Shown here: positions 1-64,000 of the stretch, piece by piece
Position numbering within the stretch: position 1 is the first letter of the stretch
Layout: the number at the start of each line of letters is the position of its first letter
DNA from: an uncultured Lachnospiraceae bacterium
GTDB lineage: Bacteria; Bacillota; Clostridia; Lachnospirales; Lachnospiraceae
Direction of reading: 5' to 3'
Assembly: GCA_934418125.1 (NCBI GenBank)
Contig: CAKRWT010000006.1
Coordinates: 1 to 64,000, forward strand
Length of the DNA stretch: 64,000 bases
Notes under the pieces: model-generated
Seen by the model: only the letters and a program-made list of their open reading frames with translations
Database searches by the model: none
What the model was told of the DNA's origin: nothing
Position numbers and translations under genes: made by a program

Positions 1-284
1 TCACGCCATATATGATAGAGTACGACATAAAAAATAGTCATAGTGATAGAGGTAATCCACTTGCCTAACCCCAGCTGTACGGTAAAGTTCTCAAGACCGG
101 TTGTACAAAGCGCTGTTGCACGAGGAACCAGATGGAATGCATCTCCACTTCCTAAAAGAACTGCCATAATTCCAAACATGGTAAACTGACGGTTTCCTTT
201 GCTTTTGCGGATCATTAAAATTCCGATTGTGATTACCGAAAACAAATATACGGTATCAAATAAAGTTTCTACAATTGCCTGCAT
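1..284 (-). CDS. Partial multi-pass membrane protein of unknown function (N-terminal 94 residues)
   Basis: The reading frame opens with an ATG at 284 behind an AAAGGA ribosome binding site and is still open at the window edge, so the gene is cut. The visible part has hydrophobic segments near residues 6-25, 34-46 and 76-93, separated by a short basic loop (IRKSKGNRQ), and looks like an integral membrane protein. I do not recognise the family. It lies downstream of a TetR regulator gene on the same strand and carries its own copy of that regulator's operator at 386-398, so it is very probably the regulator's target. Confidence 0.7.
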   Translation of the reverse strand, partial: MQAIVETLFDTVYLFSVITIGILMIRKSKGNRQFTMFGIMAVLLGSGDAFHLVPRATALCTTGLENFTVQLGLGKWITSITMTIFYVVLYHIWR

Positions 285-385
285 AATAAACATCCTTTCT
301 TATTCTGAAATTTTATATTGAACTATGTTTTACTGTTATAGCAGCTTTCACATAATTACAACCAGTACATCTTTAAATACATAAG

Positions 386-398
386 TGAACGCTGTTCA
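386..398. promoter_or_regulatory. Palindromic TetR operator upstream of the membrane protein gene
   Basis: Perfect inverted repeat TGAAC-GCT-GTTCA. The same TGAAC-N3-GTTCA pattern occurs upstream of the tetR gene itself at 1044-1058. Matching sites ahead of the regulator and its neighbour are the usual arrangement for an autoregulated TetR repressor. Assignment to this regulator is inference. Confidence 0.7.
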
Positions 399-404
399 TT
401 TTGC

Positions 405-437
405 CTTAAAAAATTTCCCCCACGCAAATGTGGGAGA
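405..437 (-). terminator. Rho-independent terminator of the tetR gene
   Basis: On the minus strand an 8-bp stem (TCTCCCAC pairing with GTGGGGGA, one G-U pair) with a 6-nt loop is followed by AATTTTTT. It sits directly after the tetR stop codon, so the membrane protein gene downstream needs its own promoter, which fits the operator at 386-398. Confidence 0.75.
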
Positions 438-440
438 ATT

Positions 441-998
441 TTAATATAATGTTTTATTAATCAACATCAATATCGAAGACGGATTATAATCCTGACGAAT
501 CATGGATACTAATATTAAAGAAAATAATATATCTGCAAACTGTTTTTCCGTAAATTGTTGGTCAAATACATCTGAACGAATCTTAGGATCATTCTTTAAT
601 ATATTACACAATCCATTAAGAATATGCCCCCATGTCTGCAACATTTTCTTTTTTCCATCCGTTTTTTCATCCTTCATAAATCCAAACGAATGCAGAGAAA
701 AGAAGCCTGGAAATTGCTCATTTCCATATTCCAGTCTTTTATAAATCCATGAGATACAGGCAGCAACATCTTTAAAGACCTGCTCATCTTCAGGGTGAAA
801 AAAGATTTCACGCCAAATACTCTCAATTGTATCCCCAAGCAAATCGGCCTTGGATTCATAGTAATTGTAGATTGTCCCAGCCGAAACAGAACATCGGGAT
901 GCAACAGCACGTATGCTTACAGCAGTCCATCCGTTTTCTTTGATTAGTTCTCTGCTTGCAGCTAAGATGTCTTCTTTTGAAGTTGCAAGATGATTCAC
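441..998 (-). CDS. TetR/AcrR family transcriptional regulator
   Basis: A 185-residue protein with an N-terminal TetR helix-turn-helix (about residues 10-56; recognisable core SVSAGTIYNYYESKADLL at 38-55) and a helical ligand-binding C-terminal region, the normal size for the family. The start is a GTG at 998 preceded by a GAGGAG ribosome binding site. Two perfect palindromes of the same design (386-398 and 1044-1058) flank the gene, which suggests autoregulation plus control of the membrane protein at 1-284. The ligand is unknown. Confidence 0.9.
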   Translation of the reverse strand: MNHLATSKEDILAASRELIKENGWTAVSIRAVASRCSVSAGTIYNYYESKADLLGDTIESIWREIFFHPEDEQVFKDVAACISWIYKRLEYGNEQFPGFFSLHSFGFMKDEKTDGKKKMLQTWGHILNGLCNILKNDPKIRSDVFDQQFTEKQFADILFSLILVSMIRQDYNPSSILMLINKTLY

Positions 999-1043
999 GA
1001 ATTCACTCCTCTCCAGTGTATTGGTATTTAGTTATTTTGTTAT

Positions 1044-1080
1044 ATGAACACCGTTCATGTTGAAAATATACATCGTTCAT
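1044..1080. promoter_or_regulatory. TetR operator upstream of tetR, with an adjacent half-site
   Basis: Perfect palindrome ATGAAC-ACC-GTTCAT at 1044-1058, followed by a further GTTCAT half-site at 1075-1080. It matches the palindrome at 386-398 in arm sequence and 3-nt spacing. Position about 50 bp upstream of the tetR start codon suits autorepression. Confidence 0.75.
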
Positions 1081-1110
1081 TTTGATTTGTCAATAACTTT
1101 TTTGTATTTT

Positions 1111-1860
1111 TTAATGTGTATAGAGTAAAGTTTTTGTCAGTTGAAAATTTTTGTCAGTTGAAAAAAGGAAAGAGAGAGCACTAATATCTCTGTTATAATG
1201 GATTTGACAAGAATCAAAAATACAGAGACGGAGAACATTAATAAAACAACAAACCACACCTGTCACAATTGTTGATATCACCAGGGACAAAATAAAATTA
1301 CATATACTTCCTACACCTGTAATAGAAATAAAATACTGACACAAAACAACTATTGGGAAATGAACTATATAGAACATATAGGATAATTTTGAGCAGTATC
1401 TGCTAACCGTATTGGTGTAATCCAGGTACGTTTTTCCCAAACAAATCAATGCAGGAATTCCTGTTGCAAATGATATGTAATTGCAAATATTATTTAATAA
1501 TTCATAATCTTCGATATACACAAACAAAATAACATTCATTACCGAAGACAGAAGAAATGCAACGGTAAATAACCATTTTAAGCCTACGAGTTTTTCTATG
1601 AAATCCTGTTTGCTAAACAAATAATATCCCAGCAGATATACACATAAGTACGTGGGGATTTTTTTACCCCCAAAGGTTATATCAAATAAAACTATCGCCA
1701 GTATGATAAGCGCAAAGTTTAGGATAAACAGGACATTTTTGTTATGGCTAAATGATATGGTATCAACAGGGAGACGGTAACCGTCAATAATACGCTTAGA
1801 CGCTGGTAATGCAGAGTCCTTTATGATTCGGCTTCCGGCTTTTTCAAATCTGTTTTTCAT
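1111..1860 (-). pseudogene. C-terminal part of an acyltransferase 3 family membrane protein (probably truncated)
   Basis: A 249-residue frame rich in membrane segments. Its second half, with a segment reading SYMFYIVHFPIVVL near residues 160-173, resembles the last membrane helices of acyltransferase-3 proteins that O-acylate surface sugars. Full members have roughly 350-400 residues with N-terminal catalytic helices that are absent here, so this is probably a remnant or an N-terminally truncated copy. It starts only 6 nt after the MATE stop codon and has no convincing ribosome binding site. A perfect 17-bp tandem duplication (1131-1164) lies near the 3' end and shifts the C-terminal frame. 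A functional short membrane protein cannot be excluded. Confidence 0.5.
1131..1164. repeat. 17-bp perfect tandem duplication in the acyltransferase remnant
   Basis: TTTTTGTCAGTTGAAAA occurs twice in direct succession (1131-1147 and 1148-1164). As 17 is not a multiple of three, the duplication changes the frame of the last codons of the minus-strand reading frame. Confidence 0.9.
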
Positions 1861-1866
1861 TTGGGG

Positions 1867-3198
1867 CTAGGATAAACTAATCATCCATTTACGCCTTTTG
1901 AAAATAACAAGTGATACAACCAGCCGGAAGATTTCTTCGGTGGTAAGTAATGTATATACACCCACAATTCCCCAATGAAATACATACGCGGCGATAAGGC
2001 AGAGGGGAATTCCAATACACCAGGTTCCGATAATATCAATAATCATAATGATTCTGGTATTGCCACCGCTTCTTATAATGCCGCCGCCGAGAATCATGTT
2101 TTCAACCTTGACCGGGGCATAAAGCGCAAAGATAATAAGAAGCGTTTTGCCAAGTTCTTTTACAAGGTTATCCACACGATAGAATCGGGTATATGTGCCT
2201 GCCAGCAATATCAGCAGTGTCGATACAATAAGGGAGCCTATTAATCCGGCAAACATGATTTTCTTTGATTCTGCGTAGGCATTATCGTACTCTTTTTTTC
2301 CCAGTCGCTTGCCGACCATAACACCGGCTGCCGCTGATAAACCGCTCAGGGCTCCTACAATAAGTCCCTGAATCGGGCATGTAAGAGTGTAAGCGGCGAG
2401 GTTTGCGGTGCTGAGATGACCATATACCGCGGATTCCACATTCTGCCCCAGGCTCCAAAGAAACTCACTGACTAAAATGGGCATAATCATAATAAAATAA
2501 TCCCGGAGGGTAATTTTCCTAAAATGCAGCGATAAAATTGGTTTATCTCCATTTTTTCTAATGCAAACAACAAATCCGATAAAGATAAACAACAGATTAA
2601 GAAGCTGCGAAACAAGTGTGGCAATCGCGGCACCTTTTATTCCCATGGGCATAAATCCAAGTTTTCCAAATATCAGCACATAATTAAGCCCGGTATTGGC
2701 AGCCACGGCTCCAAGACTTGCTAAAAATGGTATGGTCGCATGTTCTTTGCAGCGTAGCCATGCGGATAAAACGGTACTTATTGCCATTGGAATATAGGAA
2801 AATGCTACAATTTGGAAATACACGGCACCTGTGTTTATAATGCGTATATCATTGGTATACAGTCTGAGAATCTGTGTCGGGAAAATTCCTGATGCAAACA
2901 GGAACAGTGCAGATATTATAATTCCACAAATCAGGCTGATGTCAAAGCTGCACCAGGCTTCTTTATCATCGTCTGCGCCGACAAACTGTGCTATCAATAT
3001 GCCGGCGACGGTACTTACCGCACCAATCACTACAGAAAAAATCAGGGAATAGTTACCGCATAGCCCGACTGCGGATATGTTTGTTTCCCCCAACTGACCA
3101 ATCATTATCTGGTCAATGATAGAAAAAGATGCCTGCAACATACTTTGCAATGTAACAGGAATTGCTATTTTGCATAATGATTTCATAAATTCTGACAT
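1867..3198 (-). CDS. MATE family efflux transporter
   Basis: A 443-residue protein with about 12 membrane segments and the two-fold MatE architecture; the first repeat begins with IPVTLQSMLQASFSIIDQIM, typical of the family. It should export drugs or metabolites using an ion gradient. I chose the ATG at 3198 (GGGGAA ribosome binding site 8 nt upstream) rather than the longer frame from 3261, which would run inside the lacI-type gene. The start overlaps the end of that regulator gene by 16 bp, so the two are translationally coupled and the regulator probably controls the exporter. Confidence 0.9.
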   Translation of the reverse strand: MSEFMKSLCKIAIPVTLQSMLQASFSIIDQIMIGQLGETNISAVGLCGNYSLIFSVVIGAVSTVAGILIAQFVGADDDKEAWCSFDISLICGIIISALFLFASGIFPTQILRLYTNDIRIINTGAVYFQIVAFSYIPMAISTVLSAWLRCKEHATIPFLASLGAVAANTGLNYVLIFGKLGFMPMGIKGAAIATLVSQLLNLLFIFIGFVVCIRKNGDKPILSLHFRKITLRDYFIMIMPILVSEFLWSLGQNVESAVYGHLSTANLAAYTLTCPIQGLIVGALSGLSAAAGVMVGKRLGKKEYDNAYAESKKIMFAGLIGSLIVSTLLILLAGTYTRFYRVDNLVKELGKTLLIIFALYAPVKVENMILGGGIIRSGGNTRIIMIIDIIGTWCIGIPLCLIAAYVFHWGIVGVYTLLTTEEIFRLVVSLVIFKRRKWMISLS

Positions 3199-4208
3199 GA
3201 TAATTTCCCCGTGCTTTCTCTTTTTATAAGTTCTACTGGCAGAACGATTCCGGCATCGCAATTTTTTCCGTCACGCATTGCTTCGATACATTCAATCGCC
3301 GTTTTTGCCCTGAGTACCGCATCCTGCCGAATCGTAGTCAGTGCTGGGGCACTTTCCCTGCTGGCCAGGGTGTCATCGAAACCGATTATCTGTACATCGC
3401 GCGGAAACTGAACTCCTTTTCCCTGCAAAAACCGCATAAACTCAAGTGCATAGTAATCAGATACGGCAAAAATAGCAGTAACATTGCTTTTTAAGAGTTC
3501 TGAAAATTTATGTTCATAAAAACGGGTTCTTTCCTTCGTGGTATTTGGAATCTGCCAAACCAACGTTTCGCCCGGTGCAAAGGCTTTACAAAAGCCCTCA
3601 ATACGTTCCTTATCCATGCAGATGTAGTTATCAGAAATGCACAATGCTTTTTTATGTCCGAGCTCTTTAAAATATTTTCCGGCCTGGTAACCTCCGTCAT
3701 AGTGGTTAATTACCAGATTAACGACTTTGGAACAGTTCTCAAAATAGCCGTCATACACAACAAAGGAAATCCGCATCTGATTTCTGAGCGTTTCATAATC
3801 TGCCGCACAGAAACCCATGAGAATCAACCCGTCCATATTCCACATTGAGGCAAAAACCGGGATTTCATTGATATCTTCGGTTGTTTTTATCATCAGAAAA
3901 TAGCCTTTTTCATTTACTTCATGGGAGAGGGCATTTAGTGATGACATTACAAATCCATCTTCTAAAACCCTGCCTTCATACTTAACATTGTCATTTATCA
4001 CGACTCCAATGATTCTTGAGTTATTTCTTGCAAGCAAAATGCCTGCCATGTTTGGGATATACCCGGTCTGCTCCAGTTCCTGCTGGACTCTTTTTACCGT
4101 TTCGTCTGAAATTTTGCTGGTTTTACCGTGAATCACGTTGGAAACGGTTGCGGTACTAAGACCTAATGCATCTGCGACATCCACGATTCGGACCCTGTTC
4201 TGAGCCAT
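3183..4208 (-). CDS. LacI family transcriptional regulator
   Basis: A 341-residue protein with the LacI helix-turn-helix at about residues 6-26 (VRIVDVADALGLSTATVSNV), hinge region and a periplasmic-binding-protein-like effector domain (about 60-335), the standard size. ATG at 4208 follows a GAGGGA ribosome binding site. Its 3' end overlaps the MATE gene start, so regulator and transporter form one transcript. Most LacI proteins sense sugars or nucleosides; pairing with an exporter is less usual and leaves the effector open. Confidence 0.92.
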   Translation of the reverse strand: MAQNRVRIVDVADALGLSTATVSNVIHGKTSKISDETVKRVQQELEQTGYIPNMAGILLARNNSRIIGVVINDNVKYEGRVLEDGFVMSSLNALSHEVNEKGYFLMIKTTEDINEIPVFASMWNMDGLILMGFCAADYETLRNQMRISFVVYDGYFENCSKVVNLVINHYDGGYQAGKYFKELGHKKALCISDNYICMDKERIEGFCKAFAPGETLVWQIPNTTKERTRFYEHKFSELLKSNVTAIFAVSDYYALEFMRFLQGKGVQFPRDVQIIGFDDTLASRESAPALTTIRQDAVLRAKTAIECIEAMRDGKNCDAGIVLPVELIKRESTGKLSCQNL

Positions 4209-4626
4209 ATCTATTCCCTCTTTACTTTGTTATTCTAATTACATGGTACAGTAGAAATATGGATTTCACAACGGTTAAACGCATAACCCATACCAAAATT
4301 TAAAGCGTATTTTTGTGATATTTTACTATATTCATGGAGCCTATTATTTGAATAAATATACCTTGCGTAATTCATATACCTAAGATATACTTTCTGCATA
4401 GGCAGATTGAAACAGATAATAATATCCTTAATATTCTTTATCAGCAAATGCTGATGTCTATGACTTTTAAGAAAATTCTGCTTAAAAATCCAGTAATATA
4501 TAACAATAAAATAGCAAATAGAAAATCCGATTGTATCGGTCAAATGGGTAAGTTATAATATGGATATGGCACTAATCTTTTGTAAAAGGCAATATCTGTA
4601 GATATCCCATACAAAGGAGAAAGACC
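4209..4626. other. 418-bp AT-rich intergenic region between divergent genes
   Basis: Separates the minus-strand lacI-type gene from the plus-strand Rpn-like gene. Apart from the promoter at 4531-4559 I see no gene: the one long frame here (4235-4543, minus) has biased, low-complexity composition, no ribosome binding site and no recognisable domain. Confidence 0.6.
4531..4559 (+). promoter_or_regulatory. Sigma-A type promoter for the Rpn-family gene
   Basis: TTGTAT (4531-4536), a 17-bp spacer and a perfect TATAAT (4554-4559), 68 bp upstream of the start codon at 4627. Confidence 0.7.
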
Positions 4627-5583
4627 ATGAATACAGAATTGAAAAATGCAGTAAAAGCAACAGATTCAAAAGCACAGTATGATGCAAGTGCAAAACGTCT
4701 GTTAGGACAAAAGAGTATATTGGCACATATATTGACAAAAACAGTAGATGAGTTTAATGGAATGAATCCTAAAGATGTGGTTGATTGTATTGAAGGAACA
4801 CCTTATATCAGTGTTGTGCCTGTGGAACCTGGACTCACAAATATAGTCAGCAAAGAGAGCGGACAGAAACTGGTCGGTTTCAACACAGAAAATAGTGAGA
4901 TTAACGAAGGTCTGATAAGATTTGATATTGTTTTCTACGTGCGTATGAGAGATGGGGTGTCACAGATTATCGTAAACGTAGAAGCACAAAAGGATGAACC
5001 AGAAGAATATGAAATTTTAAACAGAGCAATTTTTTATGTGAGTAGATTGATTTCATCACAAAAAGAACGTGATTTTACCAAGTCTGGATATAGTGACATC
5101 AAGCGTGTATATTCGATTTGGGTATGCATGAATATGGATGAGAATAGTATGAGCCATGTTCATCTTACAAAAGAAGATTTAATTGGTTCCTGCAAATGGA
5201 AGGGCAATCTTGATTTGTTAAATATTATAATTGTAGGATTAACCAGGGAATTACCGGAACATGATGAAATATATGAATTGCATCGGCTACTGTGTGCATT
5301 ATTATCGCAGGAACTTACAATAGATGAAAAATTAAATATTATTGGAAATGAATATAATATTCCTATTGAAGAGAATCTCAGGAAGGATGTGAGTGTTATG
5401 TGTAATTTGAGCCAAGGAATTGAAGAAAAGGGTATTGCAATTGGAGAGGCAAGGAAAGAAGAAAAAATTATTTTTAATATGTATAACAATGGTTTTACCG
5501 TAGAACAAATTGCCATGGCTACAGACAAAAACATAGAACAAGTAAAAGCAGTTATTGCAGGGAAAGAACCTGTTCTTGTATAG
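4627..5583 (+). CDS. Rpn family / PD-(D/E)XK nuclease family putative transposase
   Basis: A 318-residue protein of the group annotated as PD-(D/E)XK nuclease family transposase or recombination-promoting nuclease. The nuclease core is seen as an acidic strand (RFDIVFYV, about residue 98-105) followed by the strand IIVNVEAQKDE, where E and Q/K would be the active-site residues. The C-terminal tail (MYNNGFTVEQIAMATDKN) looks like a small helix-turn-helix. ATG at 4627 follows AAAGGAG. It stands alone between its own promoter and a terminator. Such genes are abundant in Lachnospiraceae; whether they move DNA or act in defence or toxicity is not settled. Confidence 0.85.
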   Translation: MNTELKNAVKATDSKAQYDASAKRLLGQKSILAHILTKTVDEFNGMNPKDVVDCIEGTPYISVVPVEPGLTNIVSKESGQKLVGFNTENSEINEGLIRFDIVFYVRMRDGVSQIIVNVEAQKDEPEEYEILNRAIFYVSRLISSQKERDFTKSGYSDIKRVYSIWVCMNMDENSMSHVHLTKEDLIGSCKWKGNLDLLNIIIVGLTRELPEHDEIYELHRLLCALLSQELTIDEKLNIIGNEYNIPIEENLRKDVSVMCNLSQGIEEKGIAIGEARKEEKIIFNMYNNGFTVEQIAMATDKNIEQVKAVIAGKEPVLV

Positions 5584-5591
5584 TTTGCAAC

Positions 5592-5632
5592 AAACCCTTT
5601 AATTCTACAACAGATTTAAGGGGTTTCTTTTA
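5592..5632 (+). terminator. Terminator after the Rpn-family gene
   Basis: An 11-bp stem (AAACCCTTTAA at 5592-5602 with TTAAGGGGTTT at 5616-5626, one G-U pair), 13-nt loop, then TCTTTTAT, directly after the stop codon. Confidence 0.75.
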
Positions 5633-5659
5633 TATACCTTTTCAGAGATGAGGATTAAA

Positions 5660-6466
5660 ATGAAAATTCAGTTTCGAGATAATGACTGTACCGAATGTTG
5701 GGACGGTGTATTTTACAAAAAACTATCAAATTATCCCAACATAACCGAAAGGGAAATCCAGACCATTATGGATTTTATTTCTTATGAGAAGAGCCATGGA
5801 CGTGAGTGTGAATTAGATGGTGAGGAGCAAATTGTATCTAAAATCACAGAGGCAATGGAACAGAATAACCGTAACAGAGTTCCGGTTCCTGCCAAAATAC
5901 AGGAATGCACAGCCTGTCCGAAATACAAGGGGTGTATGACGGATTTGGTATGTCATACGTCTCCGGTGGAAAATGCCATTCAGATTTTAGCCTGTGGTTC
6001 CCTGCTTTCGCCGGTAAAGGCGAGGAAAGAAAGTGCACAGGTTCTGATGAGGGAGGCACGTAATGCAGCGAATGACCCGGCGGATTATTTTGAATATATT
6101 ATGTTTGCATGGGGAAACTGTCAGGCGGGTGACCGTCTGGTTATGGAGAGAAAGTTAGGAAGGTTTCCGGATGCAACAGACTTGAGTGAGAATTTCACAC
6201 CGGGGTTCAGGTTCTTTTTCAAATATCCTGAGATAATCAGGCACCCCAAAGCTTCGTTTGAAGGGGTACTGCCCTTAAAGGTAAAGGATGAGGTTGTGCT
6301 CAAAGACTGGGTTCATGCGATTATTGTCCCGTTATCGGAAAAGGAAAACACAGAGCGGTTTGTCCCCGATGCATTAAAGGGAAAAGTACATTACATAGAG
6401 AATGACTGCAGGGATATTTGGGAGTGGTCAGAGAAGGTATATGAATTTGCAAAAAGCATTGATTGA
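5660..6466 (+). CDS. Unrecognised cytoplasmic protein with a Cys cluster and an ADP-ribosyltransferase-like motif
   Basis: A 268-residue soluble protein. I chose the ATG at 5660 over 5648 because GAGG lies 6 nt upstream of it. Residues 83-98 hold four cysteines in the spacing C-x2-C-x5-C-x5-C, which could bind zinc or an iron-sulfur cluster. The motif HTSPVENAIQILACGSLLS follows at once from H99; a strand with H-T and then a helix ending G-x-L-x-S is reminiscent of DarT-like and other ADP-ribosyltransferase folds. Later parts (FEYIMFAWGNC, and an acidic residue before WVHAIIVP) would fit the rest of such a fold. That assignment is inference; homologues are usually called hypothetical. Its neighbour upstream is the Rpn-family protein. 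Confidence 0.7.
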   Translation: MKIQFRDNDCTECWDGVFYKKLSNYPNITEREIQTIMDFISYEKSHGRECELDGEEQIVSKITEAMEQNNRNRVPVPAKIQECTACPKYKGCMTDLVCHTSPVENAIQILACGSLLSPVKARKESAQVLMREARNAANDPADYFEYIMFAWGNCQAGDRLVMERKLGRFPDATDLSENFTPGFRFFFKYPEIIRHPKASFEGVLPLKVKDEVVLKDWVHAIIVPLSEKENTERFVPDALKGKVHYIENDCRDIWEWSEKVYEFAKSID

Positions 6467-6489
6467 AAAACCAGGTACCAGGCGGTATA

Positions 6490-6498
6490 TGTTATAAT
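6490..6498 (+). promoter_or_regulatory. Extended -10 promoter
   Basis: TGTTATAAT forms an extended -10 element 31 bp upstream of the small reading frame at 6529; no good -35 box is seen at 17 bp. Confidence 0.45.
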
Positions 6499-6528
6499 CT
6501 CTCTACAAAGGTCAGAATAGGAGACGAA

Positions 6529-6705
6529 ATGGAAAAGTGGGATTTATATACGAAATACCGTGAAAAAACGGGCGGAGAATATGGCAGGCAGCTATATCAT
6601 CGGGGAGAATTTGTCGGAACCCTGGATTATTTCTTTTGTGCTGTGGAAGCGGAGAAAAGGGATTATTCCGCGGTTAGCAAAATTTGCCGGAGTGCCAAAG
6701 AATAA
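6529..6705 (+). pseudogene. Small ORF resembling the N-terminus of a NUDIX hydrolase
   Basis: A 58-residue frame with a good ribosome binding site (GGAG, 5 nt before ATG 6529). The start MEKWDLYTKYREKTG looks like the conserved beginning of a NUDIX hydrolase subfamily (usually MExWDLYDxxRxKTG followed by a long catalytic part), but no NUDIX box (GX5EX7REUXEEXGU) follows and the rest is unlike the family. Most likely a gene whose body was deleted, or a small protein with a chance similarity. It ends 27 bp before the helicase start and may still be translated as a leader of that gene. Confidence 0.4.
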
Positions 6706-6731
6706 TTACAGGAAGAAAAAGGATTTCCGCT

Positions 6732-8810
6732 ATGGATTTTGAAACTTTCATCACGAAATTTCCAATTAAATTAAATCAGCAGCAAAGGGAAGCAGTACAG
6801 GCAGTGGACGGACCGGTACTGCTCCTTGCTGTACCCGGAAGTGGAAAAACAACGGTTCTTGTTACCAGGATTGGCTATATGATTTCTTGTCAGGGGATTC
6901 ACCCTGGCAATATTCTGACGCTTACCTACACGGTTGCGGCAACCAATGATATGCGGGAGCGGTTTTGCAGGTTCTTCGGACCGGAGCTGGCATCACGGCT
7001 GGAATTCCGGACGATTAACAGCATCTGTGCCGGGGTCATCCAGTATTATGGGGCACAGATTGGGAAGACACCATATGAACTGGAAAGTGATGAAAAGGTG
7101 CTTATCGGCATACTGGCATCGCTGTACCAGCAATACGAAGAGGAATATCCTACCGAAAGTGATTTAAAGAGAATCAAAACGCTGATTACCTATATTAAGA
7201 ATAGTATGCTGTCGGAGCAGGAGATACGGGAGCTGGAAGAAGAGGCGGGCTGCCATTTGCTTGCTATTTACAAGGCTTATTGCAGCGAATTGAAAAGCCG
7301 GTGCTGTATGGACTATGATGACCAGATGGTTTATGCTTACCGACTGTTAAAATCATCCCCCGGGCTGTTGGAATATTACCAGAACCGATATCCATACATC
7401 TGTGTGGACGAGGCGCAGGATACGTCGAAAATCCAGCATGAAATGATTGCACTGCTTGCCTCGAAAACAGAGAATCTTTTCCTGGTGGGGGATGAAGACC
7501 AGAGCATCTATGGGTTCCGGGCGGCTTATCCGGAGGCGTTACTGAACTTTGAACAGAGGCATCCGGGAGCCAGGGTACTGCTGATGGAAGAGAATTTCCG
7601 TTCCAATGCCAATATTGTGTCTGCGGCAGACGGTTTTATCCAGAAGAATATGCTTCGCCGGGAAAAGCACATGAAGGCAACGAAGGAGAAGGCATCGAAG
7701 ATTCAGGTAATTTCTTTAAAGAGCAGGAGTGCGCAGTATTCTTATTTATTAAAAGTAGCGCAGGATTGTGCAACAAAGGATGGGGCAGAAGTCGGGGCAA
7801 AGAAAAAGACAGCCGTTTTGTACCGGGATAATGAAAGTGCCATTCCACTCGTGGATTTGCTGGAGCGAAAGGGAGTGCCCTACCGTATCCGGAATGCGGA
7901 GCTTTCCTTTTTTACCCATCGGGTTGTGATGGATATTGAAAATATCATGCGTTTTGCCCTGAACATACGAAATGCAGATTTATTTGAACAGATATATTAC
8001 AAGATAGCGACCTATCTGAACAAGCAGATGGCGTTACGGGTATGTGCGCTTAGCCGGGAATATAATATTTCGGTGTTTGCTGCTATTTCCGGGTATCTGG
8101 ATGTGAAGCCGCGGACGAGGAAAAGCCTCAAGGCACTGGAGGCTCATTTGGCACAGATAGGAAAAGAAAGTCCGCAAAAGGCGATAAACCGGATTGTCCA
8201 GTATATGGGCTATGGTGATTATATGGAGAGAACCGGGGCAAAGGACGGAAAAATATTCATCCTGAAAGCACTTGCCACAAGGGAGGATACGGCAGAGGGA
8301 TTTTTAAACCGGATGGAGGAACTTAAAAATATTATCCAGGACAGGCAAAATGACAGGGCGTGTCCATTTATTCTGTCTACCATCCATGGAAGCAAGGGAC
8401 TGGAATATGATAACGTCTATATGATAGATGTGCAGGATGGTATTTTCCCGGAACAGATACCGCATGATGTAAGGGATACGGAAAGCGAGGAGGTAGCCAC
8501 CTATGAGGAGGAGCGGCGGCTGTTCTATGTAGGGGTTACCAGGGCGAAGGATAATTTGTATCTGTTCCGGACACGGGAGACATCTACCTTTATCAACCAG
8601 CTGTTTTTCCGGAAACCGGATGAAAAAGAGCTCCATGCCTTTGCAGCAGGGCTGGCAGAAGGGACAGCAGTTACGCACAAAAGTTATGGACACGGTGTTA
8701 TTACGGCGATAGATGGGACGAATGTGAAGATTTTATTTGATGAGGCAGAAGCCGAGAAGGCTTTTAACCTGAAAGTACTGTTTCAGAACAGGCTGTTGAC
8801 AGAAAAATAG
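6732..8810 (+). CDS. UvrD/PcrA-like superfamily 1 DNA helicase
   Basis: A 692-residue ATP-dependent helicase. Visible motifs in order: Q-motif region LNQQQREAV (15-23), Walker A AVPGSGKTT (33-41), motif II DEAQDTSKIQ, motif III GDEDQSIYGFR, motif V TIHGSKGLEYDNVYM and motif VI EERRLFYVGVTRAKD. The C-terminal tail (SYGHGVITAIDGTNVKILF) is the small beta domain found at the end of PcrA/UvrD proteins. It should unwind DNA in repair or recombination; it is somewhat shorter than housekeeping PcrA and may be a second paralogue. The ATG at 6732 is chosen because homology begins there (AAAGGA upstream at 9 nt). Confidence 0.92.
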   Translation: MDFETFITKFPIKLNQQQREAVQAVDGPVLLLAVPGSGKTTVLVTRIGYMISCQGIHPGNILTLTYTVAATNDMRERFCRFFGPELASRLEFRTINSICAGVIQYYGAQIGKTPYELESDEKVLIGILASLYQQYEEEYPTESDLKRIKTLITYIKNSMLSEQEIRELEEEAGCHLLAIYKAYCSELKSRCCMDYDDQMVYAYRLLKSSPGLLEYYQNRYPYICVDEAQDTSKIQHEMIALLASKTENLFLVGDEDQSIYGFRAAYPEALLNFEQRHPGARVLLMEENFRSNANIVSAADGFIQKNMLRREKHMKATKEKASKIQVISLKSRSAQYSYLLKVAQDCATKDGAEVGAKKKTAVLYRDNESAIPLVDLLERKGVPYRIRNAELSFFTHRVVMDIENIMRFALNIRNADLFEQIYYKIATYLNKQMALRVCALSREYNISVFAAISGYLDVKPRTRKSLKALEAHLAQIGKESPQKAINRIVQYMGYGDYMERTGAKDGKIFILKALATREDTAEGFLNRMEELKNIIQDRQNDRACPFILSTIHGSKGLEYDNVYMIDVQDGIFPEQIPHDVRDTESEEVATYEEERRLFYVGVTRAKDNLYLFRTRETSTFINQLFFRKPDEKELHAFAAGLAEGTAVTHKSYGHGVITAIDGTNVKILFDEAEAEKAFNLKVLFQNRLLTEK

Positions 8811-8927
8811 AGAGACAATCCTGCCGGGACGTGGTAAAATAATCCCAGACTTTCTGGTAGAAGGATGACCTCTAAGTGGAAGCCGGGGGAATACAGACAA
8901 GGATAGAAGGAAACAGGTATATAAAAT

Positions 8928-10283
8928 ATGGGTCGAGAAGCTTTTAAATCCCGGTTGGGATTTCTTTTGGTAAGTGCAGGATGTGCAATCGGAATCGGTA
9001 ATGTTTGGCGTTTCCCTTATGTGGCAGGACAGAATGGTGGAGGACTGTTTGTTCTGTTGTATCTGGTATTTCTGGTTATTATGGGACTTCCGGTGCTCAC
9101 GATGGAATTAGCGGTAGGAAGGGCGAGCCGTAAGAGTGCGGTGCTTGGTTATCAGGCACTGGAGAAGCCCGGCAGCCGATGGCATATCCACGGCTGGGTG
9201 GCAATTTTGGGCTGCTATATTCTGATGATGTATTACACGACGGTTTCCGGCTGGATGGTAACTTATTTTGTTAAGTTCCTGAAAGGAGAATTCCAGAGTG
9301 GCATGACAGCAGACCAGACAGGGGAGATTTTCAGTAATCTTCTGGCGTCTCCCGGAGAGATGGCGTTTTGGATGATTCTGACTGTAATATTGGGCTTTTT
9401 CGTATGCAGCCGTGGTTTGCAGAATGGACTGGAAAAGGTCAGCAAGTATATGATGAGTGCACTGTTAGTACTGATTCTGGTATTGGCGGTTCACAGCTTT
9501 ACCCTTTCCGGGGCAGCAGAGGGAATCCGTTTCTATCTGGTACCGAATCTGGATACGGTTCGGGAAGTGGGCATTAAGAATGTTATTACAGCAGCCATGA
9601 ACCAGGCATTTTTCACACTGAGTCTTGGTGTTGCGGCGATGGAAATTTTCGGAAGTTATATGGGAAAAGAACATACCCTGGCAGGGGAAGGTGTGCGTAT
9701 CTGTGCGTTGGATACCTTTGTTGCCATTATGGCGGGGCTGATTATTTTCCCGGCATGCTTCAGTTATGGTGTAGAAGCCGGAGCAGGACCGAAGCTTATT
9801 TTCATTACCCTTCCTAATGTATTTGTAAACATGGTAGGCGGACGTGTCTGGGGAGCTTTGTTCTTCCTGTTTATGACATTCGCAAGCTTTTCCACGGTCA
9901 TTGCAGTATTTGAAAATATCATGTCTTTTTGTATGGACATGTTTGGCTGGAGCCGTAATAAGGCAGCCCTTGTCAATTGTATAATCATCCTGATTGCCAG
10001 TATGCCGTGTGTACTTGGCTATAATGTGTGGAGCAATCTCCATCTTATCGGTGGAAGGGATGTACTGGACAGTGAGGACTTTATCGTAAGCAATCTGTTA
10101 CTGCCCATCGGTTCTCTTATCTATTTACTGTTCTGTGTAAGTAAATGGGGTTGGGGATTTGATAATTATCTGGAAGAAGCAAATACCGGAGAAGGACTTA
10201 AAATAGCAAAAAAGTTAAAGCCTTATTTCCAGTTTGTATTACCGGTATTGATTCTGATTATCCTGATACAGGGATTAGTGTAA
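8928..10283 (+). CDS. Sodium-dependent transporter of the NSS (SNF) family
   Basis: A 451-residue membrane protein with about 11 segments. The family signature NVWRFPY is at residues 25-31, preceded by the unwound TM1 segment with GCAIGIGN that binds substrate and sodium. Bacterial NSS proteins take up amino acids or related amines with sodium (LeuT, MhsT). The 117-bp leader (8811-8927) holds no structure that I can name. ATG 8928 has a poorly spaced AAGGA 16 nt upstream, so translation may be modest or the start slightly different. Confidence 0.93.
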   Translation: MGREAFKSRLGFLLVSAGCAIGIGNVWRFPYVAGQNGGGLFVLLYLVFLVIMGLPVLTMELAVGRASRKSAVLGYQALEKPGSRWHIHGWVAILGCYILMMYYTTVSGWMVTYFVKFLKGEFQSGMTADQTGEIFSNLLASPGEMAFWMILTVILGFFVCSRGLQNGLEKVSKYMMSALLVLILVLAVHSFTLSGAAEGIRFYLVPNLDTVREVGIKNVITAAMNQAFFTLSLGVAAMEIFGSYMGKEHTLAGEGVRICALDTFVAIMAGLIIFPACFSYGVEAGAGPKLIFITLPNVFVNMVGGRVWGALFFLFMTFASFSTVIAVFENIMSFCMDMFGWSRNKAALVNCIIILIASMPCVLGYNVWSNLHLIGGRDVLDSEDFIVSNLLLPIGSLIYLLFCVSKWGWGFDNYLEEANTGEGLKIAKKLKPYFQFVLPVLILIILIQGLV

Positions 10284-10347
10284 AAAATCCATATAGGAAA
10301 GATTTTTCACACACAGGATTTGTGTCTGCGTAGAGAAAATAAAGTAG

Positions 10348-10381
10348 AACCCGGACTGTCGATTGACAGTCTGGGTTTCTT
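10348..10381 (+). terminator. Terminator-like hairpin after the NSS transporter gene
   Basis: A 13-bp stem (AACCCGGACTGTC with GACAGTCTGGGTT, one G-U pair) with a 4-nt GATT loop at 10348-10377, followed by a short T-rich tail (TCTTAG). Confidence 0.65.
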
Positions 10382-10418
10382 AGATTTAAGATAGTACATA
10401 GAAAGAAGGTCGGTTAAT

Positions 10419-11282
10419 ATGTGGATTTTATATGCATTTGGTTCGGCTGTTTTTGCAGGGTTGACATCAATCCTTGCCAAATGTGGTATTAAGAACACGG
10501 ACTCCAATGTGGCTACGGCAATCCGGACGATTATTGTGCTCATCTTTTCCTGGATTATGGTATTTCTGGCAGGGGCGCAGAGCGGGCTTGCTGCGGTAGA
10601 GCCAAAGACCTGGATATTCTTAATTATGTCCGGTCTGGCAACCGGCGGTTCCTGGCTGTGTTATTTCCGGACATTGCAGATTGGGGATATCAATAAGGTA
10701 GTGCCGATTGATAAGTCAAGTACGGTACTGACGATTGTATTGGCATTTATTTTCCTTCATGAGCAGGTCAGTCTGCTGAAGCTGGTTTGTGTCATTTTAA
10801 TTGCCATCGGTACTTTTATGATGATTCAGAAGAAGGAAAACGTAGAGGCGAAGGAAAGTAACAGTAAGGCATGGCTCTTCTATGCAGTGCTTTCGGCAGT
10901 ATTTGCAAGTCTTACTTCTATTTTGGGAAAAGTTGGAATTGAGAATATCAATTCCAATCTGGGAACGGCTATCCGTACCTGCGTGGTGCTGGTAATGGCG
11001 TGGATTGTAGTATTTGTTACCGGCAAACAGAAGACTATCCGTGAGATATCTGGTAAGGAATTAGGATTTATCTGCCTGTCCGGTCTGGCAACCGGTGGTT
11101 CCTGGCTGTGTTATTACAAAGCCCTGCAGGATGGCCTGGCAAGTGTGGTAGTGCCGATTGATAAGCTGAGTATTCTGGTTACCATAGCCTTTTCCTACCT
11201 GGTATTCCATGAGAAACTGACCAGAAAATCAGCCATTGGCTTAGTTCTCATCGTTGTCGGAACCTTACTGATGATTTTATAA
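10419..11282 (+). CDS. EamA family (DMT superfamily) transporter
   Basis: A 287-residue membrane protein with ten predicted segments in two EamA repeats of five. The repeats are strikingly similar to each other: SGLATGGSWLCYFRTLQ in the first half and SGLATGGSWLCYYKALQ in the second, each followed by VVPIDK. The nucleotide sequence is also nearly identical over these stretches, 450 bp apart. The family exports or imports metabolites; the substrate is unknown. The transglutaminase-like gene follows after 20 bp, probably in the same transcript. Confidence 0.9.
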   Translation: MWILYAFGSAVFAGLTSILAKCGIKNTDSNVATAIRTIIVLIFSWIMVFLAGAQSGLAAVEPKTWIFLIMSGLATGGSWLCYFRTLQIGDINKVVPIDKSSTVLTIVLAFIFLHEQVSLLKLVCVILIAIGTFMMIQKKENVEAKESNSKAWLFYAVLSAVFASLTSILGKVGIENINSNLGTAIRTCVVLVMAWIVVFVTGKQKTIREISGKELGFICLSGLATGGSWLCYYKALQDGLASVVVPIDKLSILVTIAFSYLVFHEKLTRKSAIGLVLIVVGTLLMIL

Positions 11283-11302
11283 CAGACAGGATAATAATAA
11301 CC

Positions 11303-12532
11303 ATGAAGATACTGAAGAAGATAGTTATAGGAATCGGTATACTGGCACTGCTTCTGTGTGGACTGATTGTGCTGTGTGCCATAAATCCTGATATAGAGAA
11401 GAAATTGGCAAGTCTTGTGCCCCAAAAGGAAGAAGCGGTTGAGCCGGCATTGTCTGACCCGGAAATTGCTATCGAAGAAGAGATTACCGCGCGTCAGGCA
11501 AAAGAGGGAGTCTCTGAAAACGGAATCCCGGAGGAAACGACGGAGGAAAAACCGGGAGCTTCCGGGGAAACCTATGAGGTGATAGGTCCTCAGGACAGTG
11601 CAAAGAATACGCCTGGGAATAACAACAAAGGTGCCAATGGGTATGAGATTCCTTCTGAATTGGATGTGCAGGTGCCCACAGAGGTTTCCGGAAAAGGCGG
11701 TTATCAGCCGATTACAGAGAATACCCAGCAGCTTGGGACAGGCTCCGGTGGAGAAAATAACACCAATCTGGGATATGGGGAGACCGGGGACGGACTTACC
11801 TTTGATACTGCCTTTTATCCCTATTATCAGATGTTAGATGAGAAGGGAAAACATCTCTATCGTCAGATATATGCTAATGCTAATGCTGTAAATGCGGCAT
11901 TCCAGCCAATCGAATCCGTTGAGGTAAGTGCCATAAAGGATATTATTGAGGCGGTCTATAACGACCACCCGGAGTTATTCTGGCTGAATACAGCGTTTAC
12001 CTGCAAGTATGACAGCAATAATATCTGTGCGGAGATTGATTTAGAATTTAATGATACCGCGACAGATTTATCCACTTCCCTGGAAACGTTCAGCAATGAA
12101 GCCAGTAAGATTCTGTGGCAGGTGGAACATTTACCCAGCAATTACGATAAGGAAAAAGCAGTCCATGATTTGTTGATGGAATCCATTGACTATGACAAGT
12201 CGGCAGATATAAACCAGAGTGCCTACAGTGCGCTGGTAGAGAAGAAAACGGTCTGTGCCGGTTATGCAAGGGCAATGCAGTATCTGCTGCAGAGACTGGG
12301 GATTCCCTGTTATTATTGTACCGGTTATGCGGGAGAAGACCATGCCTGGAATATCGTGCAACTGGATGATGGTTATTATAATGTGGATGTAACCTGGGAT
12401 GATACACCGGGTGGTGAGTATGATTATTTCAACCGCTCAGACGCAGACTTTAAGACAACCCATGTACGGAAGAGCCTGTCAGTAAATCTTCCTGTCTGCG
12501 ATGGGCAAAAATACAGAGACCCCGGACAATAA
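11303..12532 (+). CDS. Membrane-anchored transglutaminase-like domain protein
   Basis: A 409-residue extracytoplasmic protein: one N-terminal membrane anchor (residues 9-29), a long acidic Pro/Gly/Asn-rich linker to about residue 160, then a helical region and a transglutaminase/protease core. The expected triad is visible: Cys318 in KTVCAGYARAM, His347 in EDHAWNIV and Asp362 in YYNVDVTWDD. Such proteins act as cell-surface peptidases or crosslinking enzymes in clostridia. Preceded by the EamA gene and followed 24 bp later by threonine aldolase. Confidence 0.88.
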   Translation: MKILKKIVIGIGILALLLCGLIVLCAINPDIEKKLASLVPQKEEAVEPALSDPEIAIEEEITARQAKEGVSENGIPEETTEEKPGASGETYEVIGPQDSAKNTPGNNNKGANGYEIPSELDVQVPTEVSGKGGYQPITENTQQLGTGSGGENNTNLGYGETGDGLTFDTAFYPYYQMLDEKGKHLYRQIYANANAVNAAFQPIESVEVSAIKDIIEAVYNDHPELFWLNTAFTCKYDSNNICAEIDLEFNDTATDLSTSLETFSNEASKILWQVEHLPSNYDKEKAVHDLLMESIDYDKSADINQSAYSALVEKKTVCAGYARAMQYLLQRLGIPCYYCTGYAGEDHAWNIVQLDDGYYNVDVTWDDTPGGEYDYFNRSDADFKTTHVRKSLSVNLPVCDGQKYRDPGQ

Positions 12533-12556
12533 TAGGAAAAGAAGGAGACAAGAGAA

Positions 12557-13582
12557 ATGTTATCGTTTGAAAGTGATTATATTCAGGGAGCCCATGAGAG
12601 AATCTTGGAACGTCTGGCGGAAACCAACCGGGAACCCCTGTCAGGATACGGCAGTGACAAATATTGTGAAAGTGCCAAGGAAAAGATAAAAGCCGCCTGT
12701 CAGTGTGAAACGGCACAGGTTTCTTTTCTGGTAGGAGGAACCCAGACGAATGAGATTGTTATCAGTACCATGTTGCAGCCTTATGAAGGAGTGGTAGCAG
12801 CCAAAACCGGACATGTGAGCACCCACGAAGCGGGAGCCATTGAACATACCGGACATAAGGTGCTGGAACTACCAGGGCATGATGGTAAGATAGATGCCGG
12901 AGAGTTGGCATGGTATCTGGCAGCGTTCTGGGAAGATGGAAATCATGAGCATATGGTATTTCCCGGTATGGTCTATATTTCCCATCCTACAGAATATGGT
13001 ACCTTGTATACGAGGACAGAGTTAGAAGAAATTGCGAAAGTCTGTAGGGACTATCAGATACCTCTTTTTCTGGATGGGGCAAGGCTGGGTTATGGTTTGA
13101 TGAGTGAGAATACGGATGTAACATTGCCGCTTATTGCGCAGTGCTGTGACGTGTTCTATATTGGAGGAACCAAGGTAGGGGCTTTGTGTGGAGAGGCAGT
13201 TGTCTTTACGAAGAACAATATGCCAAAGCATTTCCTTACAATGACGAAACAGAATGGTGCCCTGCTTGCCAAGGGAAGGCTTCTTGGAATTCAGTTTGAT
13301 ACGCTGTTTACTGATGATTTGTACTGGAATATCAGTAAGCACGCGATTGTGATGGCAGAGAAACTGAAACAGATTTTCCAGAAAAAGGGATATGCCTTTT
13401 ATATCGATTCGCCCACGAATCAGCAGTTTGTTATTCTGGAAAATGACCAGATGGAGCGGTTACAGAAAGAGGTAGCATTCAGCTTTTGGGAGAAGTACGA
13501 TGAAACCCATACCGTGGTTCGTTTTGCTACAAGCTGGGCAACGGAAGAGGCAGACTTACAGAGACTAAATCAATTATTATAG
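12557..13582 (+). CDS. ltaE: Low-specificity L-threonine aldolase (PLP-dependent, beta-eliminating lyase family)
   Basis: A 341-residue fold-type I PLP enzyme that cleaves L-threonine or allo-threonine to glycine and acetaldehyde. Visible features: N-terminal YGSDKYCESAKEKI, the PLP phosphate-binding loop VGGTQTNEI, the cofactor Asp in LFLDGARLGYGL and the Schiff-base lysine in YIGGTKVGALCGE (Lys206). Length is normal for the family. It may belong to the run of genes beginning at the EamA transporter. The related beta-eliminating lyases (tyrosine phenol-lyase type) are longer and less similar. Confidence 0.9.
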   Translation: MLSFESDYIQGAHERILERLAETNREPLSGYGSDKYCESAKEKIKAACQCETAQVSFLVGGTQTNEIVISTMLQPYEGVVAAKTGHVSTHEAGAIEHTGHKVLELPGHDGKIDAGELAWYLAAFWEDGNHEHMVFPGMVYISHPTEYGTLYTRTELEEIAKVCRDYQIPLFLDGARLGYGLMSENTDVTLPLIAQCCDVFYIGGTKVGALCGEAVVFTKNNMPKHFLTMTKQNGALLAKGRLLGIQFDTLFTDDLYWNISKHAIVMAEKLKQIFQKKGYAFYIDSPTNQQFVILENDQMERLQKEVAFSFWEKYDETHTVVRFATSWATEEADLQRLNQLL

Positions 13583-13590
13583 AAAAGGGG

Positions 13591-13656
13591 AGGCTAGTGT
13601 GAAAAACAAATAGCCTTTTATGGCAGAAGAGAAATCGTTTGCACGAATTTCTCTTC
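13591..13656 (+). other. Two consecutive hairpins between threonine aldolase and the oxidoreductase gene
   Basis: First AGGCTA (13591-13596) pairs with TAGCCT (13611-13616) and is followed by TTTTA, a weak terminator. Then GAAGAGAAATCGT (13626-13638) pairs with the segment ending at 13656 through 10 bp plus an inner 3-bp extension and one bulge. The second lacks a T tract and lies 40 bp upstream of the next start codon, so it may be a leader structure. Confidence 0.5.
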
Positions 13657-13695
13657 GCCTCTTCGCAACAAGTTGCTCAGAAAAGGAGGATTACT

Positions 13696-14673
13696 ATGAA
13701 AATTGGAATATTAGGAGCAGGGAATATTGCAGGAATTTTGGCAGAGACCATGGCGCAGATGCCGGAGGTAACCTGTTATGCCGTTTCCGCCAGGGACAAG
13801 GACCGGGCAGAAGCATTCCGGGTGGCACATGGATTCCAGAAGGCTTACGGCTCTTATGAGGAAATGTTGCAGGATGAGGAAGTGGAGCTGGTATATATTG
13901 CCACACCGCACTCCCACCATTATGAGCACATGAAGCTTTGTATTTCCTATGGGAAGCCGGTTCTGTGTGAGAAGGCATTTACCATGAACAGCAAACAGGC
14001 AAAAGAGATTGCAAGGTTAGCAAAGGAAAAAGGTGTGTACGTGGCAGAGGCCATATGGACAAGATATATGCCTTCCAGAAAAATCATCAATGAGGTACTG
14101 GCAAGTGGTGTGATAGGGGAAGTTTCCATGCTGACTGCCAATCTCGCTTATAATATTGATGAAAACGAGCGTATCATCCGCCCGGAACTGGCCGGTGGGG
14201 CATTGCTGGACGTGGGTGTTTATGCGGTGAATTTTGCCCTGATGCATTTTGGAGATAAGATAGAACGGATAGAATCGACCGTTGTAAAGGCAAAGACCGG
14301 TGTAGATGCCATGGAAACCATAAATTTTGTCTATGGCGGTAACCGTATGGCAGCCTTGAACGCTGGGATTTATGGGCGTTCCGACAGAAAAGGTATTTTC
14401 TATGGAGAAAAAGGATATATTATCGTAGAAAATATCAATAATCCCCAGGCAATAAGAGTCTATGACCTGGAGGATAACCTGATAGAAGAGCATATCGTGC
14501 CACAGCAGATTAGTGGCTACGAATATGAAATCAGAGAGTGTATTGAGAGAATTAAAAGCAAGGAGACAGAGAGTGTGTCCATGCCATTAGCTACCAGTAT
14601 AGAAGTAATGGAGCTTATGGATAAGCTTCGTAAGGACTGGGGCGTAGTATATCCGGGAGAAAGCCTGGAATAG
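13696..14673 (+). CDS. Gfo/Idh/MocA family oxidoreductase
   Basis: A 325-residue NAD(P)-dependent dehydrogenase. The Rossmann motif GILGAGNIAGILA begins at residue 4, CEKAFTMNSKQA carries the family's conserved EK dipeptide, and GGALLDVGVYAVNFAL is the C-terminal domain signature with the conserved Asp. It oxidises or reduces a sugar, inositol or dihydrodiol; the substrate is unknown. The perfect AAGGAGGA at 13683-13690 fixes the start at 13696 and excludes the longer frame. It ends 5 bp from the convergent LRR gene. Confidence 0.9.
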   Translation: MKIGILGAGNIAGILAETMAQMPEVTCYAVSARDKDRAEAFRVAHGFQKAYGSYEEMLQDEEVELVYIATPHSHHYEHMKLCISYGKPVLCEKAFTMNSKQAKEIARLAKEKGVYVAEAIWTRYMPSRKIINEVLASGVIGEVSMLTANLAYNIDENERIIRPELAGGALLDVGVYAVNFALMHFGDKIERIESTVVKAKTGVDAMETINFVYGGNRMAALNAGIYGRSDRKGIFYGEKGYIIVENINNPQAIRVYDLEDNLIEEHIVPQQISGYEYEIRECIERIKSKETESVSMPLATSIEVMELMDKLRKDWGVVYPGESLE

Positions 14674-14678
14674 TATGC

Positions 14679-15542
14679 TTACAGGATAAACTGGTCAAAA
14701 GAATTATCATGGTTCCGGCAGGAATCATGTAATTTCAGTAAATAAGCAATAACTTCAGGATTGCCTGGCTGCAAATAAGTAAGCAGCCGGGCAATTTGTG
14801 TTTCTGTTAGAATACCGGCGTCCTCCAGGACATGGATATAGCGGATATTCTCGCCATAGCCGTCTTCTTTTAAGGAATCCCAGACAGCAATATGCTCCTT
14901 TTCTCTGGCACCACCCGGGACATGGTCTGCCAGATAGGACTGCAGCTGTGCCTTGTGGTCGGGATACAGATACAGGGGATAGAGCAGACGGAGGAAAACA
15001 AGATATGTTTTCTTGCGCCGCACTTCCTGCAGATAGGCGGGAAGCTGGTCGTCCACATCCTGCACATTAAACCAGCCGTAGAAAACCGGTTCAAATCCGG
15101 CATCATCGGGAGTATTCAGATAGGTAAAAAGTGCAGAGTCATATTCTTTCATCCAGTCTGCATGGGTAAGCTTATCTGCCGCAGATTGTGGAATAAACAG
15201 ACATTCCTTTTGTAAGAACATAAGCACACTTGCCAGAAAGTAGGGAAGCCCAGGATTCTCGGAGGTGTCATTGGAAACCGAAATATAGCGAAGCTTAGGA
15301 CAGTCCAGAAAGACCTGCCTGCCCAGCTGCAGGTTGGTACAGGGCACATGGAGCCGCTCTAAGTTGTGCATGTGGGCAAATGCCCAGTTATCCAGGGCAG
15401 TAATGGTATCCGGCAGGATAAGATCGTGCAGGGTTTTGTTACTGAGGAAAGCCTTTGCGCCAATGGTTGAGAGGGCAGTGCCGTCTATCGCAGAAGGGAC
15501 TGTGAAAGTATATTCATTTCCAGCATAGTGTTCAAAAGTCAT
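14679..15542 (-). CDS. BspA-type leucine-rich repeat protein
   Basis: A 287-residue protein with N-terminal LRR_5-like repeats (about residues 15-95; units such as AFLSNKTLHDLILPDTITAL and AFAHMHNLERLHVP) and a helical C-terminal half (about 130-287) that I do not recognise. No signal peptide or cell-wall anchor is visible, so unlike most BspA-type proteins it seems cytoplasmic. ATG 15542 has AAAGGA 7 nt upstream. Role unknown; LRR_5 domains usually bind proteins. Confidence 0.8.
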   Translation of the reverse strand: MTFEHYAGNEYTFTVPSAIDGTALSTIGAKAFLSNKTLHDLILPDTITALDNWAFAHMHNLERLHVPCTNLQLGRQVFLDCPKLRYISVSNDTSENPGLPYFLASVLMFLQKECLFIPQSAADKLTHADWMKEYDSALFTYLNTPDDAGFEPVFYGWFNVQDVDDQLPAYLQEVRRKKTYLVFLRLLYPLYLYPDHKAQLQSYLADHVPGGAREKEHIAVWDSLKEDGYGENIRYIHVLEDAGILTETQIARLLTYLQPGNPEVIAYLLKLHDSCRNHDNSFDQFIL

Positions 15543-15616
15543 AGGGAATCCTTTATATTCATTATCATTCTTTTCCGCAATACTCCGGTCTCAGGGAATC
15601 ATTGGCAGCTTCTGTT

Positions 15617-15973
15617 TTATTTTGTTTTTTCAACAGATATTATCTCTCCCTCAAAGGGGTCCACTTCAGAAATCGTTCCTGTATATTTTACGGTCACAGT
15701 ATCTCCAGTGCTGACATTCTCTAATCCAGCTGGTTTTTCTTCAAAGGTAAAACTATAGGGAGTGTTCTGCTCGTCTGTAATAACAAACTGAAAATCCTTA
15801 ATTTCGTCAATTGTTCCTGTAAGTTCCTTTTCTTCTTTCGCATCTTCCTGCTTAGACTCTTCGGCGGTGTTTGTTGTAACATCATTCTGATTTATCTCTT
15901 TATTTCCGCAGCCTCCAAGCAATCCGGCACCAAGCATCATGCTAATTATCATCGTGATTAATTTCTTTTTCAT
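15617..15973 (-). CDS. Small secreted lipoprotein of unknown function
   Basis: A 118-residue precursor with a lipoprotein signal peptide (lipobox LLGGC, Cys22), an acidic low-complexity linker (about 30-50) and an 60-residue beta-rich domain (TGTIDEIKDFQFVITDEQ through VTVKYTGTISEV) that resembles a small OB/SH3-like barrel. Expected to sit on the outer face of the membrane. An AAGGA ribosome binding site precedes ATG 15973. No family name can be given. Confidence 0.78.
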   Translation of the reverse strand: MKKKLITMIISMMLGAGLLGGCGNKEINQNDVTTNTAEESKQEDAKEEKELTGTIDEIKDFQFVITDEQNTPYSFTFEEKPAGLENVSTGDTVTVKYTGTISEVDPFEGEIISVEKTK

Positions 15974-16182
15974 TATTATTGTCCTTCTTTCATAATTATT
16001 AGTAATCTATCGTACTTTTTTAACGTACAATATAATTTATGCCATGTAAATAGTATATTAATAAAATTAAGGAAATATTCTGTTTTGTATTCTAATATTG
16101 AAAACAGAAAGGATATGCTATTACCATAAACAGTTCCTTGAGCCCACAGAGTATGGAAATTTCATTTTGCGGAATTCATAAA

Positions 16183-16232
16183 ATCCCCCAGGACACAGAC
16201 TTTCTTCAAAGCTGTCTCCTGGAGGATTCTGT
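16183..16232 (-). terminator. Hairpin terminator after the rubrerythrin gene
   Basis: On the minus strand AATCCTCCAGGA pairs over 12 bp (one G-U) with TCCTGGGGGATT, with a second inner stem in the loop, followed by a short T run. It lies in the 292-bp spacer between the rubrerythrin and lipoprotein genes. Confidence 0.65.
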
Positions 16233-16265
16233 TAAGGACACCTAAGATGTCACTTTTTATTTTGC

Positions 16266-16853
16266 TTAACCAAAATATCTGTCTAACAGTCCTTTTAAGG
16301 CACGACCATGTCTAGCTTCGTCACGAGCCATCTCATGAACGGTATCATGGATTGCATCCAGATTATTCTTTTTAGCGCATTTAGCAAGGTCAAATTTACC
16401 GGAGGTTGCACCGAATTCGCAGTCAACACGCCATGCAAGATTTTCCTTTGTGGAAGCTTTCATATTAGGCTCAAGGTCCTCTCCTAACAGTTCAGCGAAT
16501 TTTGCTGCATGCTCTGCCTCTTCGTAAGCTGCTTTTTCCCAGTAAAGACCGATTTCCGGATAGCCTTCGCGGTGTGCGATACGAGCCATGCAAAGGTACA
16601 TACCAACCTCAGAACACTCACCATTAAAGTTTGCTTTTAACTGTTCGAAGATATACTTCTTGTCTTCTTCGCTGATTTCTGGATTGTTTTTAACTGTCTT
16701 TCCATATACGCCATATTCGTGCTCAGCAGCAAGTGTAAGTTCTCCCTCAACTTTCTTAAACTTGTCTGCGCCTACATGACATACTGGACATTCTTCTGGA
16801 GCAGCATCTCCTTCATAAACATAACCACATACCTGACATACATATTTTGCCAT
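16266..16853 (-). CDS. Reverse rubrerythrin (rubredoxin-ferritin-like peroxide reductase)
   Basis: A 195-residue protein with the rubredoxin-type iron site at the N-terminus (Cys6-x2-Cys9 and Cys22-x2-Cys25) followed by a four-helix ferritin-like di-iron domain ([15 protein letters not shown], and [14 protein letters not shown] carrying the Glu/His ligands). The N-terminal position of rubredoxin defines reverse rubrerythrins, which reduce hydrogen peroxide with electrons from NADH in anaerobes. The gene lies 124 bp downstream of perR on the same strand, which fits peroxide-controlled expression. Confidence 0.93.
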
Positions 16854-16977
16854 AACTTATTCTCCTTTTCTTATAAATAATAGTTTTATAGATTCATAAG
16901 AGTATCCCTCTTAATTGTCCCGATTTTCTGTTACAGTTTCATTCTCATTTCAGCACATGCTCTTTGAGAACTATCTT

Positions 16978-17373
16978 TTATAAAGCTGAAGTGTTGTTTT
17001 TACACTTACCGCATATTCCGTAGAAATAGGTAACGTGTCCTTCCACCTCGCCGTCAAACTTTGCATTGGCGGTCTTTATAATGTTATCAATATCGTCCAT
17101 TTCCAGGTCGATTACACTACCACATCTGGTACAGACGAAATGATAATGCTTGGAAGTATCAGCGTCAAAATGGTCAACACCATCGCCTAAGCGAAGTCGC
17201 TGGATTTCTCCGATATCCGATAACAGAGTCAGATTACGATACACAGTACCAAGACTGATATTCGGATATTCCTGTCGGACATTCATATATACCACATCGG
17301 CGGTAGGATGATCTTTCCTTGTTATCAGGAAATCTTTAATCATTTGCCGCTGGCGGCTATATTTAAGTGCCAT
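16978..17373 (-). CDS. perR: Fur family peroxide regulator (PerR-like)
   Basis: A 131-residue metalloregulator. N-terminal winged helix (about 5-75) with the family segment ISLGTVYRNLTLLSDIGEI, then the metal-binding domain: DHFDADTSKHYH (ligands His68, Asp70, His76, His78) and the structural zinc site Cys81-x2-Cys84 and Cys121-x2-Cys124. The Asp in the regulatory site is the PerR-type choice that allows iron-catalysed histidine oxidation. AAGGAGG precedes ATG 17373, and a Per-box-like palindrome lies at 17405-17419. It adjoins a rubrerythrin gene, the classic PerR target. Confidence 0.88.
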   Translation of the reverse strand: MALKYSRQRQMIKDFLITRKDHPTADVVYMNVRQEYPNISLGTVYRNLTLLSDIGEIQRLRLGDGVDHFDADTSKHYHFVCTRCGSVIDLEMDDIDNIIKTANAKFDGEVEGHVTYFYGICGKCKNNTSAL

Positions 17374-17404
17374 ATCTATCCTCCTTCCATAGAGGCTTTA
17401 AAAA

Positions 17405-17419
17405 CAATAATCATTACTG
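17405..17419. promoter_or_regulatory. Per-box-like palindrome upstream of perR
   Basis: CAATAATCATTACTG is a 7-1-7 near-palindrome that resembles the TTATAATNATTATAA Per/Fur box, 32-46 bp upstream of the perR start. This suggests autoregulation. Confidence 0.6.
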
Positions 17420-17593
17420 TTTTCATATTTGTATTATAGCAAATGATATTCTATTGTCAACTATTATTTTATAAATTGTGTTATTTTATAAATTTTTAAG
17501 AAGAATATCGGAGTTGTTTTATATTATGGTAGGAAAAATTGTGGTATATTAATAATATCTGCAAAAGTTTTGTTAAGAAACGGGGAGAGAACT

Positions 17594-19063
17594 GTGAAAT
17601 TTAGAACAAGACTGATGATTACTGCACTTTCGATGATACTGTTACCGTTGTTTCTGACGATTCTGGCATTCCTGGTGTTGGGAAGCCATATCGAAGGTAC
17701 GGAGTTTACAAATGGATTCCTGAATAATAACAATTCCTATACGATTGAGAATTACAGCCGTATGACAGAAGAGGTAATGGAAAAGGTCAAAGAACAGATA
17801 ACGAAAGATTCTTCGGTCTTAGGCGATGAGGAATATCTGGAAGAACTGGCAGGCGAGCTGAAAAGTAAGTCATCTTATATTATCGTGAGGAAGGATGAAG
17901 CGCTCTATTATACGAACAATGAAAGTCTTGCGAAGAAGATATTTTCCATACTCCCGGATTATGGCAGTGAGATACCAGAAGCGGAGACCGGCTATTATTA
18001 CAATGACCTGCGAAAGCTGGTCAAAGAAATTGATTTTGTTTTCCCGGATGGTTCCCAGGGAGGTTTTTTCATTGTAACAGGTGTAAGTTCCCTGATTAGT
18101 AAAAATCTGCTGAAGAATATGATATTTGCCTTTGTGCTGGTTTTGATTTTTACCAGTCTGTTGTTGACACATTGGCTGCAGTCAGGTATTTTTACACCGA
18201 TAAATCAGCTAAATCTGGCGATGCAGAATATTGCAGAGGGCAATCTGGAGTATATGCTTCCCACCGAGGAAAAGGGAGAGATAGGGGAATTATACAGAAA
18301 CTATGAGGACATGCGGCTGCGGCTGAAAGAATCTGCGGATGAAAAGATAGAGCATGAGAAGAAGAACCGGGAATTAATCAGTAACATTTCCCACGATTTG
18401 AAAACGCCTATTACGGCAGTAAAAGGGTATGTGGAAGGCATCATGGATGGTGTGGCAGATACGCCGGAAAAGATAGATAAGTATATTAAGACTATCTATA
18501 ATAAGGCGAATGACATGGATCGTCTGATAAATGAGCTGACCACCTATTCCGGAATTGACAATAACAGGGTTCCTTATAATTTCCGTCGTATCAATGTAGC
18601 AGATTATTTTGGAGACTGTGTAGAGGAGGTCGGGCTTGACCTGGAGTCTAAGAACATTCAGTTAAATTATGAAGATCTGGTAGAACCATCCACCCAGATT
18701 ATTGCAGACCCGGAGCAGTTAAAGCGTGTTATCAATAATATCATAGGAAACAGTGTGAAATATATTGATAAGGAAAAAGGCATTATCGATATCCGGATTT
18801 TGGATGAAGTAGATTCCATCCGGGTAGAGATTGAGGATAATGGTAAGGGAATTGCAGCAAAAGATTTACCGAACATATTTGAGCGTTTTTACCGGACGGA
18901 TGCGTCCCGCAATTCTTCCAAAGGGGGAAGTGGTATCGGGCTGTCTATTGTAAAGAAGATTATAGAGGATCATGGCGGTTATATCTGGGCAACCAGCAGG
19001 GAAAACGAAGGAACATGTATGCACTTTGTCATTCGTAAATACCAGGAGCCAAGTGAGGAATAA
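17594..19063 (+). CDS. Sensor histidine kinase (HAMP, HisKA, HATPase)
   Basis: A 489-residue membrane kinase. The GTG at 17594 is preferred over the TTG at 17570 because GGGGAG lies 6 nt upstream of it. Layout: TM1 (about 8-30), an extracytoplasmic sensor region of about 130 residues, TM2 (about 173-197), HAMP, dimerisation helix with the phospho-acceptor His in SNISHDLKTPITAVKGY, N box NIIGNSVKYID, G1 EDNGKGIAAKD, F box FERFYR and G2 GGSGIGLSIVKKI. It should phosphorylate the response regulator encoded 29 bp downstream. The signal is unknown. Confidence 0.93.
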   Translation: MKFRTRLMITALSMILLPLFLTILAFLVLGSHIEGTEFTNGFLNNNNSYTIENYSRMTEEVMEKVKEQITKDSSVLGDEEYLEELAGELKSKSSYIIVRKDEALYYTNNESLAKKIFSILPDYGSEIPEAETGYYYNDLRKLVKEIDFVFPDGSQGGFFIVTGVSSLISKNLLKNMIFAFVLVLIFTSLLLTHWLQSGIFTPINQLNLAMQNIAEGNLEYMLPTEEKGEIGELYRNYEDMRLRLKESADEKIEHEKKNRELISNISHDLKTPITAVKGYVEGIMDGVADTPEKIDKYIKTIYNKANDMDRLINELTTYSGIDNNRVPYNFRRINVADYFGDCVEEVGLDLESKNIQLNYEDLVEPSTQIIADPEQLKRVINNIIGNSVKYIDKEKGIIDIRILDEVDSIRVEIEDNGKGIAAKDLPNIFERFYRTDASRNSSKGGSGIGLSIVKKIIEDHGGYIWATSRENEGTCMHFVIRKYQEPSEE

Positions 19064-19092
19064 AACCGGAGAAACAGAAAGGAAGAGAGACT

Positions 19093-19782
19093 ATGAGTAA
19101 GATATTGATTGTGGAAGATGAAGAAGCGATTGCAGATTTAGAAAAGGATTATCTGGAACTGAGTGACTTTGAAGTTACCATTGAGAATACAGGAGATAAA
19201 GGACTGGAAACTGCACTATCAGGAGATTTTGACCTGGTTATCCTGGATTTGATGCTTCCGGGTATGGATGGATTTGATGTATGTAAGAAAATCCGTGAAG
19301 AGAAAAACATTCCGATTATCATGGTTTCTGCCAAAAAGGATGACATTGATAAAATCAGGGGTCTTGGGCTTGGTGCCGATGATTATATGACAAAGCCTTT
19401 CAGTCCTTCTGAGCTGGTAGCAAGGGTAAAAGCGCACATGGCAAGATATGAGCGGCTGGTGGGCAGTAACCAAAAGACCAATGACATTATCGAAATCAGA
19501 GGTCTTAAAATCGATAAGACGGCAAGAAGAGTGTATCTGGATGGGGAGGAGAAATCCTTTACCACAAAGGAATTTGACTTACTTACGTTCCTGGCAGAGA
19601 ATCCAAACCATGTATATTCCAAGGAAGAACTGTTCCGCGAAATCTGGGACATGGATTCCATCGGTGATATTGCTACCGTTACGGTTCACATTAAGAAGAT
19701 TCGGGAAAAGATTGAATACGATACCTCCAAGCCCCAGTATATTGAGACCATCTGGGGTGTGGGATACCGGTTTAAAGTATAA
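19093..19782 (+). CDS. OmpR/PhoB-type response regulator
   Basis: A 229-residue transcription factor with a receiver domain (acidic pair at residues 8-10, phospho-acceptor Asp52 in LVILDLMLPGMDG, switch Thr/Ser and Lys in MVSAKKDD) and a winged-helix DNA-binding domain (about 130-229; FTTKEFDLLTFLAENPNHVYSK region and a C-terminal TIWGVGYRF hairpin). It forms a cistronic pair with the kinase gene just upstream and is followed by a strong terminator. Confidence 0.95.
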   Translation: MSKILIVEDEEAIADLEKDYLELSDFEVTIENTGDKGLETALSGDFDLVILDLMLPGMDGFDVCKKIREEKNIPIIMVSAKKDDIDKIRGLGLGADDYMTKPFSPSELVARVKAHMARYERLVGSNQKTNDIIEIRGLKIDKTARRVYLDGEEKSFTTKEFDLLTFLAENPNHVYSKEELFREIWDMDSIGDIATVTVHIKKIREKIEYDTSKPQYIETIWGVGYRFKV

Positions 19783-19796
19783 TGATACTTTTCTAA

Positions 19797-19840
19797 ATAA
19801 GTCCTGTTTTGGTTATTTCAAAACAGGACTTATCATTTTA
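19797..19840. terminator. Bidirectional terminator between the response regulator and MATE genes
   Basis: Perfect 15-bp stem (ATAAGTCCTGTTTTG with CAAAACAGGACTTAT, 19797-19811 and 19819-19833), 7-nt loop and CATTTT after it on the plus strand. The stop codon of the convergent MATE gene (19813-19815) lies inside the loop. Confidence 0.88.
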
Positions 19841-21141
19841 CGGAACAGGAAAACAGCCAGCAGGGCGGTCAGAAAATCAGAACATGCCTGTGCGGCAAGG
19901 ATACCATAGTAGCCAAACAGGGCAGAGCCTGCGGCAAGTGTCAGGATAAGAAATACTCCCTGCCTGCTGACGGATAAAAGGAAAGCACCCAGGGCTTTTC
20001 CGGCGGACTGGAAAGTAGTGGTAGTAACCAGTACAATGGCAACAAAGAGCATACCTGCAAGCTGGAGCCGTAACATCGGCACACCGGTTGCAATCATTTC
20101 CGTATCTTTTACAAACAGGCGCATCATCAAAGGTGCAGCGAGGGCTAACAGGGAAGCCAGGGAAACACTGAGGACACCCAGGAAGGTGTAAGAGAACTTC
20201 AGAATCTCTTTCAGGCGGTTTTTGTTCTTGGCACCGTAATTATAACCAATCAGGGGCTGGGCACCGAAAGCGAACCCAACCAGAACCAGGACACAAATCA
20301 TGTTTACCTTCATAACAATTCCCATAGAAGCAATTTTCAGATTCCCATAGGAAAGTAAGTAACGGTTAGTCAGGGTAATTCCCAGACTCTGCATAATATT
20401 GGTAATGGAAGCCGGGATACCGATAACGAGAAGCTGACCAAACTCAGCCGGGTGGATATGAAGCAATTTCGGGTGAATGGACAGGCGTTTACTTTTCTTC
20501 ACAATAACCCATACAAAGAATAAATCGGTAAATATGTTGCCGATTACGGTAGCAAGTGCGGCTCCTGCGGCACCCATACCCAGTGTGAAGATAAAGAGCG
20601 GGTCCAGAACAATATTTACCACAGACCCCAGGATACTGCCAATCATGGATTCGCTGGCAAGCCCTTCGGTACGCAGAATATTGGAAGGTGTTAAAGCCAG
20701 TATAATAAAAGGTGCACCGATGGCAATGTAGGTATAATATTGGCTGGCATACGGCAGGGTATCCGCATCGGTGCCAAATAATTTTAAGATTGGCATGCGG
20801 AATAACAGCATCACAGCGGTAACCAGAATACCAAAGAGAATCGCAGCATAGAAGCAGAATACGCTGATTCGTTTGCCGTCCTCGTCCTTTTTCTCCCCGA
20901 ACAGGCGGGAAATCAGGGAGCTGCCACCCAGACCGAAGACATCACCAAAAGCAATCATCAGCGTAAATACCGGGGCACTCAGCGACACACCGGCAATCAG
21001 ATTCGTGTTACCGGTGCGGGCAATAAAATAGGTATCTACCATATTATATATGAGAGAGATAACCATACTGAACACAACCGGCAGTGCAAACTTAAAATAG
21101 GCTTTGTGAATGGGAGCCTTTTCAAATAATTCATTTTCCAT
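19813..21141 (-). CDS. MATE family efflux transporter (MepA-like)
   Basis: A 442-residue, 12-segment transporter. The N-terminal stretch YFKFALPVVFSMVISLIYNM followed by VDTYFIARTG is typical of MepA-type MATE proteins, and the second half repeats the fold from about residue 235 (LLVIGIPASITNIMQSLG). It is expected to export cationic drugs or metabolites in exchange for protons or sodium. ATG 21141 has AAAGGAT 9 nt upstream. No dedicated regulator adjoins it. It is a distant paralogue of the MATE protein at 1867-3198. Confidence 0.92.
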   Translation of the reverse strand: MENELFEKAPIHKAYFKFALPVVFSMVISLIYNMVDTYFIARTGNTNLIAGVSLSAPVFTLMIAFGDVFGLGGSSLISRLFGEKKDEDGKRISVFCFYAAILFGILVTAVMLLFRMPILKLFGTDADTLPYASQYYTYIAIGAPFIILALTPSNILRTEGLASESMIGSILGSVVNIVLDPLFIFTLGMGAAGAALATVIGNIFTDLFFVWVIVKKSKRLSIHPKLLHIHPAEFGQLLVIGIPASITNIMQSLGITLTNRYLLSYGNLKIASMGIVMKVNMICVLVLVGFAFGAQPLIGYNYGAKNKNRLKEILKFSYTFLGVLSVSLASLLALAAPLMMRLFVKDTEMIATGVPMLRLQLAGMLFVAIVLVTTTTFQSAGKALGAFLLSVSRQGVFLILTLAAGSALFGYYGILAAQACSDFLTALLAVFLFRKMISPVLK

Positions 21142-21235
21142 AACATTTTATCCTTTGAGACGGATTTTTAAGATACCATTATTATATAACAGGAAATTGC
21201 CCGTATGTAATGGGAAGATAACTAGAATTCCCACG

Positions 21236-21988
21236 TTACTTCATAAGCAAGCCCACCGGACAGTGGTCGGAGCCTAAGATATCTTTGTAAATCAAAGCAT
21301 CCTGCAGGCGGTCTTTCAGACACTCAGATACTAAGAAGTAGTCGATACGCCATCCGGCATTCTTGGCTCTTGCACTGAATCGGTAAGACCACCAGGAATA
21401 AGCCCCCTCCAGGGTTGGATAGAAGTAACGGAAGGTATCAATGAAACCGGATTCGGTCAGGGTGGTGAATTTTGCCCGTTCCTCTTTGGTAAATCCGGCG
21501 TTCATCTGGTTGGTCTTAGGGTTTTTCAAATCAATTTCCGTATGGGCAACATTCAAATCCCCACAGAAAATAACCGGCTTGGTTTCCTCTAACTTTTTCA
21601 GATAAGCAAGGAAGTCCTCCTCCCACTTCATACGGTAGTCCAGCCGGGCCAGTTCTGACTGGGAGTTTGGCGTATAAACCGTAATAAAGTAGTAGTCCGG
21701 GTATTCTAAAGTAATGACACGACCCTCATGGTCATGCTCTTTCTTCTGCATCCCATAGGAAACCTGTAAAGGTTCCTCTTTTGTGAAGATGGCAGTTCCG
21801 GAATACCCTTTTTTCTCCGCATAATTCCAGTACTGGTGATAGCCAGGCAACGGCAGGTCTATCTGTCCCTCCTGCAATTTAGTCTCTTGCAGACAGAAAA
21901 TATCTGCATCTGCCTCCCGGAAGAAATCAAGAAATCCCTTTCCCACACAAGCTCTCAACCCATTTACATTCCAAGATATAAATTTCAT
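21236..21988 (-). CDS. xth: Exodeoxyribonuclease III / AP endonuclease
   Basis: A 250-residue base-excision repair enzyme of the exonuclease-endonuclease-phosphatase fold. Motifs: [11 protein letters not shown] (metal-binding Asn), FCLQETK (Glu), [26 protein letters not shown] (Asp and Asn), and the C-terminal [10 protein letters not shown] with the catalytic Asp-His pair. I start at ATG 21988 (GAGG 6 nt upstream) instead of the ATG four codons earlier. It cleaves at abasic sites and degrades 3' ends. Confidence 0.95.
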
Positions 21989-22019
21989 GTTAGTCCTCAT
22001 TTCTTTTTCTTTATTAATT

Positions 22020-23075
22020 TTAATAATCTTTATAATATTCCTTAATATAATCCGTCACAATCTTTTCTGCCAGCGCATGCATACCATCCAGCCGTTCTTC
22101 ATAATTATCCAGGGTAAGCCGTTCTTCCCCTTTTGCCAGCTTATCATACACATAGTAGTTGATGTCCTTGGAGAAGTGAATCATATCCATATAATTCCCC
22201 AGGTTGGTAATCACCGGTTCATCATCCTGGTAATAATAGATTTCTACATTATCATAAGCTAACAGGGCAGAAATTGCCTGCTTTTCATTATAGATAACGG
22301 CATCCAGTTCCCCGCTCCGGTAAGCATTATCCCACCACAGCATAGAGTAAGGGGAGAAAAAGAACTTGAAGGTTGTTTCCGGGTGGGCTTCCACCTGCGC
22401 AGTCAGCAGGGCAATGTTGCCTGCCAGTGTGTCTTCATTTGCTGTCTCAGGCTGCATGGTTTTCACAGAGGGCAGACGAGTATATAATCCGGTCGCCATA
22501 TCCTCACCGAAATATTTCCATTGTGCCCAGTTATAGGAATTCCCCTCGTTATAGTCTCCGATGAGGGAATAAGCTACCATATAGGGGATTTTTTCCATCA
22601 GTACATCCTTGTTTAACAGGTACTGATAATCATTGAAATGATTGGTGTCATACAAGTACATGGGGCAGCCGGTGGAGATATAGGTCGGTTCTGTGCTGGC
22701 AGATAACGAGGAAGGGTCAATATTATAGAAAACATAGTCAAGGTTATGGTTTTCATAAGCAATATCCAGCCAGTAGCAAAGGTCTGCGGTAGCACCATAG
22801 GAGCGGATTGCCTTGATGGTCTGGCAGGAAAAGGCATTGTCAAACCAGCTGTTGTCATAGTTCTCACAGACGGAGGAACCTACAATCAGTGCGTTATAGT
22901 CGAAGTTACGCAAGGTTCCCACACACTGGTACTCCTTGTCGGTCAGCACTGCCTTTAAGCCCGGCAGAGGTTTGTGGTATTGGTAAAAAGGGTCGAAGAC
23001 TATCACGAAACCGACAACGAGGGCTAACAGAACCACTGATCTTATGAAGAATGATTTGATAAATTGTTTTTCCAT
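22020..23075 (-). CDS. SGNH-type / DltD-like extracytoplasmic partner of MBOAT
   Basis: A 351-residue protein with one N-terminal membrane anchor (about 10-29) and an outside domain. [14 protein letters not shown] (Ser67/Ser68) looks like the nucleophile loop of an SGNH hydrolase, and the C-terminal [10 protein letters not shown] supplies the Asp-x-x-His pair. Proteins of this type (AlgX, AlgJ, DltD and relatives) take acyl groups from a membrane-bound O-acyltransferase and pass them to a surface glycan. It starts 15 bp after the MBOAT gene, so the two form an operon. Confidence 0.8.
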
Positions 23076-23090
23076 AGCAATAAGTCCTTA

Positions 23091-24602
23091 TCAGAAATTA
23101 AAATACAGGAAAGTGCTGACCTGTGACAGGGATACGATGCACCATACAAAGAGGATGCAGATAATCCAGCAGCGTTTCGAGGTCAGTTCTCCGCTCATGG
23201 CACGTTCATAGGCATTTTTCCGGAAAATCAGGAAGAACGCCAGCAGGAACAATAAAATCATAAACAACAGATATACATATGGCACCAACGTTGGCGATAT
23301 CAGGTCAATAGCCTGCCTGATAAGATAGATTTCGGAAATATCAAGCTGGGAAGCAATATCAAAAATCTTGCCGGTATACCGGAAGGCAAGCAGGTTCTTA
23401 AACAACTGGATGGCACCAGTCATGCTCTCACTTCGGAAAAAGAACAGGGACAGGTTAAAGAGGGTAAAGGTACAAATCCACCCAAGCCAGGCAGGAACAT
23501 GGAACCGGGCCGGTCTTTTTTCGGTACGCCCCTGAATCCCTACAATGCCCAGATTATCCCATACGACAAGAACACCATGGATGGCACCCCATGCCACATA
23601 AGTCCAGGCTGCCCCATGCCACAGACCGCTGAGAAGGAAAATCAGGAAAGTGTTTAGTAACATGCGGAGCTTTCCTTTGCGGCTGCCACCTAACGGAATA
23701 TACACATAGGTAATAAAGAAGCGGGACAGGGTAATGTGCCAACGCTGCCAGAATTCCTTAATGCTGCAGGAGCGGTAAGGGGAGTTAAAGTTTATGGGCA
23801 GTTCGATGTTAAACATTTTGCCAAGTCCCATTGCCATATCGGAGTAGCCGCTGAAATCAAAGTATAATTCAAAGGTGTAGGCGAGAATCACGATGATGGT
23901 GGAAAGGCAGTCCAGTGAAAAGGTCTGCGCAAAGCCATAGTTAGCCATCAGTGCGAAAACATCTGCCAGAAGCACCTTTTTGGCAAGTCCCAGAATGAAC
24001 AGGTAGATGCCACGGGAAAAGGAGGTGGCATCCGGTTTCCGCTTAGACAGGTCTTCAAACTGTGGAATCAGTTCATCATACAGAACGATAGGACCTGCAA
24101 TTAACTGCGGGAAAAAAGTAACAAATGTTACATAATTTAGAAAACTATAGTGCTCTGCCTTTCCCAGACAGCGGTCAATCACAAAGGAGAGCTGCTGGAA
24201 GGTAAAGAAACTGATACCCAGAGGAAGCAGAATGTGCTTCAGGGTAAAGCTGGTATGGAATACCGTATTGATATTCTCGATAAAGAAATCATAGTATTTA
24301 AAATAAAATAAGATGCCCAGATTAAACAGGACACCGGCAATAAGCCCGATACGGTAATACAGTTTTTCGTGTGCAGAAGCTGTGGGAATCCGGGTAAGGA
24401 GAAAACTGAGCAGATAGTTGACCAGAATACTTACCAGAATAATGGCCAGATAATAGGCATTAAAATAGCCATAAAACCATAAAGACATTCCTGCCAGAAA
24501 CAGATTTGCCAGGGTGTATTTCTTATAATGATTCAGTCCGTACCAGCCAAGCAGTACTACTGGCAGGAAGATAAAAATAAAAATATAGGAATTAAATAAC
24601 AT
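23091..24602 (-). CDS. Membrane-bound O-acyltransferase (MBOAT, AlgI/DltB-like)
   Basis: A 503-residue, 10-12-segment protein. The conserved core is clear: CSIKEFWQRWHITLSRFF with YIPLGGSRKG, and the catalytic-histidine region SGLWHGAAWTYVAWGAIHG. MBOAT proteins of this subfamily move an acetyl or other acyl group across the membrane for O-acylation of an exported polysaccharide. It is co-transcribed with the SGNH-like protein and divergent from a DUF4358 lipoprotein gene, a grouping often seen in clostridia. The nearby glycan cluster may make the acceptor (inference). Confidence 0.93.
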   Translation of the reverse strand: MLFNSYIFIFIFLPVVLLGWYGLNHYKKYTLANLFLAGMSLWFYGYFNAYYLAIILVSILVNYLLSFLLTRIPTASAHEKLYYRIGLIAGVLFNLGILFYFKYYDFFIENINTVFHTSFTLKHILLPLGISFFTFQQLSFVIDRCLGKAEHYSFLNYVTFVTFFPQLIAGPIVLYDELIPQFEDLSKRKPDATSFSRGIYLFILGLAKKVLLADVFALMANYGFAQTFSLDCLSTIIVILAYTFELYFDFSGYSDMAMGLGKMFNIELPINFNSPYRSCSIKEFWQRWHITLSRFFITYVYIPLGGSRKGKLRMLLNTFLIFLLSGLWHGAAWTYVAWGAIHGVLVVWDNLGIVGIQGRTEKRPARFHVPAWLGWICTFTLFNLSLFFFRSESMTGAIQLFKNLLAFRYTGKIFDIASQLDISEIYLIRQAIDLISPTLVPYVYLLFMILLFLLAFFLIFRKNAYERAMSGELTSKRCWIICILFVWCIVSLSQVSTFLYFNF

Positions 24603-24705
24603 AAAATACAGGAGTTCCTTCTTACATACATATTTTTCTAAGAATGGCAGAAACTAGTCATAGCATCTTAACCGGATGACAGGCTGGCTGCCTGAATTTG
24701 CCTAT

Positions 24706-24734
24706 AGTATAGCAGATTCTATTGGTTGTTACAA
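24706..24734 (-). promoter_or_regulatory. Sigma-A promoter of the MBOAT-SGNH operon
   Basis: On the minus strand TTGTAA (24734-24729), a 17-bp spacer and TATACT (24711-24706), about 100 bp upstream of the MBOAT start codon. Confidence 0.7.
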
Positions 24735-24828
24735 GAAAGCAGTCCTGTCATAAAGGGCAGGACAACTGTTAAAAGCATATCCGGTTTTGCATAAGCTTAG
24801 ACAGAAAAACGAAAGGTGGGAACGCAGG

Positions 24829-25458
24829 ATGCATAGAATTTTGGCAGGATTGGTAATGGGAATGCTTCTATGGCTGACCGGCTGCGGCAGTACTTTGGCA
24901 GAAGAGGATTTGGTAAAAGAAGGACAGGCGTTTGAGATGGACAAGGTAGTAGACGACCTGCAGGCAAGCAATTTTCCTTACGAGGCGGAATATGACAGGA
25001 AGAAGGAATTTTCCACATTAGAAGAAGTGCGGCAGGAGGTAAAGGATTTGTTGGGCGAACGATACTGGCCGGATGTGCCCATTTCCAAAGAAGAACTGAC
25101 TTCGGATATGGGAATCACAGAGGATATGTATGTAGATTATCTGGCGGAGCGGCAGGTACTGGATTCCCATATTGATAGAATGATAATTATTCATGCCAGG
25201 GAGGATTCCATCGGCGCCGTAGAGCAGGCACTGGAGCGGTATCGGGAGGGCGTGATTGCTGAGAATGAGGGGCATCCGCAGAATCTTGGCAAAGCAGAGG
25301 CCTCCCGGATGGAAGTGATAGACGATTATATCTGCTTTCTCCAGCTGGGGGCGGATACCACTGTCGTGGCAGAGCAGGGGCAGGAGGCGATTACGAACTA
25401 CTGCCTGGAGGAAAACGAGCAGGCATTATATGTGATTGAACAGGCACTTTTGCAATGA
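24829..25458 (+). CDS. DUF4358-type lipoprotein
   Basis: A 209-residue precursor. I start at ATG 24829 (AAAGGTGG upstream) because the lipoprotein signal begins there; the lipobox is WLTGC with Cys19. The domain after residue 60 contains a short acidic hydrophobic strand, a long amphipathic helix (SIGAVEQALERYREGVIAEN) and a final segment that matches the general pattern of DUF4358 lipoproteins, small clostridial surface proteins often beside MBOAT/DltD genes. Function unknown; it may serve the O-acylation machinery encoded divergently. Confidence 0.75.
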   Translation: MHRILAGLVMGMLLWLTGCGSTLAEEDLVKEGQAFEMDKVVDDLQASNFPYEAEYDRKKEFSTLEEVRQEVKDLLGERYWPDVPISKEELTSDMGITEDMYVDYLAERQVLDSHIDRMIIIHAREDSIGAVEQALERYREGVIAENEGHPQNLGKAEASRMEVIDDYICFLQLGADTTVVAEQGQEAITNYCLEENEQALYVIEQALLQ

Positions 25459-25491
25459 TTTCATGGCTTTGTGGAAAAGATTCGGATTCTA

Positions 25492-25500
25492 TGGTAGAAT
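25492..25500 (+). promoter_or_regulatory. Extended -10 promoter of the glycan cluster
   Basis: TGGTAGAAT, an extended -10 box 71 bp upstream of the first cluster gene at 25571. No clear -35 at the right distance. Confidence 0.45.
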
Positions 25501-25570
25501 ATGGGGCAGAAATAAAGTATTTCCGGAAGGAAAAGAAAGACAAAGGAACAGACAAAAGAAGGGGACACTT

Positions 25571-26647
25571 ATGCAGGGATTTATAAAAATATCCAGATAT
25601 GCCGGTATGCGGAACGATTTGGCACAGGCTGGCGGTGGTAATACATCAGTAAAACTGGACGACAAGACCATGCTTGTAAAAAGCTCCGGTATCCAATTGG
25701 CACAGGTCAGTGAGACAGAGGGCTACACGAAAGTGGATTACCGCAGGATTGTGGAATATTTTCAACAGAATATGACAGAGGATACGGAAGCGGTTTTATC
25801 GGAAGAGAAGGGAAAGGAACTTCTCACACAGGCGCAATTAGAAGGCAGCCGTGCCTCGATTGAGACTTTCTTGCATTCGGTTACAGGAAAGTATACCCTA
25901 CATTCCCATCCAACGCTTGTCAATATTCTGACGGCAAGAAAAGGGGGAGAAGCGGTATTGCAAAGCCTTTTCCCGGAAGCGATTATTGTACCTTATGAGA
26001 AACCGGGGGCAGCGTTAGCGGAGGCATACTACCGCAGATACCGGAAACATAAGGCAGAAGGGAAAAACTGCGATATTATTTTCCTTGCCAATCATGGGCT
26101 GGTAGTCAGCAGCGAGGATGTCGGGCAGGTCATTGCCATGACCGAGGAAGTGTTACATAGGATTGTCGATTACTTACAGATAGATAAGAAGGAACAGGAA
26201 CGGTATGAAAATGCCACGAAATTGTGGATAAGTCTGACAAAAATCCCCGTCCTGGGGGAAAAGATTGTATATACCAGCGAGAACCGGTATCTGTCCTGGG
26301 AGTATATAGGGGACAGGCTTCTTGCAAGCCATGTCTGGGAGCATGCCTTCTGTCCGGACTGTGTGGTTTACGGCGCGAAGAAAATGCTGTTTTTGCAGAA
26401 GGATTATGGCAAAGAGGATATCCTGGCATTTCTGGAAAGCTATGGAGAACCGGTGCTTATCTGCTATGAGAAGCAGTTCTATATCGTGGCAGAGAGTGTG
26501 AAAAAGGCACAGGAAATCGAAAATGTGATGAGTTTCAGTGCCAGGGTACAGATGGCAAATCTGGAACAGGGGATGAACTGTCTTAGCGAAGAGCAGGAGG
26601 ATGCCCTTTTAAACTGGGATTCGGAGAAGTATCGCCGGATGCTGTAA
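25571..26647 (+). CDS. Class II aldolase/adducin family protein
   Basis: A 358-residue cytoplasmic protein. The ATG at 25571 follows GAAGGGG; the longer frame from 25436 overlaps the previous gene and lacks homology. The N-terminal two thirds show the class II aldolase fold: GGGNTSVKLDD (phosphate-binding loop), HSHPTLVN (two zinc His) and LANHGLVVSS (third zinc His). The family cleaves or forms sugar phosphates, as in fuculose- or rhamnulose-phosphate aldolase, or epimerises them. The extra C-terminal 130 residues are not a dehydrogenase domain and I do not recognise them. First gene of the glycan run. Confidence 0.85.
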   Translation: MQGFIKISRYAGMRNDLAQAGGGNTSVKLDDKTMLVKSSGIQLAQVSETEGYTKVDYRRIVEYFQQNMTEDTEAVLSEEKGKELLTQAQLEGSRASIETFLHSVTGKYTLHSHPTLVNILTARKGGEAVLQSLFPEAIIVPYEKPGAALAEAYYRRYRKHKAEGKNCDIIFLANHGLVVSSEDVGQVIAMTEEVLHRIVDYLQIDKKEQERYENATKLWISLTKIPVLGEKIVYTSENRYLSWEYIGDRLLASHVWEHAFCPDCVVYGAKKMLFLQKDYGKEDILAFLESYGEPVLICYEKQFYIVAESVKKAQEIENVMSFSARVQMANLEQGMNCLSEEQEDALLNWDSEKYRRML

Positions 26648-26699
26648 GGAAAAGAGTACGAAGCATGCGCAAAGAGTGTGCGCAGAAATGAGGTTTAGT

Positions 26700-28328
26700 A
26701 TGAATGTTATCATTCCCATGACGGGATATGGTTCCCGTTTTGTGGCAGCAGGATATCCGGAGTTAAAGCCCTTTATCCCGGTTATGGAGATGCCGATTAT
26801 TGAATGGATTGTAAAAAGAATGTACCCCGCAGATGTGCATTTTATTTTTGTATGCCGGGGAGAGCATTTACAGAAAGATGCTTCTATGCGGGAGCGGCTA
26901 TTGGAACTGGCACCGGAGGCAACCATTGTTTCCATCGAAGAATGGGTGAAGAAAGGTCCGGTTTATGATGTATTAAGGGCTTACCGGATGTTACAGGATA
27001 CCATAGATCCGGAGGAGCCGTGTATTATCAACTATTGCGACTTCTATATGACCTGGGATTACAGGCAGTTTGCAAGCGAAGCAAGAGAAAGGGACTGCGA
27101 TGGCAGTGTGCCCTGTTATACGGGCTTTCATCCGAATTTACTGCCGGAGAAGAACTATTACGCTTCCTGCCTGACCGATGAAGAGGACAATCTGATAGAG
27201 ATTCGGGAAAAATATTCTTTTGAAAAAGACAAGACAAAGGCAAAACATTCTCCGGGAGTTTATTATTTCAGGAATGGCAGGATAATGGAGAAATACTGTC
27301 AGATGCTGACAGAGCATGAAGAATGTGCTATTAACGGAGAATATTACGCCAGCCTGCCTTATAACTTTATGGTAAAAGATGGGTTAAAGGTGTGGGTGCC
27401 AACCAATGTGGAATATTTCTGCCAGTGGGGAACGCCGGAGGATATGAAGGAATTCGTATATTGGACAGACTGTATCCGACAGGCACAGACAGCAGAAAGG
27501 GAAACACCATCTACCGGGGAAACGGACACGCAGATACTGATTCCCATGGCAGGAGCAGGCTCCCGTTTTACCGAGGCGGGCTATCAGGTACATAAACCGG
27601 CGATTATGACGATTGACAGAAGAACCGGAGAGGAAAAGCCGATGGTAGTCTGTGCCACAGAGGATTTACCGGATGTGGCAGCAGAGGGCAGCAATGTGAT
27701 CTACGTGGACAGAACCTTTCATAAAGAAGATGGGGTGGAGGATACTATCCGGAAATACTATCCCAAGGCACGTTTCCTGACAGTAGACCATCTGACCGAG
27801 GGGCAGGCATGTACCTGTATGCTGGCAGAGCCTTATCTGGCACCAGAGAAACCGCTTCTGATTGCAGGCTGCGACAATGGTATGGATATTGATGGGGAAG
27901 CTTTCGGGAAACTGACTGGCGAGTGCGACTGTATCGTATTTACTTACCGTCATAACGAAGCAGTTCTGGCAAATCCCAACGCTTACGGCTGGATGCTGAC
28001 CGATGAAGCGGGAAATATTACCGGCACTTCTATTAAGAAAGCAATTTCCGACACACCTATGGAAGACCCGGCAGTGGTGGCTACTTTCTGGTTCCGGAGA
28101 GCTGACATTTTCATAGAAGCAACGAAGAAAATGATTGCGGAAAATGACCGGATAAATGGGGAATTCTATGTAGACCAGACCATTCAGCATGTGCTGGACT
28201 TAGGATACCGGGCTAAAATATTTGATATTGAGCGGTATGTAGGCTGGGGAACTCCGGCTGATTATGAAGGCTATCAGAAAACCTATACTTATTTCCAGGA
28301 GTTCCTGGAAAAGGAAGGGTTTTGTTAA
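26700..28328 (+). CDS. Two-domain sugar-phosphate nucleotidyltransferase-like protein
   Basis: A 542-residue protein built from two tandem GT-A nucleotidyltransferase domains. Domain 1 (about 1-265) starts IIPMTGYGSRFVAAGYPELKP and domain 2 (about 278-542) starts ILIPMAGAGSRFTEAGYQVHKP; both carry the G-x-G-S/T-R-F nucleotide-binding loop and the downstream Lys-Pro. Both also have a late metal-binding region (NGEYYASLPYN and NGEFYVDQTIQ followed by WGTPED or WGTPADYEGY). Single-domain relatives join NTP and a sugar phosphate. Two copies in one chain may activate two substrates, or one may be regulatory. ATG 26700 has GAGG at correct spacing. Confidence 0.88.
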   Translation: MNVIIPMTGYGSRFVAAGYPELKPFIPVMEMPIIEWIVKRMYPADVHFIFVCRGEHLQKDASMRERLLELAPEATIVSIEEWVKKGPVYDVLRAYRMLQDTIDPEEPCIINYCDFYMTWDYRQFASEARERDCDGSVPCYTGFHPNLLPEKNYYASCLTDEEDNLIEIREKYSFEKDKTKAKHSPGVYYFRNGRIMEKYCQMLTEHEECAINGEYYASLPYNFMVKDGLKVWVPTNVEYFCQWGTPEDMKEFVYWTDCIRQAQTAERETPSTGETDTQILIPMAGAGSRFTEAGYQVHKPAIMTIDRRTGEEKPMVVCATEDLPDVAAEGSNVIYVDRTFHKEDGVEDTIRKYYPKARFLTVDHLTEGQACTCMLAEPYLAPEKPLLIAGCDNGMDIDGEAFGKLTGECDCIVFTYRHNEAVLANPNAYGWMLTDEAGNITGTSIKKAISDTPMEDPAVVATFWFRRADIFIEATKKMIAENDRINGEFYVDQTIQHVLDLGYRAKIFDIERYVGWGTPADYEGYQKTYTYFQEFLEKEGFC

Positions 28329-28373
28329 GCAGTCTGTGACAGGGTAAATATACAAGAGGGGAAGGGCAGGTTC

Positions 28374-30485
28374 GTGGTACAGAAGCTGAAAACCTTGGAT
28401 TTGGAGAAAAACTACAGAAAGTACATAGGGATGGTCATTTTACTGGCGGTCTTGTTTAAGTTACTCTTAATGGGGCTTTTTTCTTCGGATTATCAGGATT
28501 TGATGTTTCTTCCCTTTGTGAAATGTTTTCTGGAAGGGCATAATCCTTATCAGTATTATTATGATAACCGGTTACTGTCTTCTTTCCCTTACCCACCGGT
28601 TATGCTGTTTGTGGAATGTATCGGAGGATTTCTGGTCAGCCTTTTTGGAACCCTTCCGGTCTTCTGGCAGAACTTACTTTTTAAGCTGCCCATTCTTATG
28701 ATGGATTTGCTTGGCCTGTATTATCTGATGCAGATTTCCAAATCCAAGAGAAAATATATCCTGGTGTTATATTTTCTGTCTCCGATTGTCCTGTATGCAT
28801 CTTATATGCATGGGCAGTTGGACCTTATTCCCACCGTATTTCTCATTGCAGCGATTTATTATCTGACGGACAGCAATATTGCCGATAAGCACATACACGG
28901 AGGGGAGGCAAAGTATATCCTGTTCCTGACACTGGCATTGTCTTCCAAGTTACATATTGCGGTAGTGCTTCCGTTGTTTTTCCTGTATCTGTATAAGAAA
29001 AAGGGAGTGAAAAAGGCGGTTGTGATGACTGTGCTGCCAGTTCTTTTGACCGCGGTTATCATATTGCCGTTCTGGGGAAGCGGCTTTGCCAATATGGTAC
29101 TGTTTAATAAGGAACAGAGTGCCATTGACAATGTTTATCTGGAGTACGGAAGCGCCAGATTGTTATTGTCGATTCTGGTGTTGTTATTTATCTATTTCCA
29201 GGCATTTCGTATCTATCAGATGAACCGGGATTTACTGGTAAGTATGGCGGGGCTTTTATTCTCAGTGTTCCTTGCTTTCGTGCCAGCCATGCCGGCGTGG
29301 TATATCTGGATTGTACCATTTTTCATGTTGTATCTGGCAGGGCTTCATGAGAACCGCAGTAAAATGGTGTGGACTTACGGGGTATTTAATTTATTATATC
29401 TGGTTTATTACCTGTTCTTCCATGCTACAAAGTTTGTGGATCTGAGTATTCTGGGCAGGGATTTGAGCTGCCTTAAAATAGCAGACGAAGAACTGAAAAA
29501 TATCGTCTTTACATTGATGGTGGGAACTTTCCTGATAATGGTAATTTCCATGTATCTGTATGGGGTTAACAGTAATTCTTATTACCGCAGACGGAATCGG
29601 CCTTTTATTATCGGAATTGCAGGGGACAGCGGTGCCGGTAAGACAAGACTGCTTACCATGCTGGATGAACTGCTGTCGGAGGAACATATCCTGAACATTG
29701 AAGGGGATGGCGACCATAAGTGGGAGCGTGGCGATGCCAACTGGAAGGAAATGACCCATTTGAATCCACGCGCCAACTATCTATACAGGCAGGCGGAGGA
29801 TTTGCGTATCCTGCGTGGCGGCAATGCAGTAAAGAGGGCAGACTACGACCACAGTACGGGAACCTTTACCAGCAAACGTCGTGTCCTGCCAAAGCCATAT
29901 ATTGTTATGTGTGGTTTACATTCCCTGTATCTGCCCCAGATGCGGCAGGTGCTGGATATGAAAATATATCTGGATACGGACGAGGAGCTGCGCTGCTACT
30001 GGAAGCTGGGAAGAGACCAGGGAGACAGAGGGCAGGAGCAGGCAGCTATCCGCAGGCAGATTGAGAAACGCCGCGCCGATGCAGAGAAATATATCCATCC
30101 CCAGAAGCAGTATGCCGACCTGGTAATTCGCTATTTTGACAGAAACCTGAAACCACAGGAGCAGCAAAAAGAAGCCTATGAGGCAAAACTGAGTGTGGAA
30201 TTTCTCATGGATGTGGGCATTAATGTGGAGCCGGTGCTGGCATTACTGGAGCAGTATCACATTAAGAGTACATTATCCTATGATGGGGACTTGCTGCATC
30301 AGAGAATCCTGTTGGAGGGAGCAGATTTGCAGATAGGGAAAAATATCTGGGAGAAGATAGCCGTCTTCGCCATTCCCCAACTGGAAGACCTGACCGGAAG
30401 CAGTATTATCTGGGAGGATAATGCCAATGGTGCGGTACAGCTCATGTTGTTAGTGGTAATCAGTGAGATTATGAAGAGAGATTAG
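28374..30485 (+). CDS. GT-C membrane glycosyltransferase fused to a uridine-kinase-like P-loop kinase
   Basis: A 703-residue protein with two unlike halves. Residues 1-400 are a polytopic membrane domain of about ten segments with GT-C features: an early outside acidic loop (FSSDYQDLMF, FLEGHNPYQYY) and HGQLDLIPTVFL, like the GQ-x-D segment of GT87/PMT-type transferases. From about 410 a cytoplasmic domain begins with a Walker A loop (GIAGDSGAGKTRLL), then DYDHSTGTFTSKRRV and MCGLHSLYLPQM, which follow the phosphoribulokinase/uridine kinase pattern. GTG 28374 is the likely start (GAAGGGCAGG upstream). Fusion of an outside-acting transferase with a metabolite kinase is unusual. The HAD gene follows after 2 nt. 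Confidence 0.88.
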   Translation: MVQKLKTLDLEKNYRKYIGMVILLAVLFKLLLMGLFSSDYQDLMFLPFVKCFLEGHNPYQYYYDNRLLSSFPYPPVMLFVECIGGFLVSLFGTLPVFWQNLLFKLPILMMDLLGLYYLMQISKSKRKYILVLYFLSPIVLYASYMHGQLDLIPTVFLIAAIYYLTDSNIADKHIHGGEAKYILFLTLALSSKLHIAVVLPLFFLYLYKKKGVKKAVVMTVLPVLLTAVIILPFWGSGFANMVLFNKEQSAIDNVYLEYGSARLLLSILVLLFIYFQAFRIYQMNRDLLVSMAGLLFSVFLAFVPAMPAWYIWIVPFFMLYLAGLHENRSKMVWTYGVFNLLYLVYYLFFHATKFVDLSILGRDLSCLKIADEELKNIVFTLMVGTFLIMVISMYLYGVNSNSYYRRRNRPFIIGIAGDSGAGKTRLLTMLDELLSEEHILNIEGDGDHKWERGDANWKEMTHLNPRANYLYRQAEDLRILRGGNAVKRADYDHSTGTFTSKRRVLPKPYIVMCGLHSLYLPQMRQVLDMKIYLDTDEELRCYWKLGRDQGDRGQEQAAIRRQIEKRRADAEKYIHPQKQYADLVIRYFDRNLKPQEQQKEAYEAKLSVEFLMDVGINVEPVLALLEQYHIKSTLSYDGDLLHQRILLEGADLQIGKNIWEKIAVFAIPQLEDLTGSSIIWEDNANGAVQLMLLVVISEIMKRD

Positions 30486-30487
30486 AA

Positions 30488-31249
30488 ATGATAAAAGCAT
30501 TTGTATTTGACTTGGATGATACCCTATATGCCTATGAAGCGTTGGATAAAGAAGCCAGAAAAAGGGTGCAGGAACTGACCTGTGGAAAGCTTGGCATTTC
30601 AGAAGAACAGTATCAGCAGGCATATCAGCTTGGGAGAACCCGGACGAAAGACCAGCTTGGTAATGTGGCAGCATCTCACAACAGAATGTTGTATTATCAG
30701 AAAACACTGGAATATTTGGGGGCAAAGCCAATGCCCTTGTCTTTGCAGTTATACGAAACTTATTGGGGAACCTTTCTGGAACAGATGAAATTGTACCCTG
30801 GAGTGCGGGAATTATTCGACTGCTTCCATCGGGATAACATAAAGATAGCCGTCTGTACGGATTTGACTGCCCATATCCAGCATCGGAAGCTGGAAGCCTT
30901 AGGGCTTGCAGCAGATATTGATTATCTCATAACCAGTGAAGAGGCAGGCAGGGAGAAGCCTGCCGGAGAGATGTTCCGGTTATGTCTGGATAAACTGGGA
31001 TTGGCAGCAGCAGAGGTCTGTTATGTGGGAGACAGTTTCGGGAAGGATATAGAAGGTGCTATGGCAGCCGGGATGCAGGCGGTCTGGTTCCAGCCAGAAG
31101 GAGCACAGAAACCAGAAGGAGCACAGAAACCGGAAGGAACACAGGAGCCGGAAGAGAAGAAAGGCTATCTGGTTGTTCACAACTACGACCAGTTACGGAC
31201 AGTATATGAGCAGTGGATGCATACGGAGCAGAAAGGAACGGAAGGATGA
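30488..31249 (+). CDS. HAD superfamily hydrolase (phosphatase)
   Basis: A 253-residue haloacid dehalogenase-like phosphatase: motif I FVFDLDDTLY (nucleophile Asp8, Asp10), helical cap (about 18-90), motif II AVCTDLT, motif III Lys in REKPAGEMF and motif IV YVGDSFGKDIEGA. Probably removes a phosphate from a sugar-phosphate intermediate of the same pathway. Between the core and the end lies an 18-bp tandem repeat coding PEGAQK units (31094-31147), which is not part of the fold. ATG 30488 starts 2 nt after the stop of the fusion gene; its own stop overlaps the GT2 start. Confidence 0.9.
   Translation: MIKAFVFDLDDTLYAYEALDKEARKRVQELTCGKLGISEEQYQQAYQLGRTRTKDQLGNVAASHNRMLYYQKTLEYLGAKPMPLSLQLYETYWGTFLEQMKLYPGVRELFDCFHRDNIKIAVCTDLTAHIQHRKLEALGLAADIDYLITSEEAGREKPAGEMFRLCLDKLGLAAAEVCYVGDSFGKDIEGAMAAGMQAVWFQPEGAQKPEGAQKPEGTQEPEEKKGYLVVHNYDQLRTVYEQWMHTEQKGTEG
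31094..31147 (+). repeat. 18-bp tandem repeat in the HAD gene
   Basis: Two identical units CCAGAAGGAGCACAGAAA (31094-31111 and 31112-31129) and a third with three or so changes (31130-31147), then a partial fourth. Encodes repeated PEGAQK/PEGTQE in a linker near the C-terminus; copy number could vary between strains. Confidence 0.9.
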
Positions 31250-31947
31250 TAAAATTATCGGTAGTAGTGCCCTGTTATAATGAGGAAGAGAATATTCCGC
31301 TGATTCTTGCGCGGTTTGATGAGGTAATCGACAGAAATGATGTGGAAGTGATTCTGGTGAACAATGGTTCTACCGATGGCAGTGCCGGTGTATTAGAGGA
31401 GTTACTGCCTAAATACGCTTTTGCAAGAACGGTACTGGTAGAAGTAAACCAGGGATATGGTTACGGTATTTTGCAGGGATTACAGCAATGCCGGGGAGAA
31501 TACATTGGCTGGACACATGCGGATATGCAGACAGACCCTGCAGATATTTTAAAGGCACTGGCAATTCTTGAAGAGGAAAAGGGGCTTGTCTTCGTGAAGG
31601 GAAACCGGAAAGGAAGACCGCTCTTTGATGTCTTCTTTACGGCTGGCATGAGCCTTTTCGAAACCTGTTACTTGCATAAGAAGTTGTATGATATCAACGC
31701 CCAGCCGAATATTTTCCCGAAAGTTTTCTACGACAGTTGGGAGAATCCGCCATATGACTTTTCCCTGGATTTATACGCACTGTATATGGCACGGAAGAAA
31801 AAGCTGCGGGTTGTGCGGTTCCCGGTGCTTTTTCCGGAGCGGATTCATGGTTCCTCCAAGTGGAATACCGGGCTGCAGGCAAAATGGAAGTTTATCAGAC
31901 GAACCATAGATTTCAGTGTGAAATTAAAGAAAAGCGGAAGCTTATAA
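31246..31947 (+). CDS. GT2 family glycosyltransferase, DPM1-like (polyprenyl-phosphate sugar synthase type)
   Basis: A 233-residue GT-A transferase: LSVVVPCYNEEENIPLIL at the N-terminus, VNNGSTDGS nucleotide-binding loop, and WTHADMQTDPADI with the metal-binding acidic motif. Size and lack of membrane helices match dolichol/undecaprenyl-phosphate sugar synthases that load a sugar from a nucleotide donor on a lipid phosphate. ATG 31246 overlaps the HAD stop (ATGA). The two GT-C proteins of the cluster would be natural users of such a lipid-linked donor (inference). Confidence 0.9.
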   Translation: MIKLSVVVPCYNEEENIPLILARFDEVIDRNDVEVILVNNGSTDGSAGVLEELLPKYAFARTVLVEVNQGYGYGILQGLQQCRGEYIGWTHADMQTDPADILKALAILEEEKGLVFVKGNRKGRPLFDVFFTAGMSLFETCYLHKKLYDINAQPNIFPKVFYDSWENPPYDFSLDLYALYMARKKKLRVVRFPVLFPERIHGSSKWNTGLQAKWKFIRRTIDFSVKLKKSGSL

Positions 31948-31965
31948 GGGAAGGTGGACAGTGAC

Positions 31966-32559
31966 ATGGAATACATAGCACACAGAGTCAATACCGTGGA
32001 GGAACTCAGGAAATTACCGGAAGAATATGGGGTAGAGCTGGATTTAAGGGATGACTTAAACGGCAGAATCTATATCGCCCATAATCCCTTTGAACCGGGG
32101 GAGGATTTCGAGGATTACTGCAAAGAGTACCATCACGGAACCATGATATTAAACATTAAGAGTGAGCGGATTGAACATAAGGTTTTGGAATATATGGAAC
32201 AGTATCATATTCCACACTATTTTTTCCTGGATTCTTCGTTCCCGATGATTAAACTGCTGACAGATATGGGGGTAAAGGACATCGCCCTGCGTTTCAGCGA
32301 GCTGGAGGGAATGGACACTATCCGGAACATGGCAGGAAAGGCAGAGTGGGTGTGGGTAGACTGCTTTACCCAAATCCCCTTAAACCAGGACAACTACCAG
32401 GAGTTAAAGAACCTTGGCTATAAGCTGTGCTTCGTATCGCCAGAGCTGGAAGGACAGGAGGAGAAGCTTCCTGCCTACAAAAAGTACCTGGAAGAACAGG
32501 GCATTGTATTCGATGCCATCTGTACGAAGAGTTATCATATCGATGACTGGAAGAAATAA
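31966..32559 (+). CDS. GDPD-like (glycerophosphodiester phosphodiesterase fold) protein
   Basis: A 197-residue cytoplasmic protein. EYIAHRVNTVEELR is the opening His-Arg strand, VELDLRDD supplies the acidic metal pair and IYIAHNPFEPGEDFEDY the next His, the order seen in glycerophosphodiester phosphodiesterases and related PLC-like barrels. It is shorter than usual GDPD enzymes (about 240) and lacks a secretion signal. It might act on a phosphodiester-linked intermediate. I start at ATG 31966 with AAGGTGG at 8 nt; the GTG at 31954 overlaps that site. Confidence 0.75.
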   Translation: MEYIAHRVNTVEELRKLPEEYGVELDLRDDLNGRIYIAHNPFEPGEDFEDYCKEYHHGTMILNIKSERIEHKVLEYMEQYHIPHYFFLDSSFPMIKLLTDMGVKDIALRFSELEGMDTIRNMAGKAEWVWVDCFTQIPLNQDNYQELKNLGYKLCFVSPELEGQEEKLPAYKKYLEEQGIVFDAICTKSYHIDDWKK

Positions 32560-32562
32560 GGA

Positions 32563-34170
32563 ATGGAAACGAAAATGAAGAAGAAAATACAACAGAAAGC
32601 CGGAATGGCAGCAGCCGTTATCCTGACTGTGGTGTTGGGGGTGTTGTTGTTTCACAACCACTGGAAATTTGAACTGCCCGGCTATCCCAATGTGGACGAA
32701 CAGTTATCCTTAGACTGTATTTATAATCTGATGAACCAGCATCTGTATGCCGGCGATATTTACATACTGGACTTTTTCCGGTATCCCCATCTGACCTTCT
32801 ATTATGCGGTGGTGGGTGTCCGTATTCTGGGAAAAGTGTTAACCGGAATGGACACAGTCATTTTACTACGGTATGTTGTATGTGGGACAGCAATTTTATC
32901 TAATATCTGCCTTTACTTTGCTGTAAAAATCATGACAGGCAGCCGGAAATGGGGCTATATCGGACTCTTGCTGGGTACTTTTTCGTTGTACAGCTATTCC
33001 TATCTGTTTTATACCGGACCGGATACGCTGATGTTTGCGGTGGCAAATGTGATTTTGCTGTTAGGCTGTGTGGTTTATCAGGAAAAACAGGAAGACAGAG
33101 CGGTATATCTGTGGTATCCCATGCTGGCGATTTGCATAGGGCTTGCTATGGCAGCCAAGTATCACGGCATTTTATTCGGGTTATTCTGGCTGGCACTGCA
33201 TATCCATAAGAAATATTATAAAAATTACCGCAATAATTTCCTGTTCTTTATCAATTGTATCGTACTGGCACTGGTGTTTGTTGTCTGCAATTATTCCCTG
33301 TTGTTTTATTTTAAAGACTTTGTCGGGGATAACATGTATAACCTGAACCATTATGCCTGGGGACATCCGGGCATCGAGCATAATCTGCCGCTGCTGGGCT
33401 ATGTAGAGGTGTATGGCTTTACAAGCTATGGCGTAATAGGGGCTTTGTTACTGCTCCTTGGCATAGTACGCCTGATTCGGCAGAAGGACTGGAAACAGTT
33501 GGTGGTATTCCTGCTGATGCCTGTGGTGATGATTCTGCTTTTAGCCAGATACCAGATTGTGTTGGGCAGAAATTTGTCCCTGGTGATTCCGTATGCCTTT
33601 CTTTTCATGTTATATGGACTTATGGAGATTGATAGATTGGTAAAAGAAAAGTTCCTGAAGCGGAAGCCCTGGAACCGGAATGCCATCTGGGTGGTGGTAT
33701 TGGTTTTAGTCGGAGCCAATGTGATAACGGTAGTGGGTAACTATCGTTATGACCTGACCTATACCCAGGCAGAGCAGGCAATTACGGAGCAGATTCCGGA
33801 AGGCTCAACGATATATTGTACTTCCTATGCGCCTCAGCTTGACCAGAATAAGTACGAGGTAGTTGAGATTGGTGAGGACATTTCCCTGCTGCCAGAGCAG
33901 CTTGCCGAGGGGGAATATTATATCGATGTGGAGTATGCGACGGGCTATTTTACCCAGCAAAAAGACTACCTGATTTGCCGGCGGGGAGATATGTACCCGG
34001 ACAAAAAGGCAGCCTATCTGGAAAAAATCGGGGCCTACACATTGCAGCAGACCTATCAGGGCATTTCCTACGGAAAAGAATGGAAATACCGGGTAGGTTA
34101 TCTGGATATCTTCCGTTACAGCCCTGAGAAATATTATGTAGGACCTACGATTTCTATTTACAGTCATTAG
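32563..34170 (+). CDS. GT-C family (PMT/ArnT-like) membrane glycosyltransferase
   Basis: A 535-residue polytopic protein with 10-11 segments and a C-terminal outside domain. The first outside loop has YPNVDEQLSLD (the acidic pair typical of PMT/ArnT-type GT-C enzymes), and FYTGPDTLMFAVAN adds the second acidic loop; RYQIVLGRNLSLVIPY resembles the region near the lipid-donor site. Such enzymes transfer sugars from polyprenyl-phosphate donors to surface acceptors. It starts 3 bp after the GDPD-like gene and closes the cluster. Confidence 0.88.
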   Translation: METKMKKKIQQKAGMAAAVILTVVLGVLLFHNHWKFELPGYPNVDEQLSLDCIYNLMNQHLYAGDIYILDFFRYPHLTFYYAVVGVRILGKVLTGMDTVILLRYVVCGTAILSNICLYFAVKIMTGSRKWGYIGLLLGTFSLYSYSYLFYTGPDTLMFAVANVILLLGCVVYQEKQEDRAVYLWYPMLAICIGLAMAAKYHGILFGLFWLALHIHKKYYKNYRNNFLFFINCIVLALVFVVCNYSLLFYFKDFVGDNMYNLNHYAWGHPGIEHNLPLLGYVEVYGFTSYGVIGALLLLLGIVRLIRQKDWKQLVVFLLMPVVMILLLARYQIVLGRNLSLVIPYAFLFMLYGLMEIDRLVKEKFLKRKPWNRNAIWVVVLVLVGANVITVVGNYRYDLTYTQAEQAITEQIPEGSTIYCTSYAPQLDQNKYEVVEIGEDISLLPEQLAEGEYYIDVEYATGYFTQQKDYLICRRGDMYPDKKAAYLEKIGAYTLQQTYQGISYGKEWKYRVGYLDIFRYSPEKYYVGPTISIYSH

Positions 34171-34195
34171 GAAGTTACCGCCAAGGGAAGGGCTG

Positions 34196-34365
34196 TTACC
34201 AGCCCATAAGCTCCTTGATTTTAGAAGCAACCAGGCGGGAAATTTTTTCATGCGTATAGAGACTTGGATGATAATCTATCACATAGCCGTCTGCCTCGGT
34301 GTGAGTTGGCAGCGGCAGATAACAGATGTGGGTATCGCCAGGCTGTTTCTTTTCCCAAAAGTATG
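34196..34365 (-). pseudogene. 3' remnant of an SGNH/GDSL carbohydrate esterase gene
   Basis: The minus strand between a stop at 34366-34368 and a stop at 34196-34198 encodes about 55 residues ending EKISRLVASKIKELMGW. Within it PTHTEADGYVIDYHPS matches the last conserved block of SGNH esterases, where D-x-H-P-S carries the catalytic Asp-His. The rest of the gene is missing: upstream sequence is the degV promoter. The frame has no start codon at the expected place, so it is a decayed fragment. Composition matches its neighbours. Confidence 0.7.
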
Positions 34366-34372
34366 CTAGAAT
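34364..34372 (+). promoter_or_regulatory. Extended -10 promoter of degV
   Basis: TGCTAGAAT, an extended -10 element 39 bp upstream of the degV start at 34411; it overlaps the upstream limit of the esterase remnant. Confidence 0.5.
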
Positions 34373-34410
34373 AAAAATTGTTGTGTAATATGTGAGGTGT
34401 GGAGGTAAAA

Positions 34411-35280
34411 ATGAGAGAGTTTATAATATCAACAGAGAGTAATTCCGATATGGACCCGGCGTTTCTGGCAGAGAATGGCGTATGCGTGATTCCGCATTAC
34501 TATACCATTGAAGAAGAAATGTATGGAGAAGACAAAGAGCTTACCGTGAGAGAATTCTATGATGCTATGCGTGCCGGAAAGAAAGCTGCGACCATGGCAA
34601 GCAACCCGGCAGTTATCCTGGAGAGATTCGGAGAGATTGCAAAGCAGGGTAAGGATATTTTACATATCAGCTTTTCTTCTGCGCTCAGCAGCGGTTATAA
34701 CAACATTGTAAATGGTGCCAACGAGATTATGGAAGAATATCCGGAAACCAAAATCATTGTTATTGATACCTTGTCGGCTTCTTTAGGAGAGGGCATGATG
34801 ATTCAGAAGGCGCTGGAGATGAAAAGGGAAGGAAAAAGCCTGGAAGAAACCGCAGAGTGGATAAAGGTCAATTCCCCGCATATCAATATCCAGTTTACCG
34901 TAGATGATTTAAATTTCCTGTATCGTGGTGGACGGCTTTCTAAGTCTTCGGCCATTCTGGGAACGGTTATCAATATTAAACCCATTCTCTATTTTAATAA
35001 AGAGGGTAAGCTGGTTGCGCTTGATAAGGTGCGTGGACGCAAGAAGTCACTGGCTACTCTGGTTGACAACATGGCAGCCCAGCTTGGTGATTATAAGGAT
35101 AAGCAGGTGTTTGTGGGAATTGTGCATGGAGACTGTGAAGAAGAGGCGCAGAATGTTGCCAGCATGATTACAGAGCGACTGGGCTATACGAACATTGTGA
35201 TTCGTCCTATCGGACCAAGTATTGGTGCACATTCCGGTCCGGGAGCCATTGGTGTCATTTTTCTGGGTAATGAGAAATAA
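34411..35280 (+). CDS. DegV family fatty-acid-binding protein
   Basis: A 289-residue protein of the DegV/FakB family that binds a fatty acid and presents it to the FakA kinase for phosphorylation. Visible landmarks: the N-terminal STESNSDMDPAFLAENGVCVIP, the SFSSALSSGYNN loop and VIDTLSASLGEG (fatty-acid carboxylate region), FTVDDLNFLYRGGRLSKSSA and the terminal GPSIGAHSGPGAIGV. ATG 34411 follows GGAGG at good spacing. No fakA gene is in the window. Confidence 0.94.
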   Translation: MREFIISTESNSDMDPAFLAENGVCVIPHYYTIEEEMYGEDKELTVREFYDAMRAGKKAATMASNPAVILERFGEIAKQGKDILHISFSSALSSGYNNIVNGANEIMEEYPETKIIVIDTLSASLGEGMMIQKALEMKREGKSLEETAEWIKVNSPHINIQFTVDDLNFLYRGGRLSKSSAILGTVINIKPILYFNKEGKLVALDKVRGRKKSLATLVDNMAAQLGDYKDKQVFVGIVHGDCEEEAQNVASMITERLGYTNIVIRPIGPSIGAHSGPGAIGVIFLGNEK

Positions 35281-35319
35281 GAAGTCTGGCTTCCCGGTAA
35301 AGCAGAGTGTGGTTTGCTA

Positions 35320-35991
35320 TCAGGTCAGAAATTCTTTTAATAAAGTTTCGAGCTCCTCGGCTTCTGATTTCGAAAAAGCCGGGGAGATTTCTTTTTGAGA
35401 GGAATCTGGTATTTTGTCAGCAGGTTTTTTGACCACGGGGAGCTCATCTTTTAATAAGAGCATGTCCTGCTCGGCCTGTTGCATCTGGTTGGTAAGATGA
35501 TTTTCCAGATAATCTACCAGATTGGTGTGCAGCATTTTCACTTTTCCGGAAATGTCTGTCAGGGACGAGATAGAAAAATAAAAGTACAATCCCAGAAAGC
35601 TTACAATATAGAAGGGAGCAATCTGGAAGAAGCTTTCATTTGCGATAATACCCAGGCAGGCTCCGATGCCTGCAACCAGGACTGCCAACAGCATGAACTG
35701 ACCGGAAAGATGTTTTAACACAGACAGGGAGAGAGGTCCCACTTTGATTTTGGAAAGATATTTGTCCACAAAGATGGAAACGTTAGGAACGCCCTCATTA
35801 ACTTTGCAGCAACTGGAATATTTCAGCTTCAACTGTTGCAGAAATTTATTTCTGGTAATAGACATATTCTCTGTTTCCTTAATCAAACGATGGTAAATCA
35901 CACCACTGATAATCTGGCATAAAATACTGAGAGAAAGCAAAATCAGGATACCTGTCATAAAGTTCTGATGATAAAAAAATAATTCTAACAT
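35320..35991 (-). CDS. Conserved membrane protein of unknown function
   Basis: A 223-residue protein: TM1 at about 12-34, a 65-residue polar loop, a hydrophobic pair at about 97-115 and 120-142, then an acidic, coiled-coil-like cytoplasmic tail (about 145-223) rich in Glu, Gln and Lys. AAAGGAG precedes ATG 35991. I do not recognise the family. A plus-strand terminator for degV lies inside its 3' coding end. Confidence 0.75.
   Translation of the reverse strand: MLELFFYHQNFMTGILILLSLSILCQIISGVIYHRLIKETENMSITRNKFLQQLKLKYSSCCKVNEGVPNVSIFVDKYLSKIKVGPLSLSVLKHLSGQFMLLAVLVAGIGACLGIIANESFFQIAPFYIVSFLGLYFYFSISSLTDISGKVKMLHTNLVDYLENHLTNQMQQAEQDMLLLKDELPVVKKPADKIPDSSQKEISPAFSKSEAEELETLLKEFLT
35353..35396 (+). 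terminator. degV terminator inside the convergent coding region
   Basis: CTCCTCGGCTT (35353-35363) pairs with AAGCCGGGGAG (35376-35386) over 11 bp with one G-U pair, then ATTTCTTTTT. It is about 70 bp past the degV stop and within the minus-strand gene. Confidence 0.7.
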
Positions 35992-36248
35992 GGCGACTCC
36001 TTTCTTACCTGATAGATTTATTATAAAATAAATTCCATCTGCGATAAGCTGTTATGCATCGACAAATTGTCCCTTTTTCACACGAATAAACGCGTATTGC
36101 GAAACAAAATAAGAGGAACAGTGGAAACCGGAGAGAAGTTGTGCTATAGTAAAATCGTTAGAAACGTATTGATTCTACAGGATAGGATAAAATTATTTTA
36201 TGTAGTAACAGTTTATTACGTGAGATAGGAAGATTGGAGGAAGTGAAA

Positions 36249-36491
36249 ATGTTATATCGTCCAAAAGGAGTCTGCTCCAGTGCAATTGATGTGGAAGTAG
36301 AGGATGGCATTATTAAATCCGTTTCGTTTACAGGCGGCTGTAATGGGAATCTGCAAGGAATTTCCAGCTTGGTAGCAGGCATGAAGATAGAAGATGCAAT
36401 CAGCAGGTTAAAAGGAATCAAATGTGGCTATAAGAACACATCCTGCCCGGACCAGTTAGCATGTGCATTACAGGAAATCTTGGATAATTAG
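36249..36491 (+). CDS. TSCPD domain-containing protein (TIGR03905 type)
   Basis: An 80-residue protein with KGVCSSAIDVEVEDG at the N-terminus and the C-terminal NTSCPDQLACAL motif that names the TSCPD domain, also found as a C-terminal module in some ribonucleotide reductases. Conserved cysteines (in KGVCS, GGCNGN, KCGYKN and TSCPD) suggest metal binding. ATG 36249 follows GGAGG; 14 bp separate it from murG, so both are probably co-transcribed. Function unknown. Confidence 0.88.
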   Translation: MLYRPKGVCSSAIDVEVEDGIIKSVSFTGGCNGNLQGISSLVAGMKIEDAISRLKGIKCGYKNTSCPDQLACALQEILDN

Positions 36492-36505
36492 GAGGCTTTT
36501 TCCGT

Positions 36506-37585
36506 ATGAGTAAGAAGATTGTACTTACGGGTGGAGGTACTGCCGGTCATGTGACCCCTAATATGGCACTGATTCCTAAGTTAAGGGAATTGGGATATGA
36601 GATTTCATATATGGGTTCTTATGATGGGATTGAAAAGAAACTGATGGAGGATTTTGATATCCCATATTATGGCATTGCCACAGGTAAATTCAGAAGATAT
36701 TTTGACCCGAAGAACTTTTCTGACCCGTTCCGTGTCATCAAAGGAATGGGAGAAGCGAGAAAGCATCTGAAAGAAATTGCGCCGGATGTTGTTTTTTCAA
36801 AAGGTGGATTTGTCAGTGTACCGGTTGTCCGTGCAGCAGCTACCCTGGGTATTCCATGTATTATCCATGAGTCGGATATGACACCAGGACTTGCCAATAA
36901 GCTGTGTATTCCGGTAGCGAAGAAAGTATGCTGTAACTTCCCGGAAACGTTTGGAATGCTGCCGGCAAGTAAGGCGGTATTAACCGGTTCCCCCATCCGA
37001 CAGGAACTGTCTATGGGAGACAAGGAGGCAGGCTATAGGCTGTGTGGGTTTGATGCGACTAAGCCTGTTATCATGGTGGTAGGCGGAAGCCTTGGTTCCG
37101 CTGCAGTTAATCAGGCAGTGAGAGATATTTTGCCGGAACTGTTAAAAAAATTTCAGGTAGTACATTTATGTGGAAAAGAAAAGGTAGATAATCTGCTTCT
37201 TACTACACCGGGATATAAACAGTTTGAATATATTAAATCGGAAATGAAAGATATTTTTGCCATGGCAGATATTGTCATTTCCAGAGCGGGGGCCAATGCA
37301 ATCAGCGAGCTTCTGGCATTAAACAAACCTAATATTCTGATTCCGTTACCGGCAACCAGCAGCCGTGGAGACCAGATTCTCAATGCCAAGTCCTTTGCAT
37401 CACAGGGATTCAGTATCGTGATAGATGAGGATGATTTGACCAATAAGCTGTTGCTGGAGAAGATTCATGAATTATATCAGAACAAAGATAAGTATATTGA
37501 AGCAATGAGTAAGAGCAGCCAGAGAGATGCTATCGGAACTATTATAGGACTGATTGAAGATGCAGCAAATGCAAAATGGAAATAG
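36506..37585 (+). CDS. murG: MurG, UDP-GlcNAc:lipid I N-acetylglucosaminyltransferase
   Basis: A 359-residue GT28 enzyme that adds GlcNAc to lipid I to make lipid II on the inner membrane face. Signature segments: LTGGGTAGHVTPN at the start, VFSKGGFVSVPVVRAA, IIHESDMTPGLANKL, VVGGSLGS and the donor-site region ISRAGANAISELLAL. GGAGG lies 9 nt before ATG 36506. Unusually it is outside a dcw cluster; it pairs with the TSCPD gene and ends at a strong terminator. It could be a second copy. Confidence 0.95.
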   Translation: MSKKIVLTGGGTAGHVTPNMALIPKLRELGYEISYMGSYDGIEKKLMEDFDIPYYGIATGKFRRYFDPKNFSDPFRVIKGMGEARKHLKEIAPDVVFSKGGFVSVPVVRAAATLGIPCIIHESDMTPGLANKLCIPVAKKVCCNFPETFGMLPASKAVLTGSPIRQELSMGDKEAGYRLCGFDATKPVIMVVGGSLGSAAVNQAVRDILPELLKKFQVVHLCGKEKVDNLLLTTPGYKQFEYIKSEMKDIFAMADIVISRAGANAISELLALNKPNILIPLPATSSRGDQILNAKSFASQGFSIVIDEDDLTNKLLLEKIHELYQNKDKYIEAMSKSSQRDAIGTIIGLIEDAANAKWK

Positions 37586-37593
37586 CGAAAAAG

Positions 37594-37624
37594 AATAAGC
37601 CAGGGCAGCCTGGCTTATTTTTCT
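37594..37624 (+). terminator. murG terminator
   Basis: Perfect 11-bp stem AATAAGCCAGG with CCTGGCTTATT (37594-37604 and 37609-37619), 4-nt loop, then TTTC. Confidence 0.88.
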
Positions 37625-37728
37625 AGGAGAGTTTCTGTTAGGGGAATGTTGAGGAAGAGATTTGTGTTTATGCGAACTCGACATATATTGGATATGCGTA
37701 AAATGTACGCAGAGAAATGAGGATTCGG

Positions 37729-38433
37729 ATGAGAGGAAACAGAATTGCCTTAATTGTTATAGGAATTATAATTGCCGGATGCATGATGTTTAATCTGGTT
37801 ACGATTCTTGCAGAAAGAAGAGTGTCTGAGGAGAAACTTGCGCAGGCAGTACAGCAGAACATGGCAGAGCAGGAAGCTGGGAGCGGAACTTTAGAATCCG
37901 TTGTCCCGGATATAACAGTGCCAGAGTCACCTTCATCGGAGATAACAGTTCCGGAGGAAACAGAAGAGGTTCCGGAGGAGAGTGAGATAACGCCACAGAC
38001 TGAGAAAGAACTGTTTCTGGAGGAGTACAAGGATAAAAAGGAACAGGCAAGATACCAGGGGATTGAAGGGGAGGACAGGAATCTGGTAGATGCAGCCTGG
38101 CTTATTTATGATGAATATTATATAGATGACCCGGACAGCCCACAGAACAGACCATCCCTAAACTACAATGCCAAGGGGAATTTCTATGCCAGTGTGGCAA
38201 CGAAGGACAATGGAAGAGTTCTGTTAGTCTATAATGGAGAGTCAGAGAATGGGAAGTGTTATCTGTTCGTGGCAGAAGAAGAGCATTACGATGAAAACGG
38301 ACAGAATACAGGGGATACCAGCCTGTTGGAGTTCTATGCGGTAAACCTGGAAGAGCAGTGTGTGTATGCCGCACATAAAACAACCTGGGGAGGGGCAGAG
38401 TCGGAAGAGTACCGGAAAGCGACGAAGGAATAG
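37729..38433 (+). CDS. Membrane-anchored extracytoplasmic protein of unknown function
   Basis: A 234-residue protein with one N-terminal hydrophobic segment (about 5-25; the sequence IIAGC could even serve as a lipobox), then a Glu/Pro/Ser-rich linker (about 50-95) and a compact beta-rich domain (about 120-225; NGRVLLVYNGESENGKCYLF, LLEFYAVNLEEQCVYAAHKT). GAGG at 6 nt supports ATG 37729 rather than 37717. Not recognised. Stand-alone between two terminators. Confidence 0.72.
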   Translation: MRGNRIALIVIGIIIAGCMMFNLVTILAERRVSEEKLAQAVQQNMAEQEAGSGTLESVVPDITVPESPSSEITVPEETEEVPEESEITPQTEKELFLEEYKDKKEQARYQGIEGEDRNLVDAAWLIYDEYYIDDPDSPQNRPSLNYNAKGNFYASVATKDNGRVLLVYNGESENGKCYLFVAEEEHYDENGQNTGDTSLLEFYAVNLEEQCVYAAHKTTWGGAESEEYRKATKE

Positions 38434-38438
38434 AAAAC

Positions 38439-38475
38439 CAAAGGCAGAGAGTCGCACCTCTCTGCCTTTGATTTT
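38439..38475 (+). terminator. Terminator after the anchored protein gene
   Basis: Perfect 13-bp stem CAAAGGCAGAGAG with CTCTCTGCCTTTG (38439-38451 and 38458-38470), 6-nt loop, then ATTTT. Confidence 0.88.
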
Positions 38476-38562
38476 GCATGCCGTGTTGGAATGCACCTAT
38501 CGTTTAGCCTGCACATACTATACAGCAGGTATTTTCAAGTATAACCATGGGGAATAAATATA

Positions 38563-39486
38563 TTATTCGTCCACGATAAGGGTAAAACGGAAGGAACCAT
38601 CAGGCATTTCTTCGGAAATACCATCGGTTGAAAAAGGTTCTGGTAACATGTAAACAATCACTTCATAGGAACCGGGCGCATCGGGAGTCGACATTTCCAG
38701 GAAACCATTTCCTTGTTGTCCAACTGGTAAGCCCTGAAAATAGGCAAATTTTTTACCATTTAAGTCCATCTGTTGAAAACCGGCAGTTGCTAATAATAAA
38801 AAAGTATTATTGTCTGAATAGCCACCAGCATTATATTGGATTGTCAGGTTTTTTCCCTCTTTTACATGTATTTCGGGTTCTGGTATATAGGTTCCAAGTT
38901 TGTCGGTATAGCAATTCACGATAATTCCGCTACTATAGGAATCATAAAAAGAAGTTGGTTCTTCCGGTACAGCTTCTGAAGGTAAATATGTTGTGGCATC
39001 ATTTATTATCAAGTCATAACAGGGGATGATGGAATAATCATCCATATAATCCAAGTCGGCTTGCTCAGCCAGATGAATATTTGAATAGGCTGCAACAATA
39101 CCGGTAAGTTTATGAATCTGGTCTGGAGCAGGCTCCTGTACAAGATGAAAAGAAAAGGTGCGGGAGTAATCCGGTTGGTTTACGTCTATATAGTACTGTT
39201 CGTAGGTCTCTCCCTCTACGGAAAAAGGGATTTGTTCATAATCCAAAAACAGCATGATAACGTATTGCCTGTTTGCACCCGAGCTCTCCAGTTTAAATTC
39301 CATCTCATCAGACCATGTATCTATTTCAATTCGTCCACGTGATGCTTCTGGATAAAGACCAAAAAAATAAGTTGTTGTTGGGGCAACGGTCAAATCCTCT
39401 TTTGCGCCGCAACTGCAAAGAGATAGTAGCAAAAGAAGGGAGCCAAGGAAATATAATGAGTATTTTGGAAATTTATGCACTTTCAT
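38563..39486 (-). CDS. Secreted lipoprotein, divergent from the BlaI/M56 operon
   Basis: A 307-residue precursor with a lipoprotein signal peptide (LSLCSC, most likely Cys26) and a mature part made mostly of beta strands, for example RIEIDTWSDEMEFKLES and a final Ig-like stretch PGSYEVIVYMLPEPF. No family recognised. It is transcribed divergently from a BlaI-type repressor, and the 221-bp spacer holds two copies of the same palindrome, one near each gene. It is therefore a likely member of that regulon and perhaps the element that senses or resists envelope stress. Confidence 0.8.
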   Translation of the reverse strand: MKVHKFPKYSLYFLGSLLLLLSLCSCGAKEDLTVAPTTTYFFGLYPEASRGRIEIDTWSDEMEFKLESSGANRQYVIMLFLDYEQIPFSVEGETYEQYYIDVNQPDYSRTFSFHLVQEPAPDQIHKLTGIVAAYSNIHLAEQADLDYMDDYSIIPCYDLIINDATTYLPSEAVPEEPTSFYDSYSSGIIVNCYTDKLGTYIPEPEIHVKEGKNLTIQYNAGGYSDNNTFLLLATAGFQQMDLNGKKFAYFQGLPVGQQGNGFLEMSTPDAPGSYEVIVYMLPEPFSTDGISEEMPDGSFRFTLIVDE

Positions 39487-39515
39487 TGTAGAGAATACTC
39501 CTTTCTGTTAAAACA

Positions 39516-39538
39516 ACAACGGTTGTCTATAATGACAA
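39516..39538. promoter_or_regulatory. BlaI-type operator near the lipoprotein gene
   Basis: ACAAC-G-GTTGT (39516-39526) is a perfect 5-1-5 palindrome that runs into TTGTC-TATAAT-GACAA (39523-39538). The arm RTTGTYTAT recurs at the blaI-proximal site 39655-39665. Confidence 0.65.
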
Positions 39539-39645
39539 TAGTAGATTATCAAATATAAACAAAATTGACAAGTGTTGAATATACTAAAATAAATGGCTTG
39601 AAATTGTACATGTTCCCTATAATTATCAAAGAAAGTAAACCATTG

Positions 39646-39674
39646 TTGACATAGACAATCATTGTTTATAGAAT
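39646..39674 (+). promoter_or_regulatory. blaI promoter with operator in its spacer
   Basis: TTGACA (39646-39651), 17-bp spacer, TAGAAT (39669-39674). The perfect palindrome ACAAT-C-ATTGT (39655-39665) fills the spacer, the ideal place for repression by the BlaI-type protein encoded just downstream. Confidence 0.8.
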
Positions 39675-39707
39675 ATATTTTATAAAAAACAGAAATGGGA
39701 TTTATTT

Positions 39708-40133
39708 ATGAAACTTACAAGCAGAGAACTGGCAGTCATGAAAATATTATGGGAGGCAGACGAGCCGCTTATGATATCAGAGATTGTTCAGAGGGAAAAG
39801 AACAGTACCATATATAGTGTACAACGTATTATGCAGAATCTGTTACGGAAAAATGCTGTAACGATAGACGGTATCGGCTATAACAAAAAGGCATTAGCTA
39901 GAAAATTCAGCCCCATTATTACTTCGGAAAGTGTGGAGCTTGGAATGATACGGGAAATGTTTGGAAATATGAGTAGCAAAAATATTCCGGCGGCTAACTT
40001 GATTGCGGCACTGCTTCCTCAGGAGAATGATGAAAAGACCCTGGCGGAACTGGAAGAGCTGGAAAAGATTATTGCCAGACGAAAACAGCAGATATTAGAT
40101 GGTAATGATAAAGATAAACCAACAGAGGATTAG
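39708..40133 (+). CDS. BlaI/MecI/CopY family transcriptional repressor
   Basis: A 141-residue repressor. The winged helix occupies about residues 1-70 (LTSRELAVMKILWEADEPLM, then YSVQRIMQNLLRKNAVTI), followed by a short dimerisation tail. Members are cleaved or released by a BlaR1-type M56 protease, and that gene follows 9 bp downstream. The palindromic operator in its own promoter fits autorepression. Targets in this region probably include the divergent lipoprotein gene rather than a beta-lactamase, as none is in the window. Confidence 0.9.
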   Translation: MKLTSRELAVMKILWEADEPLMISEIVQREKNSTIYSVQRIMQNLLRKNAVTIDGIGYNKKALARKFSPIITSESVELGMIREMFGNMSSKNIPAANLIAALLPQENDEKTLAELEELEKIIARRKQQILDGNDKDKPTED

Positions 40134-40142
40134 GGGGATGTT

Positions 40143-41378
40143 ATGGAACTTTCTTTCTCGTCCTGTTTAAATACATGGTTATTTGGTCTGATAGCAATTT
40201 CTCTTCTGCGGGTACTTTTATCTGATGTACGGGAAATATCGGCAAGGAGACTTGGTTTCTTTTCTATTGTGATGGCAGTCATTCTTATACGCTTGTTATT
40301 TCCAGTAGAGTTTTTGTATTTGCAAAGTGATATTTATATTGCGCGGGTATGGACGGATATTTATAAAATAGTCACGCAAAATACATTTGTCTTTCTGGGG
40401 ATAAGATGGAATCTTGTTTCCATGGGAGAGTTATTGTCGCTTTTGGGAAGTATTATTCTGGCAGTTCGGTTCCTTTATTCCTGCCTGGGATTACGACATA
40501 ATATATATGTAAGGAAACGTTTGCCATGTACAGGACAGAACCTTTCTATGGTATCCGATTACTGTGAGAAAATGGCAGTAGACGGAGTAACCATCAATGG
40601 AGCTTTACAGAAAATTTTCAAGGGTAAAAAAGGAAAAGCAGATAAAAAGGAAGTTCCATCCTTTTCCCTGCTAATTGATAAAGATGTAGAATCGCCATTT
40701 GTCTTTGGGGTATTCCAACCGGTCATTGTGTTGCCAGCTGTTAATCTGTCAGAGGAGGAATGGTATTATGTTCTGCGGCATGAAATAGCGCATATTGAAC
40801 ATCACGATTTGTTTATGCGATTAGGTTGTGAGGTATTGCAGCTATTATATTGGTGGAATCCGTTTGTTTTCCGGCTGCGCTCTTTGTTGCAGCGTGTTCA
40901 GGAATTTCGTGCCGATGCAATAGCCTGTGAGCAACTGAATGAATTTCAGAGATTGGAATATATGGAGTGTCTGTTAAAAATGGCAGAGCGCCAGTCTGTT
41001 TTCAGGAACAGATGGATTGCGGCTTTTCAACAGGAGGCAGAACTACCGGCAAGAATCAGGGTACTGCTACAGCAGGATGATGATAAGGGAAAGAGAAAAA
41101 GTGCAAGCGGGAATTTTCTTGCGATGGCAGGTATTATTCTTTTTGGGATTCTGTTACCGAATTTTATGGTCATCAAACCATACTATTCTTTACCGGCAGA
41201 GGTGGAACAGATTGCCGAAGACAGTAATCTGTCGGGTGGATATTATGTTGTATGGGAGAATGATACTTATAACATTCATATCGATGGGGATTTTTTCCGT
41301 GTCAATAAAGACCATCATGTGACCTATAAGCCGTCCTTGTCATACCGACTGAAGCAGTTTCTTCCGAAAGATTTCTAG
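40143..41378 (+). CDS. BlaR1/MecR1-like M56 family membrane metalloprotease
   Basis: A 411-residue protein with three or four N-terminal membrane segments, a cytoplasmic zinc protease domain with HEIAH at about residues 213-217 (VLRHEIAHIEHHD) and the distal EFRADAIACEQ Glu ligand, and one more membrane segment at about 325-345. The outside C-terminal region is only about 65 residues, so the penicillin-binding sensor domain of true BlaR1 is absent. The signal must be recognised another way, for example through the divergent lipoprotein (inference). Operon partner of the BlaI-type repressor. Confidence 0.9.
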   Translation: MELSFSSCLNTWLFGLIAISLLRVLLSDVREISARRLGFFSIVMAVILIRLLFPVEFLYLQSDIYIARVWTDIYKIVTQNTFVFLGIRWNLVSMGELLSLLGSIILAVRFLYSCLGLRHNIYVRKRLPCTGQNLSMVSDYCEKMAVDGVTINGALQKIFKGKKGKADKKEVPSFSLLIDKDVESPFVFGVFQPVIVLPAVNLSEEEWYYVLRHEIAHIEHHDLFMRLGCEVLQLLYWWNPFVFRLRSLLQRVQEFRADAIACEQLNEFQRLEYMECLLKMAERQSVFRNRWIAAFQQEAELPARIRVLLQQDDDKGKRKSASGNFLAMAGIILFGILLPNFMVIKPYYSLPAEVEQIAEDSNLSGGYYVVWENDTYNIHIDGDFFRVNKDHHVTYKPSLSYRLKQFLPKDF

Positions 41379-41440
41379 AACAGGGTTCGTATATCCGGCA
41401 ATCTTGCAAAATGGAGAAATCGTTTTCTGTATAAGAAACC

Positions 41441-41469
41441 TTGAAAAATCAATCTTTCAATGCTACACT
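41441..41469 (+). promoter_or_regulatory. pgi promoter
   Basis: TTGAAA (41441-41446), 17-bp spacer, TACACT (41464-41469) with TG at the extended position, 45 bp upstream of the pgi start codon. Confidence 0.75.
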
Positions 41470-41513
41470 AATCATTGATGGTAATAAAGCCCTTAAGCAA
41501 AGGAGATAATACG

Positions 41514-42860
41514 ATGAGCAAAGTTACATTTGATTATTCTAAAGCAGCACCATTCATCAAGGATAACGAAGTAGAATCCATGAAGAAACTGGCTTTAGAT
41601 GCAAAAGAGTTATTAGTAAGCAAAACAGGTGCAGGTAACGACTTCTTAGGTTGGATTAACTTACCGGTTGATTACGATAAAGAAGAGTTCGCAAGAATTA
41701 AGAAAGCAGCAGCTAAAATCCAGAGTGATTCCGAAGTACTGTTAGTAATCGGTATCGGCGGTTCCTATCTGGGAGCAAGAGCAGCTATCGAATTCTTACG
41801 TCACAGCTTCTATAATGTAGTAGACAAGTCTATTAGAAAGACTCCTGAGATTTACTTCGTAGGTAATTCGATTAGTTCTACTTATATTAAACATCTGATT
41901 GATGTAATCGGTAACAGAGATTTCTCTATCAACATGATTTCCAAGTCCGGAACTACAACAGAGCCGGCAATTGCTTTCCGTGTATTTAAGGAAATGGCAG
42001 AGAAGAAATATGGCAAAGAGGGCGCAGCAAAGAGAATCTACGCTACAACAGATAAGGTAAAAGGTTCCTTAAAGCATCTGGCTACCGAAGAAGGATACGA
42101 GACATTCGTAGTACCGGATGATGTAGGAGGACGTTTCTCCGTACTGACAGCAGTTGGTTTGCTTCCAATCGCAGTATCCGGAGCAGATATTGATAAGTTA
42201 ATGGAAGGTGCAGCAGAGGGAAGAAAGATGGCACTGGAAGCTCCTTTTGAAGAGAATGATGCCTTGAAATATGCAGCCCTTCGTAACATTTTATTAAGAA
42301 AAGGCAAGGCAATCGAGATTCTTGCAAACTATGAGCCAAGCGTACACTATGTATCTGAGTGGTGGAAGCAGCTTTACGGCGAGTCCGAAGGAAAAGACCA
42401 GAAGGGTATTTTCCCGGCAAGCGTTGATTTGACAACTGACTTACATTCCATGGGACAGTTCATTCAGGACGGCGCCAGAAATATGTTCGAGACCGTTATC
42501 AATATTGAGACAAGCAGAGAAGAAATCATTATTGGCGAAGAGCCTGTAGACCTGGATGGTCTGAACTACCTTGCAGGTAAGAGCGTTGATTTTGTAAACA
42601 AGAGTGCTATGAATGGAACCATCCTGGCACATACCGATGGACAGGTTCCGAACTTCTTGGTAAATGTACCGGAAGTAAATGAATTCTATTTAGGAGAGTT
42701 ATTCTACTTCTTCGAGTTTGCATGTGGTGTCAGCGGATACTTATTAGGCGTTAACCCATTTAACCAGCCTGGTGTAGAGAGCTATAAGAAGAATATGTTT
42801 GCTCTTCTTGGCAAGCCTGGATACGAGGCACAGAGAGAAGAATTATTAAAGAGACTGTAA
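41514..42860 (+). CDS. pgi: Glucose-6-phosphate isomerase
   Basis: A 448-residue glycolytic enzyme that interconverts glucose 6-phosphate and fructose 6-phosphate. Visible: [12 protein letters not shown], the sugar-phosphate loop [31 protein letters not shown] (PGI signature 1 region), the catalytic Glu region [16 protein letters not shown], and [15 protein letters not shown] near the end. The short length is typical of Firmicute Pgi. The AAAGGAG site fixes ATG 41514. Codon choice is tighter than in neighbouring genes, consistent with high expression. Confidence 0.97.
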
Positions 42861-42877
42861 GACTTTTCAAGAAATCA

Positions 42878-42933
42878 CAGAAAGCAGGAAACGGTTCTAA
42901 ATCGAAAGATTTGGAACCGTTTCCTGCTTTCTG
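42878..42933. terminator. Long near-perfect hairpin between pgi and the convergent araC-type gene
   Basis: A 26-bp stem (42878-42903 with 42908-42933, one T-G pair in DNA terms) closed by a GAAA tetraloop. It lies between two convergent genes and presumably stops transcription from both sides, although neither side has a T tract. Confidence 0.7.
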
Positions 42934-42986
42934 GGGTTAAGGTGTCAAAAGCTATCATATTAATATTTGCTTTTATCAGTACTTTG

Positions 42987-43838
42987 TTATTCTGTTTTCG
43001 TATGTGAATATAGTTTCCGGTATTGTCGTGGTGACATGCCAACCTTCTTATTAAATATCTGAGAAAAATAGGATTGGGAAGAAAAACCGGCACTGGAGGC
43101 AATCTGTGTTACGGACAAATCGGAAGTTGTTAAAAGCTCTTTACACGCCTCTACTCTTCGTTCTGCCAGATAGTTAATTGGCGATTGACCGATGCATTCT
43201 GTAAAAGAATGTGCTAAATAAAATTTATTAATATGTGTAATCTCTGCCAAAGAATCCAAAGTAATATTTTTAGAATAGTTTATATCAATATACCGTTTGG
43301 CAAAAGCACATTCCTTGGAGAGCTGGAAGGAAGAGTTTGAAATAACAGAAAGCTTTTGCTTTCTGGAAATATATACTAAAAGAACCTCCAGCAATCCATG
43401 GCAGACTTTTTCAAATCCGGGTTTTTGTTCCTGAAATTCCTGTATTATCAATTGGGCAAAATTAATAAACTGATTCTTATCAGAACCATAACTATAGAAA
43501 CTATATCCTTTGGAAGAGTTCTGTTCAGGGTCATCAAAAGAAAATGCAAGTCCTTCAACGCCGAAGACAATATATTCCATGGGATTGTGTGGAAGTGTTT
43601 TCTCGGTATGTTCTACATACGGATTGATAATCATTAAATCATCCGTTTTCATAGAAACTTTCTCATCTTCTATGTAAAAAACACCTTCACCATGTAAAAC
43701 ATAGAAGAGTTCTGAGAACTGATGTGTATGCGGCAGCGAATTCCAATCACCTTCATATTTCGAAATAGAAATATAACGAAGTTTAAAATCGTCGCATTTG
43801 TTATTGGCAGAGCCAAGGCTAATAAATTCATTGCTCAT
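42987..43838 (-). CDS. AraC family transcriptional regulator
   Basis: A 283-residue regulator: N-terminal cupin-type sensing domain (about 15-150; HTHQFSELFYVLHGEGVFYIE) and C-terminal double helix-turn-helix (about 183-280; ITLDSLAEITHINKFYLAHSF and VTQIASSAGFSSQSYFSQIF, ending MSPRQYRKL). It is divergent from the GH112-ABC-GH136 operon and most probably activates it in response to an imported sugar. GAGGAT precedes ATG 43838. Confidence 0.93.
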   Translation of the reverse strand: MSNEFISLGSANNKCDDFKLRYISISKYEGDWNSLPHTHQFSELFYVLHGEGVFYIEDEKVSMKTDDLMIINPYVEHTEKTLPHNPMEYIVFGVEGLAFSFDDPEQNSSKGYSFYSYGSDKNQFINFAQLIIQEFQEQKPGFEKVCHGLLEVLLVYISRKQKLSVISNSSFQLSKECAFAKRYIDINYSKNITLDSLAEITHINKFYLAHSFTECIGQSPINYLAERRVEACKELLTTSDLSVTQIASSAGFSSQSYFSQIFNKKVGMSPRQYRKLYSHTKTE

Positions 43839-44056
43839 AAATAAATCCTCTTTTCATGTAAAGTAGTGTTTTTTGCAAAGATTTTAACTGATTAAATTTT
43901 ATGGAAAAGCAATAATTTTAAAACAGCTTCGTAAAAAAGACGAAAAAATAACGTGATGAAGCTTTTCATTAAACAAATTATACATAAAAAATGACAAAAA
44001 TACAGTATTTTAGTAATAAAAAAGCAAAAAATATAACAAAACAAGCAACAAAGAAA

Positions 44057-44085
44057 TTGATACTGTTTGGTAAAATCGCTATACT
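44057..44085 (+). promoter_or_regulatory. Promoter of the GH112/ABC/GH136 operon
   Basis: TTGATA (44057-44062), exact 17-bp spacer and TATACT (44080-44085), 50 bp upstream of the GH112 gene. The 200 bp of AT-rich sequence upstream, shared with the divergent regulator, holds distant AGCTTC/GAAGCT arms that might bind the AraC protein. Confidence 0.75.
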
Positions 44086-44134
44086 CAAGCCATGAGATAG
44101 AGAAAGAAGAAACTATTTGGAGGGACTCATATTG

Positions 44135-46291
44135 ATGACGGGAAGACTGACACTGCCGACAGATGCAGATGTCATTGACGAGACAATACGATTGAAAAAT
44201 CTCTTAGGAGCAGATGCTTTGCGAGATTGTGACGGAACAGAGATGCCGGAAGAACTTTTGTCAGAGCCAGTTAAGAAATATGCAACTTATTATACAACAA
44301 GAAAAGACAATGCGTGGGCAAGTGCGAATCCGGAAGAGATTCAGCAGGAGTATTTGCTGAGTAATCGTGTGACGGCAAGAAGCGAAATACTTCGTATTCG
44401 CTTAATGGAAGGATTTCATACAGAGCAGCTGAAGGTAAATACATTGGATGATCCAAAACGCTGGTGGGAAGTAATTGACCGAACAACAGGAGAAATTGTT
44501 CCTACAGATAAATGGGAATTTGATGAAGCTTCCGGGGAAGTTGAGATTCAGACAAAACCATATCACGAATATACCGTAAGCTTTCTGGCATTCCTTATCT
44601 GGGATCCGGTGCATATGTATAACTTTATTACAAATGATTGGAAGGATACACCTCACCAGCTGACATATGATGTAAGACAGCCAAAGACACAGAAGTATGT
44701 CAAGGAAAAACTGAAAAGATGGTGTGAAGAGAATCCGAATGTAGATGTTGTTCGATTTACAACCTTCTTCCATCAGTTTACCTTAACTTTTGATAATCAG
44801 AAGAGAGAAAAATTCGTTGAGTGGTTCGGCTATAGTGCAAGTGTAAGTCCGTATATCCTGGAGAAATTTGAAAAATGGGCAGGATATAAATTTCGTCCGG
44901 AATATATCGTAGATCAGGGCTATCACAACAGTATGTTCCGTGTGCCTAGCAAACAGTTCCGCGACTTTATTGAATTCCAGCAGATTGAAGTCTGTGCACT
45001 TGCGAAAGAACTGGTGGATATTGTTCATTCTTATGGTAAGGAAGCCATGATGTTTCTTGGAGACCACTGGATTGGGACAGAACCTTATGGTAAATATTTT
45101 GCAGGCATCGGTCTTGATGCGGTTGTAGGTTCTGTAGGAAGTGGTGTAACACTTCGTATGATTTCTGATATCAACGGGGTTGGTTATACGGAAGGACGTC
45201 TCTTACCATACTTCTTCCCGGATGTATTCTGCGAAGGAGGAGACCCTATTGGGGAAGCAAGAGACAACTGGAGAAAAGCAAGACGAGCATTGCTTCGTTC
45301 GCCATTAGACAGAATCGGATATGGTGGCTATTTAAAACTTGCAAGCAATTGGCCGGGATTTATTGAAGAAATCCAGCATGTTGTTACAGAGTTCCGTCAG
45401 ATTCATGAAAATATGCAGGGAACACCTTCCTATGTAGCACCATTTAAGGTTGCTATTCTCAACTGTTGGGGAGGGCAGAGAAAGTGGATGTCCAATCAGG
45501 TACATCACGCAATCTGGCATAGAGAAACTTATTCAGCAGAAGGTGTGCTTGAATGCCTGAGTGGTATGCCGTTTGAAGTTGAATTTATTTCTTTTGATGA
45601 TGTGAAAAAAGGTATCCCGGAAGATATCGGAGTCATCATTAATGTGGGTGATGCATATACAGCATTCAGTGGAGCAGAAAACTGGATTGATGAAGTTGTT
45701 GTAACCAATCTTCGCCGCTTTGTTGATGAGGGAGGTGGATTTATCGGAGTTGGTGAGCCGACAGCATATCAGTATCAGGGAAGATTCTTCCAGTTATCGG
45801 ATGTGCTTGGTGTAGACCGCGAAATGTGCTTTTCCCTTAGTACAGATAAATATAATGAAATGGATGCAAACCATTTTATCTTAGAGGATATTGATGGTAA
45901 AGTCGATTTCGGTGAGGGAACGAGCCGTGTCTATGCACAAGGTCAAAACTATCAGATTCTTGCAATGGATGGAGAGTACAGCCAGTTGGTTGTTAATAAA
46001 TATGGTAAAGGACATAGCGTATACTTTGCGGGTCTTCCCTATTCTCCACAGAACTGCAGAATTCTTCTTCGTGCTATTTACTATGCAGCAGGTATGGAAA
46101 AAGAGATGAAGCGTTACTATGTAACAAATGTTGACACGGAAGTAACGGTATTCCCTAAAAGCAAGAAGATTGCAGTTATCAATAACTCGTTAGAAGCACG
46201 GCATACAGATGTATATATCAATGGCAGCTGTGTATACGAGCTGGATCTTGAGCCGGGCGAGATGCGCTGGGTAGAGGATATTGAACAGTAA
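44135..46291 (+). CDS. gnpA: GH112 1,3-beta-galactosyl-N-acetylhexosamine phosphorylase
   Basis: A 718-residue cytoplasmic phosphorylase that splits Gal-beta-1,3-GlcNAc (lacto-N-biose) or Gal-beta-1,3-GalNAc with phosphate, yielding galactose 1-phosphate. The start (GRLTLPTDADVIDETIRL), the barrel region (VVRFTTFFHQFTLTF, FLGDHWIGTEPYG) and the glutamine-amidotransferase-like domain (KVAILNCWGGQRKWM) match the family and its length. A relative in GH112 acts on galactosyl-rhamnose; the context favours the hexosamine type. ATG 44135 has GGAGG 11 nt upstream, and TTG 44132 is an alternative start. Head of the operon. Confidence 0.92.
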   Translation: MTGRLTLPTDADVIDETIRLKNLLGADALRDCDGTEMPEELLSEPVKKYATYYTTRKDNAWASANPEEIQQEYLLSNRVTARSEILRIRLMEGFHTEQLKVNTLDDPKRWWEVIDRTTGEIVPTDKWEFDEASGEVEIQTKPYHEYTVSFLAFLIWDPVHMYNFITNDWKDTPHQLTYDVRQPKTQKYVKEKLKRWCEENPNVDVVRFTTFFHQFTLTFDNQKREKFVEWFGYSASVSPYILEKFEKWAGYKFRPEYIVDQGYHNSMFRVPSKQFRDFIEFQQIEVCALAKELVDIVHSYGKEAMMFLGDHWIGTEPYGKYFAGIGLDAVVGSVGSGVTLRMISDINGVGYTEGRLLPYFFPDVFCEGGDPIGEARDNWRKARRALLRSPLDRIGYGGYLKLASNWPGFIEEIQHVVTEFRQIHENMQGTPSYVAPFKVAILNCWGGQRKWMSNQVHHAIWHRETYSAEGVLECLSGMPFEVEFISFDDVKKGIPEDIGVIINVGDAYTAFSGAENWIDEVVVTNLRRFVDEGGGFIGVGEPTAYQYQGRFFQLSDVLGVDREMCFSLSTDKYNEMDANHFILEDIDGKVDFGEGTSRVYAQGQNYQILAMDGEYSQLVVNKYGKGHSVYFAGLPYSPQNCRILLRAIYYAAGMEKEMKRYYVTNVDTEVTVFPKSKKIAVINNSLEARHTDVYINGSCVYELDLEPGEMRWVEDIEQ

Positions 46292-46382
46292 CCAAAGGAT
46301 AACTTATGAAAGGCAGGGTATGCATTTCATATTTTATAAATATAAAGAAGTACTTTTAAATGTATAAGGAGGACAAAAAACT

Positions 46383-47774
46383 ATGAAAAAGAAAGTATTG
46401 AGCGTACTTTTAGCAGCAACCATGTCAGTATCTGTACTTGCAGGATGCGGAAGCAGTACAGAAAGTAACACAGAGAACAGCACAGAAAGTAACACAGAGA
46501 ACAGCACAGAAAGCAGCACAGAGAGCAGTACAGAAAGTAACACAGAGAGTAACACCGACGAACAGAATGGCGCAGCACAGGAAGAAACACTGAGCGTATG
46601 GTGTTGGGATCCAAACTTCAATGTTTATGCAATGAAGCAGGCAGAGGCAATCTACCAGAAAGAACATCCGGAATTCAAACTGGATATCCAGGAGAAGGTC
46701 TACTCTGATATTGAGACTGCACTAATCACAGCAGCTGAGGCTGGTGATTACAGCACATTACCGGATATTTTCCTGATGCAGGATTATTCATTCCACAAAA
46801 ATGTTGCAAATTATCCGGGAATCTTTACAGAGCTGACGGATTCAGGAATCAATTTCGCAGACTTTTCTGCAGGAAAATTAGCTGACTCTACAGTAGATGG
46901 AAAGAATTACGGAGTACCATTTGATAATGGTGCTACGATTATGGCCATCCGTAAAGATATGGTTGAGGCAGCTGGTCTTACCGTAGATGATTTCAAAGAT
47001 ACAACATGGTCAGACTTTATTGAAAAAGCGAAAAAAGTAGTTGAAGCAAACAATGTTCCGATGCTTACAAGTTCGGGTGGTTCTGAAATCATTATTGAGA
47101 TGCTTCAGTCAGCAGGTGCTTCTCCAATGGTGGATGGAAACGTTGACTTAGTGAATAACAAAGCGCTTAAGGCAGCAATCGAAACATACAAACAGCTCAT
47201 TGATGAAGGAATCATGGTTGATTACACTGACTGGGATCAGTACATTGCTTCTATGAATAAGGGAACAGCGGCTGGTGTTATCCAGGGATGCTGGATTATG
47301 TCTTCTATTCAGGCAGCTGAGGATCAGGCTGGAAAATGGTCAATCGTAAACATGCCTAAACTTGATGATGTTGAGGGTGCTACAAACTACGCAAACTGTG
47401 GTGGAGCAAGCTGGGCAGTTTCTTCTAACTGTAAAAACACAGAGCTTGCATATGACTTCCTTAAGACAACATTTGGCGGAAGCGTAGAGTTATATGATGA
47501 CCTTCTTCCAAACGCAGGAGCAATTGCAAGTTACTTACCGGCAGCTGAATCTGATATTTACAATGAAACATCTGATTTTTACGCTGGACAGGCTGTATAC
47601 AAAGACATTGTAGAGTTCGCAGGAAAGGTTCCTGGAATTGATTATGGCGCATACTACTCAGATATCAGAAGTGCATTAACAGATGCAATCACAAACGTTG
47701 TTCAGAATGGCGCTGACATTGATAGCGAGATTGAGAACGCGCAGGATACCGTAGAATTTAATATTGGTCAGTAA
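46383..47774 (+). CDS. Sugar ABC transporter substrate-binding lipoprotein
   Basis: A 463-residue extracytoplasmic solute-binding protein of the oligosaccharide type (family 1). Lipobox VLAGC (Cys22) is followed by a 37-residue spacer made only of Ser, Thr, Asn and Glu in repeated NTES/STES units, then the binding domains (ETLSVWCWDPNFNVYAMKQA onwards; EGATNYANCGGASWAVSS near the hinge). It should deliver a lacto-N-type sugar to the two permeases downstream. No ATPase gene is in the operon, so a shared MsmK-type ATPase is expected elsewhere. Confidence 0.93.
   Translation: MKKKVLSVLLAATMSVSVLAGCGSSTESNTENSTESNTENSTESSTESSTESNTESNTDEQNGAAQEETLSVWCWDPNFNVYAMKQAEAIYQKEHPEFKLDIQEKVYSDIETALITAAEAGDYSTLPDIFLMQDYSFHKNVANYPGIFTELTDSGINFADFSAGKLADSTVDGKNYGVPFDNGATIMAIRKDMVEAAGLTVDDFKDTTWSDFIEKAKKVVEANNVPMLTSSGGSEIIIEMLQSAGASPMVDGNVDLVNNKALKAAIETYKQLIDEGIMVDYTDWDQYIASMNKGTAAGVIQGCWIMSSIQAAEDQAGKWSIVNMPKLDDVEGATNYANCGGASWAVSSNCKNTELAYDFLKTTFGGSVELYDDLLPNAGAIASYLPAAESDIYNETSDFYAGQAVYKDIVEFAGKVPGIDYGAYYSDIRSALTDAITNVVQNGADIDSEIENAQDTVEFNIGQ
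46450..46556 (+). repeat. Degenerate tandem repeat coding the Ser/Thr/Glu/Asn linker of the binding protein
   Basis: 12- and 24-bp units of the type AGTAACACAGAGAACAGCAC, coding S-N-T-E-N-S-T-E. Near-identical neighbouring units suggest repeat-length variation between strains. Confidence 0.85.
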
Positions 47775-47788
47775 TCATTAAAGATTAA

Positions 47789-47834
47789 AAACAGAACATA
47801 CCGGGAGTGCAGTATTGCGTTCCTGGTTCTGTTT
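47789..47834 (+). other. Intercistronic hairpin between binding protein and first permease
   Basis: AAACAGAAC (47789-47797) pairs with GTTCTGTTT (47826-47834), with a further six-pair inner stem (CCGGGA region). AAGGAG of the permease follows directly. Such hairpins usually protect the upstream mRNA and give the binding protein a higher yield than the permeases. Confidence 0.7.
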
Positions 47835-47846
47835 AAGGAGAAAAAT

Positions 47847-48725
47847 ATGGGAAAAAAGAAAACAAAATTAACTTTAGAAAAAGAGTATAATCTTACCGGA
47901 TGGGTGTTTCTGCTTCCCGCAGCTATTTTAATATTTGTATTTTGTTTTTATCCAATGATACAGGCAATATTGCTTTCTTTTAAAAAGACAGGTGGAGCGT
48001 TTGCCGGGTTATCAAATTATACCAGAATTTTCCGGGATAAAACATTTCAGCAATGTTTGTTTAATACATTCTTTTACTTTTTAATCCAGGTGCCAATCAT
48101 GCTTACTTTAGCACTGATTCTGGCACAGCTTTTAAACAGCCCGAAGATTAAAGGAAAAAGTATTTTCCGTACTTTGATCTTCCTTCCGTGTGCAACATCA
48201 CTGGTATCTTACTCAATGATTTTTAAGTCGTTATTTGCTCCGGATGGAGTTGTGAACCGCGTACTCATGGCCATTGGATTATCTTCTGTGGACTGGTTCC
48301 AGAGCACGTGGCCGGCCCGCTGGGTCATCGTTATTGCATTAATCTGGAGATGGACAGGTTATAATATGGTATTCTATCTTGCAGGATTACAGAATATTGA
48401 TTATTCCGTATATGAAGCAAGTTATATTGATGGAGCAACACCATTCCAACAGTTTATAAAGATTACGATTCCGCTTTTGAAGCCAACAATCCTTATGACA
48501 GCTATCATGTCAACTTCAGGAACATTGCAGTTGTTTGATGAGTCTATGAACCTGACTGCGGGTGGACCCGGTAAGTCAACAATGACATTGGCACACTATA
48601 TCTACAATATTTCCTTTGTAGAGACACCGAAATTTAATTATGCAGCAGCATTGTCTGTATGTATTCTTATCATGGTAGCCATTCTGTCTGCGATTCAGAT
48701 GAAAGTAGGTGATAAACGTGACTAA
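47847..48725 (+). CDS. Sugar ABC transporter permease (MalF-like)
   Basis: A 292-residue permease with six membrane segments, starting WVFLLPAAILIFVFCFYPMI. The cytoplasmic EAA loop that docks on the ATPase is visible as YEASYIDGATPFQQFIKITI. The end overlaps the start of the second permease gene. Confidence 0.94.
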   Translation: MGKKKTKLTLEKEYNLTGWVFLLPAAILIFVFCFYPMIQAILLSFKKTGGAFAGLSNYTRIFRDKTFQQCLFNTFFYFLIQVPIMLTLALILAQLLNSPKIKGKSIFRTLIFLPCATSLVSYSMIFKSLFAPDGVVNRVLMAIGLSSVDWFQSTWPARWVIVIALIWRWTGYNMVFYLAGLQNIDYSVYEASYIDGATPFQQFIKITIPLLKPTILMTAIMSTSGTLQLFDESMNLTAGGPGKSTMTLAHYIYNISFVETPKFNYAAALSVCILIMVAILSAIQMKVGDKRD

Positions 48726-49524
48726 ATTGAAATCAATAGTTTCTTATGCAGTTTTAATTATTGCCAGTTTTCTGTCTGCATTTCCGCTGTACTATATGCT
48801 TTGCGGAGCAACGAATACAAGTATTGATGTGGTAAGAGGCAGACTGTATCCGGGTACTCATCTGGTAGAGAATTTTAAGACACTGGTAGACATGCAGAAT
48901 CTTGGACTTGCAATGTATAACTCATTCCGAAATGCAATCATTATTACATTTGTGTCACTGCTTGTGTGCTCAATTGCCGGATATGGTTTCGAGATATATC
49001 ATAATAAAGCAAAAGATACTTTAATGAGTATTCTGCTTCTTGCAATGATGCTTCCTTTTGTAGCTATTATGATTCCATTGTTCAAGATGTTTGCTTCATG
49101 TGGACTGGTCAATACATGGATTGCACTTGTGCTTCCGACTATTTCCACGCCTTTTATGATTATGCTGTTCAGACAGGCGGCTCGTTCTTTCCCGCATGAT
49201 ATTATCGAAGCGGCAAGGCTGGATGGGTTAAATGAACTGCAGATTTTCTTTAAGATGTTTATCCCTGTCATGAAATCTACTTATGGGGCAGCCATGACGG
49301 TAACATTTATGAGTGCATGGAACAACTACTTATGGCCGACAATCATTTTACAGGACAGCAATGCAATCACGATGCCTATGCTTGTAGCGAACTTGAAGAG
49401 TGGATACAGTGTAGATTATGGTATGCTGATGCTAGGTGTATTGATTTGTACACTTCCAACAGCAGTTATCTTCCTATGTTTACAGAAGAGTTTTGCAAAC
49501 GGAATTACAGGAGCGGTAAAATAA
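48718..49524 (+). CDS. Sugar ABC transporter permease (MalG-like)
   Basis: A 268-residue six-segment permease with the EAA loop IIEAARLDGLNELQIFFKMF and the usual C-terminal ANGITGAVK end. I prefer the GTG at 48718 (AGGTGA 5 nt upstream) to the GTG at 48709. It overlaps the stop of the first permease by 8 bp and its own stop overlaps the next start (TAATG), so the operon is tightly coupled. Confidence 0.93.
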   Translation: MTKLKSIVSYAVLIIASFLSAFPLYYMLCGATNTSIDVVRGRLYPGTHLVENFKTLVDMQNLGLAMYNSFRNAIIITFVSLLVCSIAGYGFEIYHNKAKDTLMSILLLAMMLPFVAIMIPLFKMFASCGLVNTWIALVLPTISTPFMIMLFRQAARSFPHDIIEAARLDGLNELQIFFKMFIPVMKSTYGAAMTVTFMSAWNNYLWPTIILQDSNAITMPMLVANLKSGYSVDYGMLMLGVLICTLPTAVIFLCLQKSFANGITGAVK

Positions 49525-49985
49525 TGAAGCAAATGTATTGTATAAAACAGGAATGTTTGAGGAAGGCGCAAGGTGCCTTCCTTTTAGCACATAAAATGGG
49601 ATTGCTTGAAGATCCTTCTATGGAGGGACTCGAAGCAAGAAGACAGCGCTATAATGAGAAGCTGAGAGCGATGGAGCAGGAGAAAAAGCTGTTCTATGGA
49701 CCACGCTATTTTTCTGTACCGGCATATTTACAGTATGAATTAACACGCCTGAAGCTGGATTTTATCCAGCCAAGTGAGGCCGTTCAAAAGACAGGCCTGT
49801 GTCCTGTTTTTGCAGAACAGGAGAAAAAAGCTTTTTACGAACAAAACATGGATTTGTTTGGTAGATATCATGGTGATTTCTTTGCTTATGAAGAAGTGAC
49901 ACAGATTATCGAAAAGAGACTACGGGAGGATGCGTATGACAAGCTTATCGAAGACATATTACGTGAGTTCGAAGACAGGGAATGA
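49524..49985 (+). CDS. Small helical protein, likely partner subunit of the GH136-like enzyme
   Basis: A 153-residue soluble protein predicted almost wholly helical (YCIKQECLRKAQGAFLLAHK, then EARRQRYNEKLRAMEQEKKLF, EYELTRLKLDFI type helices). No signal peptide. Its ATG overlaps the permease stop, and the next gene starts inside its last 50 bases. Known GH136 lacto-N-biosidases need a helical domain or a separate chaperone-like protein (LnbY in bifidobacteria; a separately encoded helical subunit in some Clostridiales) for folding. Position, size and fold type fit that role; this is inference, not a sequence match I can prove. Confidence 0.7.
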   Translation: MKQMYCIKQECLRKAQGAFLLAHKMGLLEDPSMEGLEARRQRYNEKLRAMEQEKKLFYGPRYFSVPAYLQYELTRLKLDFIQPSEAVQKTGLCPVFAEQEKKAFYEQNMDLFGRYHGDFFAYEEVTQIIEKRLREDAYDKLIEDILREFEDRE

Positions 49986-51228
49986 TTCGAATGATGGACT
50001 TACAGGAGAGAGTGCATTCGCCAGTCTTTTTGCCATCAATCATAGAAGCCTGCAGCCGGGAGAGAAGGTATTGCTTGAACGCGGAAGCGTATTTTATGGC
50101 CAGTATCTTCAGATAACAGACAGTGGCAGTCAAGAAGCACCAATTGTAATCGGGGCCTATGGAGAGGGAGACGCACCGCGTATTGAGGCTTGCGGACAGG
50201 GGCTTTGGTATCAGAATTATGGAAATCCACTGGATGCGCCGACGCATGTTTATCATGGATATGTATCTTCTGCCGTTTTGTTGTATGATGCAGAATATAT
50301 TATTGTGGAAGATTTGGAGATTACAAATGAAACGGATAAAATGATTGGCGAGTATTATTCACTCGGAGATAAAATGAATCGTACCGGTGTTGCTGTTGTA
50401 GCCAAAGATAAAGGGGTACGGCATGGAATCACATTGCGGAATCTGTTTATCCATGATGTGAATGGCAATGTATATGATAAGCATATGAATAATGGTGGAA
50501 TCTATATGACAGCACTTCGTCCGGAACGCGAAGATACTACAGGAGTTGCTCGTTATAAAGACATTACGGTTGAGGGATGTTTTGTGTATCAGGTAAGCCG
50601 TTGGGGGATTGCTGTTGGTTACACTTATGCACATGAGAAATTCCAGGGAGCGGAACTGGATGAGGAGGTTTTTTTAAAGTATGGCCATGAAAATGTGCGG
50701 ATTTGCGATAATTATGTGAAGGCAGCAGGCGGTGACGGCATTACAACAATGTATACGCTGCGGCCGCTTGTGGAACATAATATGGCAGATTCGGTTGCCT
50801 GTGAAATGAATAATCGGGTTTATTGCGAAGCAGCGGACCGGTTAGGTAAGGTGGCGGCGGCTATCTGGCCGTGGAAGTGTAAGGATGCATTGCTTCGTTA
50901 TAATGAAGGTGCAGACACGAGATTGAATCAGGATGGTATGGCATATGATGCAGATTCCGGTGATGGAACAATTTATGAGTATAATTACAGCAGACAGAAT
51001 GAAGGAGGATGCGTGATGTTCTGCATGCAGGAAGCGATTCATAATACGTTCCGCAATAATATAAGTTTCGATGATCTTGGGGGAACAATCAGTCCGGCAG
51101 AAAATCCGGATGCTTTGATTCAGGATAATATTTTTTATGTAAGAAAAGGCGTACCATTCATTCGCAAGAATATGGATGGTGGAAATTACGTGTTGGTGGA
51201 CAATCAGGTTATGGAACTGAATGACTGA
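49936..51228 (+). CDS. GH136-like right-handed beta-helix glycosidase (putative lacto-N-biosidase)
   Basis: A 430-residue protein with repeated beta-helix turns (YIIVEDLEITNETDK, HGITLRNLFIHDVNGNVYD, YKDITVEGCFVYQV, NVRICDNYVKAAGGDGI). NQDGMAYDADSGDG gives Asp333 and Asp340, seven residues apart, the same spacing as the two catalytic Asp residues of the GH136 lacto-N-biosidase LnbX. It should release lacto-N-biose, which the GH112 enzyme of this operon consumes. No signal peptide is seen, so cleavage seems to be intracellular. GGAGG supports ATG 49936 over 49930. Other beta-helix families remain possible. Confidence 0.75.
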   Translation: MTSLSKTYYVSSKTGNDSNDGLTGESAFASLFAINHRSLQPGEKVLLERGSVFYGQYLQITDSGSQEAPIVIGAYGEGDAPRIEACGQGLWYQNYGNPLDAPTHVYHGYVSSAVLLYDAEYIIVEDLEITNETDKMIGEYYSLGDKMNRTGVAVVAKDKGVRHGITLRNLFIHDVNGNVYDKHMNNGGIYMTALRPEREDTTGVARYKDITVEGCFVYQVSRWGIAVGYTYAHEKFQGAELDEEVFLKYGHENVRICDNYVKAAGGDGITTMYTLRPLVEHNMADSVACEMNNRVYCEAADRLGKVAAAIWPWKCKDALLRYNEGADTRLNQDGMAYDADSGDGTIYEYNYSRQNEGGCVMFCMQEAIHNTFRNNISFDDLGGTISPAENPDALIQDNIFYVRKGVPFIRKNMDGGNYVLVDNQVMELND

Positions 51229-51240
51229 ATATAGGATACG

Positions 51241-51282
51241 AAACAGGCTATGAAAAAATATTTTTTCATAGCCTGTTTTTAA
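51241..51282 (+). terminator. Operon terminator after the GH136-like gene
   Basis: Perfect 18-bp stem (AAACAGGCTATGAAAAAA with its complement, 51241-51258 and 51261-51278) and a T run. Closes the glycan operon. Confidence 0.88.
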
Positions 51283-51325
51283 TGGAACGACTTATTGATA
51301 ATGATATTTTTTATCAAGTAGAATC

Positions 51326-51386
51326 TTGACATGTGGGTTAGTTAGTGCTAACCTTTATACGAAAACAAGGTTAGAGCAAACTAACC
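51326..51386 (+). promoter_or_regulatory. feo operon control region with two DtxR/IdeR-like boxes
   Basis: TTGACA at 51326-51331 is followed by GGTTAG-N6-CTAACC at 51336-51353 and a second GGTTAG-N6-CTAACC at 51369-51386. The centres are 33 bp apart, three helical turns. The arms match the half-sites of the DtxR/IdeR consensus TTAGGTTAGSCTAACCTAA. An iron-responsive regulator bound here would cover the promoter. Confidence 0.75.
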
Positions 51387-51459
51387 ATACGATACAAGTA
51401 TCATATCTTAATAGAAAAAGGTACAGATAAGCTGACGACATACGAAAGGGGGTATGCAG

Positions 51460-51945
51460 ATGGTAAGCAGAACAGGTAATGGGAAACAGGATAATGGCAT
51501 TTACTACCGTGTAACGGAAAAGAAAGAATTTATTCTGGCAAAGCTTCGGGAACGAGGGCTTCGGATAACGAATCAGCGAAAACTGATTATTGATTGTATC
51601 TTAGAGAATGAATTTAGCTGTTGCAAGGAAATCTATTGCCAGGTATGCAAGCTTGACCCATCTATTGGAATTGCAACGGTGTACCGGATGATAAATACCC
51701 TGGAAGATGTGGGAGCCATTAATCGAAAGAATATGTATCATGTCTGCTTTGAAGAGGAGTCCACGAAGGTACATAGCTGTATGGTACAGTTTGACGACAA
51801 GACGAAGGTTAATTTAAGCTCGGAAGAGTGGAATCGTATTGTCAAGGCGGGACTTAAGACATGCGGCTATCTGGATAACCGTAATGTAGAGTTAATTGAA
51901 ATGCGGGAAATAGAGAGACCGGTGGGAGTGCCGGCAGTAGTATAG
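51460..51945 (+). CDS. Atypical Fur family regulator, first gene of the feo operon
   Basis: A 161-residue protein. The winged-helix half is clearly Fur-like (LRERGLRITNQRKLIIDCIL and DPSIGIATVYRMINTLEDVGAI). The C-terminal half lacks the usual His-rich sensing loop and both Cys-x2-Cys zinc pairs; only scattered cysteines remain (HVCFEEESTKVHSCMVQF). Metal sensing must therefore differ from classical Fur. ATG 51460 has AAAGGGGG 7 nt upstream. feoA follows after 16 bp, so it presumably controls this operon, perhaps at the boxes at 51336-51386. Confidence 0.85.
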   Translation: MVSRTGNGKQDNGIYYRVTEKKEFILAKLRERGLRITNQRKLIIDCILENEFSCCKEIYCQVCKLDPSIGIATVYRMINTLEDVGAINRKNMYHVCFEEESTKVHSCMVQFDDKTKVNLSSEEWNRIVKAGLKTCGYLDNRNVELIEMREIERPVGVPAVV

Positions 51946-51961
51946 GCGAAGGAGAGAAAAC

Positions 51962-52174
51962 GTGATGCCATTAACATTTGCAAAAGAAGGGGAAGCTAAC
52001 TCGATTAAAAAGGTTGGCGGAAAAGAGGAAACGAGAAAGTTCCTGGAGAATCTCGGCTTTGTAACCGGTGCCATTGTAACAGTTGTTTCTACAGCGGGCG
52101 GCAATCTGATTGTAAATATTAAGGATTCCAGAATTGCAATCGGTAAAGATATGGCAAGCCGTATCATGGTATAA
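51962..52174 (+). CDS. feoA: FeoA domain protein (first copy)
   Basis: A 70-residue cytoplasmic SH3-like protein that supports FeoB-driven ferrous iron uptake. RKFLENLGFVTGAIVTVVSTAGGNLIVNIKDSRIAIGKDMA is the family core. Translation may begin at GTG 51962 (7 nt from GGAG) or at ATG 51965. A hairpin with a T tract follows, so the downstream genes are made less or from another promoter. Confidence 0.9.
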   Translation: MMPLTFAKEGEANSIKKVGGKEETRKFLENLGFVTGAIVTVVSTAGGNLIVNIKDSRIAIGKDMASRIMV

Positions 52175-52184
52175 AGTATGATGG

Positions 52185-52215
52185 AAAAGAGTTGCTATGG
52201 TGGCGGTTCTTTTTT
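52185..52215 (+). terminator. Internal terminator/attenuator between the two feoA genes
   Basis: An 11-pair stem including three G-U pairs (AAAAGAGTTGC 52185-52195 with GCGGTTCTTTT 52203-52213), 7-nt loop, overlapping a six-T tract. A partial operator-like palindrome GTTACAACTAAC follows at 52230-52241. Confidence 0.6.
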
Positions 52216-52287
52216 ATAAACATAAGTAAGTTACAACTAACATCCGTTCCAGATAAACGGAGAGTATAAGAGGATAGGAGAATCATG

Positions 52288-52509
52288 ATGAAAACATTAA
52301 AGGAAGCAGCTGTTGGCAGCACTGTGACAGTGAAGAAACTGTCCGGTGAGGGTCCGGTCAAAAGACGTATCATGGATATGGGCATTACCAAAGGTGTTCA
52401 GATTTATGTTCGCAAGGTAGCACCTTTAGGAGACCCTGTGGAAGTTACGGTTCGCGGATATGAATTATCTTTGCGTAAAGCAGATGCAGAAATGATTGAA
52501 GTTGAATAA
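52288..52509 (+). CDS. feoA: FeoA domain protein (second copy)
   Basis: A 73-residue FeoA-type protein: KTLKEAAVGSTVTVKKLSGEG, RRIMDMGITKGVQIYVRKVAPLGDPVEVTVRGYELSLRK. This copy is closer to the standard FeoA consensus than the first. ATG 52288 (GGAG 7 nt upstream) is preferred to ATG 52285. It lies 17 bp before feoB. Confidence 0.93.
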   Translation: MKTLKEAAVGSTVTVKKLSGEGPVKRRIMDMGITKGVQIYVRKVAPLGDPVEVTVRGYELSLRKADAEMIEVE

Positions 52510-52526
52510 GAGAGCGAGGAGAAGAA

Positions 52527-54689
52527 ATGTCAATTAAAATTGCACTCGCAGGTAACCCTAACTGCGGAAAAACAACTCTGTTTAATGCTTTGACAGGTTC
52601 CAATCAGTTCGTAGGTAACTGGCCAGGCGTTACAGTTGAGAAAAAAGAGGGTAAATTAAAAGGAAATAAAGATGTCATTATCATGGACTTACCTGGTATT
52701 TATTCTTTGTCTCCTTACACACTGGAAGAAGTCGTTGCCAGAAATTATCTGATTAACGAAAGACCAGATGCTATCTTAAATATTGTAGATGGTACTAACA
52801 TTGAACGTAACTTATATCTTTCCACACAGTTGATGGAATTAGGTATCCCGGTTGTTATGGCAGTCAACATGATTGACCTGGTAAACAAGAACGGGGATAA
52901 GATTTCCTTAGAGAAATTAAGCAAGAACCTTGGATGCGAAGTTGTTGAGATTTCCGCATTAAAGGGAACTGGCGTACAGGAAGCAGCTAATAAGGCAGTT
53001 GCAGCAGCCGGCAGAAAGGCACAGCCTGTCGTCCATAAATTTGATGAGAAGGTTGAGAATGCCATCAGTGATGTAGCGGCGATGTTAAGTGGTGTCGCAG
53101 AAGAGCAGAAGAGATTCTTCTCTATCAAGCTGTTAGAGAGAGACAGCAAGATTGCAGAACAGATGAGCAGCGTTCCTAATGTAGATGCTCAGATTTCTGC
53201 ACTGGAAGAAGCATTTGATGATGATACAGAGAGTATTATTACCAATGAAAGATACGTTTACATTGATTCCATCATTAAGGACTGCGTATCTAAGAATAAG
53301 GCAAAGACATTAACAACTTCTGATAAGATTGATAAGATTGTTACCAACAGATGGTTAGCACTTCCTATCTTCGCAGTTGTAATGTTTATCGTTTATTATG
53401 TATCCGTAACAACAGTTGGTGCTTTATTAACAGACTGGACCAATGATGTTCTCTTTGGCGAGATTATCCCTCCGGCAATCGAGAACTTCTTAGTATCCAT
53501 TAATTGTGCAGACTGGCTGCAGGGACTGATTCTGGATGGTATCGTAGCCGGTGTTGGTGCTGTACTTGGGTTCGTGCCACAGATGCTCGTACTATTTATC
53601 TTCCTGGCATTCTTAGAGTCCTGCGGATATATGGCACGTGTAGCGTTCATCATGGACAGAATTTTCCGTAAATTCGGTTTATCCGGTAAATCTTTCATTC
53701 CTATGCTGATTGGTTCCGGATGTGGTGTACCTGGTGTTATGGCTTCCCGTACGATTGAGAATGACAGAGACCGTAAGATGACAATTATGACAACAACTTT
53801 CGTTCCTTGTGGAGCAAAGCTTCCTATTATTGCCATGATTGCAGGTGCGTTCTTTGACAATGCAGGATGGGTTGCATGGAGTTCCTACTTTGTAGGTGTG
53901 GCAGCCATCATCTGTTCCGGTATTATCTTAAAGAAAACAAAAATGTTTACCGGTGACCCGGCACCATTCGTTATGGAGTTACCTGCATACCACTGGCCAA
54001 CCATTGGTGCAGTACTCAGAAGCATGTGGGAGCGTGGATGGTCCTTTATTAAGAAGGCAGGTACCATCATCCTCTTATCCACAATCGTACTTTGGTTCTT
54101 AATGAGCTTTGGCTGGGTAGATGGAAGCTTCGGTATGTTAGAGGCCGAGCAGTTGAATGACAGCATCTTAGCTAAAATTGGTAGTGCAATCGCCTGGATT
54201 TTTGCTCCTCTTGGATGGACACAGGCAGGCGAAGGCTGGAAGATGGCAGTTGCTGCTATTACAGGTCTGATTGCAAAAGAGAACGTTGTTGCAACCTTCG
54301 GTATGTTATACGGCTTTGCTGAAGTATCCGAAGAAGGTTCCGAAATCTGGGGTAACCTGGCAGCTGTTATGACACCTATCGCTGCTTACGGATTCCTGGT
54401 ATTCAACCTGTTATGTGCACCTTGTTTCGCAGCTATGGGTGCTATCAAGAGAGAGATGAACAATGGTAAATGGTTTGCATTTGCAATCGCTTATCAGTGT
54501 GGTCTGGCTTATGTAGTTGCACTTTGCATCTATCAGTTAGGTACTCTGTTCACAGGTGGCGGATTTGGTATCGGTACAGTAGTAGCCATCTTACTCGTTA
54601 TAGGATTCCTTTATCTGTTATTCAGACCTTATAAAGAGCCTGAAGAACTGAAGGTAGATATGAAGAAAGCCGCTGGTGCAAAGAACTAA
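52527..54689 (+). CDS. feoB: Ferrous iron transport protein B
   Basis: A 720-residue inner-membrane ferrous iron transporter with an N-terminal G-domain: G1 GNPNCGKTTLFN (9-20), G3 DLPGIYSLSPY, G4 NMIDL and G5 region EISALKGTG, then a helical GDI region and membrane domains with GSGCGVPGVMASRTIEN and FVPCGAKLPI (conserved cysteines of the Gate motifs). Strong GAGGAGAA site. It is followed by a Cys-rich small membrane protein, a usual clostridial partner. Codon choice is uniform, suggesting high expression. Confidence 0.97.
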   Translation: MSIKIALAGNPNCGKTTLFNALTGSNQFVGNWPGVTVEKKEGKLKGNKDVIIMDLPGIYSLSPYTLEEVVARNYLINERPDAILNIVDGTNIERNLYLSTQLMELGIPVVMAVNMIDLVNKNGDKISLEKLSKNLGCEVVEISALKGTGVQEAANKAVAAAGRKAQPVVHKFDEKVENAISDVAAMLSGVAEEQKRFFSIKLLERDSKIAEQMSSVPNVDAQISALEEAFDDDTESIITNERYVYIDSIIKDCVSKNKAKTLTTSDKIDKIVTNRWLALPIFAVVMFIVYYVSVTTVGALLTDWTNDVLFGEIIPPAIENFLVSINCADWLQGLILDGIVAGVGAVLGFVPQMLVLFIFLAFLESCGYMARVAFIMDRIFRKFGLSGKSFIPMLIGSGCGVPGVMASRTIENDRDRKMTIMTTTFVPCGAKLPIIAMIAGAFFDNAGWVAWSSYFVGVAAIICSGIILKKTKMFTGDPAPFVMELPAYHWPTIGAVLRSMWERGWSFIKKAGTIILLSTIVLWFLMSFGWVDGSFGMLEAEQLNDSILAKIGSAIAWIFAPLGWTQAGEGWKMAVAAITGLIAKENVVATFGMLYGFAEVSEEGSEIWGNLAAVMTPIAAYGFLVFNLLCAPCFAAMGAIKREMNNGKWFAFAIAYQCGLAYVVALCIYQLGTLFTGGGFGIGTVVAILLVIGFLYLLFRPYKEPEELKVDMKKAAGAKN

Positions 54690-54727
54690 AGAAGTATCAG
54701 TATTATAGTAGAAAGGAAGCTGATAGT

Positions 54728-54862
54728 ATGGGAACAGCAGTTGTATTAGTAGTCGTAGCGGGTATTGTGGGTTTGGCAGTACGCAGCATGGTGAAAGATA
54801 AAAAAGCAGGGAAATCCATCCAGTGTGGTGGAGATTGCAAGCATTGCGGTGGTTGCCATTAA
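54728..54862 (+). CDS. FeoB-associated Cys-rich membrane protein
   Basis: A 44-residue peptide with one N-terminal membrane helix (about 3-18), a short basic stretch and a Cys-rich end ICQ-like cluster with cysteines at 33, 37, 40 and 43 plus a terminal His. This is the pattern of FeoB-associated Cys-rich membrane proteins that may hand iron to or from FeoB. GAAAGGAAG lies upstream of ATG 54728, 38 bp after feoB. Confidence 0.9.
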   Translation: MGTAVVLVVVAGIVGLAVRSMVKDKKAGKSIQCGGDCKHCGGCH

Positions 54863-54884
54863 CAGTAATTCCTAAGATAAAAAA

Positions 54885-54917
54885 GCGTGAATCCGGATAT
54901 GGGTTCACGCTTTTTTT
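54885..54917 (+). terminator. feo operon terminator
   Basis: A 10-bp stem (GCGTGAATCC with GGGTTCACGC, one G-U) with a 6-nt loop and seven T residues (54911-54917). Confidence 0.9.
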
Positions 54918-55033
54918 GTACAGCGCGATAATCTTTTTCACAAATTTTCGATATTTTTTGCAGAAACTATGTTACAATTATTATCAATCATGTAAAATAG
55001 AATTAAGAAAAAGAGAAACATGCGGAGGTAATA

Positions 55034-55996
55034 ATGAAGCTTGTAGTATTAGAGCGGAACAGTGTAGGAACGGATATTGATGTATCGGGATTTGAGAAGT
55101 TTGGCCAGGTAACTTATTATGCGAATACTCTGGCAGATAACACGGCTGAAAGAGTAAAGGATGCGGATATTATCATTGCCAATAAGGTACCATTAAATGA
55201 GTCTACTTTAAAGGATGCACCCAATGTAAAGTTAATCTGTCTGTTTGCAACAGGATTTGACAATGTAGATGTGGAATATTGTAAAAATCGTGGAATTAAG
55301 GTGGCAAACGTTACCAATTACTGTACCCCGGCAGTGGCGCAGCACACACTGCTGTTGGCGATGGCTTTATCGGAGAAGCTGGCATTTTATGATGACTATG
55401 TAAAATCAGGAACTTACAGTGCCCAGGAGCGATTCTCCAACTTTGATAAACCATTCGGTGAGCTGGAGGGTAAGACATGGGGTATTGTTGGAATGGGAAG
55501 TATCGGTCATAAGGTAGCAGCCCTTGCAGAAGCTTTTGGATGTCAGGTTATTTTCTATTCCGCATCTGGCAGGAGTACCTGTACCGAGTATGAAAGAGTA
55601 GAATTTGACGATTTACTGGGGCGGTCCGATATTTTATCCCTGCACTGTCCATTAAGTGACAGAACCAGGAATCTGATAGACAAAGAAGCTTTTCGGAAGA
55701 TGAAAAAATCGGCGGTTCTGATCAATGTGGCAAGAGGACCGGTTGTAAATGGACAGGATTTATACGATGCCCTGATGGCAGGCGAGATTGCGGCGGCAGG
55801 ACTGGATGTGTTGGAGAAAGAGCCGATGGAGAAGGATAATCCCTTAGGGAAAATTAAGGACAGTACGAAGCTGATTATTACCCCTCACATGTCCTGGGCA
55901 AGTACAGAGGCAAGAGCCCGTCTGGTAGGGGAAGTCGTAAAGAACATTCAGGCGTTTACGGATGGACAGGACAGAAATATCGTAAATGTGAAGTGA
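55034..55996 (+). CDS. D-2-hydroxyacid dehydrogenase (hydroxypyruvate/glycerate dehydrogenase-like)
   Basis: A 320-residue NAD-dependent enzyme. Rossmann loop GIVGMGSIGHKVAALAEAFG, LHCPLSDRTRNLIDKEAF, LINVARGPVVNGQDL with the catalytic Arg, a Glu in LDVLEKEPM and the catalytic His in ITPHMSWAS. The trailing Ser-Trp-Ala after the His is typical of glycerate dehydrogenases. It stands 28 bp before luxS and probably shares its transcript. GCGGAGG precedes ATG 55034. Confidence 0.93.
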   Translation: MKLVVLERNSVGTDIDVSGFEKFGQVTYYANTLADNTAERVKDADIIIANKVPLNESTLKDAPNVKLICLFATGFDNVDVEYCKNRGIKVANVTNYCTPAVAQHTLLLAMALSEKLAFYDDYVKSGTYSAQERFSNFDKPFGELEGKTWGIVGMGSIGHKVAALAEAFGCQVIFYSASGRSTCTEYERVEFDDLLGRSDILSLHCPLSDRTRNLIDKEAFRKMKKSAVLINVARGPVVNGQDLYDALMAGEIAAAGLDVLEKEPMEKDNPLGKIKDSTKLIITPHMSWASTEARARLVGEVVKNIQAFTDGQDRNIVNVK

Positions 55997-56023
55997 TGTA
56001 GTAATGGAAAGGAGAATGAAAGA

Positions 56024-56503
56024 ATGGAGAAGATAACAAGTTTTACCATAGATCATATCAAATTGCAGCCTGGTGTGTATGTATCCAGAAAGGATAAAAT
56101 TGGTGTTGAGACAATTACCACTTTTGATTTGCGCATGACCAGCCCCAATGAGGAGCCTGTCATGAATACGGCAGAGGTGCATACAATAGAACATCTGGCA
56201 GCTACCTTTTTGAGAAACCATCCGGATTATAAGGAGAAAACCATCTATTTTGGACCGATGGGATGCCGGACCGGATTCTATCTTCTGTTAGCGGGAGATT
56301 ATGAGTCTAAGGACATCGTGCCCCTGATGATTGAGATGTATGAATTTATCAGAGATTATAAGGATGAGGTGCCGGGAGCAGCGCCAAAGGACTGTGGAAA
56401 CTATCTGGATATGAACCTTTCCATGGCGAACTATCTGGCAGATAAATATCTGGAGCAGGTACTTTACCATATTGATGAGAGCAGACTGGTTTATCCGGAA
56501 TAA
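56024..56503 (+). CDS. luxS: S-ribosylhomocysteine lyase
   Basis: A 159-residue metalloenzyme that converts S-ribosylhomocysteine to homocysteine and the precursor of autoinducer 2. Metal ligands His53 and His57 (HTIEH) and Cys124 (PKDCGNYLDM) are seen, and Cys81 in MGCRTGFY is the catalytic cysteine. The MTA/SAH nucleosidase gene follows after 25 bp, so both steps of SAH detoxification are co-encoded. Confidence 0.97.
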   Translation: MEKITSFTIDHIKLQPGVYVSRKDKIGVETITTFDLRMTSPNEEPVMNTAEVHTIEHLAATFLRNHPDYKEKTIYFGPMGCRTGFYLLLAGDYESKDIVPLMIEMYEFIRDYKDEVPGAAPKDCGNYLDMNLSMANYLADKYLEQVLYHIDESRLVYPE

Positions 56504-56528
56504 AGAAAAGGACAAAAGGAATACAAGA

Positions 56529-57227
56529 ATGAAAAAAATTGGGATTATCGGAGCCATGGAGCTGGAAGTAGAACAGTTAAAGGAAGCGATGGAGATACAG
56601 GAAATCGTGAAGAAAGCTTCCATGGAATTTTATACAGGTACATTAAACGGTGTGGACGTAGTTGTGGTACGTTCCGGAATCGGCAAGGTAAACGCAGCTT
56701 TATGCGTACAGATTCTGGCAGATATTTTCCAGGTTACCCATGTTATCAATACCGGCGTGGCAGGTTCCCTGAATGCTGCTTTGGATATTGGAGATATTTT
56801 GGTTTCTAAGGATGCACTTCATCATGATATGGACGTGAGAGTCTTTGGTTATCAGTTAGGGGAAGTTCCACAGATGGGATTTCGGGAGTTTAAGGCAGAT
56901 GAGGCCATGATAGAGGCTGCTGTTGCTTCCTGTAAGGCAGTCAATCCGGATATTCATGTGAAGACGGGAAGGGTTGTCAGCGGTGATCAGTTTATCTCCA
57001 GCAAAGAGGTAAAGGAGAAGCTGATTGAGAATTTTGCAGGTGACTGTGCTGAGATGGAAGGAGCTTCTATTGCACATGGTGCTTATCTGAACAACATTCC
57101 ATTTGTGATTATACGTGCCATTTCTGATAAGGCAGATGACAGCGCGGAGATGGACTATCCAACCTTTGAGAGAGCCGCAGCAAAGCACTCTGCCAGATTA
57201 GTAGAGCACATGATTACACTTTTATAA
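56529..57227 (+). CDS. mtnN: 5'-methylthioadenosine/S-adenosylhomocysteine nucleosidase
   Basis: A 232-residue nucleosidase that removes adenine from SAH and MTA, giving the substrate of LuxS. Motifs: IGIIGAMELEVEQL, VVRSGIGKVNAALC, VINTGVAGSLN, SGDQFISS, CAEMEGASIAHGAYLN (catalytic Glu and substrate Met) and VIIRAISDKADDSAEM with the catalytic Asp. ATG 56529 is chosen because the family begins there; the frame from 56472 overlaps luxS. Confidence 0.96.
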   Translation: MKKIGIIGAMELEVEQLKEAMEIQEIVKKASMEFYTGTLNGVDVVVVRSGIGKVNAALCVQILADIFQVTHVINTGVAGSLNAALDIGDILVSKDALHHDMDVRVFGYQLGEVPQMGFREFKADEAMIEAAVASCKAVNPDIHVKTGRVVSGDQFISSKEVKEKLIENFAGDCAEMEGASIAHGAYLNNIPFVIIRAISDKADDSAEMDYPTFERAAAKHSARLVEHMITLL

Positions 57228-57278
57228 AAGAAGAATCAGATTTTGTAGTAACGATATGTTACAGAAAGGAGATGCCGT

Positions 57279-58499
57279 ATGCTTACAACGTTAATACCCT
57301 TTTTTGATAAGGACATGAAAGTTTGCGCTTATTCCCTGTTTTCGCAGAAAGAAAACTATCTGCTGAATCCTGCTTTACAGGGGTCAGCCATGAATGATGG
57401 CGCGGCAACCGTAAGTGGGCTGGAAATCATTGAAAAGATTGGGATTGATACGCTGACTCCGGGGACAGATGTTTTCGTCCCGGTGGGACCGATTTCTATC
57501 TATTCCGATATTGAGGGGGAGGTGGATCCCCTTGGAGGTAGAATTGTACTGTTAATTGACAATAAGATTCAAAATACCGAATCTTACCGGAAAAGAATGG
57601 AACAGTTAAAGGAGAAGGGTTACAAGCTGGCAGTTCGTAAGATGCCGGTATCTGCTTTTGAACAGAGTAAAGAGATTTTTTCCCTCATGGATTATATCAT
57701 TTTGGACTGTAAGAAAGTAGACGTTACCAAAGCAAAGATTTATTTTGGCAAGCTCTATCCGAATATTAAAATATGTGTCGGCAATATTGAGAGTCAGGAG
57801 CAGTTTGATACCTTTAAGAAGGATGACAGCTATGTGCTCTTTGAAGGAAAGTTCTATCGTATTCCGATTACCAAGGGCGAGACAGAGATAGCGCCATTAA
57901 AGGTAAACTATCTGGAGTTGATGAATATTGTCAACGACAACGATTATGATTTAACTAAGGCAGCGGATATTATCAGCCGCGATACGGCACTGGTTGTGGA
58001 ATTGTTAAAGATGGTAAATCACATCGCCATCAATTCAGAGGTAACTTCTATCCGCCATGCGGCAGCAATTCTGGGACAGAAAGAATTGAAACGTTGGATA
58101 AATACAGTTATTACGAAGGAACTGTGTGCAGACAGACCGAACGAAATCTCCAGGCTGTCTCTGTTGCGCGCCAAGTTTGCAGAATGTCTGGCACCTTATT
58201 TTGGGCTGCAGGCGAAATCTTCCGAGCTGTTTTTAATGGGACTGTTCTCGGTGCTTGACATCATTCTGAATATGCCAATCGAAGAGGCACTGAAAAAGGT
58301 AAATGTATCCAAAGAAATTGGAGATGCACTGATTCAGAAGAAGGGTGATTTTGCCAGAGTATATGACTTTATTCTCTGCTATGAGAATGCAGACTGGCAG
58401 GAAGTCAGCAGACAGCTGATTGTAGAGAATATTACCGTAAACCAGATATATGAAGCTTACATCGAAGCGGTATGCTGGTATAAAGAGATGTTCTTCTAG
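57279..58499 (+). CDS. EAL-HDOD (YuxH-like) signalling protein
   Basis: A 406-residue protein with an N-terminal degenerate EAL-like barrel (about 1-195; the EAL catalytic motif is not kept) and a C-terminal HDOD domain (about 200-390; VNYLELMNIVNDNDYDLTKAADIISRDT region, then SIRHAAAILGQKELKRWI). HDOD domains lack the HD metal residues and act as signalling or scaffold modules, often with chemotaxis or cyclic-di-GMP systems. AAAGGAG precedes ATG 57279. A terminator follows. Confidence 0.88.
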   Translation: MLTTLIPFFDKDMKVCAYSLFSQKENYLLNPALQGSAMNDGAATVSGLEIIEKIGIDTLTPGTDVFVPVGPISIYSDIEGEVDPLGGRIVLLIDNKIQNTESYRKRMEQLKEKGYKLAVRKMPVSAFEQSKEIFSLMDYIILDCKKVDVTKAKIYFGKLYPNIKICVGNIESQEQFDTFKKDDSYVLFEGKFYRIPITKGETEIAPLKVNYLELMNIVNDNDYDLTKAADIISRDTALVVELLKMVNHIAINSEVTSIRHAAAILGQKELKRWINTVITKELCADRPNEISRLSLLRAKFAECLAPYFGLQAKSSELFLMGLFSVLDIILNMPIEEALKKVNVSKEIGDALIQKKGDFARVYDFILCYENADWQEVSRQLIVENITVNQIYEAYIEAVCWYKEMFF

Positions 58500-58527
58500 G
58501 CGAGGTATAGATAAGAAAGTTTATCCG

Positions 58528-58571
58528 GAGGGAAGATTGGTGCCATAATGGCTAAGGTCTTCTCTCTTTTT
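58528..58571 (+). terminator. Terminator after the EAL-HDOD gene
   Basis: GAGGGAAGA (58528-58536) pairs with TCTTCTCTC (58558-58566, one G-U), with an inner GCC/GGC stem, then TTTTT. Confidence 0.8.
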
Positions 58572-58613
58572 AGGCAATATGGAAGAAATTTTAGGAAGTT
58601 GTGAGGAAATAAG

Positions 58614-60380
58614 ATGGAAAGGGAACATAAAAATTATAAGTCGGGAGAATTGATAAAGAGATTTCTTCCTTACTATAAAAAATATTGGCGTATTGTGGTA
58701 ATGGATTTATTCTGTGCAGGATTGACCACTATGTGCGAACTGGTACTGCCAATGATTATCCGTTATATTACCAATGCGGGAATGAGCAATCTGGCATCTT
58801 TAACAGTTGCCACCATTGTGCGGTTAGGTGTGTTGTATTTGTGCCTGCGCATAATAGATACCATGGCAAATTACTATATGGCATATACCGGGCATGTGAT
58901 GGGTACCAGAATAGAAACCGATATGCGGAGGGATGCCTACGCGCATTTACAGAAGTTGTCGGATACTTATTACAATAACACGAAGGTCGGACAGATTATG
59001 GGGCGTATTACCAACGATTTGTTTGACGTAACGGAATTTTCACACCACTGTCCGGAGGAGTTCTTTATCGCCGGTGTGAAAATGGTTATTTCCTTTGTTA
59101 TTCTGGCAAGAATCAGCCTGGGGCTGACGGTAATTATTTTCCTGGTGGTGCCGGTTATGGCGATTACCTGTACGGCCATCAATCTGCGTATGCGGGAAGC
59201 CTTCCGCAGGCAGAGGGTACAGATAGGGGAACTGAATGCCAGAATCGAGGATAGCCTTTTAGGGCAGAAGGTGGTAAAAACCTTTGCCAACGAAGAAAAG
59301 GAAAAAGAAAAGTTCGAAGAGGATAATGCGAAGTTTTTTCAGTTGAAAAAAGAAACCTACCGCTTTATGGCAGCATTCCAGACAACCACCAGGGCATTTG
59401 ATGGACTGATGTATCTGGTGCTTCTTGTGGCGGGTGGAATTTTTATGGTAAAAGGAAAAATTGAACCGGGGGATTTGGTAGCTTATGTTATGTATGTCAC
59501 GACTCTGATTGCTACGATTCGCCGGATTATAGAGTTCGCAGAACAGTTTCAACGTGGTATGACAGGCATTGAACGATTTATCCAGATTATGGACAGTGAA
59601 ATTGAAATCTATGATGAGCCGGGAGCGGTGCCCTGCCAGAATCCGAAAGGGGATATTATCTTCCATGATGTGAGCTTTGAATATCCGGATGACCATAATG
59701 TAGTTTTCCGCAATTTGAACCTGGAGATTCATGCGGGGGAGAAGATTGCTATTGTCGGACCTTCCGGAGGAGGAAAAACCACATTGTGTAATCTGATTCC
59801 GAGATTTTATAACATCGACCAGGGGGAAATTCTGTTAGATGGAGAAAACATTCATCACTATACACTGAAAAGCCTGCGTCGGAATATCGGTATGGTGCAA
59901 CAGGATGTCTATCTGTTCTCTGGAACAGTATATGAAAATATTGCCTATGGAAAAGAAGATGCCAGCAGACAGGAAGTTGAAGAGGCGGCAAAGCAGGCAG
60001 GAGCCCATGAGTTTATCATGGCGTTAAAAGATGGTTATGATACCTATGTGGGAGAACGGGGCGTGAAATTATCCGGTGGACAGAAGCAGCGTATCAGCAT
60101 TGCCAGGGTGTTTTTAAAGAATCCTCCAATTCTGATTATGGATGAGGCGACCTCTGCCCTGGACAATGAGAGCGAATTCCAGGTAGCACAGTCCTTAGAG
60201 GCACTGGCAAAGGGAAGAACCACTATTACGATTGCACACCGATTGTCCAGTATCCGCAATTCTGACAGGATTCTGGTGCTGACGGAAGAGGGAATTGTGG
60301 AGGAAGGAAATCACGAAAGTCTCCTTGCCCTGGGTGGAATATATTACCATTTCTATACCACAGCCAATACTCTGAAATAG
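58614..60380 (+). CDS. ABC transporter, fused permease and ATPase (MsbA/LmrA-type exporter)
   Basis: A 588-residue half-transporter: six membrane segments (about 20-310) and an ATPase domain with Walker A GPSGGGKTTL, Q-loop QQDVYLFSGTV, signature LSGGQKQRISIARVF, Walker B ILIMDEATSALD with the catalytic Glu intact, and switch His in IAHRLSSIR. Intact motifs suit a homodimeric lipid or drug exporter. It has its own transcription unit with TGAGGAAATAAG before ATG 58614. Confidence 0.94.
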   Translation: MEREHKNYKSGELIKRFLPYYKKYWRIVVMDLFCAGLTTMCELVLPMIIRYITNAGMSNLASLTVATIVRLGVLYLCLRIIDTMANYYMAYTGHVMGTRIETDMRRDAYAHLQKLSDTYYNNTKVGQIMGRITNDLFDVTEFSHHCPEEFFIAGVKMVISFVILARISLGLTVIIFLVVPVMAITCTAINLRMREAFRRQRVQIGELNARIEDSLLGQKVVKTFANEEKEKEKFEEDNAKFFQLKKETYRFMAAFQTTTRAFDGLMYLVLLVAGGIFMVKGKIEPGDLVAYVMYVTTLIATIRRIIEFAEQFQRGMTGIERFIQIMDSEIEIYDEPGAVPCQNPKGDIIFHDVSFEYPDDHNVVFRNLNLEIHAGEKIAIVGPSGGGKTTLCNLIPRFYNIDQGEILLDGENIHHYTLKSLRRNIGMVQQDVYLFSGTVYENIAYGKEDASRQEVEEAAKQAGAHEFIMALKDGYDTYVGERGVKLSGGQKQRISIARVFLKNPPILIMDEATSALDNESEFQVAQSLEALAKGRTTITIAHRLSSIRNSDRILVLTEEGIVEEGNHESLLALGGIYYHFYTTANTLK

Positions 60381-60501
60381 TGAGATGTAAATTTGGACAA
60401 AATAGGATTTGTTTGTTACAAAAGCATTGCATGAAAGGGGAAGAATAGAGTATAGTTAAAGGGATAGAAGAATAGGTTAACTAGAGAAAAAAGAGGGACA
60501 T

Positions 60502-61104
60502 ATGGGAGCACTATCGGCAAAAGACCAGGACAAGATGGCAGAAGTATCACAGATTTGTATGGCGCATTCTGCTACGGCTTTGAACTTAATGATAGGGAAA
60601 GAAATTGACATCAGTGTACCAATGGTTAAGGTGGTAAACGCTGCAGATATTAAGAATATATTATGTGCGTTTGGGGTTGGAAGCGTTACTGTTCAGATTG
60701 ATTTTAAAGATGGTTTCAGCGGGAATAATCTGCTGATGCTGAAGGATAATGATATTAAGATTATAATGGATTTGATGATGGGTGGTTCAGGTGTGGCAGC
60801 TGAGGGCGAGCTTAACGAAATGCACTTATCCTGTGTATCAGAGGTTATGAATCAGATGATGGGGGCTTCTGCGATTGCCCTGACAGAAATGATTCATAAG
60901 ACCGTGGACATCAATCCGCCTAAAGTTATTGTTGTTCGCAGTAAGGAGGACCTTGACCAGGTAAATGGACTTTCACTGGCAGATGAGGAAATGACAATGG
61001 TAGTCTGCCACATGGAATCCAAGGGCTTGTTGAAGGGAATTATGATTCGTATTTACCCGATGACAGAAACTCGCTATATTTGTGACAATTTTAAGGTAAA
61101 TTAG
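60502..61104 (+). CDS. CheC/FliY-like chemotaxis phosphatase family protein
   Basis: A 200-residue protein with two CheC-type helices. The second, ELNEMHLSCVSEVMNQMMGASA, keeps the phosphatase pattern (Ser/Asp-x3-Glu-x2-Asn), whereas the first, DKMAEVSQICMAHSATAL, has the Glu but His in place of the Asn. It may dephosphorylate CheY-P or act at the flagellar switch, like the N-terminal part of FliY, but has no C-terminal FliN domain. No other chemotaxis gene is nearby. GAGGGACAT precedes ATG 60502. Confidence 0.85.
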   Translation: MGALSAKDQDKMAEVSQICMAHSATALNLMIGKEIDISVPMVKVVNAADIKNILCAFGVGSVTVQIDFKDGFSGNNLLMLKDNDIKIIMDLMMGGSGVAAEGELNEMHLSCVSEVMNQMMGASAIALTEMIHKTVDINPPKVIVVRSKEDLDQVNGLSLADEEMTMVVCHMESKGLLKGIMIRIYPMTETRYICDNFKVN

Positions 61105-61137
61105 GAATACGATGGAGAGAATATTGTGATAAAAAGA

Positions 61138-61189
61138 AACCTTCCGGGAATGCAGTTACAGAAGAAACTGCATTTTCAGAAGGTTTTTT
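61138..61189 (+). terminator. Terminator after the CheC-like gene
   Basis: Outer stem AACCTTC with GAAGGTT, inner stem AATGCAGTT with AACTGCATT, then six T residues at 61184-61189. Lies just before the 3' end of the convergent ComFB gene. Confidence 0.85.
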
Positions 61190-61202
61190 AAATATTAAGA
61201 AA

Positions 61203-61472
61203 TCAGTTGTGATGGGGTTTTGCACCAATTACTTCAATCGCCCGGGTTACTTCCATCAGGATTTCAACCTTTGCCTGTGGAGAAGAATTATTCAGCTTCT
61301 GGTACAGGGCACCGGTATCCGTCCGCACATATTGGGAACGAAGCCTGTTTAAGGCATAGGCGGCCATATCCAGCTTGCAATTTTCGCAGGAACATATCTG
61401 TGGCATTGTGGGAAGCACTTTGTTCAGATGGTATTCTACGGCATCTTCCATAGCATTTTTAATTCCAGTCAT
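61203..61472 (-). CDS. ComFB family protein
   Basis: An 89-residue protein starting at ATG 61472 behind AAGGAGGA. GIKNAMEDAVEYHLNKVLP, then ICSCENCKLDMAAYALNRL with two Cys pairs and a Pro-Pro-Tyr-like RSQYVRTDTGALYQKL segment, matches late-competence ComFB domain proteins. Members in other bacteria have been reported to bind cyclic dinucleotides; whether this one does is unknown. It lies next to the CheC-like and EAL-HDOD genes, a signalling neighbourhood. Confidence 0.85.
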   Translation of the reverse strand: MTGIKNAMEDAVEYHLNKVLPTMPQICSCENCKLDMAAYALNRLRSQYVRTDTGALYQKLNNSSPQAKVEILMEVTRAIEVIGAKPHHN

Positions 61473-61576
61473 AGTAGATTCCTCCTTATTGTCAAAAAGC
61501 GACGAAACACACAATAATATGTTAATACATTTTGTGAAAAGAATCAATAATTTCGCATATTTTAATAATAGTGTTG

Positions 61577-61590
61577 TGAATAATTATTCA
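61577..61590. promoter_or_regulatory. Perfect 14-bp palindrome in the comFB/ABC exporter divergent region
   Basis: TGAATAATTATTCA, a perfect palindrome between the divergent ComFB (starts 61472) and ABC exporter (starts 61694) genes. It resembles MarR- or Fur/PerR-type operators. The cognate regulator is not in the window. Confidence 0.5.
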
Positions 61591-61693
61591 TATACTTTTT
61601 ATAAAATATTTATTGAAGTTTTGTCAGAAAATTTTATAATGGTAAACATTGTTAAGAAAATGCAAACAGGAAGGCAGAAGAAGGAGAAAGGAT

Positions 61694-63862
61694 ATGTTTA
61701 AGATTGTAAAATATCTGGGCGAAGCCAAAGCAGCTGTTCTGGCGATTATCCTGCTTTTAATCGTGCAGGCATATTGCGACCTGTCATTGCCGTCGTACAC
61801 ATCGGATATTGTGGATGTAGGCATTGAACAGGGTGGAATTGAGAATATAGCACCGCAGGTTATGCGTCAGGAAACTTATGAAAATATCAGCCTTTTTATG
61901 GAAGAGGAAGATATGCCGCTGATGGAGCAGTCATACATGCTGAATGACGCGGGTAACTATGAACGGAACACTTCGGACAAAGAGGTTGTTGAAACACTGG
62001 ACAAGACCATGCAGATTCCGATTGTGATGGTGTCGATGCTTTCCCAGGGACAGATGGTGGACGGAAAGGAAGTTACCATAGACAGTATCCGGGAAATGGC
62101 AGATGCTGGGGTGTTGGATAAGGAAGCACTTCTTGCCATGAAAAACCAGGCTATGGAGGCATATGGCGAAGAAATGAGCGATATGATGACAGAGCAGATG
62201 GCACTGGTCTTTATAAAGGGAGAGTATGAGGCAGCGGGGCTTGATTTACAGGCGATGCAGACAAGATATCTGCTTACCACAGGCGGTAAGATGCTGCTGA
62301 TGACAATTATCATGATGGTGGCGGCTATTGGTGTGGGATTTCTGGCATCCCAGACCTCTGCTGGTATCGGAATGAGATTGCGTAACCGCGTATTCCGTAA
62401 GGTTGTCTCCTTTTCTCATGCAGAGATGGATCAGTTCTCAGCGGCATCTCTCATTACGAGAAGTACCAACGATATCCAACAGGTACAGATGGTATCGGTT
62501 ATGCTTCTTCGTATGGTTTGTTATGCGCCGATTCTTGGTATCGGTGGTATCATCAAGGTAAGTACCACTAGAACTGGTATGGGGTGGATTATCGTGGCAG
62601 CAGTGATTATGATTATGCTTCTTGTAGGCACTCTGGTCATGGTGGCAATGCCGAAATTCAAGCAGATGCAGAAGCTGGTAGACCGGATGAATCTGGTATC
62701 CAGAGAGATTCTGACAGGTATTCCGGTTATCAGAGCCTTTAGCAGAGAGCGGTTCGAAGAAGAACGTTTTGGCAAAGCGAATCAGGATTTGATGAAAACC
62801 CAATTGTTTACCAATCGTGTCATGACTTTTATGATGCCGGCCATGATGCTTATTATGAATATTATTACCATTATGATTGTATGGTTTGGTGCCAAAGGCA
62901 TTGATATGGGAAATATGCAGGTAGGTGATATGATGGCATTTATTACCTACGCCATGCAGATCGTAATGTCCTTTCTTATGATTACGATGATTTCCATTAT
63001 GCTTCCAAGAGCTGGTGTGGCAGCAGACCGCATTGACGAAGTGCTTCATACAGAGCCTTCCATTGTGGATGCAGAGGTTACCAGGGATGCTGAAGTAGCT
63101 GGAATAGGAGAAATTGCTTTTGAACAGGTTGATTTCCAGTTTCCGGGAGCGGATGAGAATGCGATTTCGAAGGTTTCCTTTACGGCGAAGCCAGGACAGA
63201 CTACAGCGATTATTGGCAGTACCGGCTGTGGTAAGTCTACACTGTTACATCTTATCCTGCGTTTCTATGATGTGACAAAGGGACGGATTACCATAGATGG
63301 AATTGATATCCGGGAGATTTCCCAGAAGAAGCTTCATAGTATGATTGGATTTGTACCCCAGAAGGGAATCCTGTTCTCGGGAACGATTGCTTCGAACTTA
63401 AAATTTGCAGAGGAAGAAATCACAGATGAACAGATGAAAGAGGCGGCACAGATTGCCCAGGCAACGGAGTTTATTGAAGAGAAACAGGGAACCTATGACA
63501 GCCCGATTGCGCAGGGTGGAACCAACGTTTCCGGTGGACAGAAGCAGCGCCTTTCCATTGCCAGGGCCATAGCCAGACGACCGAAGATATTCCTCTTCGA
63601 TGACAGTTTTTCGGCTCTCGATTATAAGACTGATACGGCCTTAAGGCGGGCATTGAATGAGAAGATAGCGGACGCCACAGTTATTATTGTGGCGCAGCGT
63701 ATTAGTACAATCCTTCATGCTGACCAGATTATTGTGCTGGATGAAGGCAGGATTATGGGAATCGGTACGCATGAAGAACTGTTACAATGTTGTGAAGCAT
63801 ATCAGGAGATTGCCAGATCCCAGTTATCTGAGGCAGAATTGAAAGGAGGTAAGCAGGCATGA
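61694..63862 (+). CDS. ABC transporter half with degenerate catalytic site (heterodimeric exporter subunit 1)
   Basis: A 722-residue permease-ATPase fusion. Between TM1 (about 12-32) and TM2 (about 205-230) it has an extra outside region of about 150 residues rich in Met and Glu. ATPase motifs: GSTGCGKSTLLHL, PQKGILFSGTI, VSGGQKQRLSIARAI and Walker B IFLFDDSFSALD. Asp replaces the catalytic Glu, as in the degenerate site of heterodimeric exporters such as TM287/288. AAGGAG supports ATG 61694. Its TGA overlaps the next ATG. Confidence 0.94.
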   Translation: MFKIVKYLGEAKAAVLAIILLLIVQAYCDLSLPSYTSDIVDVGIEQGGIENIAPQVMRQETYENISLFMEEEDMPLMEQSYMLNDAGNYERNTSDKEVVETLDKTMQIPIVMVSMLSQGQMVDGKEVTIDSIREMADAGVLDKEALLAMKNQAMEAYGEEMSDMMTEQMALVFIKGEYEAAGLDLQAMQTRYLLTTGGKMLLMTIIMMVAAIGVGFLASQTSAGIGMRLRNRVFRKVVSFSHAEMDQFSAASLITRSTNDIQQVQMVSVMLLRMVCYAPILGIGGIIKVSTTRTGMGWIIVAAVIMIMLLVGTLVMVAMPKFKQMQKLVDRMNLVSREILTGIPVIRAFSRERFEEERFGKANQDLMKTQLFTNRVMTFMMPAMMLIMNIITIMIVWFGAKGIDMGNMQVGDMMAFITYAMQIVMSFLMITMISIMLPRAGVAADRIDEVLHTEPSIVDAEVTRDAEVAGIGEIAFEQVDFQFPGADENAISKVSFTAKPGQTTAIIGSTGCGKSTLLHLILRFYDVTKGRITIDGIDIREISQKKLHSMIGFVPQKGILFSGTIASNLKFAEEEITDEQMKEAAQIAQATEFIEEKQGTYDSPIAQGGTNVSGGQKQRLSIARAIARRPKIFLFDDSFSALDYKTDTALRRALNEKIADATVIIVAQRISTILHADQIIVLDEGRIMGIGTHEELLQCCEAYQEIARSQLSEAELKGGKQA

Positions 63863-64000
63863 GTGCAGAAATCAAAACGAGCAGACCTCCCAGGCACCGG
63901 GGACCGGGCGGGGGGATGATGCCCGGCGAAAAAGCCAAGGATTTTAAGGGAACCATTGGAAAATTGGTCCGCTATATGGGAAATTATAAGTTTGGTATCC
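63859..64000 (+). CDS. ABC transporter half, partial (heterodimeric exporter subunit 2)
   Basis: The first 47 residues of a gene that runs off the window. ATG 63859 overlaps the stop of the previous ABC gene (ATGA) behind AAAGGAGG. The start, with a Pro/Arg/Gly-rich stretch (RPPRHRGPGGGMMPGEKAKD) followed by FKGTIGKLVRYMGNYK, is the usual N-terminus of the partner subunit in Firmicute heterodimeric exporters. It should carry the intact ATPase site. Confidence 0.88.
   Translation, partial: MSAEIKTSRPPRHRGPGGGMMPGEKAKDFKGTIGKLVRYMGNYKFGI

Follow-up and report, generated by a model that had tools for sequence, protein, structure and literature searches.

The window, the whole 64,000-nucleotide stretch of DNA from an uncultured Lachnospiraceae bacterium that was analyzed, encodes a protein joining a membrane half of the GT-C glycosyltransferase type to a kinase half. 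What does the kinase phosphorylate, and how could its reaction serve a glycosyltransferase whose active side is predicted to lie on the other face of the membrane? A sequence-only reading had described a uridine kinase/phosphoribulokinase-like domain and suggested either that its product is committed to one surface glycan or that it phosphorylates a lipid or polyol for the membrane half. The features on which our analysis rests are listed in Table 1.

Table 1. Features of the fusion gene and its neighbors (positions are those of the window; NT, sugar-nucleotidyltransferase; PRK, phosphoribulokinase)
Feature	Position	Strand	Evidence
Class II aldolase, 358 aa	25571..26647	+	PF00596 (3.9e-14); alignment; 62/72 loci
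Two fused NT domains, 550 aa	26676..28328	+	PF12804; 70/72 loci
GT-C/phosphoribulokinase fusion gene	28374..30485	+	Open frame, AF2 model, PDB fold matches
GT-C half, residues 1-400 (fold from ~10)	28374..29573	+	PDB fold matches, loop charges
HGQLD motif, residues 146-150	28809..28823	+	Alignment of 75 rows
PRK half, residues 405-703, predicted cytosolic	29586..30482	+	Pfam, NCBIfam, PDB, tree
P-loop GDSGAGK, residues 417-423	29622..29642	+	Sequence, 75-row alignment
HAD phosphatase	30488..31249	+	NF053830; 66/72 loci
GT2, DPM-synthase/ArnC-like	31246..31947	+	PF00535 (7.4e-23); 70/72 loci
GDPD-fold phosphodiesterase-like protein, 201 aa	31954..32559	+	Fold; 65/72 loci
Second GT-C-like membrane protein (PMT_2)	32563..34170	+	PF13231, under Pfam cutoff

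The fusion gene and its membrane half

The fusion gene is one unbroken reading frame of 703 codons, encoding 703 amino acids, with a GTG start preceded by the SD-like GGGGAAGGG. This confirms the single frame joining a GT-C half to a P-loop kinase, and the structure prediction proposed for the two halves recovered both the GT-C fold and the PRK fold in one AF2 model. The HAD gene begins 2 bases past the stop codon of the fusion. The genes from 25571 to 34170 all point the same way and either overlap slightly or are separated by no more than about 45 bases, so that they probably form a single operon; a promoter and terminator scan gave 13 versus 18.3 and 11 versus 8.9 for shuffled sequences, not clearly above the shuffles.

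A phmmer search found 1004 relatives of the fusion protein, and the 120 listed each cover 97–100% of the query and carry both halves. A genome scan with one genome per species yielded 72 loci, again with both halves encoded in every one. The search for the same domain order, which had been suggested from the sequence alone, was therefore answered in 120/120 listed relatives and 72/72 loci. Conservation was assessed in a 75-row alignment of fusion proteins, and model matches and phylogeny in alignment A2, which contains 31 hand-chosen rows: that of the window, 9 taken from the 120 listed proteins, and 21 from the 72 loci. Locus L066, whose sequence contains X, was omitted from A2 and kept in the 75-row fusion and aldolase alignments.

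The GT-C fold of the membrane half, whose absence would have spoken against the fusion, was matched in the PDB: ALG3, GPI mannosyltransferase I (GPI-MT-I), and ALG6 were the best matches, and PimE and ArnT were also found. No GT-C model of Pfam matched the window copy at E 0.1, and those matching the 31 members did so weakly, in 2/31 each. His146, Gln148, and Asp150 of the HGQLD motif are invariant in all 75 rows. An acidic residue within positions 36-46, in the first outer loop, was likewise found in 75/75 rows, and Asp39 is Asp in 72 of them. The distribution of loop charges, used as a rule of thumb, places the kinase and the N and C ends inside and predicts the HGQLD loop and the active side to be outside; this topology assumes that the helix at 75-90 does not cross the membrane, and the loop 189-195, called outer, averages a charge of +1.

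The kinase half

The kinase half matched PF00485 (2.2e-34) and the NCBIfam model PRK07429 (8.5e-59, 199 bits, under its curated cutoff of 236 bits), which also matched 31/31 fusion members; the top uridine-kinase model reached 1.6e-24 versus 8.5e-59 for PRK07429. In the AF2 model, residues ~405-703 form a complete class II phosphoribulokinase fold, including its C-terminal part. The best PDB chains for this half, by both sequence and fold, were PRKs, one of them deposited under the name uridine kinase. The P-loop, described as intact from the sequence alone, reads GDSGAGK in the window copy.

The tree of kinase stretches contained 46 rows; among its input, 10 kinase stretches had been fetched, of which 9 gave rows (L115 gave none) and L113 and L114 formed long branches. 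All 31 fusion kinases form one clade (99/95). This clade was joined with five standalone PRKs, of a kind mostly encoded beside RuBisCO (100/99), apart from the uridine kinases, a placement that involves only these five PRKs, all from one order, and carries the tool's warning that long branches may have falsely united the two large groups.

Asp445, which stands at what we take to be the position of the catalytic Asp of PRKs, is invariant in all 75 fusion rows. For the PRK of M. hungatei (MhPRK), the available part of the structural report lists His55, Arg59, Tyr98, His100, Lys151, and Arg154 as Ru5P and ATP side chains (PMC5241800). Mapped by motif and constant spacing, these fall at one constant offset on His448, Arg452, Tyr491, His493, Lys544, and Arg547 of the fusion, and all six are invariant in 75/75 rows. 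The place of Ser31 in the MhPRK P-loop is occupied by Ser or Thr in 72/75 rows, and that of Thr32 by Thr in only 15/75, being mostly Arg. Thirty positions of the kinase are shared by 97% or more of the 75 fusion rows with 8/8 standalone PRKs, and eight positions differ consistently between the fusions and these PRKs. The latter include Trp450 and Trp457 beside the sugar-phosphate site, where the eight PRKs have Tyr and Glu/Ala/Gln. In addition, the DDYH of PRKs reads DGDH in 71/75 fusion rows. Because of the two tryptophans and the altered DDYH, the substrate of the fusion kinase may be other than Ru5P.

Judging from these comparisons, the fusion kinase is a phosphoribulokinase by descent. A uridine kinase identity is ruled out by the model scores, the conserved residues, and the tree. 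The sequence-only assignment to an intact kinase of the PRK family stands, and its generic uridine kinase/PRK group gives way to the class II PRK branch, with the Ru5P side chains in place. For phosphorylation of a lipid or polyol we saw no supporting feature, the site being that of a phosphopentulose kinase, and this suggestion was rejected. With class II PRKs of cyanobacteria, plants, and archaea the kinase half shares the whole fold, the P-loop Lys, Asp445, and the Ru5P and ATP side chains; it departs from them in its GT-C partner, Trp450/Trp457, the replacement of the P-loop Thr mostly by Arg, and a host almost always devoid of a RuBisCO match.

Phosphoribulokinase is the kinase of the Calvin cycle, and its product, ribulose 1,5-bisphosphate (RuBP), is best known as the substrate of RuBisCO. 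Among 14 fusion genomes examined, a RuBisCO match was absent from 13; in the remaining one (G007), RuBisCO is adjoined by a separate PRK. A Calvin-cycle role of the fusion PRK is therefore not supported in these 13. For comparison, eight regions with standalone PRKs were taken from the order of L071's genome. According to Pfam, RuBisCO adjoins or lies near the PRK in 6 of the 8 (L091, L092, L093, L095, L096, and L103), and a transketolase gene lies near it in L093 and L094; the L102 region was left out of the Pfam scan.

The conserved gene cassette

The neighbors of the fusion gene recur across the 72 loci (Table 1), most commonly in the order aldolase, NT, fusion, HAD, GT2, GDPD, and second GT-C (26 cases). 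Many of the missing partners are explained by contig ends. In L037, the fusion stands alone, and the aldolase, NT-NT, HAD, GT2, and GDPD genes are found together elsewhere in the same genome. In L065, the fusion lies at a contig end, and the GDPD, HAD, aldolase, NT-NT, and GT2 genes follow one another on a contig whose end lies at GT2. Such a conserved cassette fits the earlier suggestion that the kinase product may be committed to one surface glycan.

Residues which we take to be the class II metal site are kept in the aldolase rows aligned. No aldolase match was found in 4 of 7 genomes searched (L023, L025, L026, and L056). The first copy of the NT domain matched PF12804 (1.8e-6), and the second copy alone had no Pfam match; the GxGxRF...KP signature is kept in both, and the two domains are encoded by separate genes in many distant relatives. 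The best NCBIfam model of the HAD protein in the window was the RuBP 5-phosphatase NF053830 (4.5e-57, 193 bits), whose cutoff of 330 was not reached. This model matched 15/15 HAD members scanned, as did 11 other or less specific HAD models. By these scores, the HAD protein resembles RuBP 5-phosphatase in its likely working and is not a member of that family. L002, whose coordinates contain stop codons, was left out of the HAD alignment. A full-length HAD match was absent from both genomes searched for it, L071 having two partial matches and L056 none.

The likely ATG of GT2, at 31246, overlaps the stop of the HAD gene (the reading frame is listed from 31213). By sequence, the closest PDB relatives of GT2 are ArnC and dolichol-phosphate-mannose (Dol-P-Man) synthase. 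It lies within 5 kb of the fusion in 67 loci, and the match in L037 is a different, longer GT2. The GDPD-like protein was recognized as a GDPD TIM barrel by fold search, and its profile gave no match in a PDB sequence search. The second GT-C-like protein reached 3.6e-4 and 21.2 bits with PF13231 (cutoff 26.1), and its cluster of reading frames is represented in 40/72 loci.

A GtrA gene is present in 17/72 loci, within 5 kb in 15, and in many distant loci it stands between the HAD and GT2 genes; the GtrA protein of L043 matched PF04138 with 2.3e-21. Elsewhere in the genome, GtrA was found in 8 of 10 genomes tested, including 7/7 of the Lachnospiraceae type, and was not found in G005 and G006. 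A 123-aa reading frame considered as a possible GtrA (L066:1283-1654) had no Pfam match and was rejected. Ten extra neighbors were scanned in five relatives: three were a Wzx-type protein, a group 1 glycosyltransferase, and a methyltransferase, five came from other families, and two had no match. Their families would fit surface polysaccharide loci in some relatives. A DegT aminotransferase is encoded at the L041 locus.

The layout of GT2, GtrA, and GT-C suggests, by analogy, that the cassette serves transmembrane glycosylation. Multi-component systems of this kind in Gram-positive bacteria, such as CsbB/GtcA/YfhO, combine a GT-A-type glycosyltransferase, a GtrA flippase, and a GT-C enzyme, according to the available part of a review (PMC8035078). 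The cassette likewise has a GT2 predicted to be of the kind that loads polyprenyl phosphate, at some loci a GtrA gene, and a GT-C enzyme with its active side predicted outside. Judging from the GT2 and GtrA neighbors, the GT-C half would take a polyprenyl-phosphate-linked donor. In contrast to these systems, the cassette has a GT-C enzyme joined to a cytosolic kinase and supplies a precursor pathway of its own; neither "kinase" nor "fusion" occurs in the main text of that review (PMC8035078).

Proposed route, alternatives, and distribution

With a little more confidence than doubt, we regard the fusion as an enzyme with two functions in a system that is dedicated to surface glycosylation and has a sugar pathway of its own, as follows. 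Inside the cell, the PRK half would form a 1,5-bisphosphate by phosphorylating O1 of a pentulose 5-phosphate, most likely D-ribulose 5-phosphate. The HAD phosphatase would remove the 5-phosphate, and the class II aldolase would reshape or epimerize the resulting pentulose 1-phosphate. The NT pair could then activate the aldolase product as an NDP-sugar X, and GT2 could move X to polyprenyl phosphate. After flipping by a GtrA-type protein, whose gene lies inside or outside the cassette, X would be transferred to a surface polymer outside by the GT-C half of the same polypeptide. The fusion would thus link the committing step at the start of the route, in the cytosol, with the closing step outside the membrane. 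We deduce what each protein catalyzes, and in which order, from families and folds; what X is, how the aldolase acts, which acceptor receives X, and why the two halves are fused are guesses.

Ru1P is phosphorylated on a non-anomeric carbon, which makes the substrate of the NT pair a weak point of the route to a donor for the DPM-synthase-like GT2, and no isomerase was seen in the cassette. Further weak points are the reaction of the aldolase, the function of the GDPD-like protein, the tryptophans of the substrate loop, and the genomes devoid of a partner. More tentatively, and with somewhat more doubt than confidence, we propose that RuBP is made by a membrane-bound PRK in RuBisCO-free gut bacteria as the first intermediate on the way to a surface sugar not described so far, and that the same polypeptide attaches the finished sugar across the membrane.

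The component parts of this scheme are known. The chemical logic of phosphorylation, removal of the other phosphate, and activation would be analogous to NDP-heptose synthesis, which employs a kinase, a HAD phosphatase, and a nucleotidyltransferase; heptose kinases differ in fold and phosphorylate an aldose at its anomeric OH. Closer in the proposed donor are the three-component pentofuranose systems of Citrobacter youngae O1/O2, which, in the available part of the report, consist of PPPRS with a HAD domain, a MATE flippase, and a GT-C enzyme of GT136 (PMC11127046). They share with the proposed route a pentose-phosphate-derived polyprenyl-phosphate donor, a HAD removing the 5-phosphate, and GT-C, and differ in that their donor derives from PRPP without an NDP-sugar; the available text mentions neither "phosphoribulokinase" nor "fusion", and "kinase" once, for an unrelated chain terminator (PMC11127046). 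Like the haloarchaeal non-carboxylating pentose bisphosphate pathway, as described in the part of the report available, the cassette has a class II aldolase alongside a HAD of the RuBP 5-phosphatase type. In haloarchaea, a HAD and a FucA-type aldolase were shown to act on RuBP and Ru1P, but RuBP comes from ribose 1,5-bisphosphate via an isomerase and serves nucleoside breakdown (PMC9700705), whereas here it is proposed to come from a PRK-type kinase inside a glycan cassette. The sequence-only reading knew of no described enzyme of this design, and neither a PRK-GT-C fusion nor a PRK in a glycan cassette nor activation of Ru1P was found among the open-access papers listed by the searches; the fusion and the pathway are absent from these papers.

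We consider it unlikely, although it is the strongest alternative, that, by heptose-like logic, an aldopentose 5-phosphate (of ribose, arabinose, or a related sugar) is phosphorylated by the kinase at its anomeric OH. The HAD would then remove the 5-phosphate and the NTs would make an NDP-pentose for GT2 and GT-C, the aldolase only preparing a precursor. GT-C systems adding pentofuranoses do exist (PMC11127046, available part). Kinase, HAD, NT, GT2, and GT-C would form an unbroken route to a polyprenyl-phosphate-pentose, Trp450 and Trp457 are specific to the fusions near the substrate site, and four genomes have no aldolase match. The Ru5P-site side chains, however, are kept in 75/75 rows, and the kinase groups with PRKs. 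NDP-heptose synthesis follows the same sequence, but no enzyme of the PRK branch is known to act on an aldose phosphate.

A role of the kinase half as a sensor or regulator, binding Ru5P and ATP to gate the GT-C half with no metabolic function, appears quite improbable. There is no obvious channelling route for the fusion across the membrane, and HAD and aldolase are missing from some genomes. Moreover, L013 and L024 contain a second, diverged fusion with its own kinase (GT-C 39–40% and PRK 54% identical, key residues the same), and the remaining five cassette genes are single-copy in the ~22 kb read. Since the second fusions are kinase-intact and the other genes single, these two loci suggest that each GT-C enzyme may need its own kinase, and they seem to fit physical or regulatory coupling better than the supply of a soluble pool. 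Against a purely regulatory role, the key kinase residues, including Asp445, are invariant in all 75 rows, and HAD and aldolase, which would use the product, are partners in 66/72 and 62/72 loci.

Very improbable is a catabolic role, in which PRK, HAD, and aldolase would constitute a non-carboxylating pentose bisphosphate pathway (Ru5P to DHAP and glycolaldehyde) with the GT-C half as a mere membrane anchor. The same conversions of RuBP and Ru1P by a HAD and an aldolase are known from haloarchaea (PMC9700705, available part), but the GT-C half keeps His146, Gln148, and Asp150 in every row, and GT2, the NTs, and partly GtrA would be superfluous for such a pathway. The joining of two genes by a sequencing or assembly error, a case foreseen in the sequence-only reading, has next to no probability: no point was found in its favor, and the identical join in all 120 listed relatives and all 72 loci, common to the whole family seen, rules it out.

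If the proposed glycosylation route is true, phosphoribulokinase, a usual marker of the Calvin cycle, would gain a role in glycan synthesis without RuBisCO, and annotations as "phosphoribulokinase/uridine kinase" in gut metagenomes could be read correctly. Lachnospiraceae and other Clostridia would have candidate genes for the synthesis and transfer of a surface sugar, perhaps derived from a pentulose. The one-chain link from the cytosolic committing step to extracytoplasmic transfer would make membrane coupling directly testable.

By record titles, the fusion loci belong to Lachnospiraceae, other Clostridia, and Gastranaerophilales (L059, L061, and L062), with further titles of Acidobacteriota (L065), Proteobacteria (L066), Anaerolineales (L071), and Deltaproteobacteria (L056). 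Most of the loci come from MAGs, so absences and record titles carry little weight. L056 falls inside the Clostridia rows of the kinase tree; because of this grouping and the prevalence of MAGs, mis-binning or transfer may account for its title. Few genomes carry the full fusion, which was found in 1/147 genomes in the order of L066's genome, in 1/151 in the order of L071's genome, and in 2/291 in the class of L043's genome, and these surveys added no genome to the 72 loci. In that class, the strong matches of the GDPD-like protein fell in the same 2 genomes as the full fusion.

Genes at the borders of the cassette

The window has a divergent MBOAT gene, for which the top NCBIfam model is DltB, with a score under the cutoff. 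Many of the loci from Lachnospiraceae retain both this gene and its neighbour close to the cassette, and the two could perhaps perform O-acylation of the same polymer as that of the cassette. The cassette ends in a second GT-C-like membrane protein, whose ORF cluster has a member in 40 of the 72 fusion loci (one genome per species).

Coordinates of features in the window and in regions of other genomes (L-numbers)
Region	Position	Strand	Feature
Window	22020-24602	-	MBOAT gene and its neighbour
Window	32563-34170		Second GT-C-like membrane protein
L013	837-2930		Additional GT-C/PRK fusion
L024	889-2970		Additional GT-C/PRK fusion
L047	16870-21974		Inverted second gene set
L100	7653-10729		Distinct cluster
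L101	5226-8277		Distinct cluster
L066	8244-8954		TylF-like gene
L099	662-1378		TylF-like gene

Separate and additional fusion genes

In a single genome, the fusion gene (L037) is located away from the cassette (L124), where the NT-NT gene is followed directly by the HAD gene with no gene between them. The additional fusions of L013 and L024 lie upstream of the cassette and are diverged, sharing 39-40% identity with the main copy in the GT-C half and 54% in the PRK half. Both retain the key residues and are followed by a protein of >1000 aa from the GT-C-like ORF cluster 19.

Related gene sets and methyltransferase-like neighbours

The inverted set in L047 adjoins the first cassette and comprises aldolase, GT2, and HAD genes, as well as a frame of 103 aa that matches the fusion protein at its C-terminal end. 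The distinct cluster found in two other genomes (L100 and L101) consists of a GDPD-like gene, HAD, NT, a 108-aa protein that looks cupin-like when its sequence is inspected by eye, and a second NT; matches to PRK, the aldolase, and the GT-C fusion were all missing in the 16 kb read. L066 and L099 encode two proteins resembling each other, which by eye look like TylF-type methyltransferases. The gene adjoins the fusion in L066 and the GDPD-like gene in the genome of L071, to which L099 belongs.
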